A stretch of DNA of 64,000 bases from Myxococcus stipitatus (lineage in GTDB: Bacteria > Myxococcota > Myxococcia > Myxococcales > Myxococcaceae). The position numbers and the translations under genes were made by a program. The stretch lies in the NCBI RefSeq assembly GCF_037414475.1, contig NZ_CP147913.1, forward strand, positions 7,748,001-7,812,000, written 5' to 3'. The notes under the pieces are model-generated. The model had not been told where the DNA came from, made no database searches, and saw only the letters and a list, made by a program, of their open reading frames with translations. This document shows positions 1 through 64,000 of the stretch, piece by piece. Position 1 is the stretch's first letter; every line of letters begins with the position of its first letter.

Positions 1-1
1 C

Positions 2-1714
2 TTCGAGCGCATCGCCCGGGCGGGAGGCGACGCGTGGCTGACGCTCCTGGCCGAGCGTGAGCTGTCCGTGCGCGAAGAGCACGCGGGGCAGTGGTGGAAG
101 GCCGAGCAGCGGCTGCGCGCGGCGCTGGCTTCCTGCTCCGGGCGGGGGCTGGCGTACCGCTGCGCGACGCTCCGGCGGAGGCTCGCGGACCTCTTCGTGC
201 GGCTGCACCGCCCCGCCGACGCTTTGGAGGAGGCGCGCGACGGGTGGCGGCTGACGCGCGAGCTGGGGGAGTGGAACCTGGAGCAGCAGTTCCTCCAGGA
301 GATGGCGCAGATTGCCCGCTACCGGCAGAGCGCGGCCAGCGCCCGGGCGTACCTTCGCGAGTCGTTGGCGCGCATCCCGGATGACTGCGAGCAGCGCACG
401 TACGCGCATCGCAACCTGGCCATGGTCGCGTGGGCGGACTTCCGTCCGGACGAGGCCCGGCAGGAACTGGAGCAGGCCACGCGGTGCGGGCGGCCGTTGG
501 GGATGTCGGGGGCGTGGGTGCTCTCGTATCTGGCCCGCCATGGCGCGCAGGTCCGCGACGAGGACCTGCTGCGGCTCACGCTGGATGAGCTACGGCGGGG
601 CTCGCGGACTCCCGGCGAACGGGCGCTGCTGACCTTCCTGGAAGGTCAGTTCATGTTGGAGCGGGACCGCGCATCGGGCCGGGCCCTGCTTCATGGCGCC
701 ATCGACGCGGCTGAGAAGCTCCCGCTGGACGTGGACGCGCGCAAGGCGCGCACCTTCGCTTACGCCGTGCTGATGAGCGACGCGGGCCAGGCGGGCGCGC
801 AGGAACAGGTGCTCGATTTGATGGGCCAGGCCTTGCGGGTGCCCGTGCCGCGCCGCTGTGTGCTGGCCATGGCCGTGGACCATGAGCGCACCGTGGCCGC
901 CGTGCGTGACGCGCAGGGGATGCTGGCGGGTGCGTACGAAGAGGGGCGGAGCGCTCCCCTTCATGGCACCGCGGACGGGCTCGTTCCTCCCCGGCTGGTG
1001 ACGGCGCTGCGGGGATGTGAGCACGTGGATGTGCTGGCCCTGCCGCCCGTGCACGGCCTGCCGGGGCTGCTCCCCGTGGAGCAGGCGTGGAGCTACCGCG
1101 TGGGGCGGACGAGGATGCTTCCGGAGGCGCGGCGCCAGGGCGGCCATCACCTGGTCGTGACGGGCGTGGAAGCGCCTTCGTCGCTGGGCCTGGAGACGCT
1201 CCTGCCCCTGGAGTCCCCACGTGTCCCGGACCCGCTTCGCGTGGAGCTGCGGGGCTCATCGGCCACGCCTTCGCGGGTGCTGCGGGAGATGGAGGACGCC
1301 CGCGAGATTGAAATCCACACCCACGGCATCTTCAGCCCGGAGCTGGCGGATGCCTCGCTCGTGGTGCTCGCGCCGGAGGAGGACGGGCGCTATGCGCTCG
1401 CGGCCTCGCAGGTGCGGGAGCAGACGCTGCGCGGAGCCCCCCTGGTGCTGCTCGCCGCTTGTGGAGCGGCCCGCGCCGCGCCGTTCCTCCATGAGTCGGT
1501 GAGCCTGCCGGTGGCCTTCATCGAGGCGGGGGCGCGCACCGTGCTCGCCTCCACGGGGGACATCCCCGACACCGCGGGGCGCTTCTTCGAATCCGTGCGT
1601 GAGCGCATCCGCGCCGGGACGCCTCCTGCCCGGGCCTTGCGTGACGAGCGCCTGGCGTGGCTGGCTCGCGAGCCCTCCGCGCCGTGGCCCTCCCAGGTCC
1701 TCCTCTTCGAGTGA
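2..1714 (+). CDS. CHAT-domain protein with TPR-like N-terminus (5' end outside window)
   Basis: The frame is open from base 2 with no need for an internal start, so the gene begins upstream; about 570 residues are visible. The first half is Ala/Leu/Arg-rich helical sequence resembling degenerate TPRs. The last ~220 residues look like a CHAT domain (caspase-like fold, clan CD): a His in IHTHG near base 1320, followed by a hydrophobic strand and LLAACGAA with the candidate nucleophile Cys near base 1460, then the family's typical VAFIEAGARTVLAS segment. CHAT proteins in bacteria act as proteases in signalling or defence, usually with a partner. No partner is visible because the upstream side is cut off. 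The domain call is firm; the target is unknown. Confidence 0.85.
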   Translation, partial: FERIARAGGDAWLTLLAERELSVREEHAGQWWKAEQRLRAALASCSGRGLAYRCATLRRRLADLFVRLHRPADALEEARDGWRLTRELGEWNLEQQFLQEMAQIARYRQSAASARAYLRESLARIPDDCEQRTYAHRNLAMVAWADFRPDEARQELEQATRCGRPLGMSGAWVLSYLARHGAQVRDEDLLRLTLDELRRGSRTPGERALLTFLEGQFMLERDRASGRALLHGAIDAAEKLPLDVDARKARTFAYAVLMSDAGQAGAQEQVLDLMGQALRVPVPRRCVLAMAVDHERTVAAVRDAQGMLAGAYEEGRSAPLHGTADGLVPPRLVTALRGCEHVDVLALPPVHGLPGLLPVEQAWSYRVGRTRMLPEARRQGGHHLVVTGVEAPSSLGLETLLPLESPRVPDPLRVELRGSSATPSRVLREMEDAREIEIHTHGIFSPELADASLVVLAPEEDGRYALAASQVREQTLRGAPLVLLAACGAARAAPFLHESVSLPVAFIEAGARTVLASTGDIPDTAGRFFESVRERIRAGTPPARALRDERLAWLAREPSAPWPSQVLLFE

Positions 1715-1821
1715 AGTGTCCGCGCCTCATCAAGGATTCCTACCCGATACGTTCTGGAGCTGACGCCACGTCGTCCCGACGGCGCGTCGGCCTTGAAACA
1801 TCGAACAGGGGGGAGTCCCAT

Positions 1822-2004
1822 ATGAAGTCGAGCCCGAGGAATCCTGGCGCGGAACGAATCTCCAACGAGATTCCAGATCCACCACCGGAGCGGGACAAGG
1901 GCCTGCGCGGCCCCGTGGAGGGCGAGGCGGACACCTTCTCCGCGAAGCTCGCCATCCCCGTCACGCCCACGGCGGACGAGTCCCCAGCGAACGACGACCG
2001 CTGA
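1822..2004 (+). CDS. Small hypothetical protein, 60 aa
   Basis: A 60-residue ORF that is Pro- and Glu/Asp-rich with no Cys, signal peptide or membrane segment. The ATG at 1822 is chosen because a strong purine tract (aggggggag) lies about 8 bases upstream. The frame is open further upstream, but that part has no comparable ribosome-binding site. It follows the CHAT gene by 107 bases on the same strand and could be a small partner or an independent gene. No family was recognised. A 14-bp palindrome and a T-rich stretch follow its stop codon. Confidence 0.5.
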   Translation: MKSSPRNPGAERISNEIPDPPPERDKGLRGPVEGEADTFSAKLAIPVTPTADESPANDDR

Positions 2005-2733
2005 AACACGAAACAGCTGTTTCATGGTTTTCGTCTTTTGCTGAAGATTTGCTTGTTTTTCGGGCGTTTCTCGTGAGGGGGCGCCCATTTAATTTTGAGC
2101 CAAGACGCTCAAGAAAAACGGCTCGGCGCGTATTTCAGGAGGAAGGGGCGGGCGACGGGGGAGTGACGCTGCTTCGACTGCATCGCAACAGGGGGGAGTG
2201 ATGTTCCGAGGTGATGCGTGGGACCAGGGGGGGAAGCACGGGATGTGGGCACCGGAGGAGGGGCGTGGGTCGGGTGGGGGAGCCTGGGGGGCGTTGTCGG
2301 GGGGGAGTGAGGAGCGGGAGTCGGGTGGGTGGGGCTGCACGCGGTGGACCGCTCCAGAGGGGGATGGGCAGGACCAGGAGGAGCGGGATGTCGAGCTCCT
2401 CCTGGAAGACGACCTGGATTTCCAGATCGCGAGTTACTGAGTTTCGTGGCGCGAGGGTTCGGGGGCGCTTCACACTGGCGGGTGGCCGTCGGGGGACGGC
2501 CGCCACCTCTGCGGTTGGCGTCGTGACATGGCGGGGGAGAAACGACGCGAATGACCTGAGGGTCGTGGGGGGCGTCATCCGCGAGGGTTGGGGTGGAGCG
2601 ACAGCGGGCGAGGGTGGAAGAGCGCGCCCCAGGTCCTCCGCCTCCGGAGTCTCCAAGGGCTCCGGGGGTGGGGGACTTCGGTCTCGGGTCCTTCAGGCGT
2701 TAGGGTGAGGCTCCTGGTTGATTTGGAGCCCGC
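2005..2733 (+). other. Gene-poor G-rich intergenic stretch
   Basis: About 730 bases separate the 60-aa gene from the M24 peptidase. The first 100 bases are comparatively AT-rich and hold a perfect palindrome (2010-2023). The rest has strong strand skew, with many runs of 4-7 G on the plus strand, including a G-quadruplex-type pattern at 2272-2305. Open frames exist in this stretch (for example 2201-2440, ending in an acidic tail), but their composition is dominated by Gly and does not look like protein selection. I see no convincing gene. Confidence 0.55.
2010..2023. promoter_or_regulatory. Perfect 14-bp palindrome GAAACAGCTGTTTC
   Basis: GAAACAGCTGTTTC is its own reverse complement. It begins six bases after the stop of the 60-aa gene and is followed by a T-rich stretch (gttttcgtcttttg). 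It could be a weak terminator for the CHAT/60-aa pair or an operator. The short AT-rich stem makes the terminator reading less certain. Confidence 0.4.
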
Positions 2734-4071
2734 ATGTTCCGGTTGAAGTGGGCGGTGGTACCGCTCGTGTTGTTCTCGGCTTGTTCGCACTCTCGCAAGG
2801 AGGGAGCCGGCGCCGAGTCGTCCCGCTTGTTGCCCTTGTCCCAGCAGCTCGTGCTCCGGCAGACGTGGCTCGAGAAGCGCCACGGCATGCTGCTGGAGAT
2901 GATGCGGCGGCATGGCGTGGGCATGTGGATCATCGTCAACGAGGAGTTCCATGATGATCCGCTCACGCAGTACGTGGCCCCGCCGCTCCCGTATGCGGGG
3001 AATCGGGACATCTTCGTCTTCGTGGATGCGGGGCCGGAGGGCCTGCGGCGCCTGGCGTTGACGGGCTACGGGGAGGAGGCGCTCCAGCGCTTCTTCGAGG
3101 TCCCCGCCGAAGGCAAGTCTCCATCGGAAGTTCTCGCGGAGCTGGACGCGCGTCATCAGCCCCAGCGCATCGCCCTGGGCATCGATGGCAAGCGGGGGGT
3201 GACTCGCAGCCTGACGCGGGACGGATATCGCTTCGTGCGGGATGCGCTGGGCGCCGCCGCGGAGGCGCGGTTCGTGAGCGCGGAGCCCCTCATCGAGGAG
3301 TACCTGGACACGCGAATCCCCGAGGAGTGGGAGCACTACCGGGGCATGGTGGTGCTCACGGATGGGATTGTGAAGGAGGCCTTCTCCTCGGCGGTGGTGG
3401 TGCCGGGGAAGACGACGGTGGGCGACGTGCGCCGCTGGCTCTACGACAAGGTGGGCTCGCTGGGCCTGAGCACCTGGTTCCAGCCGGACCTGCGCGTGCA
3501 GCGACAGGGGGGACTGGCGACAAAGTCACGAGGGTTCTTGGCCGCGGCGAAGGAGGACGTGGTCATCGAGCGAGGTGACCTGATCCACGTGGACTTCGGC
3601 ATCAGCTATCTGGGGTTGCACACGGACTTCCAGAAGATGGCCTATGTGCTGCGCGAGGGAGAGACGGATGCACCCGCGGGGCTGAAGAACGCGCTCTCCC
3701 ATACGAACGTGCTCCAGGACGTGCTGATGTTGAAGGCCTCCAGGCCGGGCCGCTCGTCGGCGGAGGTGTTCGAGGAGACCATGAAGGAGATGGCCGCGAG
3801 GGGCATCCAGGCGGACGTGTACAGCCATCCCCTGGGGAACCAGGGCCACGCGCTGGGCGCGTCCATCGACTTCCGGTCGGCGAAGTTCAAGGAGGCGCCG
3901 AAGCCACTGCGCGAGGGCTCGTACATCGCCATCGAGCTCAACACGACCACGCAGGTGCCCGAGTGGGGTGGGCAGAAGGTGGCGGTGATGGAGGAGGACC
4001 CGGCCTATCTCACCGCGGAGGGCTGGAAGTTCTTCGTGCCCCGGCAGGAGGCCTTCTACCTCATCCGGTAG
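2734..4071 (+). CDS. M24-family metallopeptidase (Xaa-Pro peptidase-like) lipoprotein
   Basis: A 445-residue protein with a lipoprotein signal (LFSAC, Cys17), predicting an exported, lipid-anchored enzyme. Residues ~35-190 match the creatinase-type N-terminal domain and ~205-445 the pita-bread M24 catalytic fold. The five expected metal-ligand positions can be placed: Asp287 in HVDFG, Asp298 in HTDFQ, a His in YSHPLGNQGH (365-372), Glu401 in AIELN, and Glu in the AVMEED segment near 420. M24 peptidases of this type remove residues ahead of proline or cleave related substrates. It stands alone on its strand; the next gene converges 8 bases away. The specific substrate is not predictable. Confidence 0.87.
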   Translation: MFRLKWAVVPLVLFSACSHSRKEGAGAESSRLLPLSQQLVLRQTWLEKRHGMLLEMMRRHGVGMWIIVNEEFHDDPLTQYVAPPLPYAGNRDIFVFVDAGPEGLRRLALTGYGEEALQRFFEVPAEGKSPSEVLAELDARHQPQRIALGIDGKRGVTRSLTRDGYRFVRDALGAAAEARFVSAEPLIEEYLDTRIPEEWEHYRGMVVLTDGIVKEAFSSAVVVPGKTTVGDVRRWLYDKVGSLGLSTWFQPDLRVQRQGGLATKSRGFLAAAKEDVVIERGDLIHVDFGISYLGLHTDFQKMAYVLREGETDAPAGLKNALSHTNVLQDVLMLKASRPGRSSAEVFEETMKEMAARGIQADVYSHPLGNQGHALGASIDFRSAKFKEAPKPLREGSYIAIELNTTTQVPEWGGQKVAVMEEDPAYLTAEGWKFFVPRQEAFYLIR

Positions 4072-4079
4072 TGGTGGCT

Positions 4080-4985
4080 TCAGAACCCCAGGCCCAGTCC
4101 CACGCCCAGCGCCCACATCCGTGAGGGGCTGGGTGAAGGAGGGGCCTCGGGGTCACCCAGGTCGATGCGCACGCCGGCCCGGGCGAACAGCGGGCCCAAC
4201 TGGAGACGGATGAAGGGCTCCACCGAGGCGCGTGCGTTCTCGCCATCCCAGGTCGCCTTGGAAAGATAGGGCGAGACGACCTGCAGCTTCACGCCGGGCT
4301 CCAGCAGGCCCAGACCCAGTGATGCCTCCAGGCTGCCTTGCGCGACGAAGTGGGTGTCCTGCGTGGCGCGCGAGGTGGGGACGAGCATTCCGAACGCCAC
4401 GTCCGCGCGAAGCTGGAGGCCCGGCAGGTCCATGCCGAGAGTCAATGGCAACACGAAGGACGTGGTGTCGAGCGCCCATAGCCATGGGTCCGCGAGGCCG
4501 CGCACGGCCGCGGCGGTGTCGTAGTTGAGGCCCTCGGTCTGGAAGGAGCGAGGCCCCTCGGTGTCGGAGTCGTTCCTGCGGGCCAGGGGGACCGCGACGG
4601 CCACGCCAATCCGCGTGAAGAGCGTGTCATCCGCGAACGAGCTCACGTGGTGCAGGCCGATGAGCAGGTTGGACGAGCCGGAGTGACTCTGGCGTCCCAC
4701 CGGGTCTCGTCGTGGCTCGAAGGAGGTATACGGCAAGCCCCAGTCGAGGCGGAGTTGCCCGCTCTCGGATACGCGGAAGCCCGCGGACAGCATGGGCGAG
4801 ACGTGCCGGGTGGAGACGTTGCGCAGCCGATGCGCCGAGGAGAAGGTGAGGGTGGTGGCGAGGAAGTTGTCGGGCTCGCGCACCTGCGCTTCAGCGCGCG
4901 ACGCGGCCAGGGCCAGCAACAGGAATGCGAAGAGCCATCCCGCGCTCCGGCCGTGGGGCGTGCGGGTGGTGTGAGGCGTCGGCAT
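4080..4985 (-). CDS. Predicted outer-membrane beta-barrel protein
   Basis: A 301-residue protein with an N-terminal hydrophobic segment and Ala-rich signal cleavage region ending near EAQ (about residue 34). Alternating amphipathic strands and glycine-rich turns follow, and it ends in a C-terminal Phe (GLGLGF), the usual signature for assembly by the Bam machinery. The sequence resembles generic transporter or porin-like barrels in myxobacteria, without a family-specific motif I can name. It converges on the M24 peptidase gene with an 8-base gap. The start ATG has only a weak ribosome-binding site. The function is unknown. Confidence 0.7.
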   Translation of the reverse strand: MPTPHTTRTPHGRSAGWLFAFLLLALAASRAEAQVREPDNFLATTLTFSSAHRLRNVSTRHVSPMLSAGFRVSESGQLRLDWGLPYTSFEPRRDPVGRQSHSGSSNLLIGLHHVSSFADDTLFTRIGVAVAVPLARRNDSDTEGPRSFQTEGLNYDTAAAVRGLADPWLWALDTTSFVLPLTLGMDLPGLQLRADVAFGMLVPTSRATQDTHFVAQGSLEASLGLGLLEPGVKLQVVSPYLSKATWDGENARASVEPFIRLQLGPLFARAGVRIDLGDPEAPPSPSPSRMWALGVGLGLGF

Positions 4986-5112
4986 GGCGGTGCATCCGTC
5001 GAAGGCTCGTCCGGCTCACGGCCTCGTGCTGCTGCAACACCCATGAAGACGGGAAGGGTCACCGTCCTTTGTCCGGTGCGTGCTTTTTTCGCGGGGAGCG
5101 CCGCGCGCGGCT

Positions 5113-6759
5113 TCACTCCGTCGCGGTCGTCCCATGGCCGGACACGTCGGCCCAGGTGAGGCCAAAGCGTGCCAGGTATTTCTTGAGGCGGTCCGCGTCG
5201 TTGACGCTCGCCTTTCTCGCGCGGGATTGGGCGAACAGCACACGTCCGGCCTCCGACAGCGAGCGCACGCCCTGGCAGACCCCCAGGACATCCGCGAGCT
5301 GCACGCGGTCGAACCGGTCCAGCTCTTGAGCCAGCTCTGCGCCCATCACCTCGGCGACCCTGTCCGCGGAGCCGGTGGCGCGCAGCGGGCCGGGGCGGGT
5401 GCTTCCGGTTCGCCACTGCGCGCGCAGCCGCTCCAGCTCCTCGTCCACCACGTCGCGGGTGATGCGTCCACCGGGCGCGAGGGTGGCCATGCGCAACACG
5501 GCGGCGTTGAGGTCGCGGAAGTTGCCCGCCCAGCGAGCGTCGGGCGAGGTGGCGAAGCGCAGGAAGCGCTCCTGGGCCTCCTTGTTCAACGTGATGCGAG
5601 TGCCCATCGCCTCCGACGCCCGGTCCAGTTCATAGAGGAGGTTGGGGGCGATGTCCTCCGGACGCTCGCGCAGGGCGGGCAACTGGAAGGTCCACAGGTT
5701 GATGCGTGCGAGCAGGTCCTCGCGGAAGCGGCCTCGGTCGACTTCATCCCGCAGGTCGCGGTTGGTTCCGGCGATGAGCTGGAAGTCGCTCTCCACTTCC
5801 TTGTCCGAGCCCACGGGAAGAAAGCGCTTGTCCTCCAGGGCTCGAAGCAGCATGGCCTGCTCGTCCGCGCCCAGCTCGCCAATCTCGTCGAGGAACAGCA
5901 CGCCGCCGTGGGCTTGTCTCAGCAAGCCGGGCCGGTCCTGGAGCGCGCCGGTGAAGGAGCCCTTCACGTGTCCGAAGAGCGCGGACATGGCTCCGTCACC
6001 GCGCAAGGTGGCGCAGTTGAGGTCCACGAAGGGCCCGCTCACGGCGCCGCGGGTCTTCTTCAGCGTGTAGATGCGACGGGCCAGCTGGGACTTGCCCGCT
6101 CCCGTGGGGCCGGTGATGAGCAGCGGCGCGCGCGAGTTCGTCGCCACCTGTTCGATGCGCTCGATGAGACGGTTGAAGGCGGCGTTGTGGGTGTCGATGC
6201 CGGACTTGAGGAAGGACAGGCCCTCGCGCTGTTCCTGGCGGAAGCGCGCGGCCAGCGTGTCGTAGCGAGACAGGTCCAGGTCGATGAGCGTGTGTGTTCC
6301 CGCACTCGAGCCGTCCCGCTTCTCGGGGGACAACTGCACCAGCCGGCCGGGGATGAGCCGGCTCTCCACCAGCAGGAACATGCAAATCTGGGCGATGTGC
6401 GTGCCCGTGGTGATGTGGACGAGATAGTCCTCCTCCTCCGGGTTGAAGGGGTACGCGCGTACGTAGTCGAACAGCGCGCCATAGGTCTCCTCCAGGTCCC
6501 ACGGGTTGCGGATGGCCATGGGTGTGGCGCGCACGGTCGTCTCCGGGGAGACCTGCCGGATGTCGCCGACCAGCGTCGAGGCGAGCCCCGTCGCTCCGGG
6601 CGGGTGCAGGAGCTCCAGCCGGTGCACGACGAGGTCCTCCTGCTGGCACAGCGCCACCGTCGGCCGCCACTTCGACCAACGCTGCGGCCCCTGGCCCGTG
6701 TCGAGCGTCGTCCCGAGCATTCCCAGGACCACTGTCTGCTTCGCCTTGTTCTTCGCCAT
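5113..6759 (-). CDS. rtcR: RtcR, sigma-54 activator of the RNA-repair operon
   Basis: A 548-residue protein with the RtcR layout: an N-terminal CARF-type ligand-binding domain (to about residue 185), an AAA+ sigma-54 interaction domain (~190-425), and a C-terminal DNA-binding region. Visible AAA+ motifs are Walker A GPTGAGKS, the sigma-54 contact loop GSFTGA (a Ser variant of GAFTGA) and Walker B LFLDEIGE. In enterobacteria RtcR senses RNA-damage products through the CARF domain and activates rtcBA from a sigma-54 promoter. Here it is divergent from rtcB with a matching promoter between them, which makes the assignment strong. It is probably held inactive by its CARF domain until ligand binds. 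Confidence 0.95.
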   Translation of the reverse strand: MAKNKAKQTVVLGMLGTTLDTGQGPQRWSKWRPTVALCQQEDLVVHRLELLHPPGATGLASTLVGDIRQVSPETTVRATPMAIRNPWDLEETYGALFDYVRAYPFNPEEEDYLVHITTGTHIAQICMFLLVESRLIPGRLVQLSPEKRDGSSAGTHTLIDLDLSRYDTLAARFRQEQREGLSFLKSGIDTHNAAFNRLIERIEQVATNSRAPLLITGPTGAGKSQLARRIYTLKKTRGAVSGPFVDLNCATLRGDGAMSALFGHVKGSFTGALQDRPGLLRQAHGGVLFLDEIGELGADEQAMLLRALEDKRFLPVGSDKEVESDFQLIAGTNRDLRDEVDRGRFREDLLARINLWTFQLPALRERPEDIAPNLLYELDRASEAMGTRITLNKEAQERFLRFATSPDARWAGNFRDLNAAVLRMATLAPGGRITRDVVDEELERLRAQWRTGSTRPGPLRATGSADRVAEVMGAELAQELDRFDRVQLADVLGVCQGVRSLSEAGRVLFAQSRARKASVNDADRLKKYLARFGLTWADVSGHGTTATE

Positions 6760-6787
6760 TGAGATACGACTTTATCCCAGGAGATAT

Positions 6788-6803
6788 GAATCGCGAGGGA
6801 TTC
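6788..6803. promoter_or_regulatory. Candidate RtcR upstream site (GAATC-N6-GATTC)
   Basis: Between rtcR and rtcB, GAATC at 6788-6792 and GATTC at 6799-6803 form an inverted repeat about 30 bases upstream of the -24 element. A direct repeat GAGATAyGA (6761-6769 and 6781-6789) overlaps it, with a 20-base (two-turn) spacing. Either could be an activator-binding site. This is inference from position and symmetry; the known enterobacterial RtcR site was not compared. Confidence 0.35.
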
Positions 6804-6829
6804 AGGGCGGCTCCCCTCTGGGAGGGGGT

Positions 6830-6845
6830 TGGCACGCGGGCTGCT
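6830..6845 (+). promoter_or_regulatory. Sigma-54 promoter of rtcB
   Basis: TGGCACG-CGGG-CTGCT matches the sigma-54 consensus TGGCACG-N4-TTGCW except for one base. The invariant GG (6831-6832) and GC (6843-6844) are exactly 10 bases apart. Transcription would start near 6856, leaving a leader of about 49 bases before the rtcB ATG at 6905. The adjacent sigma-54 activator RtcR supports the call. Confidence 0.88.
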
Positions 6846-6904
6846 CTAGGGCTGTGCGTGCCCGGGAGATGGACCCCGCGGCGAACGACCGAAAGGTGAA
6901 GGCC

Positions 6905-8140
6905 ATGAATCGCGACCAGGTGAGCTACGAGGTGCTGTCGGACGACGCGGGACGCCCCATCAAGTCGTGGACGGTGGGTGTGCCGTTCGAGGACGAGGCC
7001 AAGAAGCAGCTCCGGAACGTGCGTGGCCTGCCCTTCATCCACAAGTGGGTGGCGGTGATGCCGGACGTGCACCGTGGTTACGGCGCGACGGTGGGGAGCG
7101 TGGTGCCGACGGTGGGCGCGGTGGTGCCGGCGGCGGTGGGGGTGGATATCGGCTGCGGAATGATTGCGGTTCGCACGACGCTGCGCGCGGACCAGTTGCC
7201 GGACTCGCTGCGGGGGGTGCGCTCGGCCATCGAGCGAGCGGTGCCGCATGGCCGCTCGGATAACGGTGGCCGCAACGACGTCGGCGCGTGGCGTGTGGCG
7301 CCGGCTTCGCATCAGCAGGCGTGGGCGCGACTGGTCGAAGGGTATGACCGCATCGTCGCCAAGCATCCGCGCATCGGCCGCGGGCCGGAGCTGGCGCACC
7401 TGGGGACGCTCGGCACGGGGAACCACTTCATCGAGCTGTGCCTGGACGAGTCGGATGGCGTGTGGCTGATGTTGCACTCCGGCTCGCGTGGGGTGGGTAA
7501 CCGCATCGGGAGCTACTTCATCGAGCTGGCGAAGGAGGACATGCGCCGCTGGTACATCAACCTCCCCGACGCGGACCTGGCGTACCTGCCGGAGGGGACG
7601 GAGCACTTCGATGATTACGTCTTCGCGGTGAGCTGGGCGCAGGACTTCGCGGCGACGAACCGGGAGATGATGCTGAAGGGCGCGGTGGATGCGCTTCAGT
7701 TGAGCGGTGAGCTTCCTCCGTTCGAGCTGTCCGACTCGGCGGTGAACTGCCACCACAACTACGTGGCGCGTGAGCACCACTTCGGAAAGAACTGCTTCGT
7801 GACGCGCAAGGGGGCGGTGCGGGCGCGCGAGGGGGACCTCGGCATCATCCCCGGCAGCATGGGGGCGCGTTCGTACATCGTCCGCGGGAAGGGGAACGCG
7901 GACAGCTTCCACTCCTGCAGCCACGGCGCGGGCCGGGTGATGTCGCGTGAGGCGGCGAAGCGGCGCTTCACGTTGGCGGACCACGAGAAGGCGACGGCGG
8001 GCATCGAGTGCCGCAAGGACGTGGATGTGATTGACGAGACGCCGGCGGCGTACAAGCCCATCGACGCGGTGATGGCGGCGCAGTCGGACCTGGTCGAAGT
8101 GGTCCACACGCTCAAGCAGGTCGTCTGCGTGAAGGGGTAG
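6905..8140 (+). CDS. rtcB: RtcB, RNA-splicing ligase
   Basis: A 411-residue protein, full length for the family. RtcB joins 2',3'-cyclic phosphate (or 3'-phosphate) and 5'-OH RNA ends using GTP and Mn2+. Signature segments are MPDVHRGYGATVG, the metal-binding VDIGCGM, the GNHFIEL block, HSGSRG, CHHNY, and GSMGARSYIVRGK. The ATG at 6905 is preferred because AAGGTGAAGG lies just upstream. An in-frame ATG at 6869 would fall only ~13 bases after the predicted transcription start. It is the first gene of an rtcB-rtcA unit controlled by RtcR. Confidence 0.97.
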   Translation: MNRDQVSYEVLSDDAGRPIKSWTVGVPFEDEAKKQLRNVRGLPFIHKWVAVMPDVHRGYGATVGSVVPTVGAVVPAAVGVDIGCGMIAVRTTLRADQLPDSLRGVRSAIERAVPHGRSDNGGRNDVGAWRVAPASHQQAWARLVEGYDRIVAKHPRIGRGPELAHLGTLGTGNHFIELCLDESDGVWLMLHSGSRGVGNRIGSYFIELAKEDMRRWYINLPDADLAYLPEGTEHFDDYVFAVSWAQDFAATNREMMLKGAVDALQLSGELPPFELSDSAVNCHHNYVAREHHFGKNCFVTRKGAVRAREGDLGIIPGSMGARSYIVRGKGNADSFHSCSHGAGRVMSREAAKRRFTLADHEKATAGIECRKDVDVIDETPAAYKPIDAVMAAQSDLVEVVHTLKQVVCVKG

Positions 8141-8201
8141 TCGAGGACGAAAAAGACAACCCCTGACACGCGAGGTGACCATGCCGGGATGACGACACCG
8201 A

Positions 8202-8256
8202 GGCGCCCGCTTTCCCCAAGAGGCCGAGAGGCCGCCAGATGGGGGAAGCGGGCGCC
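8202..8256 (+). terminator. Long intercistronic hairpin between rtcB and rtcA
   Basis: Arms 8202-8217 and 8241-8256 pair over 16 positions with a single mismatch. The 23-base loop contains two GAGGCC copies that can pair internally. A weak T-containing tract (ctatttgttg) follows. It sits 61 bases after rtcB and 69 before rtcA. It may be a terminator or attenuator that lowers rtcA relative to rtcB, a processing site, or a structured RNA element. The structure is seen; the role is inferred. Confidence 0.65.
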
Positions 8257-8325
8257 GCTATTTGTTGAAGGGTGTCAGAATGCCCGGATGGCGCCGTGAG
8301 GCGTGGGGCTCAGGAGGCGACACAC

Positions 8326-9342
8326 ATGTTGCGCATCGATGGTTCCAAGGGAGAGGGCGGCGGGCAGGTGTTGCGCACGTCGCTGGCGTTGTCGTTGGTG
8401 ACGGGGACCCCGTTCACGATGACGAACATTCGCGCGGGGCGAGCAAAGCCAGGGCTCCTGCGTCAGCATCTGACGGCCGTGAAGGCGGCGGAGGCGGTGG
8501 GCGCGGCCGAGGTGTCCGGCGCGGAGCTGGGCTCTCGAGAGCTGACCTTCCGTCCGCGCACGATTGCCGCGGGCAACTATCACTTCGCGGTGGGCACGGC
8601 GGGTAGCGCGACGCTGGTATTCCAGACGGTGCTGCCCGCGCTGTTGCACGCGGCGGAACCCTCCACGTTGGTCCTGGAGGGAGGCACGCACAATCCCGCG
8701 GCGCCGCCGTTCGACTTCCTCACCCGAGCGTATCTGCCGCTCTTGCGAAAGATGGGACCGGAGGTCTCGGTCTCACTGGAGCGCCCGGGCTTCTTCCCCG
8801 CGGGGGGCGGGAAGTTCCGCGCGGACATCCAACCTCGGGCGATGAAGCCCCTCTCGCTTGTGGAACGCGGGCGGGTGCTGCGCCGCGAGGCGAAGGCCGT
8901 GGTGGCGATGATTCCCTTCGACGTGGCGAAGCGGGAGATGGAGACCGCGGGGGCGCTGCTCAAGTGGCGGCCAGACGAGCTGCGAGTGGAGGAACTCAAG
9001 CGCACGGCCTGTCCCGGCAACGTGCTGGTGGTGGAGGTGGAGAGCGAGCACGTCACCGAGGTCTTCACGGGCTTCGGTGAGCGAGGCAAGCGCGCGGAGG
9101 TGGTGGCGAGGGAGGTGGCCTTGGAGGTGAATCGCTATCTGGACGCCGAAGTGCCGGTGGGCGAGCACCTGTGTGACCAGTTCCTCCTCCTGTGTGCGCT
9201 GGCGCGGGGTGGGTCGTTCCGCACGGTGCCGCTGGACGGCCATGCGGAGACGCAAATCGAGACGATGGCGCACTTCCTCGATGTGAAAGTGGACGTGCGT
9301 GAGGTGTCTCGAGAGGTCCGCGAGGTGGTGGTGCGCGGCTGA
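8326..9342 (+). CDS. rtcA: RtcA, RNA 3'-terminal phosphate cyclase
   Basis: A 338-residue protein, normal for the family. RtcA converts 3'-phosphate RNA ends to 2',3'-cyclic phosphates by ATP-dependent adenylylation, producing substrates for RtcB. Seen motifs are GSKGEGGGQVLR at the N-terminus, the RAGRAKPGL segment, the HFAVGTAGSATLV block, RPGFFPAGGG, and the C-terminal GEHLCDQFLL carrying the expected nucleophile His. The ATG at 8326 is chosen for its upstream CAGGAGGCGA ribosome-binding site. It lies downstream of rtcB, separated by a large hairpin that may uncouple expression. Confidence 0.96.
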   Translation: MLRIDGSKGEGGGQVLRTSLALSLVTGTPFTMTNIRAGRAKPGLLRQHLTAVKAAEAVGAAEVSGAELGSRELTFRPRTIAAGNYHFAVGTAGSATLVFQTVLPALLHAAEPSTLVLEGGTHNPAAPPFDFLTRAYLPLLRKMGPEVSVSLERPGFFPAGGGKFRADIQPRAMKPLSLVERGRVLRREAKAVVAMIPFDVAKREMETAGALLKWRPDELRVEELKRTACPGNVLVVEVESEHVTEVFTGFGERGKRAEVVAREVALEVNRYLDAEVPVGEHLCDQFLLLCALARGGSFRTVPLDGHAETQIETMAHFLDVKVDVREVSREVREVVVRG

Positions 9343-9424
9343 GGTCCCCGGGGGGCCCGCCAGGGAATGGGGACGGTGTCGGACGGCCGCTGCGCGCGCG
9401 GCCATCCATTGCTATGAAGTGACT

Positions 9425-9667
9425 GTGTCCGACGTCACCGAGTCCACACCGTCCCCACTCGACACCGCGCTGGCCCGCGCCAGCGAGGAGCTGGGTCTGC
9501 CGAGTTACTACCAGTCCTGCGTGCGGCCCCTGCTGCGCAACCCGGAGGGCCGCTGGCCCCGGTGTTGTGGTGGCGGTTGTGAGCCATGTGCCCAGACGCT
9601 CATCCAGGTGGCGCTGCGCACCCTGGAGATGGTCGGCACTCCGCGCCAGGCCCCCTTGCCCGACTGA
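9425..9667 (+). CDS. Small Cys-rich hypothetical protein, 80 aa
   Basis: An 80-residue protein, predicted soluble. The middle carries a dense cysteine motif, CCGGGCEPC, plus a separate upstream Cys (YQSCVRPLL), suggesting a small metal-binding site or zinc ribbon-like element. GTG at 9425 is taken as the start; GTG at 9419 is also in frame, and ribosome-binding signals do not separate them. It ends 8 bases before the NtrC-type regulator, so the two are probably co-transcribed. No family was recognised. The compact size and conserved-looking Cys cluster argue for a real gene. Confidence 0.6.
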   Translation: MSDVTESTPSPLDTALARASEELGLPSYYQSCVRPLLRNPEGRWPRCCGGGCEPCAQTLIQVALRTLEMVGTPRQAPLPD

Positions 9668-9675
9668 GCCTCCCC

Positions 9676-11049
9676 ATGGCCTCTCCCCAGCCGCTGCTGC
9701 TCGTCGACGACGATGCCGCCTTCCGCAAGGTCTACGGCAAGCTGCTGCGAGACGCGGGGCACGAAGTGGTGGAGGCGGGTGACCGTCCCTCCGCCCGCGC
9801 CACGTTCGAGGCGAGGGCGTTCCCCATCGTCCTGCTGGACCTGATGCTGCCTCCAGACGGCAGCGTGTCCGCGGGGCTGGAGGGACTGGCCGCGCTGCTC
9901 GACGCCCGGCCCGGCACCAAGGTCATCGTCATCTCCGGCGTGGGGGACACTCGCCACTCGTTGGAGGCGATTCGCCTGGGGGCGTACGACTTCCTCACCA
10001 AGCCGGTGGACCCGGACGTGCTCCTGGTCGTCGTGCAACGCGCGCTGGCCCGCGTGGCGCTGGAGCGGCAGGTCGAGGCGCTGCGGACCTCGCTGGCGCA
10101 GGCGTCGAAGGACTCGGCCATGGTGGGGCAGAGCGCGTCGTTCCTGGCCTCCCTGTCGCTCGCCGAGCGGGTGGCCACCAGCGACCTGCCCGTGCTCATC
10201 ACCGGGGAGAACGGCACCGGCAAGGAGCTGCTCGCGCGAACGGTGCACCTCAAGAGCCGTCGCCAGGCCGGGCCCTTCATTCCGGTCAACTGCGGCGCGC
10301 TTCCCGAGACGTTGTTGGAGAGCGCGCTCTTCGGCCACGTGAAGGGCAGCTTCACCGGGGCGACCCGCGACCACCGGGGCCTCTTCGCGGAGGCCGATGG
10401 GGGCACGCTCTTCCTGGACGAACTGGGCGACATGACGCCCGCCCTTCAGGTGAAGGTGCTGCGCGCGCTGGAGACCGGGGACATCCTGCCCGTGGGCGCG
10501 GACCGCCCGGTGCGAGTGGACGTGCGCCTCATCTCCGCGACTCACCGGGACCTGGGGCGCATGCTCCAGGAGGGGACGTTCCGCGAAGACCTCTACTGGC
10601 GCGTCAAGGGCGTGGAGGTGCGGCTGCCGCCTCTGCGCGAGCGCGCCCTGGACCTGCCGCTGTTGGCCAAGCACTTCCTCAACCAGTGCGCGCACCTGTG
10701 TCCGGACGGACGGGCCCGGCTGTTGTCGGATGCCGCCGCGGAGGCGCTCGCGGCGCATGGGTGGCCGGGCAACCTGCGCGAGCTGCGGCACGAGATGCAG
10801 CGCGCGACGGTGCTGGCGGGAGAGCGTCGTGAGCTCCAGCCCGAGGACCTGTCCTTCACGGGAAGCGAGCGTCCGCGAGCAAGCCCCGCGGGCGCCACCA
10901 CGCTGGCCGCGAAGGTGGAGGCGCTGGAGCGCCGCGAAATCGAGGAGGCCCTCAAGCGCCACGGTGGCAACCGCACGCATTCGGCGGAGGCACTGGGCCT
11001 GTCACGCCAGGGGCTCCTCAAGAAGTTGGAGCGCTACGGCCTGACGTGA
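9676..11049 (+). CDS. NtrC-family sigma-54 response regulator
   Basis: A 457-residue protein with three domains. The receiver (1-120) has the acidic pocket VDDD, phosphoacceptor Asp in LLDLMLP, and the conserved Lys in TKPV. The AAA+ domain (~150-375) has GENGTGKE, the sigma-54 loop GSFTGA and LFLDELGD. The C-terminal Fis-type helix-turn-helix (~410-457) reads RHGGNRTHSAEALGLSRQG. It is a phosphorylation-dependent activator of sigma-54 promoters. The sensor kinase is not next door. An IS630 element is inserted 3-4 bases after its stop, so the protein is intact but any native downstream terminator has been displaced. Confidence 0.95.
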   Translation: MASPQPLLLVDDDAAFRKVYGKLLRDAGHEVVEAGDRPSARATFEARAFPIVLLDLMLPPDGSVSAGLEGLAALLDARPGTKVIVISGVGDTRHSLEAIRLGAYDFLTKPVDPDVLLVVVQRALARVALERQVEALRTSLAQASKDSAMVGQSASFLASLSLAERVATSDLPVLITGENGTGKELLARTVHLKSRRQAGPFIPVNCGALPETLLESALFGHVKGSFTGATRDHRGLFAEADGGTLFLDELGDMTPALQVKVLRALETGDILPVGADRPVRVDVRLISATHRDLGRMLQEGTFREDLYWRVKGVEVRLPPLRERALDLPLLAKHFLNQCAHLCPDGRARLLSDAAAEALAAHGWPGNLRELRHEMQRATVLAGERRELQPEDLSFTGSERPRASPAGATTLAAKVEALERREIEEALKRHGGNRTHSAEALGLSRQGLLKKLERYGLT

Positions 11050-11051
11050 CG

Positions 11052-11073
11052 CTAAGTAGGTAGCCAGAAGTTC
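11052..11073. repeat. Left terminal inverted repeat of the IS630 element
   Basis: It begins CTAAGTAGGTAGCC and continues to 11073. It is the exact reverse complement of 12186-12207. The CTA at the outer edge comprises the flanking C plus the TA target site, so the true element edge is 11055. Confidence 0.92.
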
Positions 11074-11092
11074 GGAGACAAATTCGGGCTGG

Positions 11093-11629
11093 ATGGACAG
11101 ATTCCTGCTCATGCGACCGGTGAGGAGTCCTGCCGAGCTTGGGCTGACAGCATCCGACAGACGTCGGCTGGAGCGGGCGTTGCGCGAGGCTCGCGACGCC
11201 CGCTACTTCCAGCGATTGTTGGCTGTGAAGCTCGTGGCCGAGGGGAAGTCGGTGGGAGAGGTCGCGCGCCTGTGCGCCCTGAGCCGGCCCATCGTCTATC
11301 GCTGGCTGGAGCGATACCTGCAGTCGCGCGAGCCCCAGGCGCTGCTGGATTGCCCACGCGCAGGGCGTCCCCGCAGCGCCCCGAGCTTGAGCGATGCACG
11401 ACTGCGCAGTCTGGTCCAACAGAGCCCGCAAGAGGCTGGCTGGGCGACCCACGGCTGGACGGTGCCGCTGCTGTGCACACACCTTCATCAGCAGGGCATC
11501 GACGTGTCGCCGCGCACCTTGCGTCGCCGGTTGCATGAGGCGGGCTTGCGCTGGAAGCGGCCCCGGTACGTCTACGTGACGCGTGCACCCCACCTGGGGC
11601 AGAAAAAGGGGGCCTTGTCCGCCGTCTGA
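11093..11629 (+). CDS. IS630 transposase, N-terminal frame (orfA)
   Basis: A 178-residue frame carrying the DNA-binding half of the transposase. It has a helix-turn-helix region (about 50-80, ARLCALSRPIVYRWLERY) and a second winged HTH-like stretch (about 90-165, ending LRRRLHEAGLRWKR) typical of IS630 orfA. It reads through the slippery run at 11605-11611 and stops at 11627-11629. A -1 slip there fuses it to the catalytic frame. The start at 11093 is an ATG; another ATG lies six codons on. Confidence 0.9.
   Translation: MDRFLLMRPVRSPAELGLTASDRRRLERALREARDARYFQRLLAVKLVAEGKSVGEVARLCALSRPIVYRWLERYLQSREPQALLDCPRAGRPRSAPSLSDARLRSLVQQSPQEAGWATHGWTVPLLCTHLHQQGIDVSPRTLRRRLHEAGLRWKRPRYVYVTRAPHLGQKKGALSAV
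11605..11611 (+). promoter_or_regulatory. Programmed -1 frameshift site A_AAG_GGG
   Basis: In the orfA frame the codons are CAG AAA AAG GGG. Bases 11605-11611 (AAAGGGG) form a heptamer of the X_XXY_YYZ type in the right phase. Slipping one base back places ribosomes in the orfB frame, which is open from here to 12207. This fits the split-frame transposases common in IS630 elements. Confidence 0.8.
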
Positions 11630-12207
11630 AGTGTCTGAAAGCCCAATCACCTCGGGCGGTCCTCCTCATCCTGGACAGCACGGTGCTGCGCTGGTTTCCA
11701 CCCCTGCGCGCGGCGTGGGCTCCGGTAGGCAAACAAGCCGAAGTGCTCATCACCGGCGAAAATGCCAAACGCACCTTGTGGGGAGCCATCAATCCACGGA
11801 CTGGCCACCGCGTCGTAGCCACCAGCCAGCGGGGGCAGCAAGAGGACTTCATGGCCTTCCTGCGCCAACTTCGCCTTGCTTACCCGGGCCGCCCGGTGCT
11901 GCTGCTCCTGGACCAGGCCAGTTGCCACACCGCTCAGCGGTCGCAAGCGCTCGCAGCGCGACTGGACATCCACCTGCTCTGGTTGCCCAAACAACGTCCC
12001 GAGCTCAACGCCATGGACCATGTTTGGAGAGCGCTGAAGCTGCACATCTCGGCCAATCGCCAGTACCCCAGCGTCGATGACCACATCGACGCCGCCGTCC
12101 TGTGGGTGCTCTCGCTCACTCCCATACAGGCCCTCCGCAAGGCGGGTATTCTCGCGGAGGGTTTCTGGCTGTGGGATTTGTTAGAGAACTTCTGGCTACC
12201 TACTTAG
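11608..12207 (+). CDS. IS630 transposase, catalytic frame (orfB, made by -1 frameshift)
   Basis: This is the DDE_3-type catalytic half. The first Asp is in LLILDSTVL (11674-11676) and the second in LLLLDQASCHT. The third position is Asp rather than Glu, in PELNAMDHVW, 34 residues after the second, giving a DD34D triad. The frame is entered by slippage at 11605-11611 and needs no start of its own. Its stop TAG (12205-12207) consists of the target TA plus one host base, so the terminator of the transposase is completed by the insertion site. A TA followed by A or G gives a stop; C or T would extend the protein. Confidence 0.88.
   Translation, partial: GGLVRRLKCLKAQSPRAVLLILDSTVLRWFPPLRAAWAPVGKQAEVLITGENAKRTLWGAINPRTGHRVVATSQRGQQEDFMAFLRQLRLAYPGRPVLLLLDQASCHTAQRSQALAARLDIHLLWLPKQRPELNAMDHVWRALKLHISANRQYPSVDDHIDAAVLWVLSLTPIQALRKAGILAEGFWLWDLLENFWLPT
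12186..12207. repeat. Right terminal inverted repeat of the IS630 element
   Basis: It ends GGCTACCTACTTAG and is the exact reverse complement of 11052-11073. The element proper ends at 12204; 12205-12206 is the duplicated TA. Confidence 0.92.
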
Positions 12208-12920
12208 AAGAGCCGCGCGCCCAGGCCCGCCTTGAGCGACCAGCCCAGCCGCGTATCGGAGAGGCCCACTCGCTCCCGGAAGGACTCGATTCCAAGCTGT
12301 CCCGCGAGCAGTACGGACATGCCGTTGCCCAGATACACCTCGACGCCTCCGCCGCCGAGCGCCTGCACCCGCCGCGACTCCGACTTGGAGAGGCCGATGT
12401 CCACGGGCACGTCCACCAGGCCCAGAATCGACACCGTCTGCGCCACCCGCCAGTCCACGATGAAACCCGGTGACAATCGCAACAGCACGCCGGAGAAGTT
12501 CTGGTCGTCCATGTACGTGGAGCCGGAGTTGAACACCACGCCCAGCCCCAGGGTCGGCGCCATGGAGACCGAGCCCTCGTCGTACGCCTTCAGCTTCCCC
12601 ACGAGCTCCAGCGCGGCGGAAATCTGGAACCAGTTGAACCGCGCACGCGCCTCCAACTCGACCTGGGAGATGCCCTGGCGGAAGCCCACGCCGAGCTCGG
12701 GTGCCCCGGCGTAGCCGTACAGCGCCGTCGTCCGGCCCGGCAGCGTCGCCGGTGCCAGCACCGCCCCCATCCGGTCCTCGTTGTCCGAGGAGTACGGCAC
12801 CTGTGCCACGTCCACCTGGCCCGCCTCTCCAGGTTGCGCGGGAGTGGCCTGCTGGGCGGCTGACGCCGAAGCCAGGAGCAGCGAGGACGCCAGGAGGGCC
12901 CGAGAGACGAAGTGAGTCAT
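12204..12920 (-). CDS. Predicted exported beta-barrel-like protein
   Basis: A 238-residue protein with a clear signal peptide (ALLASSLLLASASA, cleavage near residue 25). Amphipathic strands and Gly-rich turns follow, with a C-terminal Phe (GLGARLF), suggesting an outer-membrane barrel. The ATG at 12920 is preferred over GTG at 12929 because it opens directly onto the signal peptide. The IS630 element landed in its stop codon. The uninterrupted sequence would have read TTC TAG; with the insertion it reads TTC TAA, the final A coming from the first base of the element. The protein is unchanged, but transcription now runs into the element. Function unknown. Confidence 0.72.
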   Translation of the reverse strand: MTHFVSRALLASSLLLASASAAQQATPAQPGEAGQVDVAQVPYSSDNEDRMGAVLAPATLPGRTTALYGYAGAPELGVGFRQGISQVELEARARFNWFQISAALELVGKLKAYDEGSVSMAPTLGLGVVFNSGSTYMDDQNFSGVLLRLSPGFIVDWRVAQTVSILGLVDVPVDIGLSKSESRRVQALGGGGVEVYLGNGMSVLLAGQLGIESFRERVGLSDTRLGWSLKAGLGARLF

Positions 12921-13025
12921 GCCACACACCCTACCGCGCCAGGGTGGTGACGGAAACTCAACGATTCCGAGGACTTGTGTCGAGGTTGCGATTTAGTCTG
13001 GGTTCGCTGGAATAATTTCGTATCC

Positions 13026-14147
13026 ATGACTGCCGTGTCTACCCAACACCCCTCGCGTCTTGCTCCGGCGGCCTCGGTGCCTTCGGAGGTGGGGGTGCGT
13101 CGTCGAAGCGGGCGGAGCCGGGCGCGGGTGCTGCTGGTGGACTCGGATGCCGGGGCGCAGTCCGCGCTGGCGTCGGCGTTGGTGGCGGCGGGCTTCGAGG
13201 CGCTGCTGGTGAGCGGAGTGCAAGGCGCGCTGGAGGCGCTGGCTCCGGAAGGCCCGTTGCCACGGCTGGTCATCTCGGAGGTGGAGCTCCCCGACGGAGA
13301 TGGCTTCAGTCTGTGCGGCCAGATTCGCGCGGACGTGCGCACCGCGCACCTGCCGGTGCTGCTGCTCGCAAGACGCGAAGAGGACTTTCATCGCGACCTC
13401 GCGGGTGGCGTGGGCGCGGATGACTACCTGGCGCGGCCGGTGGCGGTGGAGGACGTCGTATCGTTGGCGCGGCTCAAGTCGGGGCGCGTGACGGGGACGG
13501 CCACGTTCGAGTCACACACCGCGCGGCTGCCCCTGCCGCAGGTGACGCGGGCGTTGTTGTCGGGCGTGCGCTCGGGGCGGCTCGTGTTGGCGGAGGGCGA
13601 GGGCTGGTTCGCGTTCCGCCATGGCCTGGTGGTGGATGCCATGTTCCATGGCGAGCGGGGGAGCCTGGCCTTCCGCCGCATGCTGGGCTTCGCGAGTGGC
13701 GCGTACGCGGTGCTGTTGGGGCCGGAGCTTCACAAGGGCTCGTTCACGATGGACCGGGCCCATCTGAGCGACGTGGTGGTGCCGGCGCTGGAGCGCTTCG
13801 ATGCCTTGAGGGCGCGCGGCCTGCCCCTGGCGTCGCGGCTGACGGTGGACTTCACGAGGTTGTCGGAAGAGCTGCCCGCGCTGCCCGAGGACGTGGGCGA
13901 GGTGGTGCGATTGTTCGATGGGCGACGCACGATGCGCGCGGCGTTGCTCGAGTGCCGCTATCCGGAGGTCGTGGCCTATGAGGCCGCGACGCGGCTGTTC
14001 GCGCTGGGTGTGCTGGTGCCCGCGTGTCTCATCGAGGAGCGCGAGAAGGCCAGTGGCTCCTCGGGCCTCATGGGCTTCTTCGAGCCCCTGCCCTCGGTGG
14101 AGCCCGAGCCCGCGCATGTGACAGCGGCGGAGCAAGACGCGGATTGA
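13026..14147 (+). CDS. Receiver-like domain fused to DUF4388
   Basis: A 373-residue protein. Residues ~33-145 form a CheY-like receiver (VLLVDSDAG at the acidic pocket). The phosphoacceptor position is Glu (ISEVELPDGDG) and the conserved Lys is Arg (LARPV), so it probably cannot be phosphorylated normally and may mimic the active state. The following ~170 residues match the DUF4388 pattern (LPLPQVTRALLSGVRSGRL and the GSLAFRRML region), a domain frequent in myxobacterial regulators of gliding and development. The start at ATG 13026 avoids an unlikely upstream extension. It stands upstream of yebC, probably as a separate transcription unit. The specific role is unknown. Confidence 0.82.
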   Translation: MTAVSTQHPSRLAPAASVPSEVGVRRRSGRSRARVLLVDSDAGAQSALASALVAAGFEALLVSGVQGALEALAPEGPLPRLVISEVELPDGDGFSLCGQIRADVRTAHLPVLLLARREEDFHRDLAGGVGADDYLARPVAVEDVVSLARLKSGRVTGTATFESHTARLPLPQVTRALLSGVRSGRLVLAEGEGWFAFRHGLVVDAMFHGERGSLAFRRMLGFASGAYAVLLGPELHKGSFTMDRAHLSDVVVPALERFDALRARGLPLASRLTVDFTRLSEELPALPEDVGEVVRLFDGRRTMRAALLECRYPEVVAYEAATRLFALGVLVPACLIEEREKASGSSGLMGFFEPLPSVEPEPAHVTAAEQDAD

Positions 14148-14206
14148 AGAGGGTTTGACTCCGCGCCCCGGGCTGGGCGAGAAGGCCGCCCAGAGGCGAT
14201 ACCTCC

Positions 14207-14956
14207 ATGTCCGGTCACAATCGATGGTCGAAGATCAAGCGCCAGAAGGCCGCGATGGGCGCGACCAAGGGCAAGCTCTACTCGAAGGTCATCAAGGAGA
14301 TCACCGTCTCCTCGAGGCTGGGCGGTGGAGACCCCAGTGGCAACGCACGTCTGCGCGTGGCGCTCGGGCTGGCTCGCGAGGCCAACATCCCCAAGGACAC
14401 CATCGAGCGCGCCATCAAGAAGGGCACCGGTGAGCTGGAGGGGGAGAGCTACGAGGAGATCATGTACGAGGGCTACGGCCCCGGCGGCGTGGCTGTTCTC
14501 GTGGAATGTCTCACCGACAATCGCAACCGCACCTCCGCGGACGTGCGCTCCGTGTTTGGCCGCCATGGTGGCAACCTGGGCGCCGAGGGCGCGGTGGCCT
14601 GGATGTTTCACAAGAAGGGCATTGTCACCGTGAAATCAGGCCCCGCGGAGGACGCGGTGCTGGAGAAGGCGCTGGAGGCGGGAGCCGAGGACGTCGTGCC
14701 CCAGGGCTCGGACGGCTTCGAGGTGCGCACCGCCCCCGCGGACCTGCACACGGTGGCCGTGAGCCTGGAGTCCGCGGGCTTGCCGCTGGGTGAGCAGAAA
14801 TGGATGTATCTGCCGCAGAATACCGTCCAGCTCGACGGTGATAATGCGAAGAAGATGCTCAAGCTGATGGACGCACTCGAAGACAATGACGACGTGCAGA
14901 ACGTGCACGCGAACTTCGAGATGGATGAGTCCTTGATGGAGTCCCTGTCGCAATAA
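14207..14956 (+). CDS. yebC: YebC/PmpR-family protein
   Basis: A 249-residue protein with the full family pattern: SGHNRWSKIKRQKAAMGATKGKLYSKVIKEI at the N-terminus (quoted in part in databases as the YebC signature start), the NIPKDTIERAIKKG block, YEGYGPGGVAV, and the NLGAEGAVAWMF segment. Members act as DNA-binding regulators or, as shown more recently, as factors aiding translation of proline-rich stretches. It lies immediately before ruvC-ruvA, the classical bacterial yebC-ruvC-ruvA order, with 23 bases to ruvC, so it is likely co-transcribed. Confidence 0.95.
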   Translation: MSGHNRWSKIKRQKAAMGATKGKLYSKVIKEITVSSRLGGGDPSGNARLRVALGLAREANIPKDTIERAIKKGTGELEGESYEEIMYEGYGPGGVAVLVECLTDNRNRTSADVRSVFGRHGGNLGAEGAVAWMFHKKGIVTVKSGPAEDAVLEKALEAGAEDVVPQGSDGFEVRTAPADLHTVAVSLESAGLPLGEQKWMYLPQNTVQLDGDNAKKMLKLMDALEDNDDVQNVHANFEMDESLMESLSQ

Positions 14957-14979
14957 CGGCGGGTGGAACGGAGCAAACG

Positions 14980-15555
14980 GTGCGCGTTCTCGGGGTGGAC
15001 CCCGGCAGTCGCTTCATGGGCTACGGCGTGGTGGAGGAGAAGCGAGGCCGGCTGGTGCACGTGGGCCACGGTGTCATCAAGGTGGATGAGACAGCGCCCC
15101 TGGCCTTCCGCCTGAAGGAGCTGCACGCGGCGCTGTGCGCGCAGCTCGCGAAGTTCCGTCCCGAGGCGGTGGCGGTGGAAGGTGTGTTCACGTTCCGCAA
15201 CGCGCGCAGTGCGCTGGTGCTGGGCCATGCGCGCGGTGTGGCGCTGCTGGCGGCCGCTCAGGTGTCGCTGCCCGTCTTCGAGTATCCGCCCGCCAAGGTG
15301 AAGAAGTCGGTGGGCGCGGGCGGCGCGGACGGCAAGGACGCCGTCGCCCGGATGGTGAGGACGTTCCTGGGGTTGGAAGCCTCGGAGCTGGGGCGCGCGG
15401 ACGCGAGCGACGCCCTGGCCGTGGCGCTGTGTCACCTCAATCATGGTCGCGCCGCCATTCCCATGGCGGGCTCGGCTGGCAAGAAGCGCAAGGGCGCCGC
15501 GGCGCTCCTCGCGGACAGGCTGGCGCCGTCCTACCGGCGCCCGGAGGCGGGATGA
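14980..15555 (+). CDS. ruvC: RuvC, Holliday-junction resolvase
   Basis: A 191-residue protein starting at GTG 14980, which is required to include VLGVDPGS, the first catalytic Asp. The acidic tetrad can be placed: Asp7, Glu in VAVEGVFTF, and two Asp in DASDALAVALCH. RuvC nicks four-way DNA junctions symmetrically during recombination repair, acting with RuvAB. The C-terminal tail after GSAGKKRK is longer and more basic than in E. coli. The stop overlaps the ruvA start (ATGA), indicating translational coupling. Confidence 0.96.
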   Translation: MRVLGVDPGSRFMGYGVVEEKRGRLVHVGHGVIKVDETAPLAFRLKELHAALCAQLAKFRPEAVAVEGVFTFRNARSALVLGHARGVALLAAAQVSLPVFEYPPAKVKKSVGAGGADGKDAVARMVRTFLGLEASELGRADASDALAVALCHLNHGRAAIPMAGSAGKKRKGAAALLADRLAPSYRRPEAG

Positions 15556-16160
15556 TTGCTCGGCTGCGTGGCGTGGTGCTGGAGAAGGACGCCGAAGACG
15601 CCGTCATTGACGTGCAGGGCGTGGGCTACCGGGTGAACTTCTCGTCCCTGTCGCTCGGAAAGCTGCCCGCGGAGGGCCAGAGCGTGGAGGTGCGCGTGCG
15701 CACCGTCGTCCGCGAGGACGCCTTCGACCTCTTCGGCTTCCTGTCCAAGGCGGAGGAGGACGTCTTTCTCCTGCTCAACGGTGTCTCGCGCGTGGGGCCC
15801 CGCATGGCGCTGGGCGTGTTGTCCGGCATGGAGGTGCCGGAGCTGGTGGCGGCCCTGTCGCGCGGAGAGGTGGCGCGCCTGGCCAAGATCCACGGTGTCG
15901 GAAAGAAGACGGCCGAGCGGCTGGTCCTGGAGCTCAAGGACAAGATGAAGACCGTCCACCTGGAGGCGGTGTCCCGGGGGACCGCGCCCGCCGCCTCGAG
16001 CGGGACCCACTCCGACCTTGTCTCCGCCTTGCTCAACCTGGGCTACAAACCCCCTCAAGCGGAGAAGGCCGCGGAGCTCGCCACCAGCCGGCTGGGCGCC
16101 GATGCTTCCTTCCAGACCCTTTTCAGAGAGGCGCTCAAGTCCCTGCGGGCAGGGGGCTGA
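15552..16160 (+). CDS. ruvA: RuvA, Holliday-junction DNA-binding subunit
   Basis: A 202-residue protein. It starts at ATG 15552, overlapping the ruvC stop by four bases. Domain I is the OB-fold starting MIARLRGVV. Domain II has two helix-hairpin-helix motifs (LLNGVSRVGPRMAL, KIHGVGKKTAERLV). Domain III is the small C-terminal helical domain that contacts RuvB (LLNLGYKPPQAEKA). RuvA tetramers hold the junction square-planar for RuvB-driven branch migration. ruvB is not adjacent here; it lies 3.1 kb downstream behind two unrelated genes. Confidence 0.96.
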   Translation: MIARLRGVVLEKDAEDAVIDVQGVGYRVNFSSLSLGKLPAEGQSVEVRVRTVVREDAFDLFGFLSKAEEDVFLLLNGVSRVGPRMALGVLSGMEVPELVAALSRGEVARLAKIHGVGKKTAERLVLELKDKMKTVHLEAVSRGTAPAASSGTHSDLVSALLNLGYKPPQAEKAAELATSRLGADASFQTLFREALKSLRAGG

Positions 16161-16438
16161 CGCCTTTTCAACGGCCCTGGGGTGGATTTGACCTGGGGCG
16201 ATCAAATTCAGGACCTCCAGGACTAGCCCGCACAAGCATTTCTCCTTTGAGAAAGCGAAACGGTCCGGGGTCCGACGTGCCCGGTGTCCGCTTGGTGGCA
16301 AGGGTCGGCGCGCGTCGCAGGATGGCGGACACCCTGGGCAGCCCTCTTCCCACGGTGGGTAGTCAATTCCGCCAACGGTGACACTTTCCAGCCACAGCGG
16401 TGGCGGCAGTGCTCCACCCAGGTCAAGGAGTTGCTCAC

Positions 16439-17944
16439 ATGAAGGCATGGCGTGGCATCCCGATGCTTGTGTCCGTTGTCTTGGGGGGATTCATGGGGAT
16501 GGGGTGTGGCGCCTCCTCCGGAGAGCGCGACATGGGTGTCGTGGGGGGCGAAGCGGCGATGACCCTCGAGACGCAAGGGCCGGTGCCTGTCGAGCCGCCG
16601 ACGGCGCGCCGGGAGTGTGGACCGGACCGGGTGGGGCCTCCGGGTTCGAAGCCGGAGTGGCTGGCGCGCGGTGATCGCCGGCTGTTCTTCAGCGCGGAGG
16701 GCGAGGGCCAGGGGCGCGAGCTTTGGAGCAGCCCAGGCAATGCGGAGTGCGCGGACGTGGTGAAGGACATCCGTCCCGGGCCCATGGGTTCGGTGCCGCG
16801 CTTCCTGACGCCGGTGGGGAAGTGGGTGCTCTTCGTTGCGGATGATGGCCTGCATGGTCCGGAGCTGTGGCGCACGGATGGCACCGCGGCGGGCACGGTG
16901 ATGGTGAAGGACGTATGGAAGGGCGAGCGGGGCTCCGCGCCGCGTGCGCTCACCCGGGTGGGGAACTGGCTGTACTTCATCGCGGAGGACTTCGAGCACG
17001 GCCAGGAGCTGTGGCGCACGGACGGCACCGACGAGGGCACCCGGCTGATGCACGAGTTCCAACCCGGCACCGCCTCGCACCAGCTCACGGGGCTGACGGC
17101 GTGGGGAGACCGGCTCGCGCTGGTGGCGTATTCGGACGACGCGGCGGTGTTGTGGAGCGTGGATTCGGACGGGGTCGCGCGTGCGCACTACCGGTCTTCG
17201 GTGGGGGTGTTCTTCTCGCTGACCGCGGCGGGTCGCCGCCTGTTCTTCCTTCGCGACGCCGGGACGAGTGTCGCGGAGTTGTGGGTGACGACGGACCGCC
17301 CGGGCTCCGCGATGAAGGTGCGCGACTTCTCTGGAGAGATTCCGTCGTACCTCACGGCGATGAACGGCATGTTGTTCTTCGTGGCGGGTTCGGATGGGTA
17401 CTTCGGGGAGAAGGGCGACACGCGCCACGGTGGGGAGCTGTGGCGCAGCGACGGCACGACGGTGGGCACGCGCCTGGTCCGCGACATCTGGCCGGGGCCC
17501 AAGGGCTCGCTGCCGTCCAGCCTGGTGGTGATGGATGGGGTGCTGTACTTCGCGGCGGAGGATGGCTGGCGCGGGCGCGAGCTGTGGCGCAGCGACGGCT
17601 CCGCCCTGGGGACGTGGATGGTCTGGGATATCGAGTGGGGCGCGAAGGGCAGCGACCCGGAGCATCTCGTGGCGGAGAACGACTGGCTGTTCTTCTCCGC
17701 GACGACGTCCGGCTTCGGCCGCGAGGTGTGGACGAGCGACGGGTGGCTGTGGCGCACGCGCCGGCTGACGGACATCGCGCCGGGGACTTCGTCGTCGGAC
17801 CCGCGCTCGTTCGTGCGCGCGGGCAATGAAGTGTTCTTCCTCGCCGGGGACGTGCCCATGAACGAGGCGCTGTGGGCGGTGCCCTTCCGTCCCGCCTGGC
17901 CGTGCGCGCAGCAGGGGGCGCGGGACGCGCAGGGGTGTCAGTGA
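16439..17944 (+). CDS. ELWxxDGT-repeat lipoprotein
   Basis: A 501-residue protein with a lipoprotein signal (GGFMGMGC, Cys near residue 24). About seven repeats follow, each with a LFF/LYF strand, a charged turn and an ELWRxDGT-type signature (ELWRTDGT twice, ELWRSDGT, ELWRSDGS, and weaker EVWTSDG). The repeats resemble the beta-propeller-like ELWxxDGT family common in myxobacteria. Such proteins are surface or periplasmic and of unknown function. The start at ATG 16439 is supported by TCAAGGAG upstream; a longer frame from 16400 would bury the signal. It converges on the next gene with a 2-base gap. Confidence 0.85.
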   Translation: MKAWRGIPMLVSVVLGGFMGMGCGASSGERDMGVVGGEAAMTLETQGPVPVEPPTARRECGPDRVGPPGSKPEWLARGDRRLFFSAEGEGQGRELWSSPGNAECADVVKDIRPGPMGSVPRFLTPVGKWVLFVADDGLHGPELWRTDGTAAGTVMVKDVWKGERGSAPRALTRVGNWLYFIAEDFEHGQELWRTDGTDEGTRLMHEFQPGTASHQLTGLTAWGDRLALVAYSDDAAVLWSVDSDGVARAHYRSSVGVFFSLTAAGRRLFFLRDAGTSVAELWVTTDRPGSAMKVRDFSGEIPSYLTAMNGMLFFVAGSDGYFGEKGDTRHGGELWRSDGTTVGTRLVRDIWPGPKGSLPSSLVVMDGVLYFAAEDGWRGRELWRSDGSALGTWMVWDIEWGAKGSDPEHLVAENDWLFFSATTSGFGREVWTSDGWLWRTRRLTDIAPGTSSSDPRSFVRAGNEVFFLAGDVPMNEALWAVPFRPAWPCAQQGARDAQGCQ

Positions 17945-17946
17945 CG

Positions 17947-19026
17947 TCAGGCCGCGCGCCGGTTGGCGGGCGTGGGGCGCACGTCGCCGAAGTTGGGCGC
18001 GGGCAGGACGATGGTGGGCGCGAAGCCCGGCGCCAGGACGTGGGACGTCAGGAGCGAGGACGGGTGGAAGTTGATGAACGAGCGCTCCACCGAGGAGGGA
18101 CCCGCGAAGAGCTTCTCCACCACCATGGACGAGTACTGCGCCAGGGAGTCCTCGCGGGTGTTGCCGTTGAGCACCACTTCCCAACCCATCTGTTCGGCGA
18201 AGCGGCGCACGCCGGGGATGGCGGACAGCAGCGGCGTGTAGCTCTCCGTGGCGACGCCGTTCTCACTGGTGACGAACACCTCGCGCGAGGTGGCCACCGC
18301 CAGGGACATGTTTCCGCGCGTGTGTCCCGGGGTGAAGAGCAGCGCCGCTCCCGCCCCTAGCCAGGTGTCTCCGTCCAGGAGCACCACGCGCTCCTCGGGA
18401 ACGTCGGTGCCATCGGGGACGAACCACACGGACTGCATCGGATGGAGCTCCTTCACCATGTCCCATTCGGCGCGCTGCACCAGCAGCCGGGCCCGGGGAA
18501 AGTGCGCCGTCGCGCCTCCGCCCCCCAGCCAACCGCGCAGGTCCTGCAGGTGCAGGTGGTCGAAGGCGACGTAGTCCACGTCGGCGGGAGTCAGCCCCAA
18601 TGAAGACAGGTGGCTGTGCACCGTGCCGCGCCGGGTGGACATGAGCTTGTCCGAGACGAAGTTGCCGTAGCGCTCGCGCAGCGAGTGGTAGAACGGCGCG
18701 GCCTGGCTTCGCTCGTAGTCGGTGGGGTTGAAGAGCAGCGTTCTGCGCACGCCCTCGGCATCCACGAACTGCACCACCTGCATGCGGTGGGTCATCATCA
18801 CGTAGGGCGCCGGGGACAGCGCCGCGCCGCAGAAGGCGAACAACGAGGGATAGGGGAAGGTGACCAGCTCGCAGGTGGCGACGGCCGCCACCGGGCCTTC
18901 CTGGACGAAGCGCTCCCGAGCGAGGAGCGCCGCGCGGCGCAGCTTCTGGAGCCGCGCGCCCGGATGCGGCTCGGCGTGGGCCTCCACGAGGAAGGGCAGG
19001 GGGCGGAAGACGGGGCTCTGGCTCAT
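17947..19026 (-). CDS. Metallo-beta-lactamase-fold hydrolase
   Basis: A 359-residue protein with no signal peptide. The HxHxxD motif is present as DHLHLQDL, and a further metal ligand lies in FTPGHTRGN. The N-terminal ~130 residues extend beyond a minimal MBL core. The C-terminal part, with NGNTREDSL and FINFHPSSLLTSH, resembles a group of myxobacterial MBL proteins I cannot tie to a defined substrate. A dinuclear zinc hydrolase is the best reading. It is divergent from ruvB with 284 bases between, so the two promoters share that gap. Confidence 0.82.
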   Translation of the reverse strand: MSQSPVFRPLPFLVEAHAEPHPGARLQKLRRAALLARERFVQEGPVAAVATCELVTFPYPSLFAFCGAALSPAPYVMMTHRMQVVQFVDAEGVRRTLLFNPTDYERSQAAPFYHSLRERYGNFVSDKLMSTRRGTVHSHLSSLGLTPADVDYVAFDHLHLQDLRGWLGGGGATAHFPRARLLVQRAEWDMVKELHPMQSVWFVPDGTDVPEERVVLLDGDTWLGAGAALLFTPGHTRGNMSLAVATSREVFVTSENGVATESYTPLLSAIPGVRRFAEQMGWEVVLNGNTREDSLAQYSSMVVEKLFAGPSSVERSFINFHPSSLLTSHVLAPGFAPTIVLPAPNFGDVRPTPANRRAA

Positions 19027-19310
19027 GGGCTCACCGTGGAGGCGCGGGGAGGTCGAAGCACGCCGGCATTTTCCCTCGACTGGGAATCATCCGCGCCCCA
19101 CGTCGCTTGAGGACCGGGTCCGAGCGTCCGCAAGTCCACACGCCTTGCCCATGGCCACCGTTGCGGCCTCATCATCCGTGAAGCCGCCCGCACGCGAAGC
19201 CCTGGGGGGCGAAGGATTTCAAGGGGCCCTGGTCGCCTGGCCTGCGAGGCGCCCCGGTGGAAGGGGCCGAGGATGTGGGCGACAGACGGGGCCTTCCTGT
19301 ATAGGGTCCC

Positions 19311-20342
19311 ATGGTCATGGCGAGGAAGTCCGACACTCTCTCCGAAGAGGTCCTCCCGGAGGACGTCCGGCTCGAGGCCTCCTTGCGTCCGCGCTCGTTC
19401 GACGAGTACGTGGGCCAAGGCGCCGTCGTCGAGAAGCTCAAGGTCTACGTCCAGGCGGCCAAGAGCCGCGGTGAGGCGCTGGACCACTGCTTGTTCTCCG
19501 GTCCCCCGGGCCTGGGCAAGACGTCGCTGGCGCACATCATCGCGAACGAGCTGGGCGTGGGCATCCACGTGACGAGCGGCCCCGCGCTCGAGCGCAAGGG
19601 TGACCTGGCGGGTCTGCTCACCAACCTGGACGCGCGCGACGTCCTCTTCATCGACGAAATCCACCGGCTCAACGCGGCGGTGGAGGAGTACCTCTATCCG
19701 GCGATGGAGGACTTCCGGCTGGACATCACCATCGACACGGGGCCCGCGGCCCGGGCGATGAAGATAGACCTGCCCCCGTTCACCCTGATCGGCGCGACGA
19801 CTCGCACGGGCCTGCTCACCTCGCCCTTGCGCGACCGGTTCCAGATCCAGGAGCGCCTGGAGTACTACGACGCGAAGGCCCTGGAGCTCATCCTCCACCG
19901 CTCCGCGCGCATCCTGGGCATCCCCCTGGACAAGGACGCCGCGCACGAGGTCGCCACCCGCTCACGCGGCACGCCGCGCATCGTCAACCGACTCTTGCGC
20001 CGGCTCCGCGACTTCGCGGAGGTGGAGGGCAACGGCCGGATTACCCTGGAGCTGGCGAAGAAGTCCCTGGACCGGCTGGGGGTGGACGCCAGCGGTCTGG
20101 ACTCCATGGACCGCAAGATCCTGCTCACCATCCTGGACAAGTTCGGTGGGGGACCGGTGGGCGTGGAGACCATCGCCGCCAGCGTGGGCGAACAACGCGA
20201 TACCATCGAGGACGTGTACGAGCCATTCCTCATGCAAGAGGGCTTCTTGCAGCGCACGCCCCGGGGCCGGATGGCCACGCATCGCACCTACCAGTACTTC
20301 AAGAAGCAGCCGCCGCCCACGCCCCAGGGCAGCCTCTTCTGA
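19311..20342 (+). CDS. ruvB: RuvB, Holliday-junction branch-migration ATPase
   Basis: A 343-residue AAA+ protein with [11 protein letters not shown] near the N-terminus, Walker [14 protein letters not shown], Walker [10 protein letters not shown], sensor GATTRTGLL and a C-terminal winged helix with TPRGRMAT. RuvB rings pump DNA through the RuvA-bound junction. Two ATGs (19311 and 19317) are possible starts. The gene is separated from ruvCA by an ELWxxDGT lipoprotein and an MBL-fold gene, so it has its own promoter in 19027-19310. The next gene begins 12 bases after it and is probably co-transcribed. Confidence 0.97.
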
Positions 20343-20354
20343 CACTCGCGAGCC

Positions 20355-21851
20355 ATGAGCCAGGCCACCTCTCCCGCGTCTCCCGCTGCCGGCCCTTCCA
20401 CTCCGCGCGTCGCGCGTGACTTCTACGCGGACCTGATGCGGGCATCGCAGACGTCGCGAGCGGGCTTCCTCGCCGAGCGCGAACGCTGGCTGCGCGGCGT
20501 GCCCGTGGACGGCCGCGAGGAGCTGCTCTTCGAGTTCGAGATGCTGCTGCGCGCGGTGGAGCGCTACCTCAACCTCACCGCCGTGGTGGACGCGAAAGAC
20601 AGGCCGCTCGTCACCCGCGACTTCCACGAGGAGCTGGTCGACGTCCGCGACGCCATGGACCGCGCCATCCGTGTCGCACGTCACCTCCAGGACCCGGACA
20701 GCGACCAGAAGATGGTCTTCCGCAAGTACGTGGAGACCCAGCTCGCGGATGACCGGGTGCGTCGCGCACTCATCGAGGAGGAGCTGGACCAGGAGACACC
20801 GCCGGAGAGCCTCTTCGTGCTGCGCGAGGACCTGGACGCACTGCGCAACCTGCTGGACCACCTGCTCCAACTCCCCACCGCGCGGCTCAATCTCTTTCAG
20901 GACCTGGGCAAGCTGGCGCTGAAGGAAATCGTCCTCAACCGCTACTTCCGCCCCTTCCGTCCGCTGGAGTTCCGCGTCGAGTACGACCGGCTGCGCTCGG
21001 TGCGGCTGTTGGACACGCTGGCCCCCATGACGGAGGAGTCGCGAAGTGTCTTCGCCACCGCCTTCTTGGGGCTGTTCCGCCTGTTGCACTACCTGGCCTA
21101 CGTGGACGCGGAGGGCACGCCCCCCATCCCCCGGCGGGTGAGGGTGTTGCTGGCGCTGGTGCGCAGTGAGACACACGCCCTGGCCACGTGGATGCACGCG
21201 GAGCTGTCACCCAAGGCGGGCTCCAAGCAGCTCCAGGCCGCGGCGCTCCGGGCGGCGCGAGACCTGGCGAAGGAGTCGGAGCGCATCGGCCGGGAGGTGC
21301 TGGCCCATGTCGACAAGGAGTCGGACGCGCCCGCTCGCGCCGCGGCGGCCTTCACGCAGCTCCTGCGGGGCCAGATTGTCGCGCTGGTGGAGGCGCTCGC
21401 GCCCAATGGCGGCTTGAGCGACGGTGTCTTCGACGCGCTGGTGAGCCCCCAGGACGCCGCGCTGCGGCTGCGCAAGGATTTGTGGGTCTACGCCCAGCTG
21501 TGCCGCGCGGCGGAGGGACACCTGCGCGCCGACGACGTGCCCGCCGCCGAGCGCGCGCTCGACGCCCTCAAGTCCTTCCTCACGTACTTCCACGACGGCG
21601 GCTATCAGCTCCTGCGCTACGCGGACTACGACGCGTTCGACCGCTTCACCGCGCTGCTCGTGGAATTGCCCTGGCCTCCAGAGGGCCCCGGCATCCGCGC
21701 CCGGCTCGCGGAGGACCTGCGCCGCTTCAGCCAGACGCTCGAGTCGACATTCCACGCTGTCAGCCGCCGCACCCTCCTGCAGGGCAGGGGCTTCGACCGC
21801 CAGGAGGCCGAGGCCCTCCGGGACAGATTCGTCTCCGCGCTGTCTCGCTGA
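20355..21851 (+). CDS. Helical hypothetical protein downstream of ruvB
   Basis: A 498-residue soluble protein. It is almost entirely alpha-helical by composition (Leu/Ala/Arg/Glu rich, few Gly or Cys), with no signal peptide, membrane span or nucleotide-binding motif. I do not recognise a family. It begins 12 bases after ruvB, so it is likely translated from the ruvB message. A role connected with recombination is possible but rests only on position. Internal segments such as RYLNLTAVVDAKDRP and FRPFRPLEFRVEYDRLRS look strongly constrained. The full length and codon use fit a genuine gene. Confidence 0.7.
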   Translation: MSQATSPASPAAGPSTPRVARDFYADLMRASQTSRAGFLAERERWLRGVPVDGREELLFEFEMLLRAVERYLNLTAVVDAKDRPLVTRDFHEELVDVRDAMDRAIRVARHLQDPDSDQKMVFRKYVETQLADDRVRRALIEEELDQETPPESLFVLREDLDALRNLLDHLLQLPTARLNLFQDLGKLALKEIVLNRYFRPFRPLEFRVEYDRLRSVRLLDTLAPMTEESRSVFATAFLGLFRLLHYLAYVDAEGTPPIPRRVRVLLALVRSETHALATWMHAELSPKAGSKQLQAAALRAARDLAKESERIGREVLAHVDKESDAPARAAAAFTQLLRGQIVALVEALAPNGGLSDGVFDALVSPQDAALRLRKDLWVYAQLCRAAEGHLRADDVPAAERALDALKSFLTYFHDGGYQLLRYADYDAFDRFTALLVELPWPPEGPGIRARLAEDLRRFSQTLESTFHAVSRRTLLQGRGFDRQEAEALRDRFVSALSR

Positions 21852-21890
21852 TACGTGTATCGGGCGGGATTTTTCCGACCCACGCCCACG

Positions 21891-21936
21891 CGCGCCGTAT
21901 GACGCAACCCCCCACGGCGTGTGCTCATACGGCGCG
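21891..21936 (+). terminator. 12-bp perfect stem-loop after the ruvB-linked gene
   Basis: CGCGCCGTATGA (21891-21902) is the reverse complement of 21925-21936, with a 22-base loop. It starts 39 bases after the stop codon and is followed by tgtttgcttcc, which is only mildly T-rich. It is most likely a terminator; an operator role cannot be excluded. Confidence 0.5.
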
Positions 21937-22216
21937 TGTTTGCTTCCAGCCAGTTCCTTGCGCTATGGACGCGCACGTGTTGCATGGAAGACACGCTTCA
22001 TTGCGAAGCGCGTCACGGAGGCGGGCGGCGGAAGAGGCTCCAAGTGAATCCCGGACACGCGTGTCACGGTTTCGGGGGGAACTGACCGGGCCTCAGACGG
22101 GGGAGGGTGTCTGGCCACGAATGGCACCCACCGCGATGTCAGAAAAAAGCCAGCCGTTCCAAGGGGTTCGGGTCATTCAAGCCCCCCACCACGGCACCCG
22201 GGATGTCACGTCGTTG

Positions 22217-22232
22217 TGGCATGCCACTTGCT
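22217..22232 (+). promoter_or_regulatory. Sigma-54-type promoter upstream of lpxC
   Basis: TGGCATG-CCAC-TTGCT differs from TGGCACG-N4-TTGCW at one base and keeps GG (22218-22219) and GC (22230-22231) exactly 10 bases apart. Transcription would begin near 22243, about 95 bases before the lpxC ATG. No sigma-54 activator gene is adjacent; the activator would act in trans. Confidence 0.65.
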
Positions 22233-22337
22233 CAATCTGCGCGTCGCGTCAGACCACTGTTGAACGATTCCGGCGCCATCTGGCCAGATGACCGTTCGGA
22301 AGTCCCGCAGCACGAGCAGCCACGAGGCGACACCGAC

Positions 22338-23282
22338 ATGCCCCCGTCTTCCTACAACCAGCGCACCCTTTCGAAGACCGCCAGTCTGCAGGGAATCGGG
22401 CTCCACTCGGGCGCGAAGGTGACGCTCACGCTGCGTCCGGCCCCCGCGGGGCACGGCATCGTCTTCGTCCGCACGGACCTTCCCCGGCCGGTGTGCATCC
22501 CGGCTCTGGCGGAGTACGTCGTGGACACGGCCCTGGCGACGACGCTGGGCCGCGAGGGCGTGAAGGTGGCGACGGTGGAGCACTTCATGTCCGCCATGGC
22601 GGGCCTGGGCATCGACAACGCCCGCGTGGAGCTGGACGGCCCCGAGGTGCCCATCATGGATGGCAGCGCCGCGCCCTTCGCCGCGCTCATCCAGGAAGCC
22701 GGCATCCGCGAGTTGGACACGCCCAAGGAGCTGCTGGTCATCCGCAAGGCGGTGTCGGTGGTGGATGGCGACAAGCAGGCCTCGCTGACGCCCTCCAGCA
22801 ACTTCCGCATCAGCTGCACCATCGACTTCGAGCACCCCGTCATCCAGGGCCAGGCCTTCGACCTGGACTTCAGCGACCGGGAGTTCTCGCGTGAGATTTC
22901 GCGCGCCCGCACCTTCGGCTTCCTTCGCGACGTGGAGAAGCTGAAGAAGCTGGGCCTGGCGCGCGGCGGCTCGCTGGAGAACGCCATCGTCGTGGACGAG
23001 GTCTCCATCCTCAACCCGGAGGGCCTGCGCTTCACCGACGAGTTCGTCCGGCACAAGATCCTCGACGCCATCGGCGATGTGTCTCTCTTCGGGCGCCCGG
23101 TCATCGGACATCTCACGGCGTACAAGACGGGGCACGCGCTCAATCACAAGCTGGTGCGCAAGGTGCTTTCGGACCCCAGCTGCTATGAGATTGTTCCCGC
23201 GCGCCGCCTCGACATGGAGGGTCTGGAGTTGGGCCTGCCGAGTCTGGCGGGGGCGTTGGAGCTCGAGCCGCTCGTCGCTTGA
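22338..23282 (+). CDS. lpxC: LpxC, UDP-3-O-acyl-GlcNAc deacetylase
   Basis: A 314-residue protein. LpxC catalyses the committed step of lipid A synthesis, a zinc-dependent deacetylation. Zinc ligands are visible: His in TVEHFMSA, and His and Asp in the HKILDAIGD motif. The general acid His lies in GHALNHKL. The N-terminus YNQRTLSKTASLQGIGLHSG is typical. ATG 22338 is the start; in-frame sequence upstream does not resemble the family. Gram-negative lipid A is therefore expected. The gene is monocistronic and may be driven by a sigma-54 promoter. Confidence 0.97.
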   Translation: MPPSSYNQRTLSKTASLQGIGLHSGAKVTLTLRPAPAGHGIVFVRTDLPRPVCIPALAEYVVDTALATTLGREGVKVATVEHFMSAMAGLGIDNARVELDGPEVPIMDGSAAPFAALIQEAGIRELDTPKELLVIRKAVSVVDGDKQASLTPSSNFRISCTIDFEHPVIQGQAFDLDFSDREFSREISRARTFGFLRDVEKLKKLGLARGGSLENAIVVDEVSILNPEGLRFTDEFVRHKILDAIGDVSLFGRPVIGHLTAYKTGHALNHKLVRKVLSDPSCYEIVPARRLDMEGLELGLPSLAGALELEPLVA

Positions 23283-23337
23283 CGGTGTCTTGGCATTTCC
23301 TTGCAGGCCGGGGCAGCCTCGACTAAGTCGCGGGGCT

Positions 23338-24432
23338 ATGCCCATGCGTCCAACCCCTGTCATCCTCGCCGCGCTGCTGGCGGCTTCCTTCACCGCCGGT
23401 TGCAACAAGGAAAAGGCGCCGGCCACCGCGCAGGCGCCCGCCGCCGCGCAGGCCACGCCGGGTGAGCCCTCCCCCGAGACGGTGGTCGCCACCTTCGGCG
23501 ATGGCCAGAAGATCACCTACAAGGAGCTCAACGAGCGCATCCAGGAGCCGCTGGCGAACCTGGAGAAGCAGAAGTTCCAGCTGCGCAAGCGGGGCATCGA
23601 GGGGATGGTGACGGAGAAGCTGGTCGATGCCGAGGCGAAGAAGCGCGGCATGACGCAGGAGCAGTTCCTCAAGGCGGAGATCGACGACAAGGTTCCCGCG
23701 CCGACCGAGGAGAAGATCAAGGAGGTCTTCGACGGCGCCAAGGGCCAGCTGCCCCCCGGCTCGACGTATGAGCAGATGAAGCCGCAGATTGTCGACTTCC
23801 TCACGCAGCAGCCCAAGCAGGAGCGCGCTCAGGCCCTCTTCGCGGAGCTGCGCAAGAACGCCAACGTGCAGATCACCCTGCCGGAGCCGCCGCGTCCGCC
23901 GGCCGAGCGCAAGCAGGTGGCCGCCACGGGCCCGTCGAAGGGCGCGGACAACGCCCCCATCACCATCGTTGAGTTCAGCGACTTCCAGTGCCCGTTCTGC
24001 AGCCGCGCCAACGCGTCCGTGGACCAGGTCATGAAGGAGTACGAGGGCAAGGTGAAGCTGGTGTTCCGCCAGTTCCCGCTCGACTTCCACAAGGAGGCGC
24101 AGAAGGCCGCCGAGGCGTCGCTGTGCGCCGCGGACCAGGGCAAGTTCTGGGAGATGCACGACAAGCTGTTCGCCAGCCAGAGCGCGCTCCAGGTCGAGCA
24201 CCTGAAGACCTACGCGGGTGAGCTGGGCCTGGACAAGGCGAAGTTCGACAAGTGCCTGGACTCCGGTGAGAAGGCGGCCACGGTGAAGAGCGACATGGCG
24301 GACGGCCAGAAGGTGGGCGTCACGGGCACGCCGGCGTTCTTCATCAACGGCATCATGCTCTCCGGCGCGCAGCCCCCCGAGGAGTTCAAGAGCATCATCG
24401 ACGCCGAGCTGAAGGCGCCGGCGCAGAAGTAG
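23338..24432 (+). CDS. Lipoprotein fusing a SurA-like helper region to a DsbA-type thioredoxin
   Basis: A 364-residue protein. The signal ends in a lipobox (FTAGC, Cys near residue 22). Residues ~45-190 resemble the SurA/parvulin N-terminal helper region (ITYKELNERI, LRKRGIEGMVTEKLVDAEAKKRGM). The C-terminal ~170 residues are a DsbA-like thioredoxin fold with active site CPFC in FSDFQCPFCSRA and the cis-Pro segment VTGTPAFFING. It likely acts on disulfides of exported proteins, with the helper region binding clients. The two-domain layout is seen; the redox direction (oxidase or isomerase) is not determined. Starts at 23338 or 23344 are equivalent in function. Confidence 0.85.
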   Translation: MPMRPTPVILAALLAASFTAGCNKEKAPATAQAPAAAQATPGEPSPETVVATFGDGQKITYKELNERIQEPLANLEKQKFQLRKRGIEGMVTEKLVDAEAKKRGMTQEQFLKAEIDDKVPAPTEEKIKEVFDGAKGQLPPGSTYEQMKPQIVDFLTQQPKQERAQALFAELRKNANVQITLPEPPRPPAERKQVAATGPSKGADNAPITIVEFSDFQCPFCSRANASVDQVMKEYEGKVKLVFRQFPLDFHKEAQKAAEASLCAADQGKFWEMHDKLFASQSALQVEHLKTYAGELGLDKAKFDKCLDSGEKAATVKSDMADGQKVGVTGTPAFFINGIMLSGAQPPEEFKSIIDAELKAPAQK

Positions 24433-24459
24433 TTCGGCAACCCAGGGAGGACACGGGCG

Positions 24460-25695
24460 GTGGCCCAGAAACCCAAGGCCACGCCCCGCGTCGGTGGCGA
24501 GGCGACTTCACTCGAGCTGGAGAAGTCCCTTGCCGCGGGCCTGTCCTCCTCCCGTCCCCTCTCGGCCTGGTTCCACGGGCCGGAGGGGATGGTGCTCCTC
24601 CAGGAGCCCTCGGGCTTCGCTGGCTTCCTGGCCGGCACGCTCGGGACGCTGTCGGTGGAGGAGGTCTTCGCCCACGTCCTGACGGGCATCCGCAGTGGGC
24701 TGCTCGCCGTGCAGAGCGGCGCGGTCCGGCGGACGGTGTCGTTCCGGGACGGGCAGGTGGTGTTCGCCACCTCCACGGAGCGCTCGGAGCGGCTGGGCGC
24801 GGTGCTCACGCGGCTGGGGATGGTGACGCAGACGCAGCTCACGCAGGCCCTGTCTCGCGTGACGCCCTCTCGCCGCATCGGCCAGGTGTTGACCTCCGAG
24901 GGGCTGGTGTCCGAGGCCCACCTCTACGGCGCCATGACGTACGTGGTGCGTGAGGTGGTGCTCAGCCTCTTCGAGTTGACGGAAGGAAGCTTCCTGTTCG
25001 TCGAGGGCCCCGCGCCCATGGCGGACGTGGTGAAGCTGCCCGAGCGCACGAGGGACCTGGTGCTCACCGGCATCAAGCGCTCTGAGGAGTTGGCCCGTCT
25101 GCGGCGGCGCTATCCGGAGGACCTGCGCGCGGAGCCAGGGCCCGCGGGGGCTCGGCCGGGCGAGGAGCGCTTCTTCCAGCGGCTGGGGTCGGGCGCGACG
25201 CTGGCCGACTTGCGCGTGGTGCGCGAGGGCGGGCAGCACGCGTTCTACTCGTGGCTGGATGAGTGCGTGCGTGGGGGGCACCTCCAGGTGCGTCCCTTGA
25301 CTCCGGCCGCCCCGTCGGTGCCGGCCGTCGAGGGCATGGCGTGGGAGTTGTTGTCCGCGGAGGAGCGATACAACCTGCTCCTGTCGTTGATCCACCGGGC
25401 GCTGCGCGACGCGGGGAAGGACGTGGACCTGTTGCGCGGCTTCCTGGATGCGCCGCCGTCTGGATTGGAAGAGGCCTTCGCGGGCGTGGTGCCCGGCGCG
25501 GATGGGCGCGTGGACGTGACGCGGCTGCGCGCCAACCTGTCCACGGGAGGCGAGGCCGTGGCGCGCGCGATGACGCTGGAGGCGCTGGACGCCATCGTCT
25601 CCTATGCCCTGTTCTCCGCGCGCAATGTGTTGCCGCCCGACGTCGCCGAGCGCTTGTCCAACACCTACCGCACCCTGCAGGGAGGTCTGGCCTAG
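24460..25695 (+). CDS. DUF4388-domain protein
   Basis: A 411-residue protein starting at GTG 24460, supported by CCCAGGGAGG upstream. Residues ~60-200 show the DUF4388 pattern: a GTLGTLSVEEVFAHVLTG block, SGLLAVQSG, and RTVSFRDGQVVFATSTE, followed by RLGAVLTRLGMVTQTQL. The C-terminal half is helical with no catalytic motif. DUF4388 proteins are abundant in myxobacteria and often belong to regulatory pathways. It starts 27 bases after the DsbA-type lipoprotein and may be co-transcribed. It shares the domain with the pseudo-receiver protein at 13026-14147. Confidence 0.75.
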   Translation: MAQKPKATPRVGGEATSLELEKSLAAGLSSSRPLSAWFHGPEGMVLLQEPSGFAGFLAGTLGTLSVEEVFAHVLTGIRSGLLAVQSGAVRRTVSFRDGQVVFATSTERSERLGAVLTRLGMVTQTQLTQALSRVTPSRRIGQVLTSEGLVSEAHLYGAMTYVVREVVLSLFELTEGSFLFVEGPAPMADVVKLPERTRDLVLTGIKRSEELARLRRRYPEDLRAEPGPAGARPGEERFFQRLGSGATLADLRVVREGGQHAFYSWLDECVRGGHLQVRPLTPAAPSVPAVEGMAWELLSAEERYNLLLSLIHRALRDAGKDVDLLRGFLDAPPSGLEEAFAGVVPGADGRVDVTRLRANLSTGGEAVARAMTLEALDAIVSYALFSARNVLPPDVAERLSNTYRTLQGGLA

Positions 25696-25749
25696 CAGGC
25701 GGCCCATGCCCACGTTCGCAACCACTGCATTGGGTGGTTGGGGGACTGC

Positions 25750-26376
25750 ATGGCTGTGTGGCGGAAGCTGGCGTGGGGAGTCCTGGTGCTGGGCGTGGGG
25801 TGCAGCGGCTCACGTCAGGCCTTGAAGGCGGACGCAGCGGCGGGGACGGGAGGCTCGGGCTCGGTGGCCTCGCTCCCAGCCTCTGTTTCAGGCCCCTACG
25901 TCGACGAGGAGCTGGGCTTCGAGGTCATCCGGCCCAGCGAGGAGTGGCAGTTGGAGGCCACCAACGAGCGCACGCCCGAGGGGCTCTCGATTCCGGTGGT
26001 GCTGCGCCACCCGCCCTCCGGCGCGCAGGTGGTCGTCCAGGTGGCGCCCCCCGTACAAGTCACCCCCGTCCAGTTCGCCGAACGTCTGACGGAGGGCCTG
26101 CGGCAGCAGCCCGGGTTCACCACGACGGACCCGGTGCCGCTCGCGCTGTCGGACAGCGCGGTGGGCTTCGACTTCGAGGTGGGGGATGGCGTGCGAGGCC
26201 GCGTGGTGGTGAGAGACGGCCGGCAGGGCCGCGTGTTGCTGATGCTGGCCACCTGGCCCGCGCAGTCCGTGGCGAGTGTCATCCAGAACGTGGATGCGCT
26301 CATCGTCGGCATCCGCCCTCTGCCCGAGCTCAAGGCCCACCCTCACAAGACGACGCCGCAGGCCTTTGTGCCTTGA
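25750..26376 (+). CDS. Small lipoprotein, 208 aa
   Basis: The ATG at 25750 opens onto a short signal with a lipobox (LVLGVGCSG, Cys near residue 18), followed by a Gly/Ala-rich linker. The rest is a single compact domain with mixed strands (GFEVIRPSEEWQLE, QVVVQVAPPVQV, RVLLMLATWPAQ), resembling PsbP- or DUF1795-like lipoprotein domains. I place no more weight on that than on fold resemblance. The upstream frame from 25738 has no good start. It converges on pepA, and two hairpins separate the pair. Function unknown. Confidence 0.68.
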   Translation: MAVWRKLAWGVLVLGVGCSGSRQALKADAAAGTGGSGSVASLPASVSGPYVDEELGFEVIRPSEEWQLEATNERTPEGLSIPVVLRHPPSGAQVVVQVAPPVQVTPVQFAERLTEGLRQQPGFTTTDPVPLALSDSAVGFDFEVGDGVRGRVVVRDGRQGRVLLMLATWPAQSVASVIQNVDALIVGIRPLPELKAHPHKTTPQAFVP

Positions 26377-26384
26377 AAGACGAA

Positions 26385-26416
26385 GCGCGCGGGCCTCGAT
26401 GGAGGCTTCCGCGCGC
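26385..26416. terminator. Hairpin between convergent lipoprotein gene and pepA (first)
   Basis: GCGCGCGG (26385-26392) pairs with CCGCGCGC (26409-26416), and inside it GCCTC (26393-26397) pairs with GAGGC (26402-26406). It lies 8 bases after the plus-strand stop and can serve that gene; the minus-strand gene ends 53 bases away. No clear T run follows. Confidence 0.6.
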
Positions 26417-26422
26417 CCGAGG

Positions 26423-26450
26423 GGCCCGTCACCTCCAACGGCGACGGGCC
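26423..26450. terminator. Hairpin between convergent lipoprotein gene and pepA (second)
   Basis: GGCCCGTC (26423-26430) and GACGGGCC (26443-26450) form a perfect 8-bp stem with a 12-base loop, close to the pepA stop. Together with the first hairpin it gives a two-sided terminator region. Confidence 0.55.
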
Positions 26451-26468
26451 TGTGTCCTGGTTCGAGGT

Positions 26469-28064
<1,596 letters not shown>

Positions 28065-28197
28065 GGGCCGATGAACTCCTGAACGGGAGAGGGGAGAAGA
28101 GAAGTCGCGGACTGTAACGCCCGGCTTGTTGCACGCAAAGCGTTGGATTTCATTCGAGCGTTGCATTGCCGCGAGGGGCTGGGTAGCAGTCAGGGCA

Positions 28198-29091
28198 ATG
28201 CCCACCTTGCTGATGCATCTGACCGCCATCGAACGGTTGGCCGCCAATCCCGGAGAGCTGCCGGCGGATTGGGTGCGCGCGCTCTCCGAGGACTTGCCGT
28301 ACGCGCGCTTCGGCGCGGCGCTGCCGGACCTTCCGTTGTGCGAGGGCATCCGGGGCGGGCTCGCCGCGTTCCTCCCGGAGCGGGAGATGCCGCCCTTCGC
28401 GCGGCTGTATCACGAGCGCGCGCCGGTGGGCTTCGGGCTGAAGATGGCGGAGTTGGTGGCGACGGGCGCGCTGGTGGGCACCGAGCCGGGACTGGCCTTG
28501 CTGGCCGGTTACTTCACCCACTTGTGCCTGGACCGGCGGATGTATCCGGTGGTGGACGGGTTGGTGGCGCGGCATCGCCGGCGGGGCGAGCGGCTCTTGT
28601 CGGCGCAGCGTGACATCGAGTGGGCGCAGACGCTCTTCTACCTGCGCGAGCTGCACGGCATGGACCTGCTGGGCACCCCCCGGCTGCGGGAGAAGTGTCA
28701 GGTGGTGAAGAGTCCCGGCTTCCCGTGGCGCGGCATCGGACGGGGCATCTACGAGCTGGTGCGGCTGTCGTCGCAGGAGCGCGTGGGGCAGGCGCCGACC
28801 AAGGCGGAGGTGGATGGCTGGGTGCGTGGCCTCTATGTCTCCGGCTTGTTTCTCTCCAGCCCCATGGGGCGTACGCGTGCGCTGCCTGCCTTCGCCCGCC
28901 TGTCCTTCCAGGAGCTGTACCGCAATGACACCTTCGACTTCTCCCAGGAGGTCGAGGGTGCGCTGGAGTCGGCGCGGGGCGTGCTTCGGAGGTTGCACGG
29001 CTACATGGCGAGGGGCACCTTCACACCCCGTACGCGAGCTCGCTTCCTGGAGGCGTTCCCCGAGGGCACCCTGGGCGTACGCGCGGCATAG
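28198..29091 (+). CDS. Zn-dependent phospholipase C-like protein
   Basis: A 297-residue protein with no signal peptide. The N-terminus MPTLLMHLTAIE and the block GYFTHLCLDRRMYPVVDG fit the bacterial zinc_dep_PLPC (PF00882)-like family, in which His and Asp of the TH..LD motif bind metal. The family is often seen in cytosolic proteins of unknown substrate. It starts at ATG 28198, divergent from pepA with 133 bases between. The assignment is from motif resemblance; a search should confirm it. Confidence 0.6.
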   Translation: MPTLLMHLTAIERLAANPGELPADWVRALSEDLPYARFGAALPDLPLCEGIRGGLAAFLPEREMPPFARLYHERAPVGFGLKMAELVATGALVGTEPGLALLAGYFTHLCLDRRMYPVVDGLVARHRRRGERLLSAQRDIEWAQTLFYLRELHGMDLLGTPRLREKCQVVKSPGFPWRGIGRGIYELVRLSSQERVGQAPTKAEVDGWVRGLYVSGLFLSSPMGRTRALPAFARLSFQELYRNDTFDFSQEVEGALESARGVLRRLHGYMARGTFTPRTRARFLEAFPEGTLGVRAA

Positions 29092-29216
29092 CGCGTGGGC
29101 CATTGTCCCTGGGTGCAGGGATGTTTCGCGCGTGGAGCAGCCGTCCTGGCGAGCCGTGTTCCCCTCGGGGAATGCCGCTGGGCGCGGCGTTGGAGCGCTC
29201 CTATTCTCGTGAAGGA

Positions 29217-29999
29217 ATGACGGTTCTTCTCCTCATGGTGGTGGGCGGGCTCGCGGGAGCGCTGGGGTCGATGCTCGGCATCGGAGGGGGCATCGTCCTG
29301 GTGCCCACGTTGGTGCTGGGTTTCGACGTGCCCCTGGAGGAGGCGATACCGGCCAGTCTGCTGTGCGTGGTGGCCAACTCCTGCGCCGCGGCGGCGGGCT
29401 ACGTGGACAACCACCTGAGCGACATCCGCCTGGGGCTGACGCTGGAGCTGGCCACGGTGCTGGGCGCCATCGCGGGAGGCCTGGTGGCGGCGCTCCTCGC
29501 CCCGGCGATGGTGGCGGTGGTGTTCGGCCTGTTCACCTTCTACGTCGCGCTGCAGATGATCTTCCTGCGCTCGCCTCGCGCCGAGCCCGCGACGCTCGAC
29601 GACTACCGGCCGACGAACTATCCGCTAGGCATCTCCGGCTCCTTCGTCGCGGGCGGGCTGTCCGCGCTGCTGGGCGTGGGAGGCGGGCCGCTGAAGGTGC
29701 CGCTGATGAGCTACGGCATGCGCGTGCCCTTCAAGGTGGCCAGCGCCACCAGCAACCTGATGATTGGCGTGACGGGCGCGGCGAGCGTGGCCGCCTACGC
29801 CTTGCGCGGACACCTGAAGCTGGCGCTGGTGTCTCCCCTGGTGGTGGGCGTGCTGGCGGGCGCGTACGCCGGCGGTCAGCTGATGCCCAAGGTTCCGACG
29901 TTGGTCCTCAAGAGGCTCTTCGCACTGGTTCTGCTGGTCGTGGCGGGGCAGATGTTGTGGAAGGGAGGGGCGGGACTGTGGCCGAGCGTGTGGAAGTGA
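29217..29999 (+). CDS. TauE/SafE-family anion exporter or permease
   Basis: A 260-residue membrane protein with about eight hydrophobic segments. The duplicated family motif is clear: GGLAGALGSMLGIGGGIVLVP near the N-terminus and GGLSALLGVGGGPLKVPLM in the second half. Members move sulfite, sulfoacetate or related anions. The start ATG 29217 follows GTGAAGGA. The DUF1634 gene overlaps its 3' end by 22 bases, a pairing seen in many genomes, implying a small membrane complex. Confidence 0.9.
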   Translation: MTVLLLMVVGGLAGALGSMLGIGGGIVLVPTLVLGFDVPLEEAIPASLLCVVANSCAAAAGYVDNHLSDIRLGLTLELATVLGAIAGGLVAALLAPAMVAVVFGLFTFYVALQMIFLRSPRAEPATLDDYRPTNYPLGISGSFVAGGLSALLGVGGGPLKVPLMSYGMRVPFKVASATSNLMIGVTGAASVAAYALRGHLKLALVSPLVVGVLAGAYAGGQLMPKVPTLVLKRLFALVLLVVAGQMLWKGGAGLWPSVWK

Positions 30000-30490
30000 G
30001 CGAGGAGGAGCCGGACGGTGGCGCCGCGCCGCCACCCGTCTCCGCGGCGATGATGGCGGACCCTCGGGCATTAGGCCGCGGCACGTTGATGGCGGCCCAG
30101 GCCCACGTGGAGACCGCGCCCGAACTGGACGCGGAGCCCGTCACCTCGGGACCGGTCGAGACACCCGCGCCGGACCTGGGCCGCGCGCGGGACCGGACGC
30201 TGGCGGGAGACCGCTGGATTGCGCGCGTGCTGCGCGTGGGCGCAGTGCTGAGCGGCGGCATGTTCGTGCTGTCGCTCTGCCTGGAGGCGCTGCCGGAATC
30301 AGAGAGCATCCACGTGGCCATCGACCAGCTGCGCAAGGCGGCGGCGTCACTCCTTCTGGTGACACCCGTGGCGCGGCTGGGGGTTGCGGGGACGCTCCTG
30401 GGACTGCGCGGCGAGTGGCGCTACGCCCTCATCGCCGCGGGGGTGCTCGGGTTGTTGGCCCTCGCGGTGGGCGCCGGCATCCAGGCGTGA
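29978..30490 (+). CDS. DUF1634 membrane protein, partner of the TauE/SafE permease
   Basis: A 170-residue protein. The first ~75 residues are an acidic, Pro-rich cytosolic stretch that is longer than usual. Three hydrophobic segments follow (AVLSGGMFVLSLCLEAL, SLLLVTPVARLGVAGTLLG, ALIAAGVLGLLALAVGAG). It starts at GTG 29978, supported by AGGGAGGGG upstream and by its overlap with the permease gene. DUF1634 genes commonly accompany TauE/SafE permeases. Its function is unknown. Confidence 0.8.
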   Translation: MAERVEVSEEEPDGGAAPPPVSAAMMADPRALGRGTLMAAQAHVETAPELDAEPVTSGPVETPAPDLGRARDRTLAGDRWIARVLRVGAVLSGGMFVLSLCLEALPESESIHVAIDQLRKAAASLLLVTPVARLGVAGTLLGLRGEWRYALIAAGVLGLLALAVGAGIQA

Positions 30491-30521
30491 TGCGGCGCCC
30501 GCGAGGTGAGTCGAGGCGTCC

Positions 30522-31400
30522 TCAGGCGCCGCGCGCGGCGAAGTGGGCCAGGATGTTGCGCACCTTGGCGACCTCGTCCGCGCGGCCCTGCTCCTCGTAG
30601 AGCGGGAGCACGGCCTCCAACTGCTCGCGCGAGGCGGCCAGGTCCTGCGTGTAGTAGCAGGACAGGCTCAAGTCCCAGCGGGCGCGGGCCTCGTACACGT
30701 GGTCGTGCAGCTCCTGGTAGAGCTCCACCGCGCGTAGCAGGTGCGTGCGCGCCGCCTCGTGCTGTCCCAAGAGGCCCTCGGACTCGCCCAGGAGCAGATG
30801 CCCCAGCGCGAGCGCCTCCGGGTCCTCGCCCTTCTCCAGCAGGGGAATCGCCTCGAGGAACCGCTTGCGCGCCGGCTCGTACTCGGCCTTCTCCATGCGG
30901 ATGTCGCCGATGTCCAGGAGCAGCCGCGCGGTGCGCTCGGTGTTGCGCGTCTGGCGGTAGAGGATGAGGGCCTCCTGGTATTTCTCCTCGGCGGCCTCGG
31001 GCTGTCCGAGCGCGCGCAGGGACTCGCCGATGCACGCGCGGGACAGCGCCTCGCCCTCGCGGTCCTTCGTCTCGTTGAAGAGCATCGCGGCCTGGGCGAT
31101 GAGCTCCACCGCGCCGCGGTGGTCCTCGAAGTTCGCCTTCACCACGCCCATGCCGAAGCAGGCCTGGGCCTGGCCCGGCTTGTAGCCCGCCTCCTTGAAC
31201 AAGGCGTACGCCTCTTCGTAGCACTGGCGGCTCGCGGCGTGGTCCTCGAGCAGGCCGTGCAGCTCCGCCAGGCTCACCAGCTCCTGGCCCACCTGGGTGG
31301 GCGCGCCGGTGATGCGCAGCGTCGCCAGCGTGTTCTTCTGTTTCTGGAGCGCCTCGAGCAGGTGGGCGCGTTCGGTGTCTTCGGACGGATGCATGCTCAC
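30522..31400 (-). CDS. Tetratricopeptide-repeat protein
   Basis: A 292-residue soluble protein made of about six TPR units. Clear examples are the ASRQCYEEAYALFKEAG, AAEEKYQEALILYRQT and AARTHLLRAVELYQEL segments. The GTG start (31398-31400) overlaps the stop of the upstream ScfR-type regulator (GTGA), so the two genes are translationally coupled; ATG 31394 is a second candidate start. The TPR protein probably works with, or modulates, the regulator. No catalytic motif is present. Confidence 0.88.
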   Translation of the reverse strand: MSMHPSEDTERAHLLEALQKQKNTLATLRITGAPTQVGQELVSLAELHGLLEDHAASRQCYEEAYALFKEAGYKPGQAQACFGMGVVKANFEDHRGAVELIAQAAMLFNETKDREGEALSRACIGESLRALGQPEAAEEKYQEALILYRQTRNTERTARLLLDIGDIRMEKAEYEPARKRFLEAIPLLEKGEDPEALALGHLLLGESEGLLGQHEAARTHLLRAVELYQELHDHVYEARARWDLSLSCYYTQDLAASREQLEAVLPLYEEQGRADEVAKVRNILAHFAARGA

Positions 31401-33061
31401 GCCTCACCACCCTTGCGGCGCCGGGCGGCCTTGTCCAGCGAATCGTGCTTCTCGCTCCCGTCAGTGGCGTTGACGCCTGGAGGCAGCGGGGTGCCATTTC
31501 CAGTGGCGGCGTGCGCGCCCGCCGTGGACCCACCGTGGTGGCTCTGATGGCCGTGGTGGCGCTCCTGCTTGTCGCCCTGCTCGTAGCCGAGCAGCGGGGA
31601 GAAGAAACAATCCTTCTTCGTGTACTCGTCGAAGGCGAAGGCGAAGCGGTAGCTGGCGGCCGCGCGCTGGTTGCAGTCGGTGCGCTCGCAGAAGCGGCAG
31701 GAGATGCCGGAGGGGATGGCGTCCTTGCGCAAGTCATTGGTGGGCAGGCCGTAGGCCAGGAACTTGGCGTTCTCCGCGTGGGTGCCCAGGCCGATGGAGT
31801 ACGCGGTGCCCTTGACGATGGAGCCTTCGATGGGCTGCAGCTGCACCTTCGCGAAGCAGAAGTACGTGGTGCCGTCGGGCATCATCGAATACTGCCGGGT
31901 GAGCTGGGACGGGTTGAGGAAGGCCAGGTGCACGGCCCACTTGCCGCAGCTGCCGCCGCCCGTGGCGAAGCGGATGCCGGTGCCGCTGTAGCGCTTGGAG
32001 ATGTTGCCGGCGATGTCCGAGCGCAGGAAGTGGAACGGGATGCCCGGGCGCTTGGGGTCCGACAGGTTGCACAGCCGGTGGGCCACCGTCTCGTACGTGG
32101 AGCCGAAGATGCTCGACAGGAGCTCCACGTCGTAGCGTGTGCGCTGCACCTCCTTGAAGAAGTCTCCGTAGGGCAGCATCAGCGCGCCGGCGAAGTAGTT
32201 GGCCAGGTTCACCTTGATGAGCCGCTGCGTCTCCGCGTGCCGCATGCGCCCCGCGCCGAGGATGCGCTCCACCAGCTTCTCCCGGTCCAGCATCAACAGG
32301 CCGATGGACGCGGCGATCTGGAACTTGAGCGGCTGCTCGGTGAGGTCCGGCGACAGGGTGAGCGTCTGCTCCTCCGGGTCCAACCGCCGCACCACCGACG
32401 AGCCGCTGGGCGCGGTGTCGAAGAGCACGCGGTAGCCGAAGCGCTTCTCGAGCAGCTGCACCAACTGCCCGCTGGTGAGCTGCCGCTCCAGGCTCACGTC
32501 GCGCCGCAACTCCTCCGCCTGCTCTTCAATCTCCGGGAAGTAGTTGCGGTGCGTCTCCAGGAAATCACTCACCTCGTCGAACGGGGAGTAGTCGAAGCGC
32601 ACGCCCGGCACGGTGCCGTTGCCCGCACCGCCCTGCGCGCGCGTGCGCTCCTCCACGTTGAGCTGCGCGAGCACGTTCTCCAGCTGCGTGCGCGTGTTCT
32701 TGTAGAGGTTGAACAGCGCGGCCACGGTGCCGGCCAGCTTCGGCTCCGCCGACAGCGACTGGAGCGACTCCGGGTCGATGTCCAGGCTCTTGAGCAGCGG
32801 CTCGTCGAGGAGCTTGGCGAGCGCCTCGTCCACGCGGCCTTCGCCCAGCGTGGACATGAACTGCTCGGGGTCCTGGTCGAAATACCTCAGCGCCTTCCAG
32901 AGCAGCGGGAAGGGCATCACCCGCTTCCCCTTCTCGATGAGGTTCAGGTAGGCGGGAGAGACTCCCAGGTCCTTGGCCGCGTCCGCTTGCTTGATGTTCC
33001 GGGCAAGGCGCAGGCCGCGGAGCTTCAAGCCCACGTTGGCGTTCAGTGCGTTGTCGTTCAT
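31397..33061 (-). CDS. XRE-family regulator of the ScfR/RamB type
   Basis: A 554-residue protein. The N-terminal HTH (8-65, RNIKQADAAKDLGVSPAYLNLIEKG) is followed by an IrrE/ImmA-like domain that lacks the HExxH zinc motif but keeps LANYFAGALMLPYG. A ScfR (PF09856) region with Cys-rich CRFCERTDC comes next, then a His/Gly-rich tail. Relatives (RamB, PrpQ-like) sense short-chain acyl metabolites and control acetate or propionate use. A perfect inverted repeat in its promoter region contains the RamB-type ACTTTGCAAA core, which suggests autoregulation. It is coupled to a TPR gene downstream. Confidence 0.88.
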   Translation of the reverse strand: MNDNALNANVGLKLRGLRLARNIKQADAAKDLGVSPAYLNLIEKGKRVMPFPLLWKALRYFDQDPEQFMSTLGEGRVDEALAKLLDEPLLKSLDIDPESLQSLSAEPKLAGTVAALFNLYKNTRTQLENVLAQLNVEERTRAQGGAGNGTVPGVRFDYSPFDEVSDFLETHRNYFPEIEEQAEELRRDVSLERQLTSGQLVQLLEKRFGYRVLFDTAPSGSSVVRRLDPEEQTLTLSPDLTEQPLKFQIAASIGLLMLDREKLVERILGAGRMRHAETQRLIKVNLANYFAGALMLPYGDFFKEVQRTRYDVELLSSIFGSTYETVAHRLCNLSDPKRPGIPFHFLRSDIAGNISKRYSGTGIRFATGGGSCGKWAVHLAFLNPSQLTRQYSMMPDGTTYFCFAKVQLQPIEGSIVKGTAYSIGLGTHAENAKFLAYGLPTNDLRKDAIPSGISCRFCERTDCNQRAAASYRFAFAFDEYTKKDCFFSPLLGYEQGDKQERHHGHQSHHGGSTAGAHAATGNGTPLPPGVNATDGSEKHDSLDKAARRRKGGEA

Positions 33062-33389
33062 GGCTGAATCGGGTCCGTCGGGTGCATCAGGCCTCGCGCC
33101 CTGGGCCCCTCTCAGCCACTTTGCAAATCGATTTACCGATTTGCAATCAACGTTTTGGGTGGGCCCCCTCCCTGTGCGGATGGCGACGAACGGGGCGTCC
33201 TCCATCGGGCGCTTACTCTTTGAGTGACTGTAACCTCCAGGAATTACTTGGAGTTGTCGGCCCGCGAATGTGCGTTCGAAGCGCCTTTCGACGCACGTTG
33301 TCAAATGTTTACCGCCGCAGCGCGGCACGCGGTGGATTCGCGTCAGTAAACGAGTATTTCTGGTTTACATGGGGAACGGGGGCGCGGGC
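33062..33389 (-). other. Intergenic region between the ScfR-type regulator and fabF
   Basis: These 328 bases are relatively AT-rich for the window. They contain the operator at 33121-33146 and, nearer fabF, an inverted repeat GTAAAC (33346-33351) / GTTTAC (33363-33368) that may end the fabF transcript. No convincing gene; open frames here are in the shadow of neighbours. Confidence 0.6.
33121..33146. promoter_or_regulatory. Operator of the ScfR/RamB-type regulator
   Basis: TTGCAAATCG (33121-33130) and CGATTTGCAA (33137-33146) are a perfect 10-bp inverted repeat with a 6-base spacer, about 60 bases upstream of the regulator's start. The left arm lies within ACTTTGCAAA (33118-33127), the core published for the RamB binding motif. 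Binding is inferred from this and from the adjacent regulator. Confidence 0.65.
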
Positions 33390-34634
33390 TCAAGAGATCA
33401 TCCTGCGGAAGATGAGCGACACGTTGGTGCCGCCGAAGCCGAAGGAGTTGTTCATCACGGCGTCGACGCGGACCTCGCGCGCGGTGTTGGGCACGCAGTC
33501 CAGGGTGATGCGTGGATCCTGCCGCTGGAGGTTGATGGTGGGTGGCAGCACGCCTCGCGTGAGGGCGAGCACGCTGATGACGGCCTCCGCGGCGCCCGCG
33601 GCTCCATTCATGTGGCCCGTCATGGACTTGGTGGAGGAGACGGCCACCGCGCGGGCCGTATCGCCGAAGACCTGGGCGATGCCCTGCGCCTCCAGCAGGT
33701 CGCCCACGTCGGTGGAGGTGCCGTGCGCGTTGATGTAGCCGATGTCTCCGGGGCCCATGCCGGCGTCCTTCAGCGCGGCGCGCATGCTGCGTTGGGCGCC
33801 TTCGTGCTCGGGCGCGGGCTGGGTGATGTGGTGCGCGTCGGAGCTGGCGCCGTAGCCGGTGAGCTCCGCGAGGATGCGTGCGCCTCGGGCCAGGGCGTGC
33901 TCCAAATCCTCGAGCACCAGCATGCCGGCGCCCTCGGCGACGACGAAGCCGTCGCGGTCCACGTCGAACGGGCGGCTGGCGGCATGGGGTGCGTCGTTGC
34001 GCAGGGACAACGCGCGCATGGCCGCGAAGCCACCGATGCCCAGCAGCGAGATGGGCGCCTCGGCGCCTCCGGCCACCGCCACATCGAACTCACCGCGCTG
34101 GATGCCTCGCATCGCCTCGCCAATGGCGTGGGCGCTGGTGGAGCACGCGGAGTTGGGGGCCCAGGACGGACCCTTCAAGCCGTGGCGGAGACTGACGTAG
34201 CCGGGCGCCATGTTGATGATCATCTGCAGGATGAAGAAAGGACTGATGCGGTCGGGCCCCTTCTCCATGACCAGGCGGAACGTGTCCTCCAGGCTGCCGA
34301 TTCCACCAATCCCCGAGCCGATGATGGTGGCCACGCGCTCGGCGTTCTCGGGGGTGACTTTCAGCCCCGAGTCCTCCAGCGCCATGTCCGCCGCCACCAC
34401 CGCGAAGTGCGAGAAGCGGTCCATGCGCCGCGCCTCACGGCGCTCGATGTGGTCCTCGACCCGGAAGTCCTTCACCTCGCCCGCAATCTGGCAGTCCAGC
34501 CGGCTGGCGTCGAAGAGGGTGATGGGACCCACGCCGCTCTCGCCGCGCACCAGCGCGGACCAGCTCTTCTCCACGCCCGTGCCGCAGGGGCTGATGAGCC
34601 CCATTCCCGTCACCACGACGCGCCGCTTCTGCAT
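33390..34634 (-). CDS. fabF: FabF-like 3-oxoacyl-ACP synthase II
   Basis: A 414-residue ketosynthase. The catalytic triad is complete: Cys in [11 protein letters not shown], His in NAHGTST and His in [19 protein letters not shown] enzymes elongate acyl-ACP chains with malonyl-ACP. The ATG at 34634 has CAAGGAG upstream and opens with [12 protein letters not shown]. It stands alone, not in a fab cluster, facing a hotdog thioesterase and a TetR regulator. This suggests a regulated, possibly specialised, acyl-chain function rather than the main housekeeping FabF, though that is inference. Confidence 0.92.
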
Positions 34635-34728
34635 CCACTGCTCCTTGGATGGCACGCCAGGAAGGTGAACGGCCCGGCCGCTCATCCGCCTTCCCGTATC
34701 CGGCGTGCACTGAATGGCCCTTTGTATT

Positions 34729-34739
34729 ATGAGTATCAT
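34729..34739. promoter_or_regulatory. Palindrome ATGA-GTA-TCAT in the fabF/thioesterase divergon
   Basis: ATGAGTATCAT lies 95 bases upstream of fabF and 92 bases upstream of the thioesterase gene. It resembles the second palindrome (34794-34807) in its ATGA/TCAT half-sites, so the two may be bound by one regulator. Confidence 0.4.
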
Positions 34740-34793
34740 CCCATCTTGCAAGCTTCGTTGCGAGGAAGATTGTTTCCATCCCGAAATATGGCG

Positions 34794-34807
34794 ATGATGA
34801 ACATCAT
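34794..34807. promoter_or_regulatory. Palindrome ATGATG-AA-CATCAT ahead of the thioesterase gene
   Basis: Perfect 6-bp arms with a 2-base spacer, 24 bases upstream of the thioesterase start. This is a good position for a repressor operator; the TetR gene two genes on is the obvious candidate. Confidence 0.45.
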
Positions 34808-34830
34808 TTCATGAGAGAGAAGCGGGGCCC

Positions 34831-35355
34831 ATGAGCGAGGGTGAGACGGAGGCGCGGTCGAGGACGGTGACGTGGGCGGACCCACGGGAGGGCATGGCCG
34901 CCGCGAAGTCGATGTCGGGCATCGAGTACCTGCGCGCCATCATCCGGGGCGAGGTGCCGGGAGCACCCATGGCTCAGTTGATGGGCTTTGCTCCGGTGGA
35001 GGTCTCTGAAGGCCGGGCGGTGTTCGTGGTGGAGCCCGCGGAGTACCACTACAACCCCATCGGCACGGTGCATGGGGGAATGGCGGCCACGCTCCTGGAC
35101 TCGGCGCTGGGGTGCGCGGTGCACACCATGTTGCCTGTCGGTGCGGGCTACACGACGCTGGAGTTGCACGTGAACATGGTGCGCGCCATCACCCGCGACA
35201 CCGGGCGGCTGACGTGTACGGGGGAGGTGATTCACGTGGGGGGCCGCGTGGCGACGGCGCACGGGCGGCTGACGGACGCGAGCGGCAGGCTGTACGCGCA
35301 TGGCACCACCACCTGCATGGTGTTCAGGCCCTCCGGCTCGGGAGACCGGGAGTAG
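34831..35355 (+). CDS. PaaI-family hotdog thioesterase
   Basis: A 174-residue protein with the hotdog fold signature YNPIGTVHGGMAATLLDSALG, including the HGG active-site helix start, and a later strand block TTLELHVNMVRAIT. PaaI-like enzymes hydrolyse acyl- or aryl-CoA thioesters. It starts at ATG 34831. The TetR gene follows 14 bases after its stop, so both are probably transcribed together. The fabF gene lies opposite, which suggests a shared acyl-thioester theme. Confidence 0.88.
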   Translation: MSEGETEARSRTVTWADPREGMAAAKSMSGIEYLRAIIRGEVPGAPMAQLMGFAPVEVSEGRAVFVVEPAEYHYNPIGTVHGGMAATLLDSALGCAVHTMLPVGAGYTTLELHVNMVRAITRDTGRLTCTGEVIHVGGRVATAHGRLTDASGRLYAHGTTTCMVFRPSGSGDRE

Positions 35356-35369
35356 GAGGCGGGACGACG

Positions 35370-35975
35370 ATGCGGTACGCACCCGAGCACAAGCAGGCCA
35401 CCCGCGAGAGAATCCTGTCGGCGGCGGAGACGCTCTTCCGGAAGGAGGGCTTCGCGGGCGCGAGCGTGGAGCGCGTCATGCGCGCCGCGGGGCTGACGGT
35501 GGGCGGCTTCTACTCGCATTTCGCCTCCAAGGACTCGCTGCTCGCCGAGGCCGTGCGCGCGTTCTTCCAACACCAGCACTCCCGCTGGCTGGGAGGGCTG
35601 GAGGAGCTTCGCGGCGCGGAGTTCCTGAGCCACTTCGTGCGCCGCTATCTGAACCAGAACATTCGCGACAACATGGAGACGGGCTGCATCATGCCGTCGG
35701 TGTTGTCGGACCTGACGCGGGCGACTCCCGAGGCCCGCGAGGCGCTCGCCGAGGGCGTGGAGGGACTGGCCGCGGAGCTGCGGGCGCGGGTTCCGGGCGA
35801 AGACGGTGTCACGGGACGTCAGCGGGCGCTGGCCACGGTGGCGCTGTTGTTCGGCGCCATGACGCTCGCGCGGGCGACGAAGTCCTTGTCCCTCTCGGAT
35901 GAATTGTTGGAGGCGGCGCGCGCGTTCCTGCTCGCGAATGGCGCGCCTGCTCCGGCGGCGAAGAAGCGGCACTGA
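35370..35975 (+). CDS. TetR-family transcriptional regulator
   Basis: A 201-residue protein with an N-terminal HTH (RERILSAAETLFRKEGFAG, VMRAAGLTVGGFYSHFASK). The C-terminal ligand-binding region includes DNMETGCIMPSVLSDLTR, as in the YjdC/C-terminal TetR_C groups. The ATG at 35370 has GTAGGAGGCG upstream. It is probably an autoregulator of the thioesterase operon and perhaps of fabF, through the ATGA/TCAT palindromes. The ligand could be an acyl compound, but nothing in the sequence shows this. Confidence 0.9.
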   Translation: MRYAPEHKQATRERILSAAETLFRKEGFAGASVERVMRAAGLTVGGFYSHFASKDSLLAEAVRAFFQHQHSRWLGGLEELRGAEFLSHFVRRYLNQNIRDNMETGCIMPSVLSDLTRATPEAREALAEGVEGLAAELRARVPGEDGVTGRQRALATVALLFGAMTLARATKSLSLSDELLEAARAFLLANGAPAPAAKKRH

Positions 35976-36035
35976 AGTCAGCGGCCCCGCGGCGTGCACG
36001 GGGCTTGTATGCTCCGCTCCTGAGTGGAGGTGGCG

Positions 36036-37469
36036 ATGTCGCGCGCGCACGGGTGTCCGCTGCTGGCCCTCGTCCTTCTCGTGGGGCTCTCGTGCGTGGG
36101 TGTTCCGCGTCCGCATCCCGCGAAGGACCCGGCTTCTCTCCGCTACACCGTCACCTTCGTTCGCGAGCCCGCCCCTGCGCTCGACGTGGAGGTGGTGTTG
36201 GTGCGGGGCACGCCGCGCGTGTTTCGCTTCACGTCGCCGGGCGGCGTGGAGTCGGTGAGCGCCTATCGCGAGGACGGTGAGCACTTCGAGTTGCCGGTGG
36301 AGGAGGGGCGGGTGCTCCTGCCCGTGGACATCCGGTTCCTGCGCTACCGCTATGCGCTGGATGCCCCCGGCCGCTCACGTCGGCATGGCTTCTTCGAGGG
36401 AATGGGGGAGGGCGACACCTGGCACGTCGCGGGACGTGCGTACCTCATCCGTCCGAACCAGACGCCACCGGACCTGCGCGTGGAGTTGGCCGTGGAGGGC
36501 ACGCAGGCGTTGCTGCCCTGGCAGCCGGATGAGACAGGGTTGTATCGGCTTCGCGCGGAGGACCTGGTGGACTCGGGCTTCCATGGGTTTGGTGGAAGCC
36601 GCTGCCAGGTGCTGCTGCCGGACGCGGTGTTGGACGTGGCGGTGCTGGGCCGCTTTCGTCAGTTGGATGACACTCAGGTCTGTGGCTGGCTGAAGCAGGC
36701 CGCGGACGAAGTGCTCACGGTGCGCCGTACCTTCCCTTATCCGCGCGTCACCGTGCGTGTCATTCCCGTGCCTGGACATGAAGGCCCCAGCCTCTTCGGC
36801 ATGGTGCTCTGGAGTTCGCCGCCCAGCGTCTCCTTGCTCGTGGGACAGGACGCGGACCTCGCTTCGTTCGAGCGCGATTGGGTGGCGCTTCACGAACTGC
36901 TGCACCTGACGCATCCGGCCTTCCTGCCGCGTGTGCCATGGCTGTCCGAGGGGCTGGCCACCTATTACACCGAGGTTGCTCGCGTGCGCTCCGGACGGCA
37001 AAGCGCTCAGCGCGGATGGGAGGAGTTGGTGGATGGCTTCGCGCGCGGCCGTCGCGTGGCGGGAGCCCGCACGATGGAAGAGGTGGTTTCCGGAAACAGT
37101 TTTTCGCCCGGCACGTATTGGACGGGAGCACTGCTCGCATTGCATCTCGATGTGGAAATACGCCGTGCCACTGGAAACCGTCGTCACCTGGAGGATGTGT
37201 TGGAGTTGCTCGCGGAGCGAGGGCACAGCTCGACGTTGGGGGCGTTTGGAGTCGCGGTGGATGCTGTCGCCGGACAGCCGCTCTTCGATGCATTGCTCGA
37301 GCGTCACCTCAAGCGCGCGGCTTTTGTGGAGCAGGAAGGTCTGCTACAAGCGCTGGGTGTGACGGCGGAATCAGAAGGCATTCAGTTCGTCCCAGCCCGC
37401 GACAGTTCATTGCGCGAGGCGATGGAACGTCGGGGATACATCCGCGAGTCACCTGGCATCCGTAGATGA
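36036..37469 (+). CDS. Zinc-metallopeptidase-like lipoprotein (gluzincin)
   Basis: A 477-residue protein with a lipoprotein signal (VGLSC, Cys near residue 18). The catalytic-type motif HELLH (about 286-290) is followed by WLSEGLATYY about 20 residues on, giving the HExxH...E pattern of M1/M61-type gluzincins. A beta-rich N-terminal region of ~200 residues precedes it. It is predicted to be an exported, lipid-anchored peptidase. The substrate is unknown. ATG 36036 is supported by GTGGAGGTGG. The copper-RiPP-like cassette begins 75 bases after its stop on the same strand, but no functional link is implied. Confidence 0.75.
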   Translation: MSRAHGCPLLALVLLVGLSCVGVPRPHPAKDPASLRYTVTFVREPAPALDVEVVLVRGTPRVFRFTSPGGVESVSAYREDGEHFELPVEEGRVLLPVDIRFLRYRYALDAPGRSRRHGFFEGMGEGDTWHVAGRAYLIRPNQTPPDLRVELAVEGTQALLPWQPDETGLYRLRAEDLVDSGFHGFGGSRCQVLLPDAVLDVAVLGRFRQLDDTQVCGWLKQAADEVLTVRRTFPYPRVTVRVIPVPGHEGPSLFGMVLWSSPPSVSLLVGQDADLASFERDWVALHELLHLTHPAFLPRVPWLSEGLATYYTEVARVRSGRQSAQRGWEELVDGFARGRRVAGARTMEEVVSGNSFSPGTYWTGALLALHLDVEIRRATGNRRHLEDVLELLAERGHSSTLGAFGVAVDAVAGQPLFDALLERHLKRAAFVEQEGLLQALGVTAESEGIQFVPARDSSLREAMERRGYIRESPGIRR

Positions 37470-37471
37470 GG

Positions 37472-37527
37472 CTCAAGGTTTTGAGTCCCACGCGGTACTA
37501 GAAGTCGTTCCCCCTCAACGCAGTACT
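37472..37527 (+). promoter_or_regulatory. Promoter region of the RiPP-like cassette
   Basis: Between the peptidase and the precursor gene lie a small inverted repeat (CTCAA-GGTT-TTGAG, 37472-37485) and two copies of GCRGTACT (37492-37499 and 37520-37527) spaced 28 bases apart. The first could end the upstream gene and the second pair could bind a regulator. Regulator identity and promoter class are unknown. Confidence 0.35.
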
Positions 37528-37544
37528 GAAAGGAAGCAAGCACC

Positions 37545-37814
37545 ATGAACGCGAAGGCTCTTGCGGCGATTGTCGGCACCCTGTCCCTGGCCTCCCTCGC
37601 CACTGGCTGTGCCTCCACCAAGGCGGCGGAGGGCCAGCCGGCCGCCGCGGAGAAGGGCGCCGAGGGCAGCTGTGGCGCCGCGAAGACCGAGGAGAACAAG
37701 GGCGCCGAGGGCAGCTGCGGCGCGGCGAAGCAGGATGCCGCCCCCGCGGCGACGCCGGAGAAGGGCGCCGAGCACTCCTGCGGCGCGGGTGGCTGCGGCG
37801 GTCAGAAGAAGTAA
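37545..37814 (+). CDS. Candidate MNIO-modified precursor peptide (HvfA/bufferin-like)
   Basis: An 89-residue protein. An N-terminal signal ends at LATGC (Cys22), compatible with either lipoprotein or plain export. The rest is a low-complexity tail with three near-identical repeats: KGAEGSCGAAK (37-47), KGAEGSCGAAK (52-62) and KGAEHSCGAGG (73-83), the last followed by CGGQKK. Cysteines lie at 22, 43, 58, 79 and 84. In the HvfA/bufferin family, short exported peptides carry EGKCG-type repeats whose Cys are modified by a DUF692 (MNIO) enzyme, and they bind copper. Here the motif is EGSCG/EHSCG. The next two genes are the matching DUF692 and DUF2063 genes. The start has a good AAGGAAG site. Confidence 0.78.
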   Translation: MNAKALAAIVGTLSLASLATGCASTKAAEGQPAAAEKGAEGSCGAAKTEENKGAEGSCGAAKQDAAPAATPEKGAEHSCGAGGCGGQKK

Positions 37815-37855
37815 TCCGGGACGGATTCAGGGCCGGTGACACCAGCCGGCCTGCT

Positions 37856-37885
37856 GGGCGGTGGGAAGAGGACCTCCCGCCGCCC
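37856..37885 (+). promoter_or_regulatory. Hairpin between precursor and DUF692 genes
   Basis: GGGCGG-T-GGGA (37856-37866) pairs with TCCC-G-CCGCCC (37875-37885), 11 pairs with one T-G wobble and an 8-base loop. A second stem GGCCGG/CCGGCC (37831-37836, 37846-37851) precedes it. It lies after the precursor stop and before the DUF692 ribosome-binding site. Such hairpins commonly give more precursor than enzyme; this is the inferred role. Confidence 0.6.
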
Positions 37886-37916
37886 GGTTCATGAAGCTCC
37901 CTGGAGGTGCCTGGCC

Positions 37917-38765
37917 GTGGTGGTGACGTACGCGCGAAGACACGGACTGAAGTCGCTGGGCGTGGGCATCGGCTTGCGCAGGAGCTTCTACGAAGAGCTG
38001 CCCCGGACCGAGCGCGCGCTCGACTGGGTGGAGATCATCCCGGAGAACTTCCTGTCTCTCGGAGGCCGCCCCCACCGCGCGTTGGAGGCCTGCCGCGAGC
38101 GTTGGCCGGTGTTGCCGCACGGCGTGGGGTTGGACATCGGTGGGCCGGACGCGCTCGACGTGGACTACGTCACGGCGCTGGCCTCGCTGGTGAAGCACGT
38201 GGACGCGCCGTTCTTCTCGGACCACCTTTGCTACTCGCGGCTTGACGGCGTGTATCTGCACGACCTGTTGCCGCTGCCCTTCAGCGAGGCGGTGGTGGAG
38301 CACGTCGTCCCCCGGGTGCGCGAGGTGATGGCCCGCGTGGGCCGGCCCTTCCTGCTGGAGAACCCGAGCTACTACGCGAACATGCCCGGAGGCACGCTCT
38401 CCGAGGCGGACTTCCTTCGGCACGTGGTGGAAGAGGCCGACTGCGGCCTGCTGCTCGACGTGAACAACGTCTACGTCAACGCGCGCAATCACGGCTACGA
38501 CGCGCGCGCCTTCGTGGACGCGCTGCCGCTGGAGCGCGTGGTGCAGATCCACCTCGCGGGACACACGACGTATCCCGACGTCATCATCGACACGCACGGC
38601 GACCGCGTCTGCGACGACGTGTGGTCGCTGTATCGCTACGTGCTGGAGCGCACCGGGCCCGTGTCCACGCTCATCGAATGGGACCAGGACATCCCGTCGA
38701 TGGCGGCGGTGTTGGACGAGGCGGACCTGGCGCGCGCGGTGGTGCGTGAAGGGGAGGGCCGATGA
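37917..38765 (+). CDS. DUF692-family MNIO enzyme
   Basis: A 282-residue protein of the DUF692 family, a TIM-barrel multinuclear non-haem iron enzyme that modifies peptide cysteines. Candidate metal-ligand segments are visible: EIIPENF, HGVGLDIG, SDHLCY, LENPSYY, DVNNVYVNARNHG, IHLAGHT, DTHGDRV and IEWDQDIP. GTG 37917 is chosen as start because GGAGG lies 10 bases upstream and the protein then starts just before SLGVGIGLRRSF. Longer starts (37836) are less likely. It follows the Cys-repeat precursor and overlaps the DUF2063 gene by ATGA. Substrate: the upstream peptide, by context. Confidence 0.9.
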   Translation: MVVTYARRHGLKSLGVGIGLRRSFYEELPRTERALDWVEIIPENFLSLGGRPHRALEACRERWPVLPHGVGLDIGGPDALDVDYVTALASLVKHVDAPFFSDHLCYSRLDGVYLHDLLPLPFSEAVVEHVVPRVREVMARVGRPFLLENPSYYANMPGGTLSEADFLRHVVEEADCGLLLDVNNVYVNARNHGYDARAFVDALPLERVVQIHLAGHTTYPDVIIDTHGDRVCDDVWSLYRYVLERTGPVSTLIEWDQDIPSMAAVLDEADLARAVVREGEGR

Positions 38766-39499
38766 AGCCCGTGCTCAAGCACTTCTTCGACAGCATGGGC
38801 GCCTATCTCGCGAGTCCCGGGAGTGTGTCACTCCAGCGACTGTACGGCGAGCATCCGGGGTGGGCCGCGCCGTCCTCGCGGGTGTCGCTCTATGGCGACT
38901 TCGTGCGAGGGCATGTGCGAGGCGCGCTCGAGAAGCTCTTCCCGTTGGTGCGTGGCGCGGTGGGGCCCGAGGCATGGCAGGCGCTCGTGGAGGACTACAC
39001 CCACACCCGGCCCGCGCGGCACCATGAGGTGAATCACCTGGGCGAGGGCTTCCCCTCGTTCATCGCGGACACGCTCCCGTCACGAGGCCTCGCGCCCTTC
39101 GTCCCCGCGCTGGCGCGGTTCGAGTGGACGGACTTCGCGGTGTTCGCGTCCCAGGCGGAGACACCGGAGCGAGTGACGTCACTCACGCCGAACCCGACGC
39201 TGGTGGTGCTGGAGCACGCGTGGCGAATCTGCGCCTACGTGCGAGCCCGGGGCGTGGGTGGGCCGCCGGAGTCCGGTGACGAGCTGGCGCTGGTGTGGCG
39301 GCATCCCGAGGGCCTGGTCTCGTACTACCTGGAGGCCACGCCTCACGCGCTGCTCGTGCTGAAGATGGCGGTGGAAGGGCTGTCCGCGTCGGAGGTGTCG
39401 GTGGCCACGGGAATGCCCGAGGCCGACATCCTGGACGCCGTGTCACGCCTGTCCCGGGACGGCCTGGTGCTGGCGCCTCGGGGCGACGCGACTACCTGA
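38762..39499 (+). CDS. DUF2063-family partner of the MNIO enzyme
   Basis: A 245-residue protein of the DUF2063 family (HvfC/BufC-like). The N-terminal helical part, with FFDSMGAYLASPGSVS and RLYGEHP, resembles the RiPP-recognition region of the family. The C-terminal half ends in a wHTH-like stretch (SEVSVATGMPEADILDAVSRLSRDGL). These proteins assist the DUF692 enzyme in substrate binding. Start ATG 38762 overlaps the DUF692 stop by four bases. The convergent downstream gene overlaps its stop by 8 bases. Together the three genes form a compact cassette with no dedicated transporter in the window. Confidence 0.88.
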   Translation: MKPVLKHFFDSMGAYLASPGSVSLQRLYGEHPGWAAPSSRVSLYGDFVRGHVRGALEKLFPLVRGAVGPEAWQALVEDYTHTRPARHHEVNHLGEGFPSFIADTLPSRGLAPFVPALARFEWTDFAVFASQAETPERVTSLTPNPTLVVLEHAWRICAYVRARGVGGPPESGDELALVWRHPEGLVSYYLEATPHALLVLKMAVEGLSASEVSVATGMPEADILDAVSRLSRDGLVLAPRGDATT

Positions 39500-40598
39500 G
39501 CACCGAGCACACCCGCCCGTAGCGGGAGTCCTGGCAGTGAGACACGTCCGGACACTCCAGGTCCTCGGTGCAGGGCACGGTGCAGCGGCCCTCCACGCAC
39601 ACGCCCTTCGCCAGTCCCAGCTTCTGGCAACGGGTGTCGTCCGCGCACTCGTCGCCCAGGCGCTCCAACGCGCCGCAGCCCACGAAGCGGGAAGGGTCCG
39701 GGAGGCAGCGGCCGAGCTGGCAGGTGAAGCCCGCCTCGCAGCGGTTCGCCGCGAAGTCCTGCTCGTCCTCGTTCGCCGCCTCGGTGCACTGCTTCACGCA
39801 GACCCGGCTCCCATCGGCGAAGGGGTGGCAGGAGGCGCCGATGTCTTCACAGCTCCCATCGCTTCCACAGGCGCCGCAGCTCGGCCCCACCGCTCCGCAG
39901 CGGAAGCCCTTGCACATCATCCCCGCGCCGCACTGCGCGTCCTGCACGCACTCCACGCACTTGCCGCCAGGTGCGCAGACCAGTCCGTCCGCGCAGCCCG
40001 TCAGGGCGCAGCGGTTGACGATGCCTGAGTTGGGAATGAGCTCGAGCTTGAGTTCCTTCTTCTCGCCCGAGCCCACACACGCCTCGGTCGAGAGGGAAGG
40101 GAAGCCCGAGCCGGAGAGTGTCAGCGAGTAGCAACCATCCGGCAGGGGACCCACCCGCAGCCGGCCCGCGCCATCCAGAATCAGCCGGTCGAAAGGCGTG
40201 TCCTGCACGGACACCTGTACGCCCTCGACGCGCTCGCCGTGGGTCGCCTTCACGCGCATCTCGAAGAAGCCCGCGTGCCGAGGCTCCACGCGAGGCACAT
40301 CCACCGCCTTGCCTCCGGAGACCCTCACCGCCACGCGTGTGGCCTTCTCGGCGGTCGCGACGATGAAGAGCTCCGCGGTGCCCGTGGGGACGTCCTCGAG
40401 CCTGAAGCGCCCCTCGGCATCCACCGTGGTGCGCACCTCGGGGGCCGCCACCAGGGCGACGATGGCCACCGACGGGTCATACTCCGTGAGCTGTCCCTGG
40501 ATGGTGCCCACGCGCAAGGGCGCGTTCTCCAGGTTGCCGCATGCCCCCAGGCATAGGGCGAGGACGGCACTTGTCGCGATGTGGAATCTCGAGCGCAT
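39492..40598 (-). CDS. Cys-rich lipoprotein with carboxypeptidase-regulatory-like N-terminus
   Basis: A 368-residue protein. The lipobox is CLGAC (Cys near residue 20). Residues ~30-190 carry two beta-sandwich, carboxypeptidase-regulatory-like repeats (YDPSVAIVALVAAPEVRTTVDAEGRF-type strands). The rest (~195-368) is packed with Cys in an EGF/TNFR-like pattern of repeated CxxGxxC and CVECVQDAQCGAG modules typical of myxobacterial surface proteins. It starts at ATG 40598, overlapping the upstream caspase-like gene's stop by one base (TGATG). It is the last gene of the sigma/anti-sigma/caspase-like unit. Confidence 0.75.
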   Translation of the reverse strand: MRSRFHIATSAVLALCLGACGNLENAPLRVGTIQGQLTEYDPSVAIVALVAAPEVRTTVDAEGRFRLEDVPTGTAELFIVATAEKATRVAVRVSGGKAVDVPRVEPRHAGFFEMRVKATHGERVEGVQVSVQDTPFDRLILDGAGRLRVGPLPDGCYSLTLSGSGFPSLSTEACVGSGEKKELKLELIPNSGIVNRCALTGCADGLVCAPGGKCVECVQDAQCGAGMMCKGFRCGAVGPSCGACGSDGSCEDIGASCHPFADGSRVCVKQCTEAANEDEQDFAANRCEAGFTCQLGRCLPDPSRFVGCGALERLGDECADDTRCQKLGLAKGVCVEGRCTVPCTEDLECPDVSHCQDSRYGRVCSVLR

Positions 40599-42250
40599 CA
40601 GAACCGGTACCCCGCACCGGCCCATGCGCCGGTGAAACCCACGGCCTGTCCTTCCCCATCCACGACCACATACGTGAGCATGAGCTGCGCCTGGGTCATC
40701 AACTCCAGGCGCTCTCCCATGCGCAGCACCACGCCACCCACCACGCCGGGGCTGACCGTGAAGAAGCTCTGGCCGCCGGCGGTTGTCTCCACATCAAAGG
40801 ACCGGCCCAGGTACAAGGCGGCCACACGTGGGCCCGCGAACAGCGTCAGCCGCTCCCATCGCCACAGGTAGGGCAACGCCACGCCGGCGGAGAAGGTGGT
40901 GTAGCGGAAGGGAACGTCGTCCCCCGGTTGGAGCATGAGGGCGCGCTTGCCCGTGCTGAAGCTCACGTCGAACTGCAGCCCGAAGTCGCGCAGCGGCCGG
41001 TCCTCCAACCGCAGGGCGACCGCGAGCTCCGGCGCCATGGGCAGCAGCTCCGCGCGGCTGCGAGCGTCCGCGAAGGTGAACATGCCCCCGAGCAGCGACA
41101 GCGAGCGCCGGGGAAACGCATCAGACAGGAGCTGCTCCAGGGGGAGCCGCTCGCCCGAGTCCACCTCCACCTCGCGGTGCACCAGCACCGCGCCGCCCTT
41201 GGTCAATTCCACCGTGCGCTTGCCGGGCACCACCGCGGCGCCGCCCGGCAGCTCCACGCGGGGCTCTCCATCCACCTTGAGCGTGAAGCCATCCAACCGG
41301 GGGTTGTACGAGAACAGCTCCGGCTGGCCCGTGCGCGCGATACGTCCCGACAGCACCACGGGGTCCGCGCCCACTTCCATGATTTCCGCCGAGGGGCGCT
41401 GGCGTCCTTCGGTGAAGGCAAAGGTGCGGCGGCGCGCGTAGTCGTGGGCCTCCGTCGCGGTGACGGCGCCATCCGCGTTGCGGTCCGCGCCGCCCCCCAG
41501 TCCCTCGATGAGGAAGTGCGTGTAGATGTCGTTGCGAAGGCCCTCGTCCTCGCGCGCCGTCTCGCCCCAGTCGCAGGCGGCGAACACCATGGACGCGCGT
41601 GAAGACTCCTCCAGCGGCCGCGCATAGAAGCCCGACTTGATGCCCGTCAGCTCCTTCTCCAGCTCCTTGGGTAACAGCGACTTGCCGTTGCCGCTGTGAC
41701 ACGACGCGAGCACCAGGAGCCGCCGCCGGCTGGGCAGTGAGTCGAACTCCGCCTTGAGCGCGTCCATGGCGAGCGCCGTCTGGGCCACGGCCCGGTAGGA
41801 CGCATCGCGTGTCACCAGGTAGCGCCGCAGCTCCCCCGTGGCATCGCGGGCGAGGGTTCCGTGCGCGGAGAAGTAGACGACCACCACGTCGTCCGGCCGG
41901 TGGGCCTCCTCGCGCAACCGCCGCAGCGCCTGGAGGATGGCGGCGCGGGTCGTCTCTTCGGGGCGCGTGAGGACACGCACCTGGTCGAATCCTCCACGCG
42001 CCGGGTCCAGCATGGCCGCCGCCAGGTCCGTGGCGTCCTTGGCCGGGTAGCGCAGGTTGCGCCAGGCGGGGTCCGCGAACTCGGAGATGCCCACCAGCAG
42101 CGCCATGCGCCGGGGCGTATACGCGCTGGACAGGGCCTCCTCGTCGAGCCGGAGCGGCACGAGTCCACCCTTCTCCGTCCCGCGGGACGAAGAGGTCGCG
42201 CATGCCGTCAGCGCCGCCAGCAGGATGGGAAGCAGGGTCCTCACGCGCAC
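40598..42250 (-). CDS. Caspase-like (C14) lipoprotein with beta-rich C-terminus
   Basis: A 550-residue protein. The lipobox (LTACATS, Cys17) anchors it outside the cytoplasm. The caspase-like domain (about 48-260) has the dyad His130 in YFSAHGT and Cys184 in LASCHSGN, with ALLVGISEF and TEAHDYARRR strands. The C-terminal ~200 residues are Gly/aromatic-rich strands ending in a terminal Phe (AGAGYRF), like an outer-membrane barrel. That combination with a lipid anchor is unusual. It starts at GTG 42250. It is embedded between an anti-sigma gene and a Cys-rich lipoprotein gene, all in one direction and with 4-base or negative gaps. Confidence 0.82.
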   Translation of the reverse strand: MRVRTLLPILLAALTACATSSSRGTEKGGLVPLRLDEEALSSAYTPRRMALLVGISEFADPAWRNLRYPAKDATDLAAAMLDPARGGFDQVRVLTRPEETTRAAILQALRRLREEAHRPDDVVVVYFSAHGTLARDATGELRRYLVTRDASYRAVAQTALAMDALKAEFDSLPSRRRLLVLASCHSGNGKSLLPKELEKELTGIKSGFYARPLEESSRASMVFAACDWGETAREDEGLRNDIYTHFLIEGLGGGADRNADGAVTATEAHDYARRRTFAFTEGRQRPSAEIMEVGADPVVLSGRIARTGQPELFSYNPRLDGFTLKVDGEPRVELPGGAAVVPGKRTVELTKGGAVLVHREVEVDSGERLPLEQLLSDAFPRRSLSLLGGMFTFADARSRAELLPMAPELAVALRLEDRPLRDFGLQFDVSFSTGKRALMLQPGDDVPFRYTTFSAGVALPYLWRWERLTLFAGPRVAALYLGRSFDVETTAGGQSFFTVSPGVVGGVVLRMGERLELMTQAQLMLTYVVVDGEGQAVGFTGAWAGAGYRF

Positions 42251-42254
42251 CTGG

Positions 42255-43070
42255 TCAGGGGGAATTATCGCCGCTTCTCACGCGCACGTCGAACCGTGTG
42301 ACAGCCAGTGTGCCTTGTTCCCAGCGCTCACCTTCCCCCACCAACACCTGCTTCACTTCATCGGGGGATGGCTCCAGGCCCGTGGGGGAAGCCGCCAGCC
42401 ACAGCGTCAGCGGTCCGGACTCTCCCTCCAGGCTGACCCCGGAGAGTCCTTGTGGGCCCTGCAGGTCATGGGTCCCTGCCTCCAGCGCGAACTGCCCCAG
42501 GAGCTCCGGCTCCTGGCCGGCGCGCTGCTGGAAGAGCAGGGCGGTGCCCGCCTCGGTGGCGTGGTAGCGCAAGAGGAGCACGTCGCGCGGGTCCACGACG
42601 GTGTCCGGGTCCAGCCGGCGCAGGCGGCCATCCGCCCCTCGCGCCACCACCGCCAGCTCCAGCGCGATGCGGCCCACCTGCCCCTTCACGCCAGGGGCCG
42701 TGGACTCGGTGCCCAGCTCCACACCCGAGTCCGTCCGCCGCAGCCGCGGCACCAGCACCACCGCGAGCAGGGCCGCGGCCACCGCTCCCGTGATGAGGCC
42801 CCAGCGCCGCGCATCTGGCGGGGGGGCCTTGAGCTGCTTGCGCACCCGCGCGAAGCCGACTTCATTCAGCCGCGGCGGTTCGGCCGGAGCCGGGGCCAGG
42901 GCGAGCAGCACGGCGTCGGTGTGCCCATCGAGGATGCCGGGGCCGGGGTGGGAAGCGAGGAATCCCTCACACACCTCACACGCGGTGGCCAGGTGCTCGC
43001 GGAAGTACACCTCCGCCTCTGGCTCTCGACGGGCAAGGGCGCTGAGCGCCTCGTCATCCAGGTGTCTCAT
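42255..43070 (-). CDS. Putative anti-sigma factor
   Basis: A 271-residue protein. The N-terminal cytosolic part holds HLATACEVC (an H-x4-C-x2-C cluster, close to the zinc anti-sigma HxxxCxxC pattern). One membrane segment follows (about 92-110, LITGAVAAALLAVVLVP), then an extracytoplasmic beta-rich domain. It is directly downstream of an ECF sigma gene with a 6-base gap, the standard arrangement. It should hold the sigma factor at the membrane until a signal releases it. The zinc-site spacing is one residue longer than canonical. Confidence 0.82.
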   Translation of the reverse strand: MRHLDDEALSALARREPEAEVYFREHLATACEVCEGFLASHPGPGILDGHTDAVLLALAPAPAEPPRLNEVGFARVRKQLKAPPPDARRWGLITGAVAAALLAVVLVPRLRRTDSGVELGTESTAPGVKGQVGRIALELAVVARGADGRLRRLDPDTVVDPRDVLLLRYHATEAGTALLFQQRAGQEPELLGQFALEAGTHDLQGPQGLSGVSLEGESGPLTLWLAASPTGLEPSPDEVKQVLVGEGERWEQGTLAVTRFDVRVRSGDNSP

Positions 43071-43076
43071 GACCTC

Positions 43077-43652
43077 TCACTCCCACCGACCTGCGAGCAC
43101 TCGTCGCAGCAACTCTCTTTTGATACGACCCCGGAAGCGCTCGAGTCTCATCGTGACGGCGCTTTTCCCAACGCCCAACCGCTCGGCAATCTCACGGGCC
43201 GACAGCTCTCCTTCGATATAGAAGAGCTGGACTGTTCGCTTCTCTTCTCCCTCGGGAAGCTCGTCGATGAGCTGGCGGACGGCGTCGATGTCCCGCTCGA
43301 GCTGGAGCGCCTCGGGGATGGCGGGGACACTCTCCGGCTCGGGGTCCGCGATGTCGTCTTCCAATCGCCTCAGGCTCGCCTTGCGCTCCAGCCGGGTCCT
43401 CGCCCGGTTCCGGGCGATGGACAACAGCCACGCCTCGAAGGCCGCCGCCTCCTTCAGGCGCGGAAGGGCGCGAAACGCCCGGACGAAGGTCTCCTGGATG
43501 ACGTCCTCCACCTCATCGGAGTCCAGCGTCCCGAACCCCGCCATCAACCGTGCCACCTGAGGGCGAGTGTGCCGGTACAGCTCGCTGAAGGCAGAGGTCT
43601 CCCCACTCGCCGCGCGCCGCACCCACTCCGCCAGTCCCTCCGTGGAGCCCAC
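43077..43652 (-). CDS. ECF RNA polymerase sigma factor
   Basis: A 191-residue sigma70-family protein. Region 2 spans ~20-85 ([51 protein letters not shown]). Region 4 spans ~135-190 ([30 protein letters not shown]). GTG 43652 is preferred over the longer frame start 43793 because GGAGGAAC precedes it, and the resulting length fits the ECF norm. It is also compatible with a divergent promoter to serC. It heads the unit sigma - anti-sigma - caspase-like lipoprotein - Cys-rich lipoprotein and probably autoregulates it. Confidence 0.88.
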
Positions 43653-43821
43653 CTGTTCCTCCAGACCCCCGGACCCGGCCGGTGGCCACGACTCTTTTTC
43701 CCCGGAGTTCCTCCCGCCTTCGCCGGGAAGCCGCCGGTGCGCCGTGCTTCCTACTGGCTCCCGGGGGGGCTTCGGGGAGAAGAATGGGGGCACGTCGTTT
43801 CAATTCCGCGAGGACCCCGCC

Positions 43822-44910
43822 ATGCGCGTCATCAACTTCAACCCCGGCCCCGCTGGCCTGCCTCTCCCCGCCCTGGAGCGCGCCCGGGAGGAGCTGCTGG
43901 ACTTCCAGGGCACGGGCATGTCCGTGATGGAGCATAGCCACCGGGGCAAGGAGTACGAGGCCGTCCACGACGAGGCCATCGCCCTGCTGACGAAGCTGGT
44001 GGACCTGCCATCCAGCCACCAGGTGCTCTTCCTCACGGGCGGGGCGTCGCAGCAGTTCGCCCAGGTGCCCATGAACTTCCTCACGCCCGACACGAGCGCG
44101 GACTACCTCATGACGGGCGTGTGGAGCGAGAAGGCCCTGGACGAGGCGAAGTACTACGGCAAGCCCCGCGTCGCGGCGACGACGGTGCAGCCGGACAAGC
44201 ACTACACCCGCGTGCCTCGGCAGGACGAGCTGAAGCTGGACCCGAAGGCGGCCTACGTCCACATCACCACGAACAACACCATCTACGGCACGCAATGGCA
44301 CACGTACCCGGACGTGGGCGCGGTGCCGCTGGTGGCGGACATGAGCTCCGACTTCCTGTGGAAGAAGATGGACCTGTCGCGCTTCGCCCTCAGCTACGCG
44401 GGCGCGCAGAAGAACCTGGGCCCCTCGGGCGTGACGATGGTGGTGGCGTCCAAGGACTTCATCGCGCGCGGGCGCAAGGACATCCCGAAAATCTTCCGCT
44501 ACTCCATCCACGCGGAGAACAACTCGCTCTACAACACGCCCCCCACGCTGGCCATCTACCTGGTGCGCAACGTGCTCGCGTGGATGAAGGACGTGGGAGG
44601 CCTGGCGCAAATCGAGGCGTGGAACCGCCAGAAGGCGGACCTGTTGTACGGCGCGCTCGATACGTTCTCCGGCTTCTACCGGGCGCCAGTGGAGCGCGAG
44701 TCCCGCTCGGTGATGAATGTCGTGTTTCACCTGCCCACGCCGGAGCTGGACGCGGCCTTTGTCGCTGACGCAAAGCAGCAAGGAATGGTGGGGCTGAAGG
44801 GGCACCGCACGGCGGGCGGAATCCGGGTTTCCACGTACAACGCCGTGACTGTGGAGAATGTGCGCACCCTCGTCACCTTCATGGAACATTTCATGAAGAC
44901 GCGCGGGTAG
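43822..44910 (+). CDS. serC: SerC, phosphoserine aminotransferase
   Basis: A 362-residue PLP enzyme of fold type I. It converts 3-phosphohydroxypyruvate to phosphoserine in serine synthesis and also serves pyridoxal phosphate synthesis. Family blocks seen are [39 protein letters not shown], the PLP-lysine segment [12 protein letters not shown], and the C-terminal [18 protein letters not shown]. The ATG at 43822 is supported by GCGAGGAC upstream. It is divergent from the ECF sigma gene, with about 170 bases between if the short sigma start is used. Confidence 0.95.
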
Positions 44911-44952
44911 GCTGCGTCTCATCACACGGAACAACCATCACCCGGAGGTTTC

Positions 44953-45513
44953 ATGAAAGCCACGCTGTCCGCCGTCGCGCTCTGCTTGATGTTCGCCACG
45001 CCTGCCTTCGCCAAGGAAGTGGCTGGAGTGAACTACCCTGAGACCACCAAGGTGGGGGACAAGGAGCTGAAGCTCAACGGAGTCGGCCTGCGCAAGAAGG
45101 TTGTCTTCAAGGTCTACACGGTGGGCCTGTACCTGGAGAATCCGTCGAAGGACGGCGCGGAGATTGTCGCGTCGGATCAAATCAAGCGCGTGCGCATGTA
45201 CATGCTGCGTGATTTGGACAAGAAGACCATCACCGACGCCATCTCCGACGGCTTCAAGAAGAACGCGGGCGCGAAGCTCCCGGAGCTCAAGCCGAAGCTG
45301 GACACGTTCAATGCGGCCATCCCGGACCTGAAGAAGGGTGATGAGCTCATCCTGACCTACATCCCCGGCACGGGCACCCAGGTGCAGAGCACCAAGGGCG
45401 GCCAGGAGATTTCGGTGGAGGGCAAGGACTTCGCGGACTCGCTCTTCTCGGTGTGGCTGGGCAAGGACCCGGTGGATGGCGGCCTGAAGGACGGCATGCT
45501 CGGCAAGGACTGA
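44953..45513 (+). CDS. Chalcone-isomerase-like exported protein
   Basis: A 186-residue protein with a cleavable signal (LCLMFATPAFA, cleavage near residue 20). The following domain matches the bacterial chalcone-isomerase-like (Chalcone_3) fold: LNGVGLRKKVVFKVYTVGLYLE, an ELILTYIPGTGT strand, and DSLFSVWLGKDPVD. These bacterial proteins bind fatty acids or similar ligands rather than chalcones, and true catalytic residues are not expected. The start ATG has a CCCGGAGG site. It follows serC by 42 bases, so co-transcription is possible. Confidence 0.88.
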   Translation: MKATLSAVALCLMFATPAFAKEVAGVNYPETTKVGDKELKLNGVGLRKKVVFKVYTVGLYLENPSKDGAEIVASDQIKRVRMYMLRDLDKKTITDAISDGFKKNAGAKLPELKPKLDTFNAAIPDLKKGDELILTYIPGTGTQVQSTKGGQEISVEGKDFADSLFSVWLGKDPVDGGLKDGMLGKD

Positions 45514-45700
45514 GCACGTCCATGTCGTGAAGGGCCCGGGCGCTCCGTGTCTCGTCGAGAGGCGCGGGGCGCCTGCTGTTTTTGGAAGAGACCCGGCCGC
45601 TTTGAAATACGCGGGGGCGTGGAGCGTAGTAGGAACATGCCCGGCGTTACGGCGGCGATGCCGGGGCGGGTCTCCATCCGCCGGTCAGGAGGATGTCATC

Positions 45701-45955
45701 ATGGGCATGGGATTGTGTGCGTGGCTGGTGCTGGGTGGGATCGCCGGCTGGTTGGCGAGCATCATCAAGGGCACGAACGCGAAGATGGGGATGTTCGCCA
45801 ACATCGCGACGGGCATCGTCGGCTCGATGATTGGCGGCTGGGTGTTCAACCTCCTGGGCGGCCGAGGCGTGACGGGGTTCAACCTCTACTCGCTGGCGGT
45901 GGCCACGGTGGGCGCCGTCATCCTCATCAGCATCGTCCAGGCGATACGAAAGTAG
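45701..45955 (+). CDS. GlsB/YeaQ/YmgE-family membrane protein
   Basis: An 84-residue protein with three hydrophobic segments: GLCAWLVLGGIAGWLAS, ANIATGIVGSMIGGWVFN and SLAVATVGAVILISIVQ. The GxxxG-rich pattern is typical of the GlsB/YeaQ/YmgE family of small, stress-linked inner-membrane proteins. The start ATG 45701 has CAGGAGGATG just upstream; the frame extends further back without a coding look. It has no obvious partner. The next gene converges with a 26-base gap. Confidence 0.9.
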   Translation: MGMGLCAWLVLGGIAGWLASIIKGTNAKMGMFANIATGIVGSMIGGWVFNLLGGRGVTGFNLYSLAVATVGAVILISIVQAIRK

Positions 45956-45981
45956 CGTCTGTCAATCCCTCGGCCGCGACG

Positions 45982-47055
45982 CTAGAAGAGGCTGAGCTGC
46001 GGTGAGGGTGGGGGCTTGCGAGGAGGGCGCCGGAAGGTCTCCGGTGCCTCCTCGGTGATGTACGAGGCGCGCATGCCCACCCTGCGCGCCGTCGTCTCGA
46101 AGAGCCGGTGGATGGTCTGCGCGTAGAGCCCTTCGCCGCGCATGCGGTGCTTGAAGCGGGAGTCGTTGAGCTCTCCACCGCGTGTCTCCCGGATGCGATG
46201 CAGGACCCGTTCGGCGCGCAGGGGAAGCTTGGCGCGCAGCCGCTCCTCGAAGACCTCCTTCACGGGGCCGGGGAGGCGGACCAGGTTGTAGTGCGCGCGG
46301 GTGGCACCGGCCTCGCGGGCGGCGGTGAGCACGCGGTGGATGTCCTCGTCGTTGAGCCCGGGGATGATGGGCGCCACGGAGACGGCCACGTTGATTCCGG
46401 CCTCCGCGAGGCGGCGAATCGCGAGCAGCCTGCGCTGGGGTGAAGCCGCGTAGGGCTCCATCGCGCGCGCCAGCTCCGCCTTGTGGAAGGGGAGGCTGAC
46501 GCTGACCCAGAGCCGGGCGTCGTGGGACAGGCGCTGGAGCACGTCGAGGTCCCGCTCGATGAGCACGCCCTTGGTGATGATGCCGACGGGGTTGCGGTAC
46601 TCGGCGCAGACCTCCAGGCAGGCACGGGTGAGGCGCAGGGAGGCCTCCAGCGGTTGATAACAGTCGGTGACGCCGCTGAAGACCACCGTCTCGCCCTTCC
46701 ACGAGGGGCGCTCGAAGTGGTCTCTCAAGAGCTCCGCGGCGCGGGGCTTCACCACCAGCCGGGTCTCGAAGTCGGTGCCCGCGCCGAAGTCCAGATATTG
46801 ATGGGTGGGCCTCGCGTAGCAGTACGCACACGCGTGGAGACAGCCGCGATAGGGATTGACGCTCCAGCTGAAGCCCACGTCTGGACTGTCATTGTGCGAG
46901 ACGACCTGTCGGCTGTGGTCCTCCCAGACCTCCAGCTTCGAGGGCGGGATTTCGTCCAGGTACTCGACTTCGGTGCTCGCCCAGGGGTTGGGCGGATTGT
47001 CGATGGGACGGGGCTTCACGCGAAGCAGCGTGCGACTGAAAGTCCGTTCAGTCAA
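45982..47055 (-). CDS. Radical SAM protein, spore-photoproduct-lyase-like (PA0069 family)
   Basis: A 357-residue protein. The radical SAM cluster motif is CLHACAYC (CxxxCxxC) within NPYRGCLHACAYCYARPTH. The TIM-barrel-like blocks VVFSGVTDCYQPLE, IITKGVLIERDLD and SVAPIIPGLND match the PA0069 family, whose members are distant relatives of spore photoproduct lyase with unknown substrates. The annotated start at 47055 is TTG; GTG 47019 is an alternative, and neither has a strong ribosome site. It is downstream of the patatin gene by 39 bases and probably shares its transcript. Confidence 0.82.
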   Translation of the reverse strand: MTERTFSRTLLRVKPRPIDNPPNPWASTEVEYLDEIPPSKLEVWEDHSRQVVSHNDSPDVGFSWSVNPYRGCLHACAYCYARPTHQYLDFGAGTDFETRLVVKPRAAELLRDHFERPSWKGETVVFSGVTDCYQPLEASLRLTRACLEVCAEYRNPVGIITKGVLIERDLDVLQRLSHDARLWVSVSLPFHKAELARAMEPYAASPQRRLLAIRRLAEAGINVAVSVAPIIPGLNDEDIHRVLTAAREAGATRAHYNLVRLPGPVKEVFEERLRAKLPLRAERVLHRIRETRGGELNDSRFKHRMRGEGLYAQTIHRLFETTARRVGMRASYITEEAPETFRRPPRKPPPSPQLSLF

Positions 47056-47094
47056 GTGCTTGGTGGGCGGAGGGCCGTCCAGCTCGACACCGCC

Positions 47095-50000
47095 TCACCG
47101 GGTCATCCAGAAGAGCATCCCGTTGACGTCCGCGAAGCTCAGGTAGACGAGCCCCGCCCAAGGGGTTGCTGGCGTGTCGCGGAAGCCGAGTCCCAACCGG
47201 AGGCGCTCCTGGGCGAAGTCCGCGTACACCTCCGCGCCAAGTGCCCACTGCTCACGCCCCTGCTCGCGCCACCGTGCCTCCACGGTGGGCCCCGCCCCCA
47301 CCGAGGCGAGTGAGGACACCGCGTAGGCCAGACTTGGCGTGAAGCTGCTCGAGACCCGGGGCCGGACTGAATCCTCCCAGCGGAGCTCGAGGGGGTTGAG
47401 ACCCAGTCGCACGGTGAGGTCCGGGTTGGGATGGACCGTGGGCTCGAACCAGCTCAGCATCAGGCCCCGGTGGGCCACGTCGATGGAGGCCCGGTAGGGC
47501 ACGAGGGTGAAGAGCCACGGTGTCACCTCGAACGTTCCGGAGGGGGTCTGGCCCAACGGGACGGAGGACGCATTGATGCGCAGCGGCTCTCGCAGGTCCG
47601 CCCCGCGGGTCGTCAACAGGCGGACGGCATTGAGGGCCGGACCGAACTCCCAGTCTGGCCGGGCTTCTGCCTGGATGGTGGCGATGCGGCTCGTGCTGTG
47701 TGTCACGAGCTCCCATGTCCAGCGAGTGGGGTCGGCGAGGAAGAGTCGCATCGACTCACTTCGCGGCAGGTACCTCGCCTTGACCAGCCCCTGGCTGAGT
47801 TCCTCCAGGTCCAGGTCCGCCGGGCACTCGCCGCGTGCTTTGGTGTCCTGGCAGAACGTGTTCTTCGACAACAGCACCTTGAGCACCTGGGAGACGGTGA
47901 AGGCGTCATCCCGAAGGAACTCATGTTTGGGCGCTGGAGGAAAGGCAGACATCCACGCCCATTCCTCGCGCGCCAGGACTCGTGGCAGGGCGTCCTTTCC
48001 AAGCACGGCCTCCAGTTCCCGCTTCGCCAGGGTCTCGAAGACGTGAGATGCGGGGCCGGACTCCGCCACGCCCAGTTTGCCCGTGATGAACTTCAGCTTC
48101 GCGCCGATGCAGTGCTGCCGGGACTCCACCTCGTCATCCCAGACCTCGGCGTTGTACGGGTCCTGCTCGGTACAGAAGTTCTCCGCGAGCTGGTGCGCGG
48201 CCTCATAGATGCCGATGTAGTAATCCGTCATCCGCAGTGGCTCGTCGAGGAACGCCCCGAAGTTGAAGAGCTGGGCGGATGCGAGTGGGGAGAAGCGACT
48301 GGAGACCACCATCGAGCGGTCTTGCTTCAGCTTCGCGAGGGCTTCCGCTTCCTTCTTCCGCAAGGCCAGGGGCTCTTTCAGCGGCGAGAAGGGCCCCGTG
48401 CCACGCGAGCCCGCGCAGGGAAGGACCTGGCCCAGCGTCGCGGTGACCGCGAGCAGGGCCTGACGCAACTGCTGCAGCTCTTCTGGAGTGGCACGGCCGT
48501 AGTCGGAGCGGTTGAGCTCCTCGGCCAGGAAGCCCTGGGCGAGCGCCGCCAATCCCAGCCGTTGGGAGACCTCCAGGGATTCCGCCGCGGAGAGGGGAGC
48601 GGCCCTCCCGCACATGGCGCCGCTCTGGGTGAGCATGTCTCGCAGACCCAGGGCCGCGGTGACCAGCGAGGAGAAGGGGACCGGTTTTTCGCTGTCGACC
48701 TTTTTCGGGTCGACCGTCGACAAGCATGTCTGCGTCGAAGGCTCCGGTGCCGGCTTCGCCAGGCATTGGGTGAGCCGCCAGCCGAATGCATGCCGCTCCT
48801 TGCCCGTGGGCGCGGTCTGGACGGAGGGACTGCCCGCGAGTCGGGCCAGATGAGACAACCAGTCCGCCGTGCGTCGAGCGTGGCTGCGCAGCGTCTGGTT
48901 CCATCCCTTGTTCTGGATGGAGGTTTGCAGTTGGAAGCTCCGCGCGGTGCCGACGGCGCTGAAGATGAAGGCAATCTGCTTGCCGAGGTCCGGAACCTCC
49001 TTGGTTTTGACTCCAGAAGGAGAGGCGGGATGCCGCCGGAAGTCTGGGTCCACGAAGAGGTAGGTGAGGGGGCGCAACGGATTGGGCTCTGTGGCGGGCC
49101 GTTGTGTGAGGAATTGCTCCGCTTGCTGCAGCGCCACGCCCACAGGGGCATTGTCGAAGACACCCCCATCGAAGAAGTCCTGGCTGCACACCTGGAGCGG
49201 CGGGATGAGCGTTCCCGGAGCCGCCGCTTCCCTGAGGCCCGCGGCAATCTCTTCACAGGCCGGGTCCGAGACGGAAGAGGGGGCAAGTGGCGCGCCGGTC
49301 GAGCAGCTCGGTGCGCAATACGACAGGCGCACGGGGCCAAAGGCAAACGGAAACGCGCTGGAGGCCTCGATGGTCTTGATGACGGCGTCGGCATCCACCG
49401 AAGCGGGGCTCTTCAGCGGTGGCTCGAGCCCGGACCGGGTGTGTCGTCTCTTCGGGGGAGCGGAGGACTCGGCGGGCGACCTGAGTGTCTGGGTGAGGTA
49501 CACGAGTGCGTCATTCGAGCGCTCCCCTGACAGGAATTGATTGCGGATGTGTGCGTTCCCTTCGGAGTCGATCTCCAGCTTCCAGAGGATGCTGAAGCTC
49601 TGGCGAGGGATTCGCAGTCCCGCCTCCTCGATGGTCTCGGGCACCGCCCGGGTGACGGTGATGCCCAGGGGAACCTCACACGGGTATCGGTACCGTGGTC
49701 CCGCAGCAGGGCCCTTCCGAGAGTCGAGCTTGAGATGGAAGGACTCGATGACAGGTTTGAAGGCCTGGCGGGCGAGCAGTCCGTCCGTGGATTCATAGCG
49801 CGGACCGACGTAGGAGAATGGCGTCGCCTCGGATGCGGGGAAGAGCGTATCGAAGCCCACGGGGGCCCACGTGCGCCGGAAGTCGTTCTTGTCGATGGTG
49901 TCGATGCGGCCTGGGTATTTCTCGTTCGCGCACCAGGCGAGTGCGACCAGGAGGGCATTGATGCTGCCGGCCGAGGCACCTGTCGCCGTCACCAGTTGGG

Positions 50001-50226
50001 GATGGCGCTCGGAGAGGTCTGTCCGGGTTTCTTCTTCAATCGCCCGGAGGTAGCGCACCAGGGCCCACGAGAGCCCGGCTTCGTAGGCGCCCAGGCTGAC
50101 GCCGCCGCTGATGGTCAGGGCGAAGGGCTCTGCCTCCCGCCGGGGAGGTGCGGGCGGAGATGCGTCGACGGTGGGGGCGGTCAGGGGCAGCGAGCTCAGC
50201 AGCAGCGATAGCGGGAGGAGCGCCAT
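47095..50226 (-). CDS. Large patatin-like phospholipase (1043 aa)
   Basis: A 1043-residue protein with an N-terminal signal (PLSLLLSSLPLTA). The patatin domain (about 35-390) has the oxyanion GGVSLGAYEAG, the nucleophile serine in GASAGS (Ser85) and the second catalytic residue in FFDGGVFDNAP. About 480 further residues contain no motif I recognise. The last ~170 residues are beta-rich with strand-like repeats, perhaps a barrel or stalk. Patatins are serine lipases with a Ser-Asp dyad. The very long C-terminal part sets it apart from short patatins. It is the first gene of a unit with the radical SAM gene. Confidence 0.82.
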   Translation of the reverse strand: MALLPLSLLLSSLPLTAPTVDASPPAPPRREAEPFALTISGGVSLGAYEAGLSWALVRYLRAIEEETRTDLSERHPQLVTATGASAGSINALLVALAWCANEKYPGRIDTIDKNDFRRTWAPVGFDTLFPASEATPFSYVGPRYESTDGLLARQAFKPVIESFHLKLDSRKGPAAGPRYRYPCEVPLGITVTRAVPETIEEAGLRIPRQSFSILWKLEIDSEGNAHIRNQFLSGERSNDALVYLTQTLRSPAESSAPPKRRHTRSGLEPPLKSPASVDADAVIKTIEASSAFPFAFGPVRLSYCAPSCSTGAPLAPSSVSDPACEEIAAGLREAAAPGTLIPPLQVCSQDFFDGGVFDNAPVGVALQQAEQFLTQRPATEPNPLRPLTYLFVDPDFRRHPASPSGVKTKEVPDLGKQIAFIFSAVGTARSFQLQTSIQNKGWNQTLRSHARRTADWLSHLARLAGSPSVQTAPTGKERHAFGWRLTQCLAKPAPEPSTQTCLSTVDPKKVDSEKPVPFSSLVTAALGLRDMLTQSGAMCGRAAPLSAAESLEVSQRLGLAALAQGFLAEELNRSDYGRATPEELQQLRQALLAVTATLGQVLPCAGSRGTGPFSPLKEPLALRKKEAEALAKLKQDRSMVVSSRFSPLASAQLFNFGAFLDEPLRMTDYYIGIYEAAHQLAENFCTEQDPYNAEVWDDEVESRQHCIGAKLKFITGKLGVAESGPASHVFETLAKRELEAVLGKDALPRVLAREEWAWMSAFPPAPKHEFLRDDAFTVSQVLKVLLSKNTFCQDTKARGECPADLDLEELSQGLVKARYLPRSESMRLFLADPTRWTWELVTHSTSRIATIQAEARPDWEFGPALNAVRLLTTRGADLREPLRINASSVPLGQTPSGTFEVTPWLFTLVPYRASIDVAHRGLMLSWFEPTVHPNPDLTVRLGLNPLELRWEDSVRPRVSSSFTPSLAYAVSSLASVGAGPTVEARWREQGREQWALGAEVYADFAQERLRLGLGFRDTPATPWAGLVYLSFADVNGMLFWMTR

Positions 50227-50362
50227 GGCGGCCCGGAGCTTACGCCCGCGGGATGCCTCCTCGGCGACTGGGTCCTGGACGACAGCATGGGCTCACGGCG
50301 AGCCACGCATCCGTTGGCACCGGCGGCCTGGGGCTTGGGAAGCTCGGGGGCGGGAAACGAAA

Positions 50363-50392
50363 CCGGGGGCCTCGTGTGAGCGAGGCCCCCGG
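50363..50392 (-). terminator. Terminator of the M36 peptidase gene
   Basis: CCGGGGGCCTCG (50363-50374) is the reverse complement of 50381-50392, with a 6-base loop. Read on the minus strand, a GTTTCGTTTC tract follows the stem. It lies 46 bases after the M36 stop codon. Confidence 0.8.
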
Positions 50393-50437
50393 TGACTGCC
50401 TATTGGCTTCCCTCCGCGAGGGATGGGCGGCGGGAGG

Positions 50438-52492
50438 TCAGCAGCCGGACGGGACGGCGAAGCCGTTGCGCACCGTGGTGATGTCGTCCGGGCTCAGGGT
50501 GTATGCATCGGTGCCCATGCCGTACGTGGCGAAGGCCCTCCACAGACGGCACACGTCCTCGCCGTTGTGCAGGGTGGTGGCCGCGCTGATGATTCCGTCG
50601 CGCACCATCAGGAAGGACGGCCGGCAGCCCGTGCGCTTCAGGCCTTCGGTGAAGTACAGCATCATGCGCTGGTTACCGGCGTTGCCCGTGGCGTTGTAGA
50701 GGTTGCTGTCGAAGCCCCACTGGGTGACGAGCGCCCAGTACGCCTCCCACATGCCCTGGGCGAACACGGAGCCCACGCCGTGCGGGGCGACCATGTTGTT
50801 CAGGCTCTGGTACGTCCAGGTGTTGCGCGTCGAGTCCATCGTGTACGGCTGGCCGCGGATGCCGGTGCCGTTGGTGGCCTGGTTCAGCGCGTACGTGCCC
50901 ATGCCGCGAATCGTGTTGGCGGTGTGGGTGGAGCGCGCCGTGTAGAACAGGGAGAGGAAGTCGCTGATGCCCTCGCCCGGCTGCTGACGGTTGGTGAGGC
51001 ACGAGACGTTGCTGGGGCCACCGACGAGGCGGTTGGAGATGCCGTGGCCGTACTCGTGGACGATGATGCCGGTGTCGAGGTCACCGTCCTTGTCCGGGGT
51101 GGGCGCCGTCCAGATGTACATCTGCATGCGCGGGCGGCTGCCGTCCGCGGGCGTGGAGAAGTTGGCGTTGTTGGTGCCGCTGCCGTCCTGGGCCTCGGCC
51201 TGGACGTAGTCGTTGCCCACGCCGCCACGGCCGTAGTTGTTCTGCTGGAAGTTGCCGCCCGCCTCGTTGAAGCCGTACTGGTAGTGGACGTCGTGGATGA
51301 TGTTGTTCCAGTAGAAGAGATTGGTGACGGCGGCCGGGATGTACGCGGAGGGCGCGGACGAGAGGCTGATGGGGAAGACGCAATTGATGGCCGCGCCGCA
51401 GTTCGGCTCGCCGGTGGTAGGCGGCGCGTTGTTGGCGTCGCGGTCTTCGTACGCGTGGACGTTGTTGCCGCGAGGCGTGGTGTACTCCGCGCCGGCGACG
51501 CCGTTGGTGTCGTGCCAGCCGTACGGGGACGCCGTGGTGTTGGCGGGGTTGGTGAGTGTGGTCCGGCCGTCCGAGGGCGGCAGAGGGGACACGTGGTTGG
51601 GGCTCTCCGCGGGCGCGGCGTAGACCTGATAGGAATCCGCGGCCACCCAGTCGAAGCGCGTCAACACCTCGCCCGAGCCGGCGTCCACCGTCACGTCGTA
51701 GTCGTGCTGCGAGTCCAGGGTGGAGACCTGGAAGTGCCACACCAGGCGCGCCTCGCCCCGGCGCATGGGAAGCACCGCGAGCTCCGCGACGATGGGCTCG
51801 CGCGACAGGCCCTCCACCTCCACGGCCGTGCGACGCTTCGCGCCGGGCTCCGCCTTCAGGGAGCGGGGTGCTTCCGCGAGGCGCAGGCCCAGGTGTTTGG
51901 CGAGCCCCGCCACGGCCTCACCCGCGCTCAGCCGAGGCTCCACGCCAGCGATGGAGGCGTCCATCGAGGGGAGGAAGTCGCTGTGGACGCCCAGCACGCT
52001 GCCGTCCTTGCCCACGTTGAGCTGCAACTGGGCATTGTAGACGGGGAGGCCCTTGTAGGTCTGTCGCAGATACAGATGAGTGGCGCCGCTGACGTCCGAG
52101 TAGACGCGGTCGGTGACCTCGAAGCTGGCCAGGTCGCTCAGCTCCAGGCCGAGCGCGGCGTGGTGCTTCTGGACGAAGGCCAGGCCAATGGCCAAGGGGT
52201 CACCGCTGCTGGGGCCGGAGAGCGCGCCCACGGGGTTGGAGAGCGAGCGGACCGTGCCGCTGCGCTCGTCCAGCTCCACCCGCAGCTCCGGGATGCTCTG
52301 GCGCAGCAGCTCCACGCGCGCCTTCTGGGCGGAGGAGAAGCCGAAGCGCGCCTGCGCGTTGTATGAGGCGCGCGCGTCGAAATGGCGCTCGCCGCCGGAC
52401 TCCGGCGCCACCGCCAGCGCCGTGGACCCCGTGAGGGTCGCCGTGAAGACCACCGCCTGGAACAGCCGCCTTCGGTATGCACCTACGGACAT
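50438..52492 (-). CDS. M36-family metallopeptidase (fungalysin)
   Basis: A 684-residue protein with a signal segment (LFQAVVFTATLTGSTALA). An FTP/PepSY-type propeptide (about 60-230) precedes the M36 catalytic domain. The zinc motif HEYGH is in GIIVHEYGHGISNRL, and the third ligand Glu lies in QQPGEGISDF. It would be secreted as a proenzyme and matured by removal of the propeptide. A terminal Cys is the last residue. ATG 52492 has CAGGAG upstream; a longer frame to 52558 lacks one. A strong terminator follows. Confidence 0.93.
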   Translation of the reverse strand: MSVGAYRRRLFQAVVFTATLTGSTALAVAPESGGERHFDARASYNAQARFGFSSAQKARVELLRQSIPELRVELDERSGTVRSLSNPVGALSGPSSGDPLAIGLAFVQKHHAALGLELSDLASFEVTDRVYSDVSGATHLYLRQTYKGLPVYNAQLQLNVGKDGSVLGVHSDFLPSMDASIAGVEPRLSAGEAVAGLAKHLGLRLAEAPRSLKAEPGAKRRTAVEVEGLSREPIVAELAVLPMRRGEARLVWHFQVSTLDSQHDYDVTVDAGSGEVLTRFDWVAADSYQVYAAPAESPNHVSPLPPSDGRTTLTNPANTTASPYGWHDTNGVAGAEYTTPRGNNVHAYEDRDANNAPPTTGEPNCGAAINCVFPISLSSAPSAYIPAAVTNLFYWNNIIHDVHYQYGFNEAGGNFQQNNYGRGGVGNDYVQAEAQDGSGTNNANFSTPADGSRPRMQMYIWTAPTPDKDGDLDTGIIVHEYGHGISNRLVGGPSNVSCLTNRQQPGEGISDFLSLFYTARSTHTANTIRGMGTYALNQATNGTGIRGQPYTMDSTRNTWTYQSLNNMVAPHGVGSVFAQGMWEAYWALVTQWGFDSNLYNATGNAGNQRMMLYFTEGLKRTGCRPSFLMVRDGIISAATTLHNGEDVCRLWRAFATYGMGTDAYTLSPDDITTVRNGFAVPSGC

Positions 52493-52813
52493 GTCGTGCT
52501 CCTGCGCTGCGGGTGAGCCCCCCTGGGGGAGGGCGGTACTGGGAGTGTGAGAAAGCACGCATTTGCCGTTAAGATCAAGTAATCAAGAAATATATGAAAA
52601 ATCTGATTAAACTGAAGATATGGAGTGCCGGATGACGCGGGGCGTGGTGGGTTTGGAGAGGGGAATGTGTCGAGTTGTTCCGAGGGGAGAGGCGCGAGTG
52701 GGGCGCGAAGTTCTCCAGCAATTTGAGGGTGTTCGTCGGGCTCGGGGGAGGAAGGGCCGCGGCAACGTCCTTGACGCTCACGGAGGCCTGCGGTACATCC
52801 CACCTCGTCGCTC
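52493..52813 (-). other. AT-rich upstream region of the M36 gene and tRNA promoter
   Basis: Bases 52560-52622 are markedly AT-rich for the window and lie upstream of the M36 peptidase gene on the minus strand, as a promoter would. From 52623 on, the sequence returns to high GC and ends in the tRNA promoter (52771-52799). Open frames in this stretch are short and unconvincing. Confidence 0.55.
52771..52799 (+). promoter_or_regulatory. Sigma70-type promoter of tRNA-Gly
   Basis: The -35 box TTGACG (52771-52776) and -10 box TACATC (52794-52799) are 17 bases apart. The tRNA begins 15 bases downstream, as expected for a start near 52806. Confidence 0.65.
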
Positions 52814-52886
52814 GCGGTGGTAGCTCAGTTGGTAGAGCACGAGCTTCCCAAGCTCGGGGTCGAGGGTTCGAATCCCTTCCGCCGCT
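52814..52886 (+). tRNA. tRNA-Gly (anticodon CCC)
   Basis: A 73-base cloverleaf. The acceptor stem GCGGTGG pairs with CCGCCGC (one T-G wobble), followed by discriminator T. The D-arm is TAGCTCAGTTGGTAGAGCA and the anticodon stem-loop CGAGC-TTCCCAA-GCTCG gives anticodon CCC. The T-arm contains GGTTCGAATCC. CCA is not encoded. It reads the codon GGG. A strong hairpin follows at once. Confidence 0.97.
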
Positions 52887-52890
52887 CTCG

Positions 52891-52930
52891 AAGGCCGGTG
52901 TTCCCGCAGGGGAGCACCGGCCTTCTTGCT
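52891..52930 (+). terminator. Terminator after tRNA-Gly
   Basis: AAGGCCGGTG (52891-52900) pairs perfectly with CACCGGCCTT (52915-52924), and a T-rich tract (cttgcttt) follows. It lies 5 bases past the tRNA 3' end. Confidence 0.88.
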
Positions 52931-52944
52931 TTCGAGCCGAGGCC

Positions 52945-52969
52945 ACGGGTTCAAGTCCCGTACTCCTTG
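52945..52969 (+). pseudogene. Orphan tRNA 3' fragment (T-arm plus acceptor strand)
   Basis: ACGGG-TTCAAGT-CCCGT forms a perfect T-arm with the conserved TTCAA start, followed by ACTCCTT and a discriminator-like G. No D-arm, anticodon arm or 5' acceptor strand is upstream; the tRNA terminator is there instead. It is the 3' quarter of a different tRNA, the piece normally duplicated by integrases at attachment sites, so it may be an att remnant. Confidence 0.65.
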
Positions 52970-53194
52970 GTCGCGGTAGCCTCGTTCCTTCCGAGTCGTG
53001 GGCGCTCGGAATGCGCGTCCTGCTCAACTTCTCCACCACACTCCCCCGTGTCTTCGGTGCGAGGGCCGCGTGTTGGGATGCGTGGCGGATAGGAGCAAAC
53101 AGGTGGCTGATACGCGCAAGCGCGCCAGCCACCATGAGCGCATCTTCCTTCTCGTTCGACGGGGCTTTCGCCTGCCCGGCCTTTCAACACGAGG

Positions 53195-54172
53195 ATGCTG
53201 ACGATGCGCTTCTCCGAGATGAAGTCCGTGGTGTTGTTGCTAGGGGCGTTGTTGGGACTGGGTTGTGCGGGAACGAAGTCGAGCCTGGGAGACGCGCGGC
53301 TCGAGCGATACACGAGTGACGCGAGCGGCTTCGACACTCACTCATTCTTCGTCGACACGGGCGCGGAGGTGGTGGTGTTCGACGCGCAGTTCACGGAGGC
53401 TGAGGCGAACAAGTTGCTCGCGCACATCCGCGCGAGGACGGAGCACCCCATCCGCTACGTGGTCATCACGCACCCCAACCCGGACAAGTTCAACGGCGCG
53501 GCGGTGTTCCAACGCGCGGGAGCGCGAGTGGTCGCGAGCGAGGCCACCGCCGCCGCGATTCCCGCCGTGCACGCGTACAAGAAATTCTATTGGGTGAACG
53601 TCGCGAAGGCCTTCACCGAGGAGACCTATCCCGCGCAAGCCACGGTGGATGTCACCTTCTCGGGGACGTACTCACTGCCGCTGGAAGGGCGCGCGAAGGT
53701 GGAGTTGACGGAGCTGAAGCACTCGGGTGTCACCGTGACGCAGACGGTGGCTTACGTCCCGTCAAACGAGGCGCTCATCGTCGGCGACCTGGTGCACCAC
53801 GGCGCGCATGCGTGGCTGGAGGGGGGCGTCCGTGAGGGCAAGGTCGTGCCGGACCTGACGTCATGGAAGGCGGCCCTGCAGGAGCTGTCCGCATGGCCGC
53901 GTGCCACCGTGCATGGTGGGCGGGGTGACAGTGCTCCAGTGGCGGAGGCGATTGCCGCGCAGCAACGCTATCTGGATGGGATGGTGACGCTGGTGGAGGC
54001 GTACGCGGCGGAGCTGGGCGCGCGCAAGTCCGAGCTGTGTGGTGAGCAGGCCTCGGCGCACTACGCGCAACTGGAGAAGCGCGCGGCGGCGCTGTTCCCG
54101 GACCGCGCGCTGCCGTACCTGGTCGGCTACGGCGTGTATGGGCTGGTCAACCGCGTCGCTTGCGGCGAGTAG
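53195..54172 (+). CDS. Metallo-beta-lactamase-fold lipoprotein with altered metal motif
   Basis: A 325-residue protein with a lipobox (LLGLGC). The MBL-type fold is suggested by the strand/turn order and HTHSFFVDTGAEVVVFDAQFT-like start. The usual HxHxDH motif reads HPNPDKFNG, so the second metal-binding His and the terminal His are replaced; a later HH pair (VHHGAHAW) and an HGG motif remain. A reduced or altered metal site is likely, as in other degenerate MBL lipoproteins. Several ATGs (53195, 53204, 53219) could be the start; all keep the signal. It overlaps the convergent AraC gene by 26 bases. Confidence 0.75.
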   Translation: MLTMRFSEMKSVVLLLGALLGLGCAGTKSSLGDARLERYTSDASGFDTHSFFVDTGAEVVVFDAQFTEAEANKLLAHIRARTEHPIRYVVITHPNPDKFNGAAVFQRAGARVVASEATAAAIPAVHAYKKFYWVNVAKAFTEETYPAQATVDVTFSGTYSLPLEGRAKVELTELKHSGVTVTQTVAYVPSNEALIVGDLVHHGAHAWLEGGVREGKVVPDLTSWKAALQELSAWPRATVHGGRGDSAPVAEAIAAQQRYLDGMVTLVEAYAAELGARKSELCGEQASAHYAQLEKRAAALFPDRALPYLVGYGVYGLVNRVACGE

Positions 54173-54977
54173 GTGAGGGGAGTGCGACGGTGTCTCGCGC
54201 CACGCGTTGACGGAAGTCGCGGGGCCGCTCGCCCGTGAAGGCGGTGAAGGCGTGGGTGAAGGCCGCGAGGCTCTCGAAGCCCACCGCGTAGGCCGTCTGA
54301 GTGACTCGGGCGCCATCCTCCGCGAGCAGCTCCATGGCTCGCAGCATTCGGGCGTCATGGAGGAAGCGGCGCCAGGTGGTTCGGGCCTCGTCCTCGAAGC
54401 GCCGGGCGAGGGTGCGCTGAGACAGGCGCGCGGCCCTCGCCGCCCCCGCGACGGTGACGGGGCCGCCAAGGTGGGCCAGGGTGTAGGCCATGGCGCGCTC
54501 CAGTTCGGGCGTACGGGCGCGCGGCAGCTTCCAATCACGAGGCTCCGCGCTCCACTCGGACAGCAGATGCGCGAGTGTGGCGAAGAAGCTCTCCGCCACC
54601 TTGTCGCGTGGCGAGCGCTCGGGGCCCCAGCGGATGGAATAGAGGAGCATCTCTCGCGCGAGAGGCGGCAGGACGAAGACGCGGCAGTCGCCCTGGGGCG
54701 CGGTGGGGACGCGCGAAGGCTCCAGGTAGACGGTGCAGAGGGTCGCGCCCTGGGTGGTGCGGACGCGGTGTCGGGTCCCGGCGGCAATCCACGCGGCTCG
54801 CTGCGGAGGCAGGAGCCACTGCGCTTCAGCGACCTCGAGATGGAGCGCGCCGCTCGCGGCGTAGAGGAGCTGGTGGCGACGGTGGGTGTGCCACGCGGAT
54901 GTGAACGGTGACAGCGTGTCGGTGAGGCAGAAGGCAGAGGCGGGCGCCGAGTCCACGTCCACCAGGGGTCTGGGCAC
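54147..54977 (-). CDS. AraC-family transcriptional regulator
   Basis: A 276-residue protein. The N-terminal part (about 20-130) is a cupin-like sensor domain with HTHRRHQLLYAASG. The C-terminal AraC domain has two HTH motifs, ending ERPRDFRQRV. GTG 54977 is chosen for the upstream GGAGGAG; GTG 54998 and a TTG at 55109 also keep the frame open. It overlaps the MBL gene's 3' end by 26 bases and has no divergent partner. Its targets are unknown; the LysM gene upstream on the same strand has its own terminator. Confidence 0.82.
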   Translation of the reverse strand: MPRPLVDVDSAPASAFCLTDTLSPFTSAWHTHRRHQLLYAASGALHLEVAEAQWLLPPQRAAWIAAGTRHRVRTTQGATLCTVYLEPSRVPTAPQGDCRVFVLPPLAREMLLYSIRWGPERSPRDKVAESFFATLAHLLSEWSAEPRDWKLPRARTPELERAMAYTLAHLGGPVTVAGAARAARLSQRTLARRFEDEARTTWRRFLHDARMLRAMELLAEDGARVTQTAYAVGFESLAAFTHAFTAFTGERPRDFRQRVARDTVALPSPTRRKRRG

Positions 54978-55110
54978 GACTCCTCCGTCCTCGGGCACGG
55001 CGTCGCGGGAGCCGCACCCAACCTGGGCATACGGTACACGCTTCTCTCGGGTGTGAGCGGAGCTGCGGGCGTACGGAGGGGGCTTGTTCCAGGTGCCACT
55101 TGGAAACAAG

Positions 55111-55143
55111 AAAGCCCCAGGTCCACTGAGGACCCGGGGCCTT
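55111..55143 (-). terminator. Terminator of the LysM gene
   Basis: On the minus strand GGCCCCGGGTCC pairs with GGACCTGGGGCT around a short loop, followed by TTCTTGTTT. It sits 29 bases beyond the LysM gene stop, in the right orientation. Confidence 0.75.
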
Positions 55144-55171
55144 CTGTCGCATCACCGGTGTGGGCCGGGAG

Positions 55172-55867
55172 CTACATGATGGGCATGAAGACCTTGAAGC
55201 CGCTGCGGCCGTTGTTCGTCGTGTTGCGCTCGATGAAGTCGCTCGCGGACGTGTGGCCGTCACCGGTGGTGATGGCGGTGTGGCCGTAGATGCTGCCCAG
55301 GCGCGTGGAGGTGCTCTCCCACGTGAGGACGAGGCCCGGAATCTTCAGCGCCTCCTCCAGGCTCATGTTGACCTGCTTGAACTTGTCGCGCGGCAGGTTG
55401 TTGTCGATCTGGTTGCCGTTGCCCGACACGCCGATGCCCAGCGCGTTGCGGATGGCTCGGCTCACGCCCGTGGCGCAGAGACCCTGGCTGTTGTAGCCGC
55501 CCATGCCCATCGCCGCCTGGCGAGCCGCCTCGGCCAGCCGACGCATCGCGGGCGACGCGTTGCTCGGACCCGCGCCCGTCGGACCTCCCACATCCTCTCC
55601 ACCCCCGACCGGGCTGCGGCCACCGCGCAGGCCCTGGCGGCTCCCACTCGGCTGGAAGGAATCCTTCGAGGAGTGACCCACCTTCAGCTTGTCGCCCGTG
55701 AAGATGAGGTCGCGGTTCGCGATGTTGTTGTCGCGGACCAGTTGGTCGACCGTGGTGCCAAAGCGCGCCGCCAACTTCGTGAGCGTGTCGCCCTTCTGGA
55801 TGACGTAATCCCCGTCCTTGACAGTGGGGCGGCGGTGGTTCCGAGTGGTCGAGAGGTAGTTGGTCAT
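55172..55867 (-). CDS. LysM-domain protein, possible cell-wall hydrolase
   Basis: A 231-residue protein without a signal peptide. One LysM domain (about 20-65: YVIQKGDTLTKLAARFGTTVDQLVRDN) binds peptidoglycan-type glycans. A Gly/Ser linker follows. The C-terminal domain has Cys in GLCATGVSRAIRNALG and His in YGHTAITTGDG, arranged like a CHAP/NlpC-P60-type Cys-His hydrolase. Catalytic identity is inferred from these residues only. It may be exported by a non-Sec route or through lysis. ATG 55867 has GCAGGAGC upstream. Confidence 0.75.
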   Translation of the reverse strand: MTNYLSTTRNHRRPTVKDGDYVIQKGDTLTKLAARFGTTVDQLVRDNNIANRDLIFTGDKLKVGHSSKDSFQPSGSRQGLRGGRSPVGGGEDVGGPTGAGPSNASPAMRRLAEAARQAAMGMGGYNSQGLCATGVSRAIRNALGIGVSGNGNQIDNNLPRDKFKQVNMSLEEALKIPGLVLTWESTSTRLGSIYGHTAITTGDGHTSASDFIERNTTNNGRSGFKVFMPIM

Positions 55868-56020
55868 AAAAGCTCCTGCCCTATTTTCTGGGCTCTACCC
55901 GCGGAGTTGCTGCCTGACGTGAGATTTCCTGCTTGTTTACAAAACTGTGAGAATTCTCCCCGGGCTGTACGGCTCGGAGCCAGGGCCCACGGGCGCGCCG
56001 GGGGCCTGTCCCCGTCGTCG

Positions 56021-56737
56021 TCAGACGAGGGGATGCCCCCCATCCACGCGGAGCACGTCGCCGGTGGTGAAGCCGTTGCTCATCAGGAACACGGCCGCGT
56101 GGCCCACGTCAGCGGCCGTGCCGATGCGGCCCACGGGGAGCCGTCGGGCTTGCTGTTCGAAGCGCTGGGCCTTGGCGTCGCCCGCGAGCGAGTCCCAGAT
56201 GGGGGTATCAATCCATCCGGGTGACAGGGCATTCACCCGGACCGGCGCCAGCTCCAGGGCGAACGCCCGTATGGCGGACTCGATGCCGCCGTTCACGGCC
56301 GCGATGACGGAGCCATTCGGAGATGGGCGGACCGAGGCGATTCCCGTGGTGAATGTGAGCGAGCCACCGGGCTGAATCCGCGCGTGCTTCGCCACATGGA
56401 AGACGGCCATGAGCTTCGAGTCGATGACGCGACGCGCAAGGGCGAAGTCCATCTGTCGGATGGGGAGGTAGTGCGCCTCCACCGTCGTGACGACCACGTG
56501 GTTCACGGGGGCGAGCTCTTCGAAGAGCCGGCGCAGGTCGTCCTCCTGGGTCGCATCGGCTGTGTGGGTCCGCACTCTGCGCGGGTCTCCCAATCCCGCC
56601 GCGGCACGCGCGAGCTTCTCGGAGGAGCGGCTCACCAGCGTCACCGAGGCACCTTGCTCGAGCGCCGCCCTGGCCACGCCGAGTCCGATGCCCGAGGAGC
56701 CACCCACCACCACGACATGTTGTTGTTCGAGGGTCAT
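56021..56737 (-). CDS. SDR-family protein lacking the usual YxxxK
   Basis: A 238-residue Rossmann protein with the NAD(P) motif GGSSGIGLG near the N-terminus. The catalytic region normally has Ser, Tyr and YxxxK. Here the Tyr/Lys position reads SVIAAVNGGIES, with no Tyr or Lys. The rest (FALELAPVRVNALSPGWIDTP) is typical. It belongs to a subgroup of atypical SDRs and may bind cofactor without standard catalysis. It is divergent from the LysR gene across 70 bases with a palindrome. Confidence 0.85.
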   Translation of the reverse strand: MTLEQQHVVVVGGSSGIGLGVARAALEQGASVTLVSRSSEKLARAAAGLGDPRRVRTHTADATQEDDLRRLFEELAPVNHVVVTTVEAHYLPIRQMDFALARRVIDSKLMAVFHVAKHARIQPGGSLTFTTGIASVRPSPNGSVIAAVNGGIESAIRAFALELAPVRVNALSPGWIDTPIWDSLAGDAKAQRFEQQARRLPVGRIGTAADVGHAAVFLMSNGFTTGDVLRVDGGHPLV

Positions 56738-56759
56738 GCCCCATGACTAGCGAATGGGG

Positions 56760-56773
56760 ATGGTTGCAACCAT
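56760..56773. promoter_or_regulatory. Perfect palindrome ATGGTTGCAACCAT in the SDR/LysR divergon
   Basis: The 14-base sequence is fully self-complementary and lies 23 bases from the SDR start and 35 from the LysR start. LysR regulators bind interrupted dyads in such gaps. It is a likely site for the adjacent LysR, acting on both genes. Confidence 0.65.
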
Positions 56774-56807
56774 GAGACGATGTGAAAGGCTCCATCCCAT
56801 GGGTGGA

Positions 56808-57689
56808 ATGATGGAGAGCGAGAACCTGCGCATCTTCGTGGCCGTGGCCCGCCAGCTGAGCTTCGGGGAGGCCGCGAAGCGCTTGGGCATTCCCGTGAGT
56901 ACGGTGAGTCGCCGGGTGGCGTTGTTGGAAGAGCAGCTGGGGACACGGCTGCTTCAGCGCACGTCGCGGCGCGTGGGCCTCACCCTCGAGGGGAGCCGGC
57001 TGTTGCTGCGAGCAGGGCCTCTCTTGGACCAGCTGAGCGAGGTGCTCGACGAGGCGGTGGACCGGGAGGAGGAGCCCGCGGGCAAGCTGCGGGTCACCGC
57101 GCCTGTGACGTCCGGAGCCCAGCGGCTTGCTCCGCTGCTCTTCTCCTTTGCCGCGCAGCACCCGCGCGTGGACGTGGAGCTGGTGCTCACCAATGCCCTG
57201 GTGGACCTGGTGGAGGAGGGCTTCGACCTCGCGTTCCGCGTGGGCCCCATCCGGGACGCGGAGCTGGTGGCGAGGCGGCTGTGGAGCATCGAGTCGGTGC
57301 TCGCGGCCTCTCCGCGCTTCGTGCGCGAGCACTTGAAGGGACGCCCGCAGGTGACCTGTGCGGCGCTCGAGAATGTGCCGGCCATCCTGACGCAGCCGCG
57401 TGGCGTGTGGCGCCTGCGCCGCCGAGACGGCGGAGTGGACGAGGTGAGGCCCCGCCATGTCCGTGCCGTGGTGAATGACCCGAGAGTGGCCATGAACGCC
57501 GCCCTGGAGGGGCTGGGCGTGGTCAGCGTGCCCAGGGAGATGGCGGACTCGCAAGGCCAGGCGCTCGTGCCCATCTCCGTGAAGGGGCGAATGCTCGAAC
57601 CCCGGGAGGTCTTCGCCGTGTATCCCTCACGACGGCAGCTCTCCACGCGGGCGCGCCGGGCACTCGACTGGGTGATGGAACATGGCTGA
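56808..57689 (+). CDS. LysR-family transcriptional regulator
   Basis: A 293-residue protein. The N-terminal HTH (NLRIFVAVARQLSFGEAAKRLGIPVSTVSRRVALLEEQLG) and C-terminal substrate-binding domain (about 90-293) are complete. The sequence resembles the DsdC/LrhA-type general LysR layout without a specific effector clue. ATG 56808 is preferred; ATG 56811 and earlier frames are also open. It faces the SDR gene, the classical regulator-target arrangement, with a palindrome between. Confidence 0.92.
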   Translation: MMESENLRIFVAVARQLSFGEAAKRLGIPVSTVSRRVALLEEQLGTRLLQRTSRRVGLTLEGSRLLLRAGPLLDQLSEVLDEAVDREEEPAGKLRVTAPVTSGAQRLAPLLFSFAAQHPRVDVELVLTNALVDLVEEGFDLAFRVGPIRDAELVARRLWSIESVLAASPRFVREHLKGRPQVTCAALENVPAILTQPRGVWRLRRRDGGVDEVRPRHVRAVVNDPRVAMNAALEGLGVVSVPREMADSQGQALVPISVKGRMLEPREVFAVYPSRRQLSTRARRALDWVMEHG

Positions 57690-57793
57690 GAGGGATTGAA
57701 GCTGGACCCACTGCATTCCAGGCACACTCCCTCTCAGCCAGACTCCTGCGTCATCGGTCGCGGCCGGAGTCGTTCGTCATCGTCAACGCGCCC

Positions 57794-59170
57794 TTACGGA
57801 CTGACGGAGAAGCTCCCCGCCCAGGCCCCATAGGAGATCGTGGTGATGCCGTTGCGAGTGCTGCCCGTGTAGCTGCTCTGTCCCGGACGGATGGTGACCA
57901 CCATCGTCCCACCGGAGGTGGGAATCGCCCCCGCGTGCACTCCGGCCGCGCAGGCGTTCGAGTCGTCGGTGTAGAGGTCCGTCCCCCAGACAGTGCCCCC
58001 ACTCACGGCGGGGCAGCTGCACCGGATCTGCGTCCCGTTCTGCCCTCGGTAGGACGTGAAGTTGTAGGTCGAGCAGGCCGAGACCGTAGGCGTCAGGCCC
58101 GACACGGTGAAGCTCCCAGCCCAGGCGCCATAGGCGCGCGTGGTGATGCCATTGCGGGTGCTCCCCGTGTAGCTGCTCTGCCCCGGCTGGATGGTGACAA
58201 TCACCGTGCCGCCAGTGGCGGGAATCGCCCCCGCATGCACCCCCGCGTCGCAGACGCTCGAGTCATCCGTGTAGAGGTCCGTCCCCCAGACCGCTCCACC
58301 CGTCGCGGAGTCGCAAGTGCAGCGAATCTCCGTCCCGTTCTGCCCTCGGTAGGCCGGGAAGCTGTAGGTCGAACAGGCCGCGACGCCCGTCGTGCCATAG
58401 AGCGCGTTCAGCGCGGTGATATCCGAACCCGTCCACTCGCCGGTTTCGGAGTCCCGGAAGCAGGAGTTCATGATCGACCCGCCGACGACGGCCGTGGTGG
58501 GAGTCCCAGGGATGTGGATGGCACCGACGCCCGCGTCACCCTCGTCGCCGCCGACATTGCAGCTGATGCTGCGGTTGTAATAGTCCGAGTGACGGAACCC
58601 GATGGCATGACCCAGTTCATGGGTGATGACGTGCTCATTCACGTCCGCGCTGTAGCTGTTCAAGCCCGTGCCGATGTTGATGATTCCATAGGGCACGCCA
58701 CCTGACGGAAACCCCGCGGACCCACCCGTGCCCGCCATGGTCTGCGCGGTGATGTTGGCGGTGCAGCCGGTGCTCGGTCCACGCGCGAACGTCAGACGCA
58801 GTCCTCGCTCGTTGTAGTTGGCGATGGCCAGGTCGAGCCCCTGGCTCAGCAGGGGGTAGGTGTTGAAATCGGCGGTGGGATTGACGCAAATCTTGGTCAC
58901 CCCCGTGCCGACCTGGTTGGTCGTGCGGTACTGCTCCTCACTGCTCGGAGGGGCCTGAAGCATCTCACGCGACGCCTCGAGCGTGACGTGAGCGTCACGG
59001 CCGACGTACACGTCGCCGTTTGCGACCAGGATGTCATTGGCGGGGAAGCCGGCTTGGAGCAGGTTGGAGACAATCTCGTCATTCACTGCCTGCTCTGCCA
59101 GTGGGTCACCCCCACAACCCGCCAGCAATGTGCCACAGGTGACCGCGAGGACGGCTGTCTTCTTGAACAT
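57794..59170 (-). CDS. M57-type metallopeptidase lipoprotein with two LCCL domains
   Basis: A 458-residue protein with lipobox LLAGC. The M57-type zinc motif is HELGHAIGFRH (His184, His188, His194), placed in a domain of about 90-260. Two LCCL-type domains follow, about 265-356 and 365-458, each with RGQNGT.IRC and VWGTDLYTDDS motifs, about 100 residues apart. LCCL domains are rare in bacteria and suggest binding to surface polymers. The two copies are so similar in DNA that they form a ~300-base direct repeat. The start ATG 59170 follows GGAGACACC. Confidence 0.88.
   Translation of the reverse strand: MFKKTAVLAVTCGTLLAGCGGDPLAEQAVNDEIVSNLLQAGFPANDILVANGDVYVGRDAHVTLEASREMLQAPPSSEEQYRTTNQVGTGVTKICVNPTADFNTYPLLSQGLDLAIANYNERGLRLTFARGPSTGCTANITAQTMAGTGGSAGFPSGGVPYGIINIGTGLNSYSADVNEHVITHELGHAIGFRHSDYYNRSISCNVGGDEGDAGVGAIHIPGTPTTAVVGGSIMNSCFRDSETGEWTGSDITALNALYGTTGVAACSTYSFPAYRGQNGTEIRCTCDSATGGAVWGTDLYTDDSSVCDAGVHAGAIPATGGTVIVTIQPGQSSYTGSTRNGITTRAYGAWAGSFTVSGLTPTVSACSTYNFTSYRGQNGTQIRCSCPAVSGGTVWGTDLYTDDSNACAAGVHAGAIPTSGGTMVVTIRPGQSSYTGSTRNGITTISYGAWAGSFSVSP
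57797..58378 (-). repeat. Tandem ~300-base repeat encoding the two LCCL domains
   Basis: The LCCL-coding units (about 58103-58378 and 57797-58078) are near-identical at the protein level over 92 residues, in tandem within the M57 gene. They are probably the result of an intragenic duplication. Confidence 0.75.
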
Positions 59171-59391
59171 GGTGTCTCCGAGTCCGTGACTGCGAGGATG
59201 ACGTCACCGGCCTGGGATTCCACCGGCCGCGTGACGCCCCGCGAGCATCCTCTCGGAGGGATGGCAGGACAAAGGGGCAAACCCACCCGACTTGATTTCA
59301 ATGTCTGTCCTCGGACACACGGCCGTTTCGTCTCCGGCGCCTCTGTCCTCCCATGCAGGGGGCGACGGGATGCACGGATGAGAGTCAGGCT

Positions 59392-60864
59392 TTACCCTGT
59401 CACGGTTGGCTGCCGGCCCTCTTGACGGCGCATCAACTCCTCTCCCACGACGCGCAGGTGAGCGAGCAGTCCCCGGGTCTCTGTCTCGGTGGTGCGGTGA
59501 TTGACCAGACACGCTCGAAGCGCGGTGCGCCCATGGAGCTTCGTTCCCGTCAGGAAGTAAGCCCCGCGCCGCTCGCACTCCTCGAGGAGCCGGTCATTCA
59601 GCAGGTCCAGCGCATCGTCACTCATCGACGGCCGAGATGCAGGCCTGTAACGGAAACAGACGATGGACAGCGGGACCGGCGCCATCCGCTCGAAGTCGGG
59701 GGACGCGTCAATCTCCGCCGCGAGCTGGCGCATGAGGCGCACGTTGTCCTCGATGACGGCCATGAGCTTGCGGCTTCCGTGGACCTGGAACTGCATCCAC
59801 ACCTTGAGTGCCCTGAAGCCGCGCGACAGCTGGAAGGTGTGGCCCATCCAGTCCCAGCGCTCGTCGCTGTCGCTCTTCGCCTTCAGGTAGGGCGCGGCGT
59901 AGCTGAAGGCATGGCGGAGGCTGGCCCAATCGCGCACCAGCGCGCAGCCCGCGTCGAACGGCACCTGGAGCCACTTGTGTGGGTCCAGCGCGACGGAGTC
60001 CGCCCGCTCCAGGCCCCGGAACAGCTCCCGCGTGAGGCCCACCGAGGCCGCCGCGGCGCCATAGGCTCCGTCCACGTGGAACCAGAGTCCGTGGCGCGAG
60101 GCCACGTCCGCCAGCGCGTCGAGGTCGTCCACGCTGCCGGTGTTGACGGTCCCCGCGCTGCCCACGATGCAGAACGGCTGCATGCCCGCGTCCAGGTCCT
60201 GGCGGATGCGCTCCTCCAGCTTCGCCACGTCGACCCGGAACTGTGCGTCGACGGGGATGCGCCGCAGGTTCCGACTCCCGATGCCGAGCATCTCCACCGA
60301 CTTGGTGACACAGGAGTGTGTCTCCGTGGAGGCGTAGAGCGTCAGGGGCCGCTCGAGCCGGCATCCCTCTTCACGCACTCCGGGCGCCTTCACATCCCGA
60401 GCGACGCGGAGGCAGTAGAGGTTCGCCTCGCTGCCTCCGCTCACCAACGCGCCTCCCGCGTCTTCGCGATAGCCGATGAACGCGGCCAGCCAGCGGATGA
60501 CCGCGCGCTCGACCTCCGCCGCCGATGAGGCGAGATGCCACTTGGCGGAGTTCACGTTCAATGCGGCGCAGAGCAGCTCCGAGAGGATGCCCACCTGGCT
60601 TCCGCCGGACATCACATAGGCGAAGAACCGGGAGCTGATGTTGAGGGTGGAGTGCTCGAAGATGAAGGGGATGTCCGAGGCGAGGACCTCCTCGGGCTCG
60701 CGTCCCTCCACGGGCAAGGGCTGGGTGAACCGGTCCGCGATGTGCTGGGGCGTGCTCGCGTGGATGACCCGCCGCTCACCGAGCGTCTCGTAGAGCGACA
60801 GCACCTGCTCACACGAGCGCTCCAGCAGCTTGCGGAATCGTTGCGGGTCGACGTCGAGAGTCAT
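59392..60864 (-). CDS. PLP-dependent group II decarboxylase
   Basis: A 490-residue protein of the aromatic-L-amino-acid decarboxylase type. The PLP lysine lies in ALDPHKWLQVPFDAG, and the His stacking on PLP in ASTETHSCVTKSVE. Other family blocks are SGGSEANLYCLRVAR and FHVDGAYGAAA. Substrates could be aromatic amino acids, glutamate or a diaminobutyrate-like acid; nothing decides between them. ATG 60864 follows GGAGGCC. It is divergent from a MocR-type regulator over 103 bases that include two direct repeats. Confidence 0.92.
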   Translation of the reverse strand: MTLDVDPQRFRKLLERSCEQVLSLYETLGERRVIHASTPQHIADRFTQPLPVEGREPEEVLASDIPFIFEHSTLNISSRFFAYVMSGGSQVGILSELLCAALNVNSAKWHLASSAAEVERAVIRWLAAFIGYREDAGGALVSGGSEANLYCLRVARDVKAPGVREEGCRLERPLTLYASTETHSCVTKSVEMLGIGSRNLRRIPVDAQFRVDVAKLEERIRQDLDAGMQPFCIVGSAGTVNTGSVDDLDALADVASRHGLWFHVDGAYGAAAASVGLTRELFRGLERADSVALDPHKWLQVPFDAGCALVRDWASLRHAFSYAAPYLKAKSDSDERWDWMGHTFQLSRGFRALKVWMQFQVHGSRKLMAVIEDNVRLMRQLAAEIDASPDFERMAPVPLSIVCFRYRPASRPSMSDDALDLLNDRLLEECERRGAYFLTGTKLHGRTALRACLVNHRTTETETRGLLAHLRVVGEELMRRQEGRQPTVTG

Positions 60865-60917
60865 GGGGCCTCCAGGAAGTGAACGAAGAGCCGCCAAGGT
60901 AGTGCCGCGCCTTGAGT

Positions 60918-60955
60918 GGATACAGATGCAGAAATCCGAATCCCATGGGATACAG
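60918..60955. promoter_or_regulatory. Phased direct repeats in the decarboxylase/MocR divergon
   Basis: GGATACAG occurs at 60918-60925 and 60948-60955, exactly 30 bases apart, three helical turns. MocR/GabR regulators bind direct repeats spaced about three turns apart, so these are good candidates for its operator. The second copy is 13 bases upstream of the MocR ATG. Confidence 0.7.
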
Positions 60956-60967
60956 TTTTCCTCGCCC

Positions 60968-62392
60968 ATGCCCTCGAAGAAATACGAACAGCTGGCGGCC
61001 GAGCTCGAGCTGCGAATCTCCACCCATCAGGTGAAGCCGGGGGAGCGATTGAGCTCGGTTCGAGAGCTGGGGCGGATGAAGCGGGTGGGCGTCAACACGG
61101 TGGTCCGCGCCCTCGAGATTCTCGAGGACAAGGGTCTCATCGTGTCGAAGCCGCAGTCGGGTTTCTATGTGCTGGGGCCGCGGGTTCCCTCCAGCGTGAC
61201 GCAGCCCCGGATGCGCCTGTCGCTTCCCCGGGAAGTGGCGGTCCCGGAGCTGGTCTCCACCCTCTTCGAGTCCGCGAGGCATCGGGACCTGCTCCCCTTG
61301 GGCGCCGCGTGCCTGGCCCCCGAGCTCTATCCGTGCGAATCCATCAACCGAATCACCCGGCGCGTGGTCCGTGAGCAGCCTCGGTTGGTGGGGACCTACG
61401 AGTTGCCTCCGGGAAACTTCGAGTACCTGCGACAGCTCTCACGCCGGCTGGAGCGGTTCGGCACCTTCGTGCCGCCCTCGGAGTTGGTGGCCACCCAGGG
61501 CGCGATGGAGTCGCTCGGGCTTGCGCTGCGTGCGACCTGCGCTCCTGGGGACACCGTGCTCATCGAGTCCCCGCAGTACTTCGGCATCCTCCAGGCGCTC
61601 CAGCAGTTGCGCCTCAAGGTCGTGGAGCTCCCCACGCATCCCGTCGAAGGGGTCTCACTGGAGCAGGTGGAGCAGGCCCTTCAGCGCCACGACATCTCGG
61701 CGGGCCTCTTCACGCCCAACTTCAGCAATCCCCTGGGCTCGTTGATGAGCGATGAGAAGAAGGCCGCGCTCGTCGAACTCTTCGCCCGGCTCGACATCCC
61801 CCTCATCGAAGATGACATCTACGCGGACCTGTCATTCCAGGGGCTGCGGCCCAGGCCGTTGAAGGCCTGGGATAGGCGGGGGAACGTCCTCACCTGTGCC
61901 TCCTTCTCCAAGACCATCTCTCCCGGGCTCAAGGTGGGGTGGCTCGCGCCGGGCCGTTATCTGGAGAAGGTCAAGGCGCTCCACGTCGCCTCGACGATGG
62001 GCTGTGGTTCCTTGTCGCAACAGGTGATGGCCCGCTACCTGGCGACCAAGGAGTACGAGCGGCATCTCGCGGAGCTGCGGCTGCATTGCTCGGTGCAGGT
62101 GGAGCGCATCTCGCGTCACGTCTTGAGCCACTTCCCCGAGGGCACCCGGACCACGACTCCCCAGGGTGGTTTCGTGCTCTGGGTGGAGCTCCCCAAGCGC
62201 GTGGACTCCGTGGAGCTGTACCGACGGGCGCTGGAGGACGGCATCTCCACCTCACCGGGGACCTTGTTCTCGACCCGCGAGCGATACCGCAACTATCTCC
62301 GCATCAACTGCGGGAACCGTTGGACGGAGACGCTCGAGCAGGGCTTGTCCAGGCTGGCACGGCTGGCGACCACGCTCTCTCGCTCGCCCTGA
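60968..62392 (+). CDS. MocR-family regulator (GntR HTH fused to aminotransferase-like domain)
   Basis: A 474-residue protein. The N-terminal GntR winged helix (about 1-75: YEQLAAELELRISTHQVKPGERLSSVRELG) is fused to a fold-type-I aminotransferase-like domain with PLP lysine in ASFSKTISPGLKVGW. MocR proteins use PLP or PLP plus substrate as signal and typically regulate a neighbouring PLP gene; here the decarboxylase. ATG 60968 is preferred because an ATG at 60926 would begin at the end of the first operator repeat. Autoregulation is likely. Confidence 0.92.
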   Translation: MPSKKYEQLAAELELRISTHQVKPGERLSSVRELGRMKRVGVNTVVRALEILEDKGLIVSKPQSGFYVLGPRVPSSVTQPRMRLSLPREVAVPELVSTLFESARHRDLLPLGAACLAPELYPCESINRITRRVVREQPRLVGTYELPPGNFEYLRQLSRRLERFGTFVPPSELVATQGAMESLGLALRATCAPGDTVLIESPQYFGILQALQQLRLKVVELPTHPVEGVSLEQVEQALQRHDISAGLFTPNFSNPLGSLMSDEKKAALVELFARLDIPLIEDDIYADLSFQGLRPRPLKAWDRRGNVLTCASFSKTISPGLKVGWLAPGRYLEKVKALHVASTMGCGSLSQQVMARYLATKEYERHLAELRLHCSVQVERISRHVLSHFPEGTRTTTPQGGFVLWVELPKRVDSVELYRRALEDGISTSPGTLFSTRERYRNYLRINCGNRWTETLEQGLSRLARLATTLSRSP

Positions 62393-62577
62393 CTCGGGGG
62401 CGGATGCGGCGAGTTCCGTTGCCTATTCGAACGCGGATTGCGCCGCGGGGTGAAACGGCACGGCCAGCGAATCGTGTAGCTCTTGGGCCCCGCGGAAGTG
62501 TCGAGGATGGGGCCGGCTCGGTGTGCCTGTGTCGGGGCCTCTCGCACGGGCTCGACGGACGAACACGAGGAGACACG

Positions 62578-62961
62578 ATGAGCGGAATGATGCGCGGTAT
62601 CGCGAACCTGTCGGGCCTGGTGGGGGTGGTGGGAGCCCTGGTGAGTGGCTCGGCGTCAGCGGCGTGCTGGTCGTGGCCTTCCAGTCCGACCTTCGACATC
62701 CGGTGGGCGGTGGGGATGGACAGTGCATCCGCCGACGACGATGCCTCCCTGCTGACCGACAATGGACTGCTGCGCTTCTTCTTTCCGACCAAATGCTCGG
62801 GGACCTATGGCTGCGACATCGTCGAGTATTCCATCCAGTGGTACACCGGCTCGTGGCAGTCCTTCACGCCCGGCATGAACGACGCGGACCCGATGGGCTA
62901 TTCGCGCCGCGCCTGGGCGTACTTCTACGACCACAACTTCCGAGCCACCGTCTGTAACTGA
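62578..62961 (+). CDS. Small secreted hypothetical protein, 127 aa
   Basis: A 127-residue protein with a signal (SGLVGVVGALVSGSASA, cleavage near residue 28). The mature part begins ACWSWPSSP and is Trp/Tyr-rich, with four Cys that could form two disulfides. No family was recognised. The start ATG 62578 follows ACGAGGAGACACG. It is 186 bases after the MocR gene and converges with the next membrane protein across 12 bases. Myxobacteria encode many such small, secreted, Cys-paired proteins. Confidence 0.68.
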   Translation: MSGMMRGIANLSGLVGVVGALVSGSASAACWSWPSSPTFDIRWAVGMDSASADDDASLLTDNGLLRFFFPTKCSGTYGCDIVEYSIQWYTGSWQSFTPGMNDADPMGYSRRAWAYFYDHNFRATVCN

Positions 62962-62973
62962 GGACGCGCGGCG

Positions 62974-63936
62974 TCACTCGGGATAGGTCGACTTCGCGCT
63001 CTCCTTCGTCTCCTCCGCGCGCCGCCGCTCGTCGCGCTCGCGTTCGTACTCTTCCTGACGCTGGCGAGCCTCCTGCGCCTTGCGCGGGTACTCCGCGACG
63101 ATGAGGGGCGCGAACTGCTCCAGGGCCGCCTTGAGCGCGGGAAAGGGCACCTCGTCCTTGTCGACGAGGATGCTCCATTCCGAGGAGGTCGAACCTCGGC
63201 TCATCTCGAAGCTCACGTTCTTGCTCGCCCACTCGGTCGAGACCGGGACGAAGATGGTGCGGCTTGAGTTGCCCGAGCAGCCCCGGACCAGCACGGAGTC
63301 CGGATACTTGCGCCGGCCCTTGCCATCCACCTGGCGGTAGAGGATTTCGCAGGACTCGAGTGGCCGGAGCTGCTCCTGGATGGTGGCGAGCTCGGAGAGG
63401 TGTCCCACGTCCGAGGTGCGCAGGAATCCGCCCTTCTGCATTCCGATGACCACGAACCCCAGGGCCAGGCCCGCGGCAACCGTGGCGGACATGAAGGCAA
63501 TCACCGTCGTGCCGGAGTGCTTGTTTCCTGGCGGCGGTGGAGGAGACTCGAGTTCGGACGCGGGAGCCGTGGCGGGTTGCGCGGCGGCGAAGCCTCGGAA
63601 CAGAGCGCTCGCGTTGTAACCGACGAGGAAGGCCGCGACCCAGGAGACGACGCGCAGCAGGTCCAGCGTGGGTGTGAAGGGCAACACGTCGTTCACCTGA
63701 AGCCACGCGAGTGTCTTCGGGGCAAACACGACGCTGGTGGCCATCATCAGCCCCATCGACGTCATGACGCTCACGAGCGCCGAGGGCACGGCGAACGACG
63801 ACGACGCCAGCTTCGCGAGGGACTCCACCCGGCCTGTGACCCGCTTCAGTACCCAGCGGCCGGTGAAGAATCCCACCAACAAGGGAAGCCACAGCAACAG
63901 CAGCGCGCCGACCATCGTCCCCGGAGAGGTGTTCAT
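62974..63936 (-). CDS. Membrane protein with coiled-coil-like tail
   Basis: A 320-residue protein. It has membrane segments at about 7-30, 43-70, 88-112 and 145-170 (GALLLLWLPLLVGFFTG, SALVSVMTSMGLMMATSVV, VVSWVAAFLVGYNASA, VIAFMSATVAAGLALGFVV). The C-terminal ~140 residues are soluble, ending in a charged coiled-coil-like tail with many Glu/Arg (RQRQEEYERERDERRR). No family was recognised. It converges on the small secreted protein gene with a 12-base gap. Confidence 0.7.
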   Translation of the reverse strand: MNTSPGTMVGALLLLWLPLLVGFFTGRWVLKRVTGRVESLAKLASSSFAVPSALVSVMTSMGLMMATSVVFAPKTLAWLQVNDVLPFTPTLDLLRVVSWVAAFLVGYNASALFRGFAAAQPATAPASELESPPPPPGNKHSGTTVIAFMSATVAAGLALGFVVIGMQKGGFLRTSDVGHLSELATIQEQLRPLESCEILYRQVDGKGRRKYPDSVLVRGCSGNSSRTIFVPVSTEWASKNVSFEMSRGSTSSEWSILVDKDEVPFPALKAALEQFAPLIVAEYPRKAQEARQRQEEYERERDERRRAEETKESAKSTYPE

Positions 63937-64000
63937 CCCGAAACCATGCTCCAGGTGTCACCCGGTTCCCAAGAGGGATTTCGCCTCGGGCGGCCCCTGG

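Follow-up and report, generated by a model that had tools for sequence, protein, structure and literature searches.

A conserved myxobacterial cassette pairing a BufB-scoring MNIO enzyme with a predicted HvfA-like lipoprotein precursor

The window analyzed here, 64,000 nucleotides of Myxococcus stipitatus DNA, encodes a compact cassette comprising a small Cys-containing precursor (A), an MNIO enzyme (B) and a DUF2063 partner (C), with an RNA hairpin between A and B and a metallopeptidase gene upstream (Table 1). From 96 family genomes we assembled 69 orthologous loci, all with enzyme identities of 73% or more and spread over 63 genomes; A, B and C occur together at all 69, and all 27 genomes of the window's genus possess the cassette. 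An earlier note on this DNA, which proposed a variant HvfABC/bufferin-type RiPP, had staked that idea on co-conservation of precursor and DUF692 enzyme, and on this count the idea holds throughout our set. A script also placed a Cys-containing lipobox precursor of 60-130 aa directly 5′ of the enzyme at 69/69 loci, and in every case C is co-directional with B and starts where B ends, with a 4-base overlap in 68 loci (ATGA in the window) and a 10-base overlap in one.

Table 1. Features of the cassette and its linked neighbor, in window coordinates
Feature	Coordinates	Strand	Remarks
M61/M1-like HELLH metallopeptidase, predicted lipoprotein	36024..37469	+	linked neighbor, possible accessory part
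Precursor A	37545..37814	+	ORF, 89 aa; orthologs in 69/69 loci
RNA hairpin between A and B genes	37855..37886	+	arms 37855-37868, 37873-37886
MNIO enzyme B (DUF692/UPF0276), 281 aa	37920..38765	+	GTG start; PF05114, 344 bits (cut-off 25)
Partner C, DUF2063 (PME-type 1), C-terminal RRE-like part, 245 aa	38762..39499	+	PF09836

The translated A ORF begins MNAKALAAIVGTLSLASLATGC and continues ASTK, and comprises a lipoprotein-type signal peptide (residues 1-21), a lipobox Cys22, a linker and 5-mer Cys motifs at Cys43, Cys58, Cys79 and Cys84, the Sec signal being assigned from motif and hydrophobicity. The first three motifs, EGSCG, EGSCG and EHSCG, are the repeats described in the earlier note, which also took the C-terminal CGG and the lipobox as hints of differing chemistry or anchoring. 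Anchoring fared well, with a lipobox in 69/69 orthologs (ATGC in 62, AAGC in six and ASGC in one; +2 residue Ala in 67 and Val in two), but Cys84 within the CGG forms one more 5-mer, AGGCG, and so nothing points to different chemistry. By analogy with characterized relatives, A is probably lipidated at Cys22. The residue after a core Cys is Gly, Ser, Asn or Ala at 254 of 261 positions in the orthologs, Lys at six and His at one; a single precursor of the 69 has just two core Cys.

Against NF050137, the HvfA-type repeat model (KCGExKCG), window A scored 12.4 bits, below the cut-off of 19.5. Some orthologous precursors do possess EGKCG repeats: a scan of the orthologs with this model covered three precursors with EGKCG or EHKCG, two of which pass (L140, 19.7 bits; L055, 22.8 bits), while L043, with three EGKCG, scored 14.2 bits; the L029-type precursor gave no match to the model. 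In a genome search NF050137 passes at the cassette in G036 and G080, and in only 7 of 195 genomes across the phylum. A Pfam search found no family in A, including the DUF2282 domain of Buf1, and an NCBIfam search found no match to the BufA2 model; PF10048 was matched by 5/5 Buf1-type comparison precursors tested. Judged by its sequence, A is an HvfA-like precursor.

The listed frame of B opens at 37836, and an in-frame GTG at 37917, 37920 or 37923 is favored as the start by a ggagg motif and by homologs, the choice among the three being ambiguous. Its Pfam match (Table 1) places B in the MNIO family, and NF050167 (BufB) matched at 322.8 bits, above the cut-off of 310 (313.9 bits for the ortholog L141). 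NF003818 (HvfB) gave 284.9 bits, below its cut-off of 360; the L190 enzyme, which adjoins an EGKCG precursor, scored 404.5 bits. The metal-site motifs DxNN, D[TS]HG and HxAGH are intact in 69/69 orthologs. Sections of PMC13419390 describe D242 and H244 of HvfB as required for activity, and in our own matching the Asp and His of the DTHG in B would correspond to these residues.

Phylogenetic placement relied on a tree of 71 hand-picked enzymes that includes no Haemophilus or Fontimonas sequences and whose five EGKCG references are all from Myxococcota, L190 being an HvfB by score and L187 (302.1 bits) falling under the cut-off of 360. Support for its deeper forks is weak: the window clade groups with Myxococcota neighbors at 94/95, and these join the DUF2282 and the Buf2-like enzymes at 84/87; classes of the comparison loci were assigned by eye, after which DUF2282 was confirmed in 5/5 tested and BufA2 in one. 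By NCBIfam score and tree, B is not an HvfB and scores as a BufB.

A residue table over the same 71 enzymes, with 3BWW as ruler, located in B Arg20-Arg21 and the proposed catalytic base Asp255, with Gln256 immediately after it. The Arg pair is present in 68/69 orthologs (Arg-Lys in L027), as is Gln at the FonB Phe site (Ala in L147). The reference residues of EGKCG enzymes are R15, R16 and F250 of FonB, an Arg pair and a Phe by the catalytic base; B thus combines the Arg pair of EGKCG enzymes with the Gln of DUF2282 enzymes. The Arg pair would fit Glu at position 1 of the 5-mers, and Gln stands where Phe was linked to Lys and Gly, so that B can serve as a natural test case for the rules of substrate choice put forward for FonB.

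C matched PF09836 (DUF2063) at 54.7 bits (cut-off 27.2), which together with the overlap bears out the enzyme-partner arrangement first read from the letters, and scored 59.3 bits against NF050145 (HvfC), below the cut-off of 142. With an AlphaFold model of C (pLDDT 92.3), Foldseek returned three PDB matches at E<0.001, namely 3DEE and chain A of TglHI 8HI7 and 8HCI, all of which are MNIO partners; the next match, 7FC0 chain C, was weak. The DUF2063 domain, the fold and the position adjoining B in 69/69 loci identify C as a PME type 1 partner.

Overall, the cassette falls within the recently described MNIO/PME1 RiPP family, alongside bufferins, oxazolins and captophorins. Gene order, enzyme family, partner fold, the invariant lipobox and the EGKCG-bearing orthologs all favor the variant, exported MNIO RiPP proposed earlier. 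The suggested likeness to HvfABC and bufferins is supported, with refinements: some orthologs pass the HvfA-repeat model and B passes BufB, but window A, B and C fall under the HvfA, HvfB and HvfC cut-offs. What appears to set the cassette apart is a BufB-scoring enzyme paired with an HvfA-like precursor; lipid anchoring is not new in itself, the lipidated oxazolin NedA being already known. The pairing suggests that short Cys-Gly repeats can serve as substrate outside the HvfB branch, and a myxobacterial BufB-like lineage seems to act on HvfA-like repeats.

We consider it probable that the product of the cassette is a copper-binding RiPP of the captophorin/bufferin kind, lipid-anchored and of 5-thiooxazole type, with the modification, lipidation and copper binding of A following those of characterized relatives. 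Before export, the unusually conserved signal-peptide region of A would serve as a leader bound by C, and C would present the Cys-Gly 5-mers to B, an iron enzyme that would oxidize up to four Cys (43, 58, 79 and 84) with loss of 4 H at each. A would then exit via Sec and acquire its lipid at Cys22. With Ala rather than Lys at +2 it would be directed to the outer membrane, where it would hold copper; Lys at this position is reportedly the rule for inner-membrane retention in M. xanthus.

Comparative support for a Sec signal that doubles as leader comes from its conservation. Across the 24 of 27 named loci whose available stretch includes the neighbor gene, the A signal peptide has a median identity to the window of 81%, against 20% ungapped or 47% gapped for that of the neighboring lipoprotein, whose lipobox was positioned by rule of thumb; the mature parts stand at 69% and 61%, respectively. 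Such a difference is expected if the signal also serves as leader. As to the core, sections of PMC13097082 ascribe to FonBC a strong preference for a small residue after Cys and acceptance of A, R or T in place of Lys at position 3. The literature consulted offered no tested counterpart of a 5-mer with Ser, or with His and Ser.

Lying 3′ of A on the message, the hairpin would probably leave A in excess over B and C, and is a candidate control of the precursor-to-enzyme ratio in such an operon. We aligned 41 of the 63 A-B gaps of at least 60 nt; the gap is only 0-48 nt in six of the 69 loci, the second-copy cassettes L143, L145 and L148-L151. Compensatory changes were observed in 9 of 14 pairs, with 93.8% of cells paired, and 0/500 shuffles reached equally high values. 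Stems in the 63 gaps have a median of 15 pairs (minimum 10), against a median of 9 (95th percentile 12, maximum 16) in control windows within B. Among 14 other MNIO loci measured, six have stems of like length in the precursor-enzyme gap (L060, L061, L155, L157, L069 and L167, with 15-16 pairs; 8-14 in the other eight). This counts against a cassette-specific role, since base composition or a more widespread habit may account for part of the signal.

Of 96 genomes, 22 contain a strict hairpin pattern, each a single time, and 21 of the 22 matches lie within the cassette, the one elsewhere being G036:C2:7460468; for this pattern, a genome-wide repeat was rejected on these grounds. None of these 22 genomes belongs to the window's genus. 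A plain terminator was not adopted as the general explanation, since at least five T in the 10 nt 3′ of the stem were found in just 27/63 gaps and the window hairpin has no T-run. Rfam gave no match at E≤1 in 37400-39600, and no sigma-70-like site was found in 37300-39700. The region 5′ of A aligns well within the genus over roughly the last 40 bases alone, and we therefore claim no regulatory motif there.

Copper itself could be the wrong job for the same RiPP chemistry, the product answering instead to oxidative, zinc, gold or general envelope stress or acting as a redox or structural envelope lipopeptide, which we judge possible but unlikely. Profile searches found no DoxX or HMA-domain gene within the window; the genome encodes seven DoxX and three HMA matches, the nearest DoxX ~350 kb and the nearest HMA >1.5 Mb from the window, so the case for copper is drawn from relatives. 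A literature search on UPF0276 and Myxococcus returned no expression evidence for a copper link, and a distribution covering 63 of 96 family genomes and the whole genus fits a housekeeping role. Sections of PMC13097082 name copper, gold and oxidative stress as inducers of such pathways and call metal specificity open, but describe the characterized products as generally Cu-binding, and the Cys-Gly 5-mers are retained across A orthologs.

The linked metallopeptidase raises a second alternative, namely that A, once modified and lipidated, is trimmed or its core released by this enzyme, leaving a soluble metallophore as the active form; we regard this as doubtful. The HExxH...E motif is invariant in the peptidase alignment, and the model (pLDDT 85.5) retrieved the M61 peptidases 7XYO, 4FGM (aminopeptidase N family) and 8J9C as top Foldseek matches; Pfam M61 falls under cut-off for the window protein and over it in L063 and L065. 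By hand count, at least 60 of the 65 genomes that have a peptidase of ≥80 bits encode it no more than ~5 kb from an MNIO gene on the same contig. Three distant genomes (G009, G012 and G053) have it 3′ of the enzyme instead, its GTG overlapping the C stop at the G012 locus (L065), and sections of PMC13097082 leave open how EGKCG products are processed proteolytically. However, thioesterase and TetR neighbors are also syntenic in part of the family loci, so most of the 60 linkages are not independent. Genus g7 gave weak peptidase matches only, G002, G003 and G006 have two cassettes and one strong peptidase match each, and in G019, G027, G046, G048 and G050 the peptidase gene is distant from any MNIO among the matches listed; moreover, no lipobox was seen in the L063 and L065 peptidases in the frames used. 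We treat the M61-like gene as often linked to the cassette and a possible accessory, and claim no essential role for it. That B and C modify another substrate, A being an ordinary unmodified Cys-rich lipoprotein, is very improbable: window A is under the HvfA-type cut-off, but A, which carries Cys-Gly 5-mers and has a conserved signal peptide, sits directly 5′ of B in 69/69 orthologs, and some orthologs possess EGKCG.

Retaining the lipid-anchored copper-binding RiPP as the preferred reading, we can imagine, as a long shot, that modified A at the outer membrane is a copper buffer shared among kin via TraAB exchange. In M. xanthus, according to sections of PMC3325183, a type II signal specifying the outer membrane suffices for mCherry to be transferred by TraAB-dependent outer membrane exchange. 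The window genome encodes TraA (NF033759, 1114.8 bits; cut-off 750). If sharing did occur, cells with the matured lipopeptide would pass finished copper-binding capacity to sisters lacking it. We know of no RiPP exchanged as a public good, and a lipid-anchored copper RiPP in lipoprotein-swapping social bacteria would make a sharing experiment possible.

Among known systems, MbnABC and TglHI also pair an MNIO with a partner, and C resembles the TglHI partner in fold and 7FC0 chain C weakly; their precursors are described in sections of PMC12452194 as having no Sec signal, whereas A has one, and B is far under the MbnB model (49.6 bits versus a cut-off of 325). Bufferins of the Buf1 (DUF2282) and Buf2 (BufA2) types share the BufB-scoring enzyme, DUF2063 partner and signal peptide, and an EWDQ motif is common to B and the ten DUF2282-type enzymes examined, but A matches neither precursor family and its Cys sit in short repeats. 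Buf_EGKCG/oxazolins and captophorins (Haemophilus HvfABC, FonABC, NgoABC) have the same A-B-C order, Sec signal, 5-mer Cys-Gly repeats with mostly Glu at position 1, DUF2063 (PME1) partner and enzyme Arg pair. In contrast to these, window A has Ser, Gly or His in place of Lys and Gly, B is under the HvfB cut-off with Gln not Phe by the catalytic base, and DoxX is missing from the window. NedABC of Neisseria dentiae (DAG-RiPPs) shares the lipobox, repeat core, MNIO and partner. Sections of PMC12636315 report NedA, an EGKCG lipoprotein, as lipidated in E. coli with 12 Da lost for three motifs; it is triacylated and modified there. NedA has canonical EGKCG, while the window family combines degenerate 5-mers with the lipobox expected of a DAG-RiPP in every A ortholog.

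ORF analysis bore out the arrangement that the earlier note had claimed at 37545-39499 (+ strand), namely a precursor gene (A), an MNIO enzyme (B) and a DUF2063 partner (C). The four core Cys of A, at positions 43, 58, 79 and 84, lie in the five-residue motifs EGSCG, EGSCG, EHSCG and AGGCG, respectively.

Features of the cassette and its surroundings
Feature	Position	Strand	Description
Peptidase gene	36024-37469	+	predicted HELLH lipoprotein
A	37545-37814	+	89 aa, lipoprotein-type signal LATG/C22
B	GTG start at one of 37917-37923, to 38765	+	DUF692/MNIO, PF05114 344 bits
C	38762-39499	+	DUF2063, 54.7 bits; ATGA overlap with B
Caspase-domain gene	40598-42250	-	PF00656 56.7 bits, lipobox-like start
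Regulator-like ORF	42255-43070		adjoins the caspase-domain gene (by eye)
ECF sigma factor-like ORF	43077-43793		adjoins the caspase-domain gene with the regulator (by eye)

Conservation was followed across the family, which as defined for the search also takes in Archangium, Corallococcus and Hyalangium relatives. An MNIO match (E ≤ 0.001) occurs in 86 of 96 family genomes, a count that includes paralogs and other MNIO types, and 69 orthologous loci at ≥73% identity (L004-L033, L114-L152) were collected from 63 of the 96. At all 69, a lipobox precursor lies immediately 5′ of B and C directly 3′, with a 4-base overlap in 68. These loci encode 67 distinct precursors. Over all 69, the +2 position is Ala in 67 and Val in 2, and the number of core Cys varies: four in 33, three in 27, six in 6, five in 2 and two in 1. 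Around these 261 Cys, Glu stands three residues before at 161, the preceding residue is most often Ser (159), Gly (48) or Lys (20), and the following residue is Gly (186), Ser (57), Asn (8), Lys (6), Ala (3) or His (1). Some orthologous precursors (L031, L138, L140, L141) contain EGKCGEGKCG. Of the precursors scanned with the NCBIfam HvfA-type repeat model, L140 and L055 pass, and those of L043 and of the window fail; the model passes in 7 of 195 phylum genomes, of which G036 and G080 have their match at the cassette itself. Six genomes (G002, G003, G006, G032-G034) hold second cassette copies (L143, L145, L148-L151) with six core Cys each, in the first three genomes ~55-66 kb from the first copy.

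NCBIfam scores place the window enzyme above the BufB cut-off (322.8 bits versus 310) and below that of HvfB (284.9 versus 360). The ortholog L141, whose precursor has EGKCG repeats, scores alike (BufB 313.9, passing; HvfB 280.4, failing), whereas the MNIO L190, encoded next to an EGKCG precursor of a related genome, scores as HvfB (404.5). A tree built from 71 selected MNIOs recovers the window clade with support 100/99, including one Planctomycetota MAG row (L060), and sets it apart from five EGKCG reference enzymes (98/85); its deeper forks are weak. According to PMC13097082, FonB Arg15/Arg16 are tied to the Glu at position 1 of the motif, and Phe250, adjoining catalytic Asp249, to Lys3/Gly5. 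At the aligned sites the window enzyme has Arg20-Arg21 and Asp255-Gln256. This combination recurs in 25 of 25 window-clade rows and in several other Myxococcota rows (e.g. L061, L067-L069). Ten DUF2282-type rows have one or no Arg at the pair site, with Asp-Gln; Arg-Arg is combined with Asp-Phe in L190, L191 and the structure 3BWW, and Arg-Phe with Asp-His or Asp-Lys in L187-L189. Among the 69 orthologs, the pair is Arg-Arg in 68 and Arg-Lys in L027, the catalytic-base site is Asp-Gln in 68 and Asp-Ala in L147, and the DxNN, D[TS]HG and HxAGH motifs are intact throughout. From these scores and pocket residues, B is a BufB-like enzyme with an HvfB-type Arg pair, adjoining an HvfA-like precursor.

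The 21-residue segment of A that closes with the lipobox Cys has a median identity to the window of 81% across 24 loci, compared with 20% ungapped or 47% gapped for a small control, the signal peptide of one neighbouring predicted lipoprotein; the mature parts stand at 69% and 61%, respectively. Across the 69 orthologs, 1449 signal-peptide codons show 382 synonymous and 240 nonsynonymous changes relative to the window. Such apparently sequence-specific constraint would agree with the suggestion, in the discussion of PMC12452194, that BufB-BufC recognise their substrate partly through the signal. Three PDB entries match the AlphaFold model of C (pLDDT 92.3, pTM 0.87) at E ≤ 0.001. One is 3DEE (NGO1945), classed in PMC12452194 among the type 1 MNIO partners; the other two are TglHI entries, matched through chain A, whose length (268-269 versus 304 for the DUF692 chain) suggests TglI. 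In fourth place, at E 0.27, comes chain C of the MbnABC entry 7FC0; by sequence alone, 3DEE is barely found (E 0.34).

Folding of the sequence between A and B is more stable than that of its mononucleotide-shuffled versions (median z -3.3, 63 loci). A 14-pair hairpin is alignable across 41 loci, with two-sided changes at 9 of 14 pairs (26 cells in total); none of 500 shuffles reaches any of five hairpin measures, and shifting the partner by 1-3 columns lowers pairing from 94% to 48-68%. A single copy of the strict motif is present in 22 of the 96 genomes, within the cassette in 21 of them; genomes of the window's genus, in which the hairpin sequence has diverged, have none. Rfam gave no match. 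Because the T-rich tail is often missing, the hairpin may be a 3′ stabiliser or a leaky attenuator, favouring A over B and C. Stems of equal length also occur at some other MNIO loci, and the A-B gap of the second cassette copies (0-48 nt) is too short for the hairpin.

The peptidase model (pLDDT 85.5) resembles M61/M1 aminopeptidases, and by hand count its gene is linked to MNIO in at least 60 of the 65 genomes having it at ≥80 bits. This linkage mainly reflects family synteny. The gene lies on the opposite side of the cassette in G009, G012 and G053, and at L065 its GTG overlaps the C stop; it is a candidate accessory gene.

Other MNIO loci were also observed. The window's genome, a single 10.3-Mb contig (G000:C1), has three MNIO matches; the further two (9032912-9033691 and 10070350-10071075, the latter inside a 713-aa frame) share 29.5% and 27% identity with B (tblastn), fall below the cut-off of every NCBIfam model matched, and gave no precursor in a script search upstream. 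In two Myxococcota MAGs, one Polyangiaceae and the other labelled Myxococcales, the gene preceding the MNIO (L067 3324-3971, L068 3354-3986) encodes ~210 aa comprising a lipobox-like signal, GCPA-type Cys repeats and a CxxCH domain that weakly resembles cytochrome P460 (score below the cut-off), and may be a RiPP core fused to a haem domain; these MNIOs cluster with family loci L161 and L163 (99/99). Precursors without a lipobox precede related MNIOs in other Myxococcota (L153-L157, L061, L065, L069), and their varied repeats (KSCSG, KGCSG, KSCKG, KDCAG and similar) indicate that the five-residue motif is fluid within the phylum. By eye, BufA2-like precursors precede the MNIO at L158-L160, L162 and L164-L173, in many family genomes lacking the lipobox cassette; L159, the one scored, reached 67.1 bits (cut-off 60). 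In G064, three small ORFs (L194, 13128-14598) ~5 kb from another MNIO share an MVPPQEHLS(E/D)(E/D)AATRTI-like sequence and are possibly a family of leader-type precursors.

Overall, it is close to certain that the cassette belongs, as a variant, to the MNIO/PME1 RiPPs, and its product likely shares their chemistry. By analogy, copper is the probable ligand of the predicted product, slightly less favoured since the 64-kb window has no DoxX or HMA gene. We regard the whole reading, a lipid-anchored, 5-thiooxazole-type copper-binding RiPP, with reasonable confidence. Among the literature matches listed, no paper treats this myxobacterial cassette, although supplementary tables may list such loci; 'myxo' is absent from the main text of PMC12452194, and among the places listed in PMC12636315 Myxococcota are named for ChrH-like clusters. 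Bufferins, oxazolins and captophorins are already established RiPP groups. EGKCG modification has been assigned as oxazolone-thioamide or 5-thiooxazole, the latter favoured in PMC13097082. Lipoprotein signals are predicted in ~16% of Buf2 in the landscape paper (PMC12452194), and NedA is described in PMC12636315 as an experimentally lipidated and modified EGKCG peptide.
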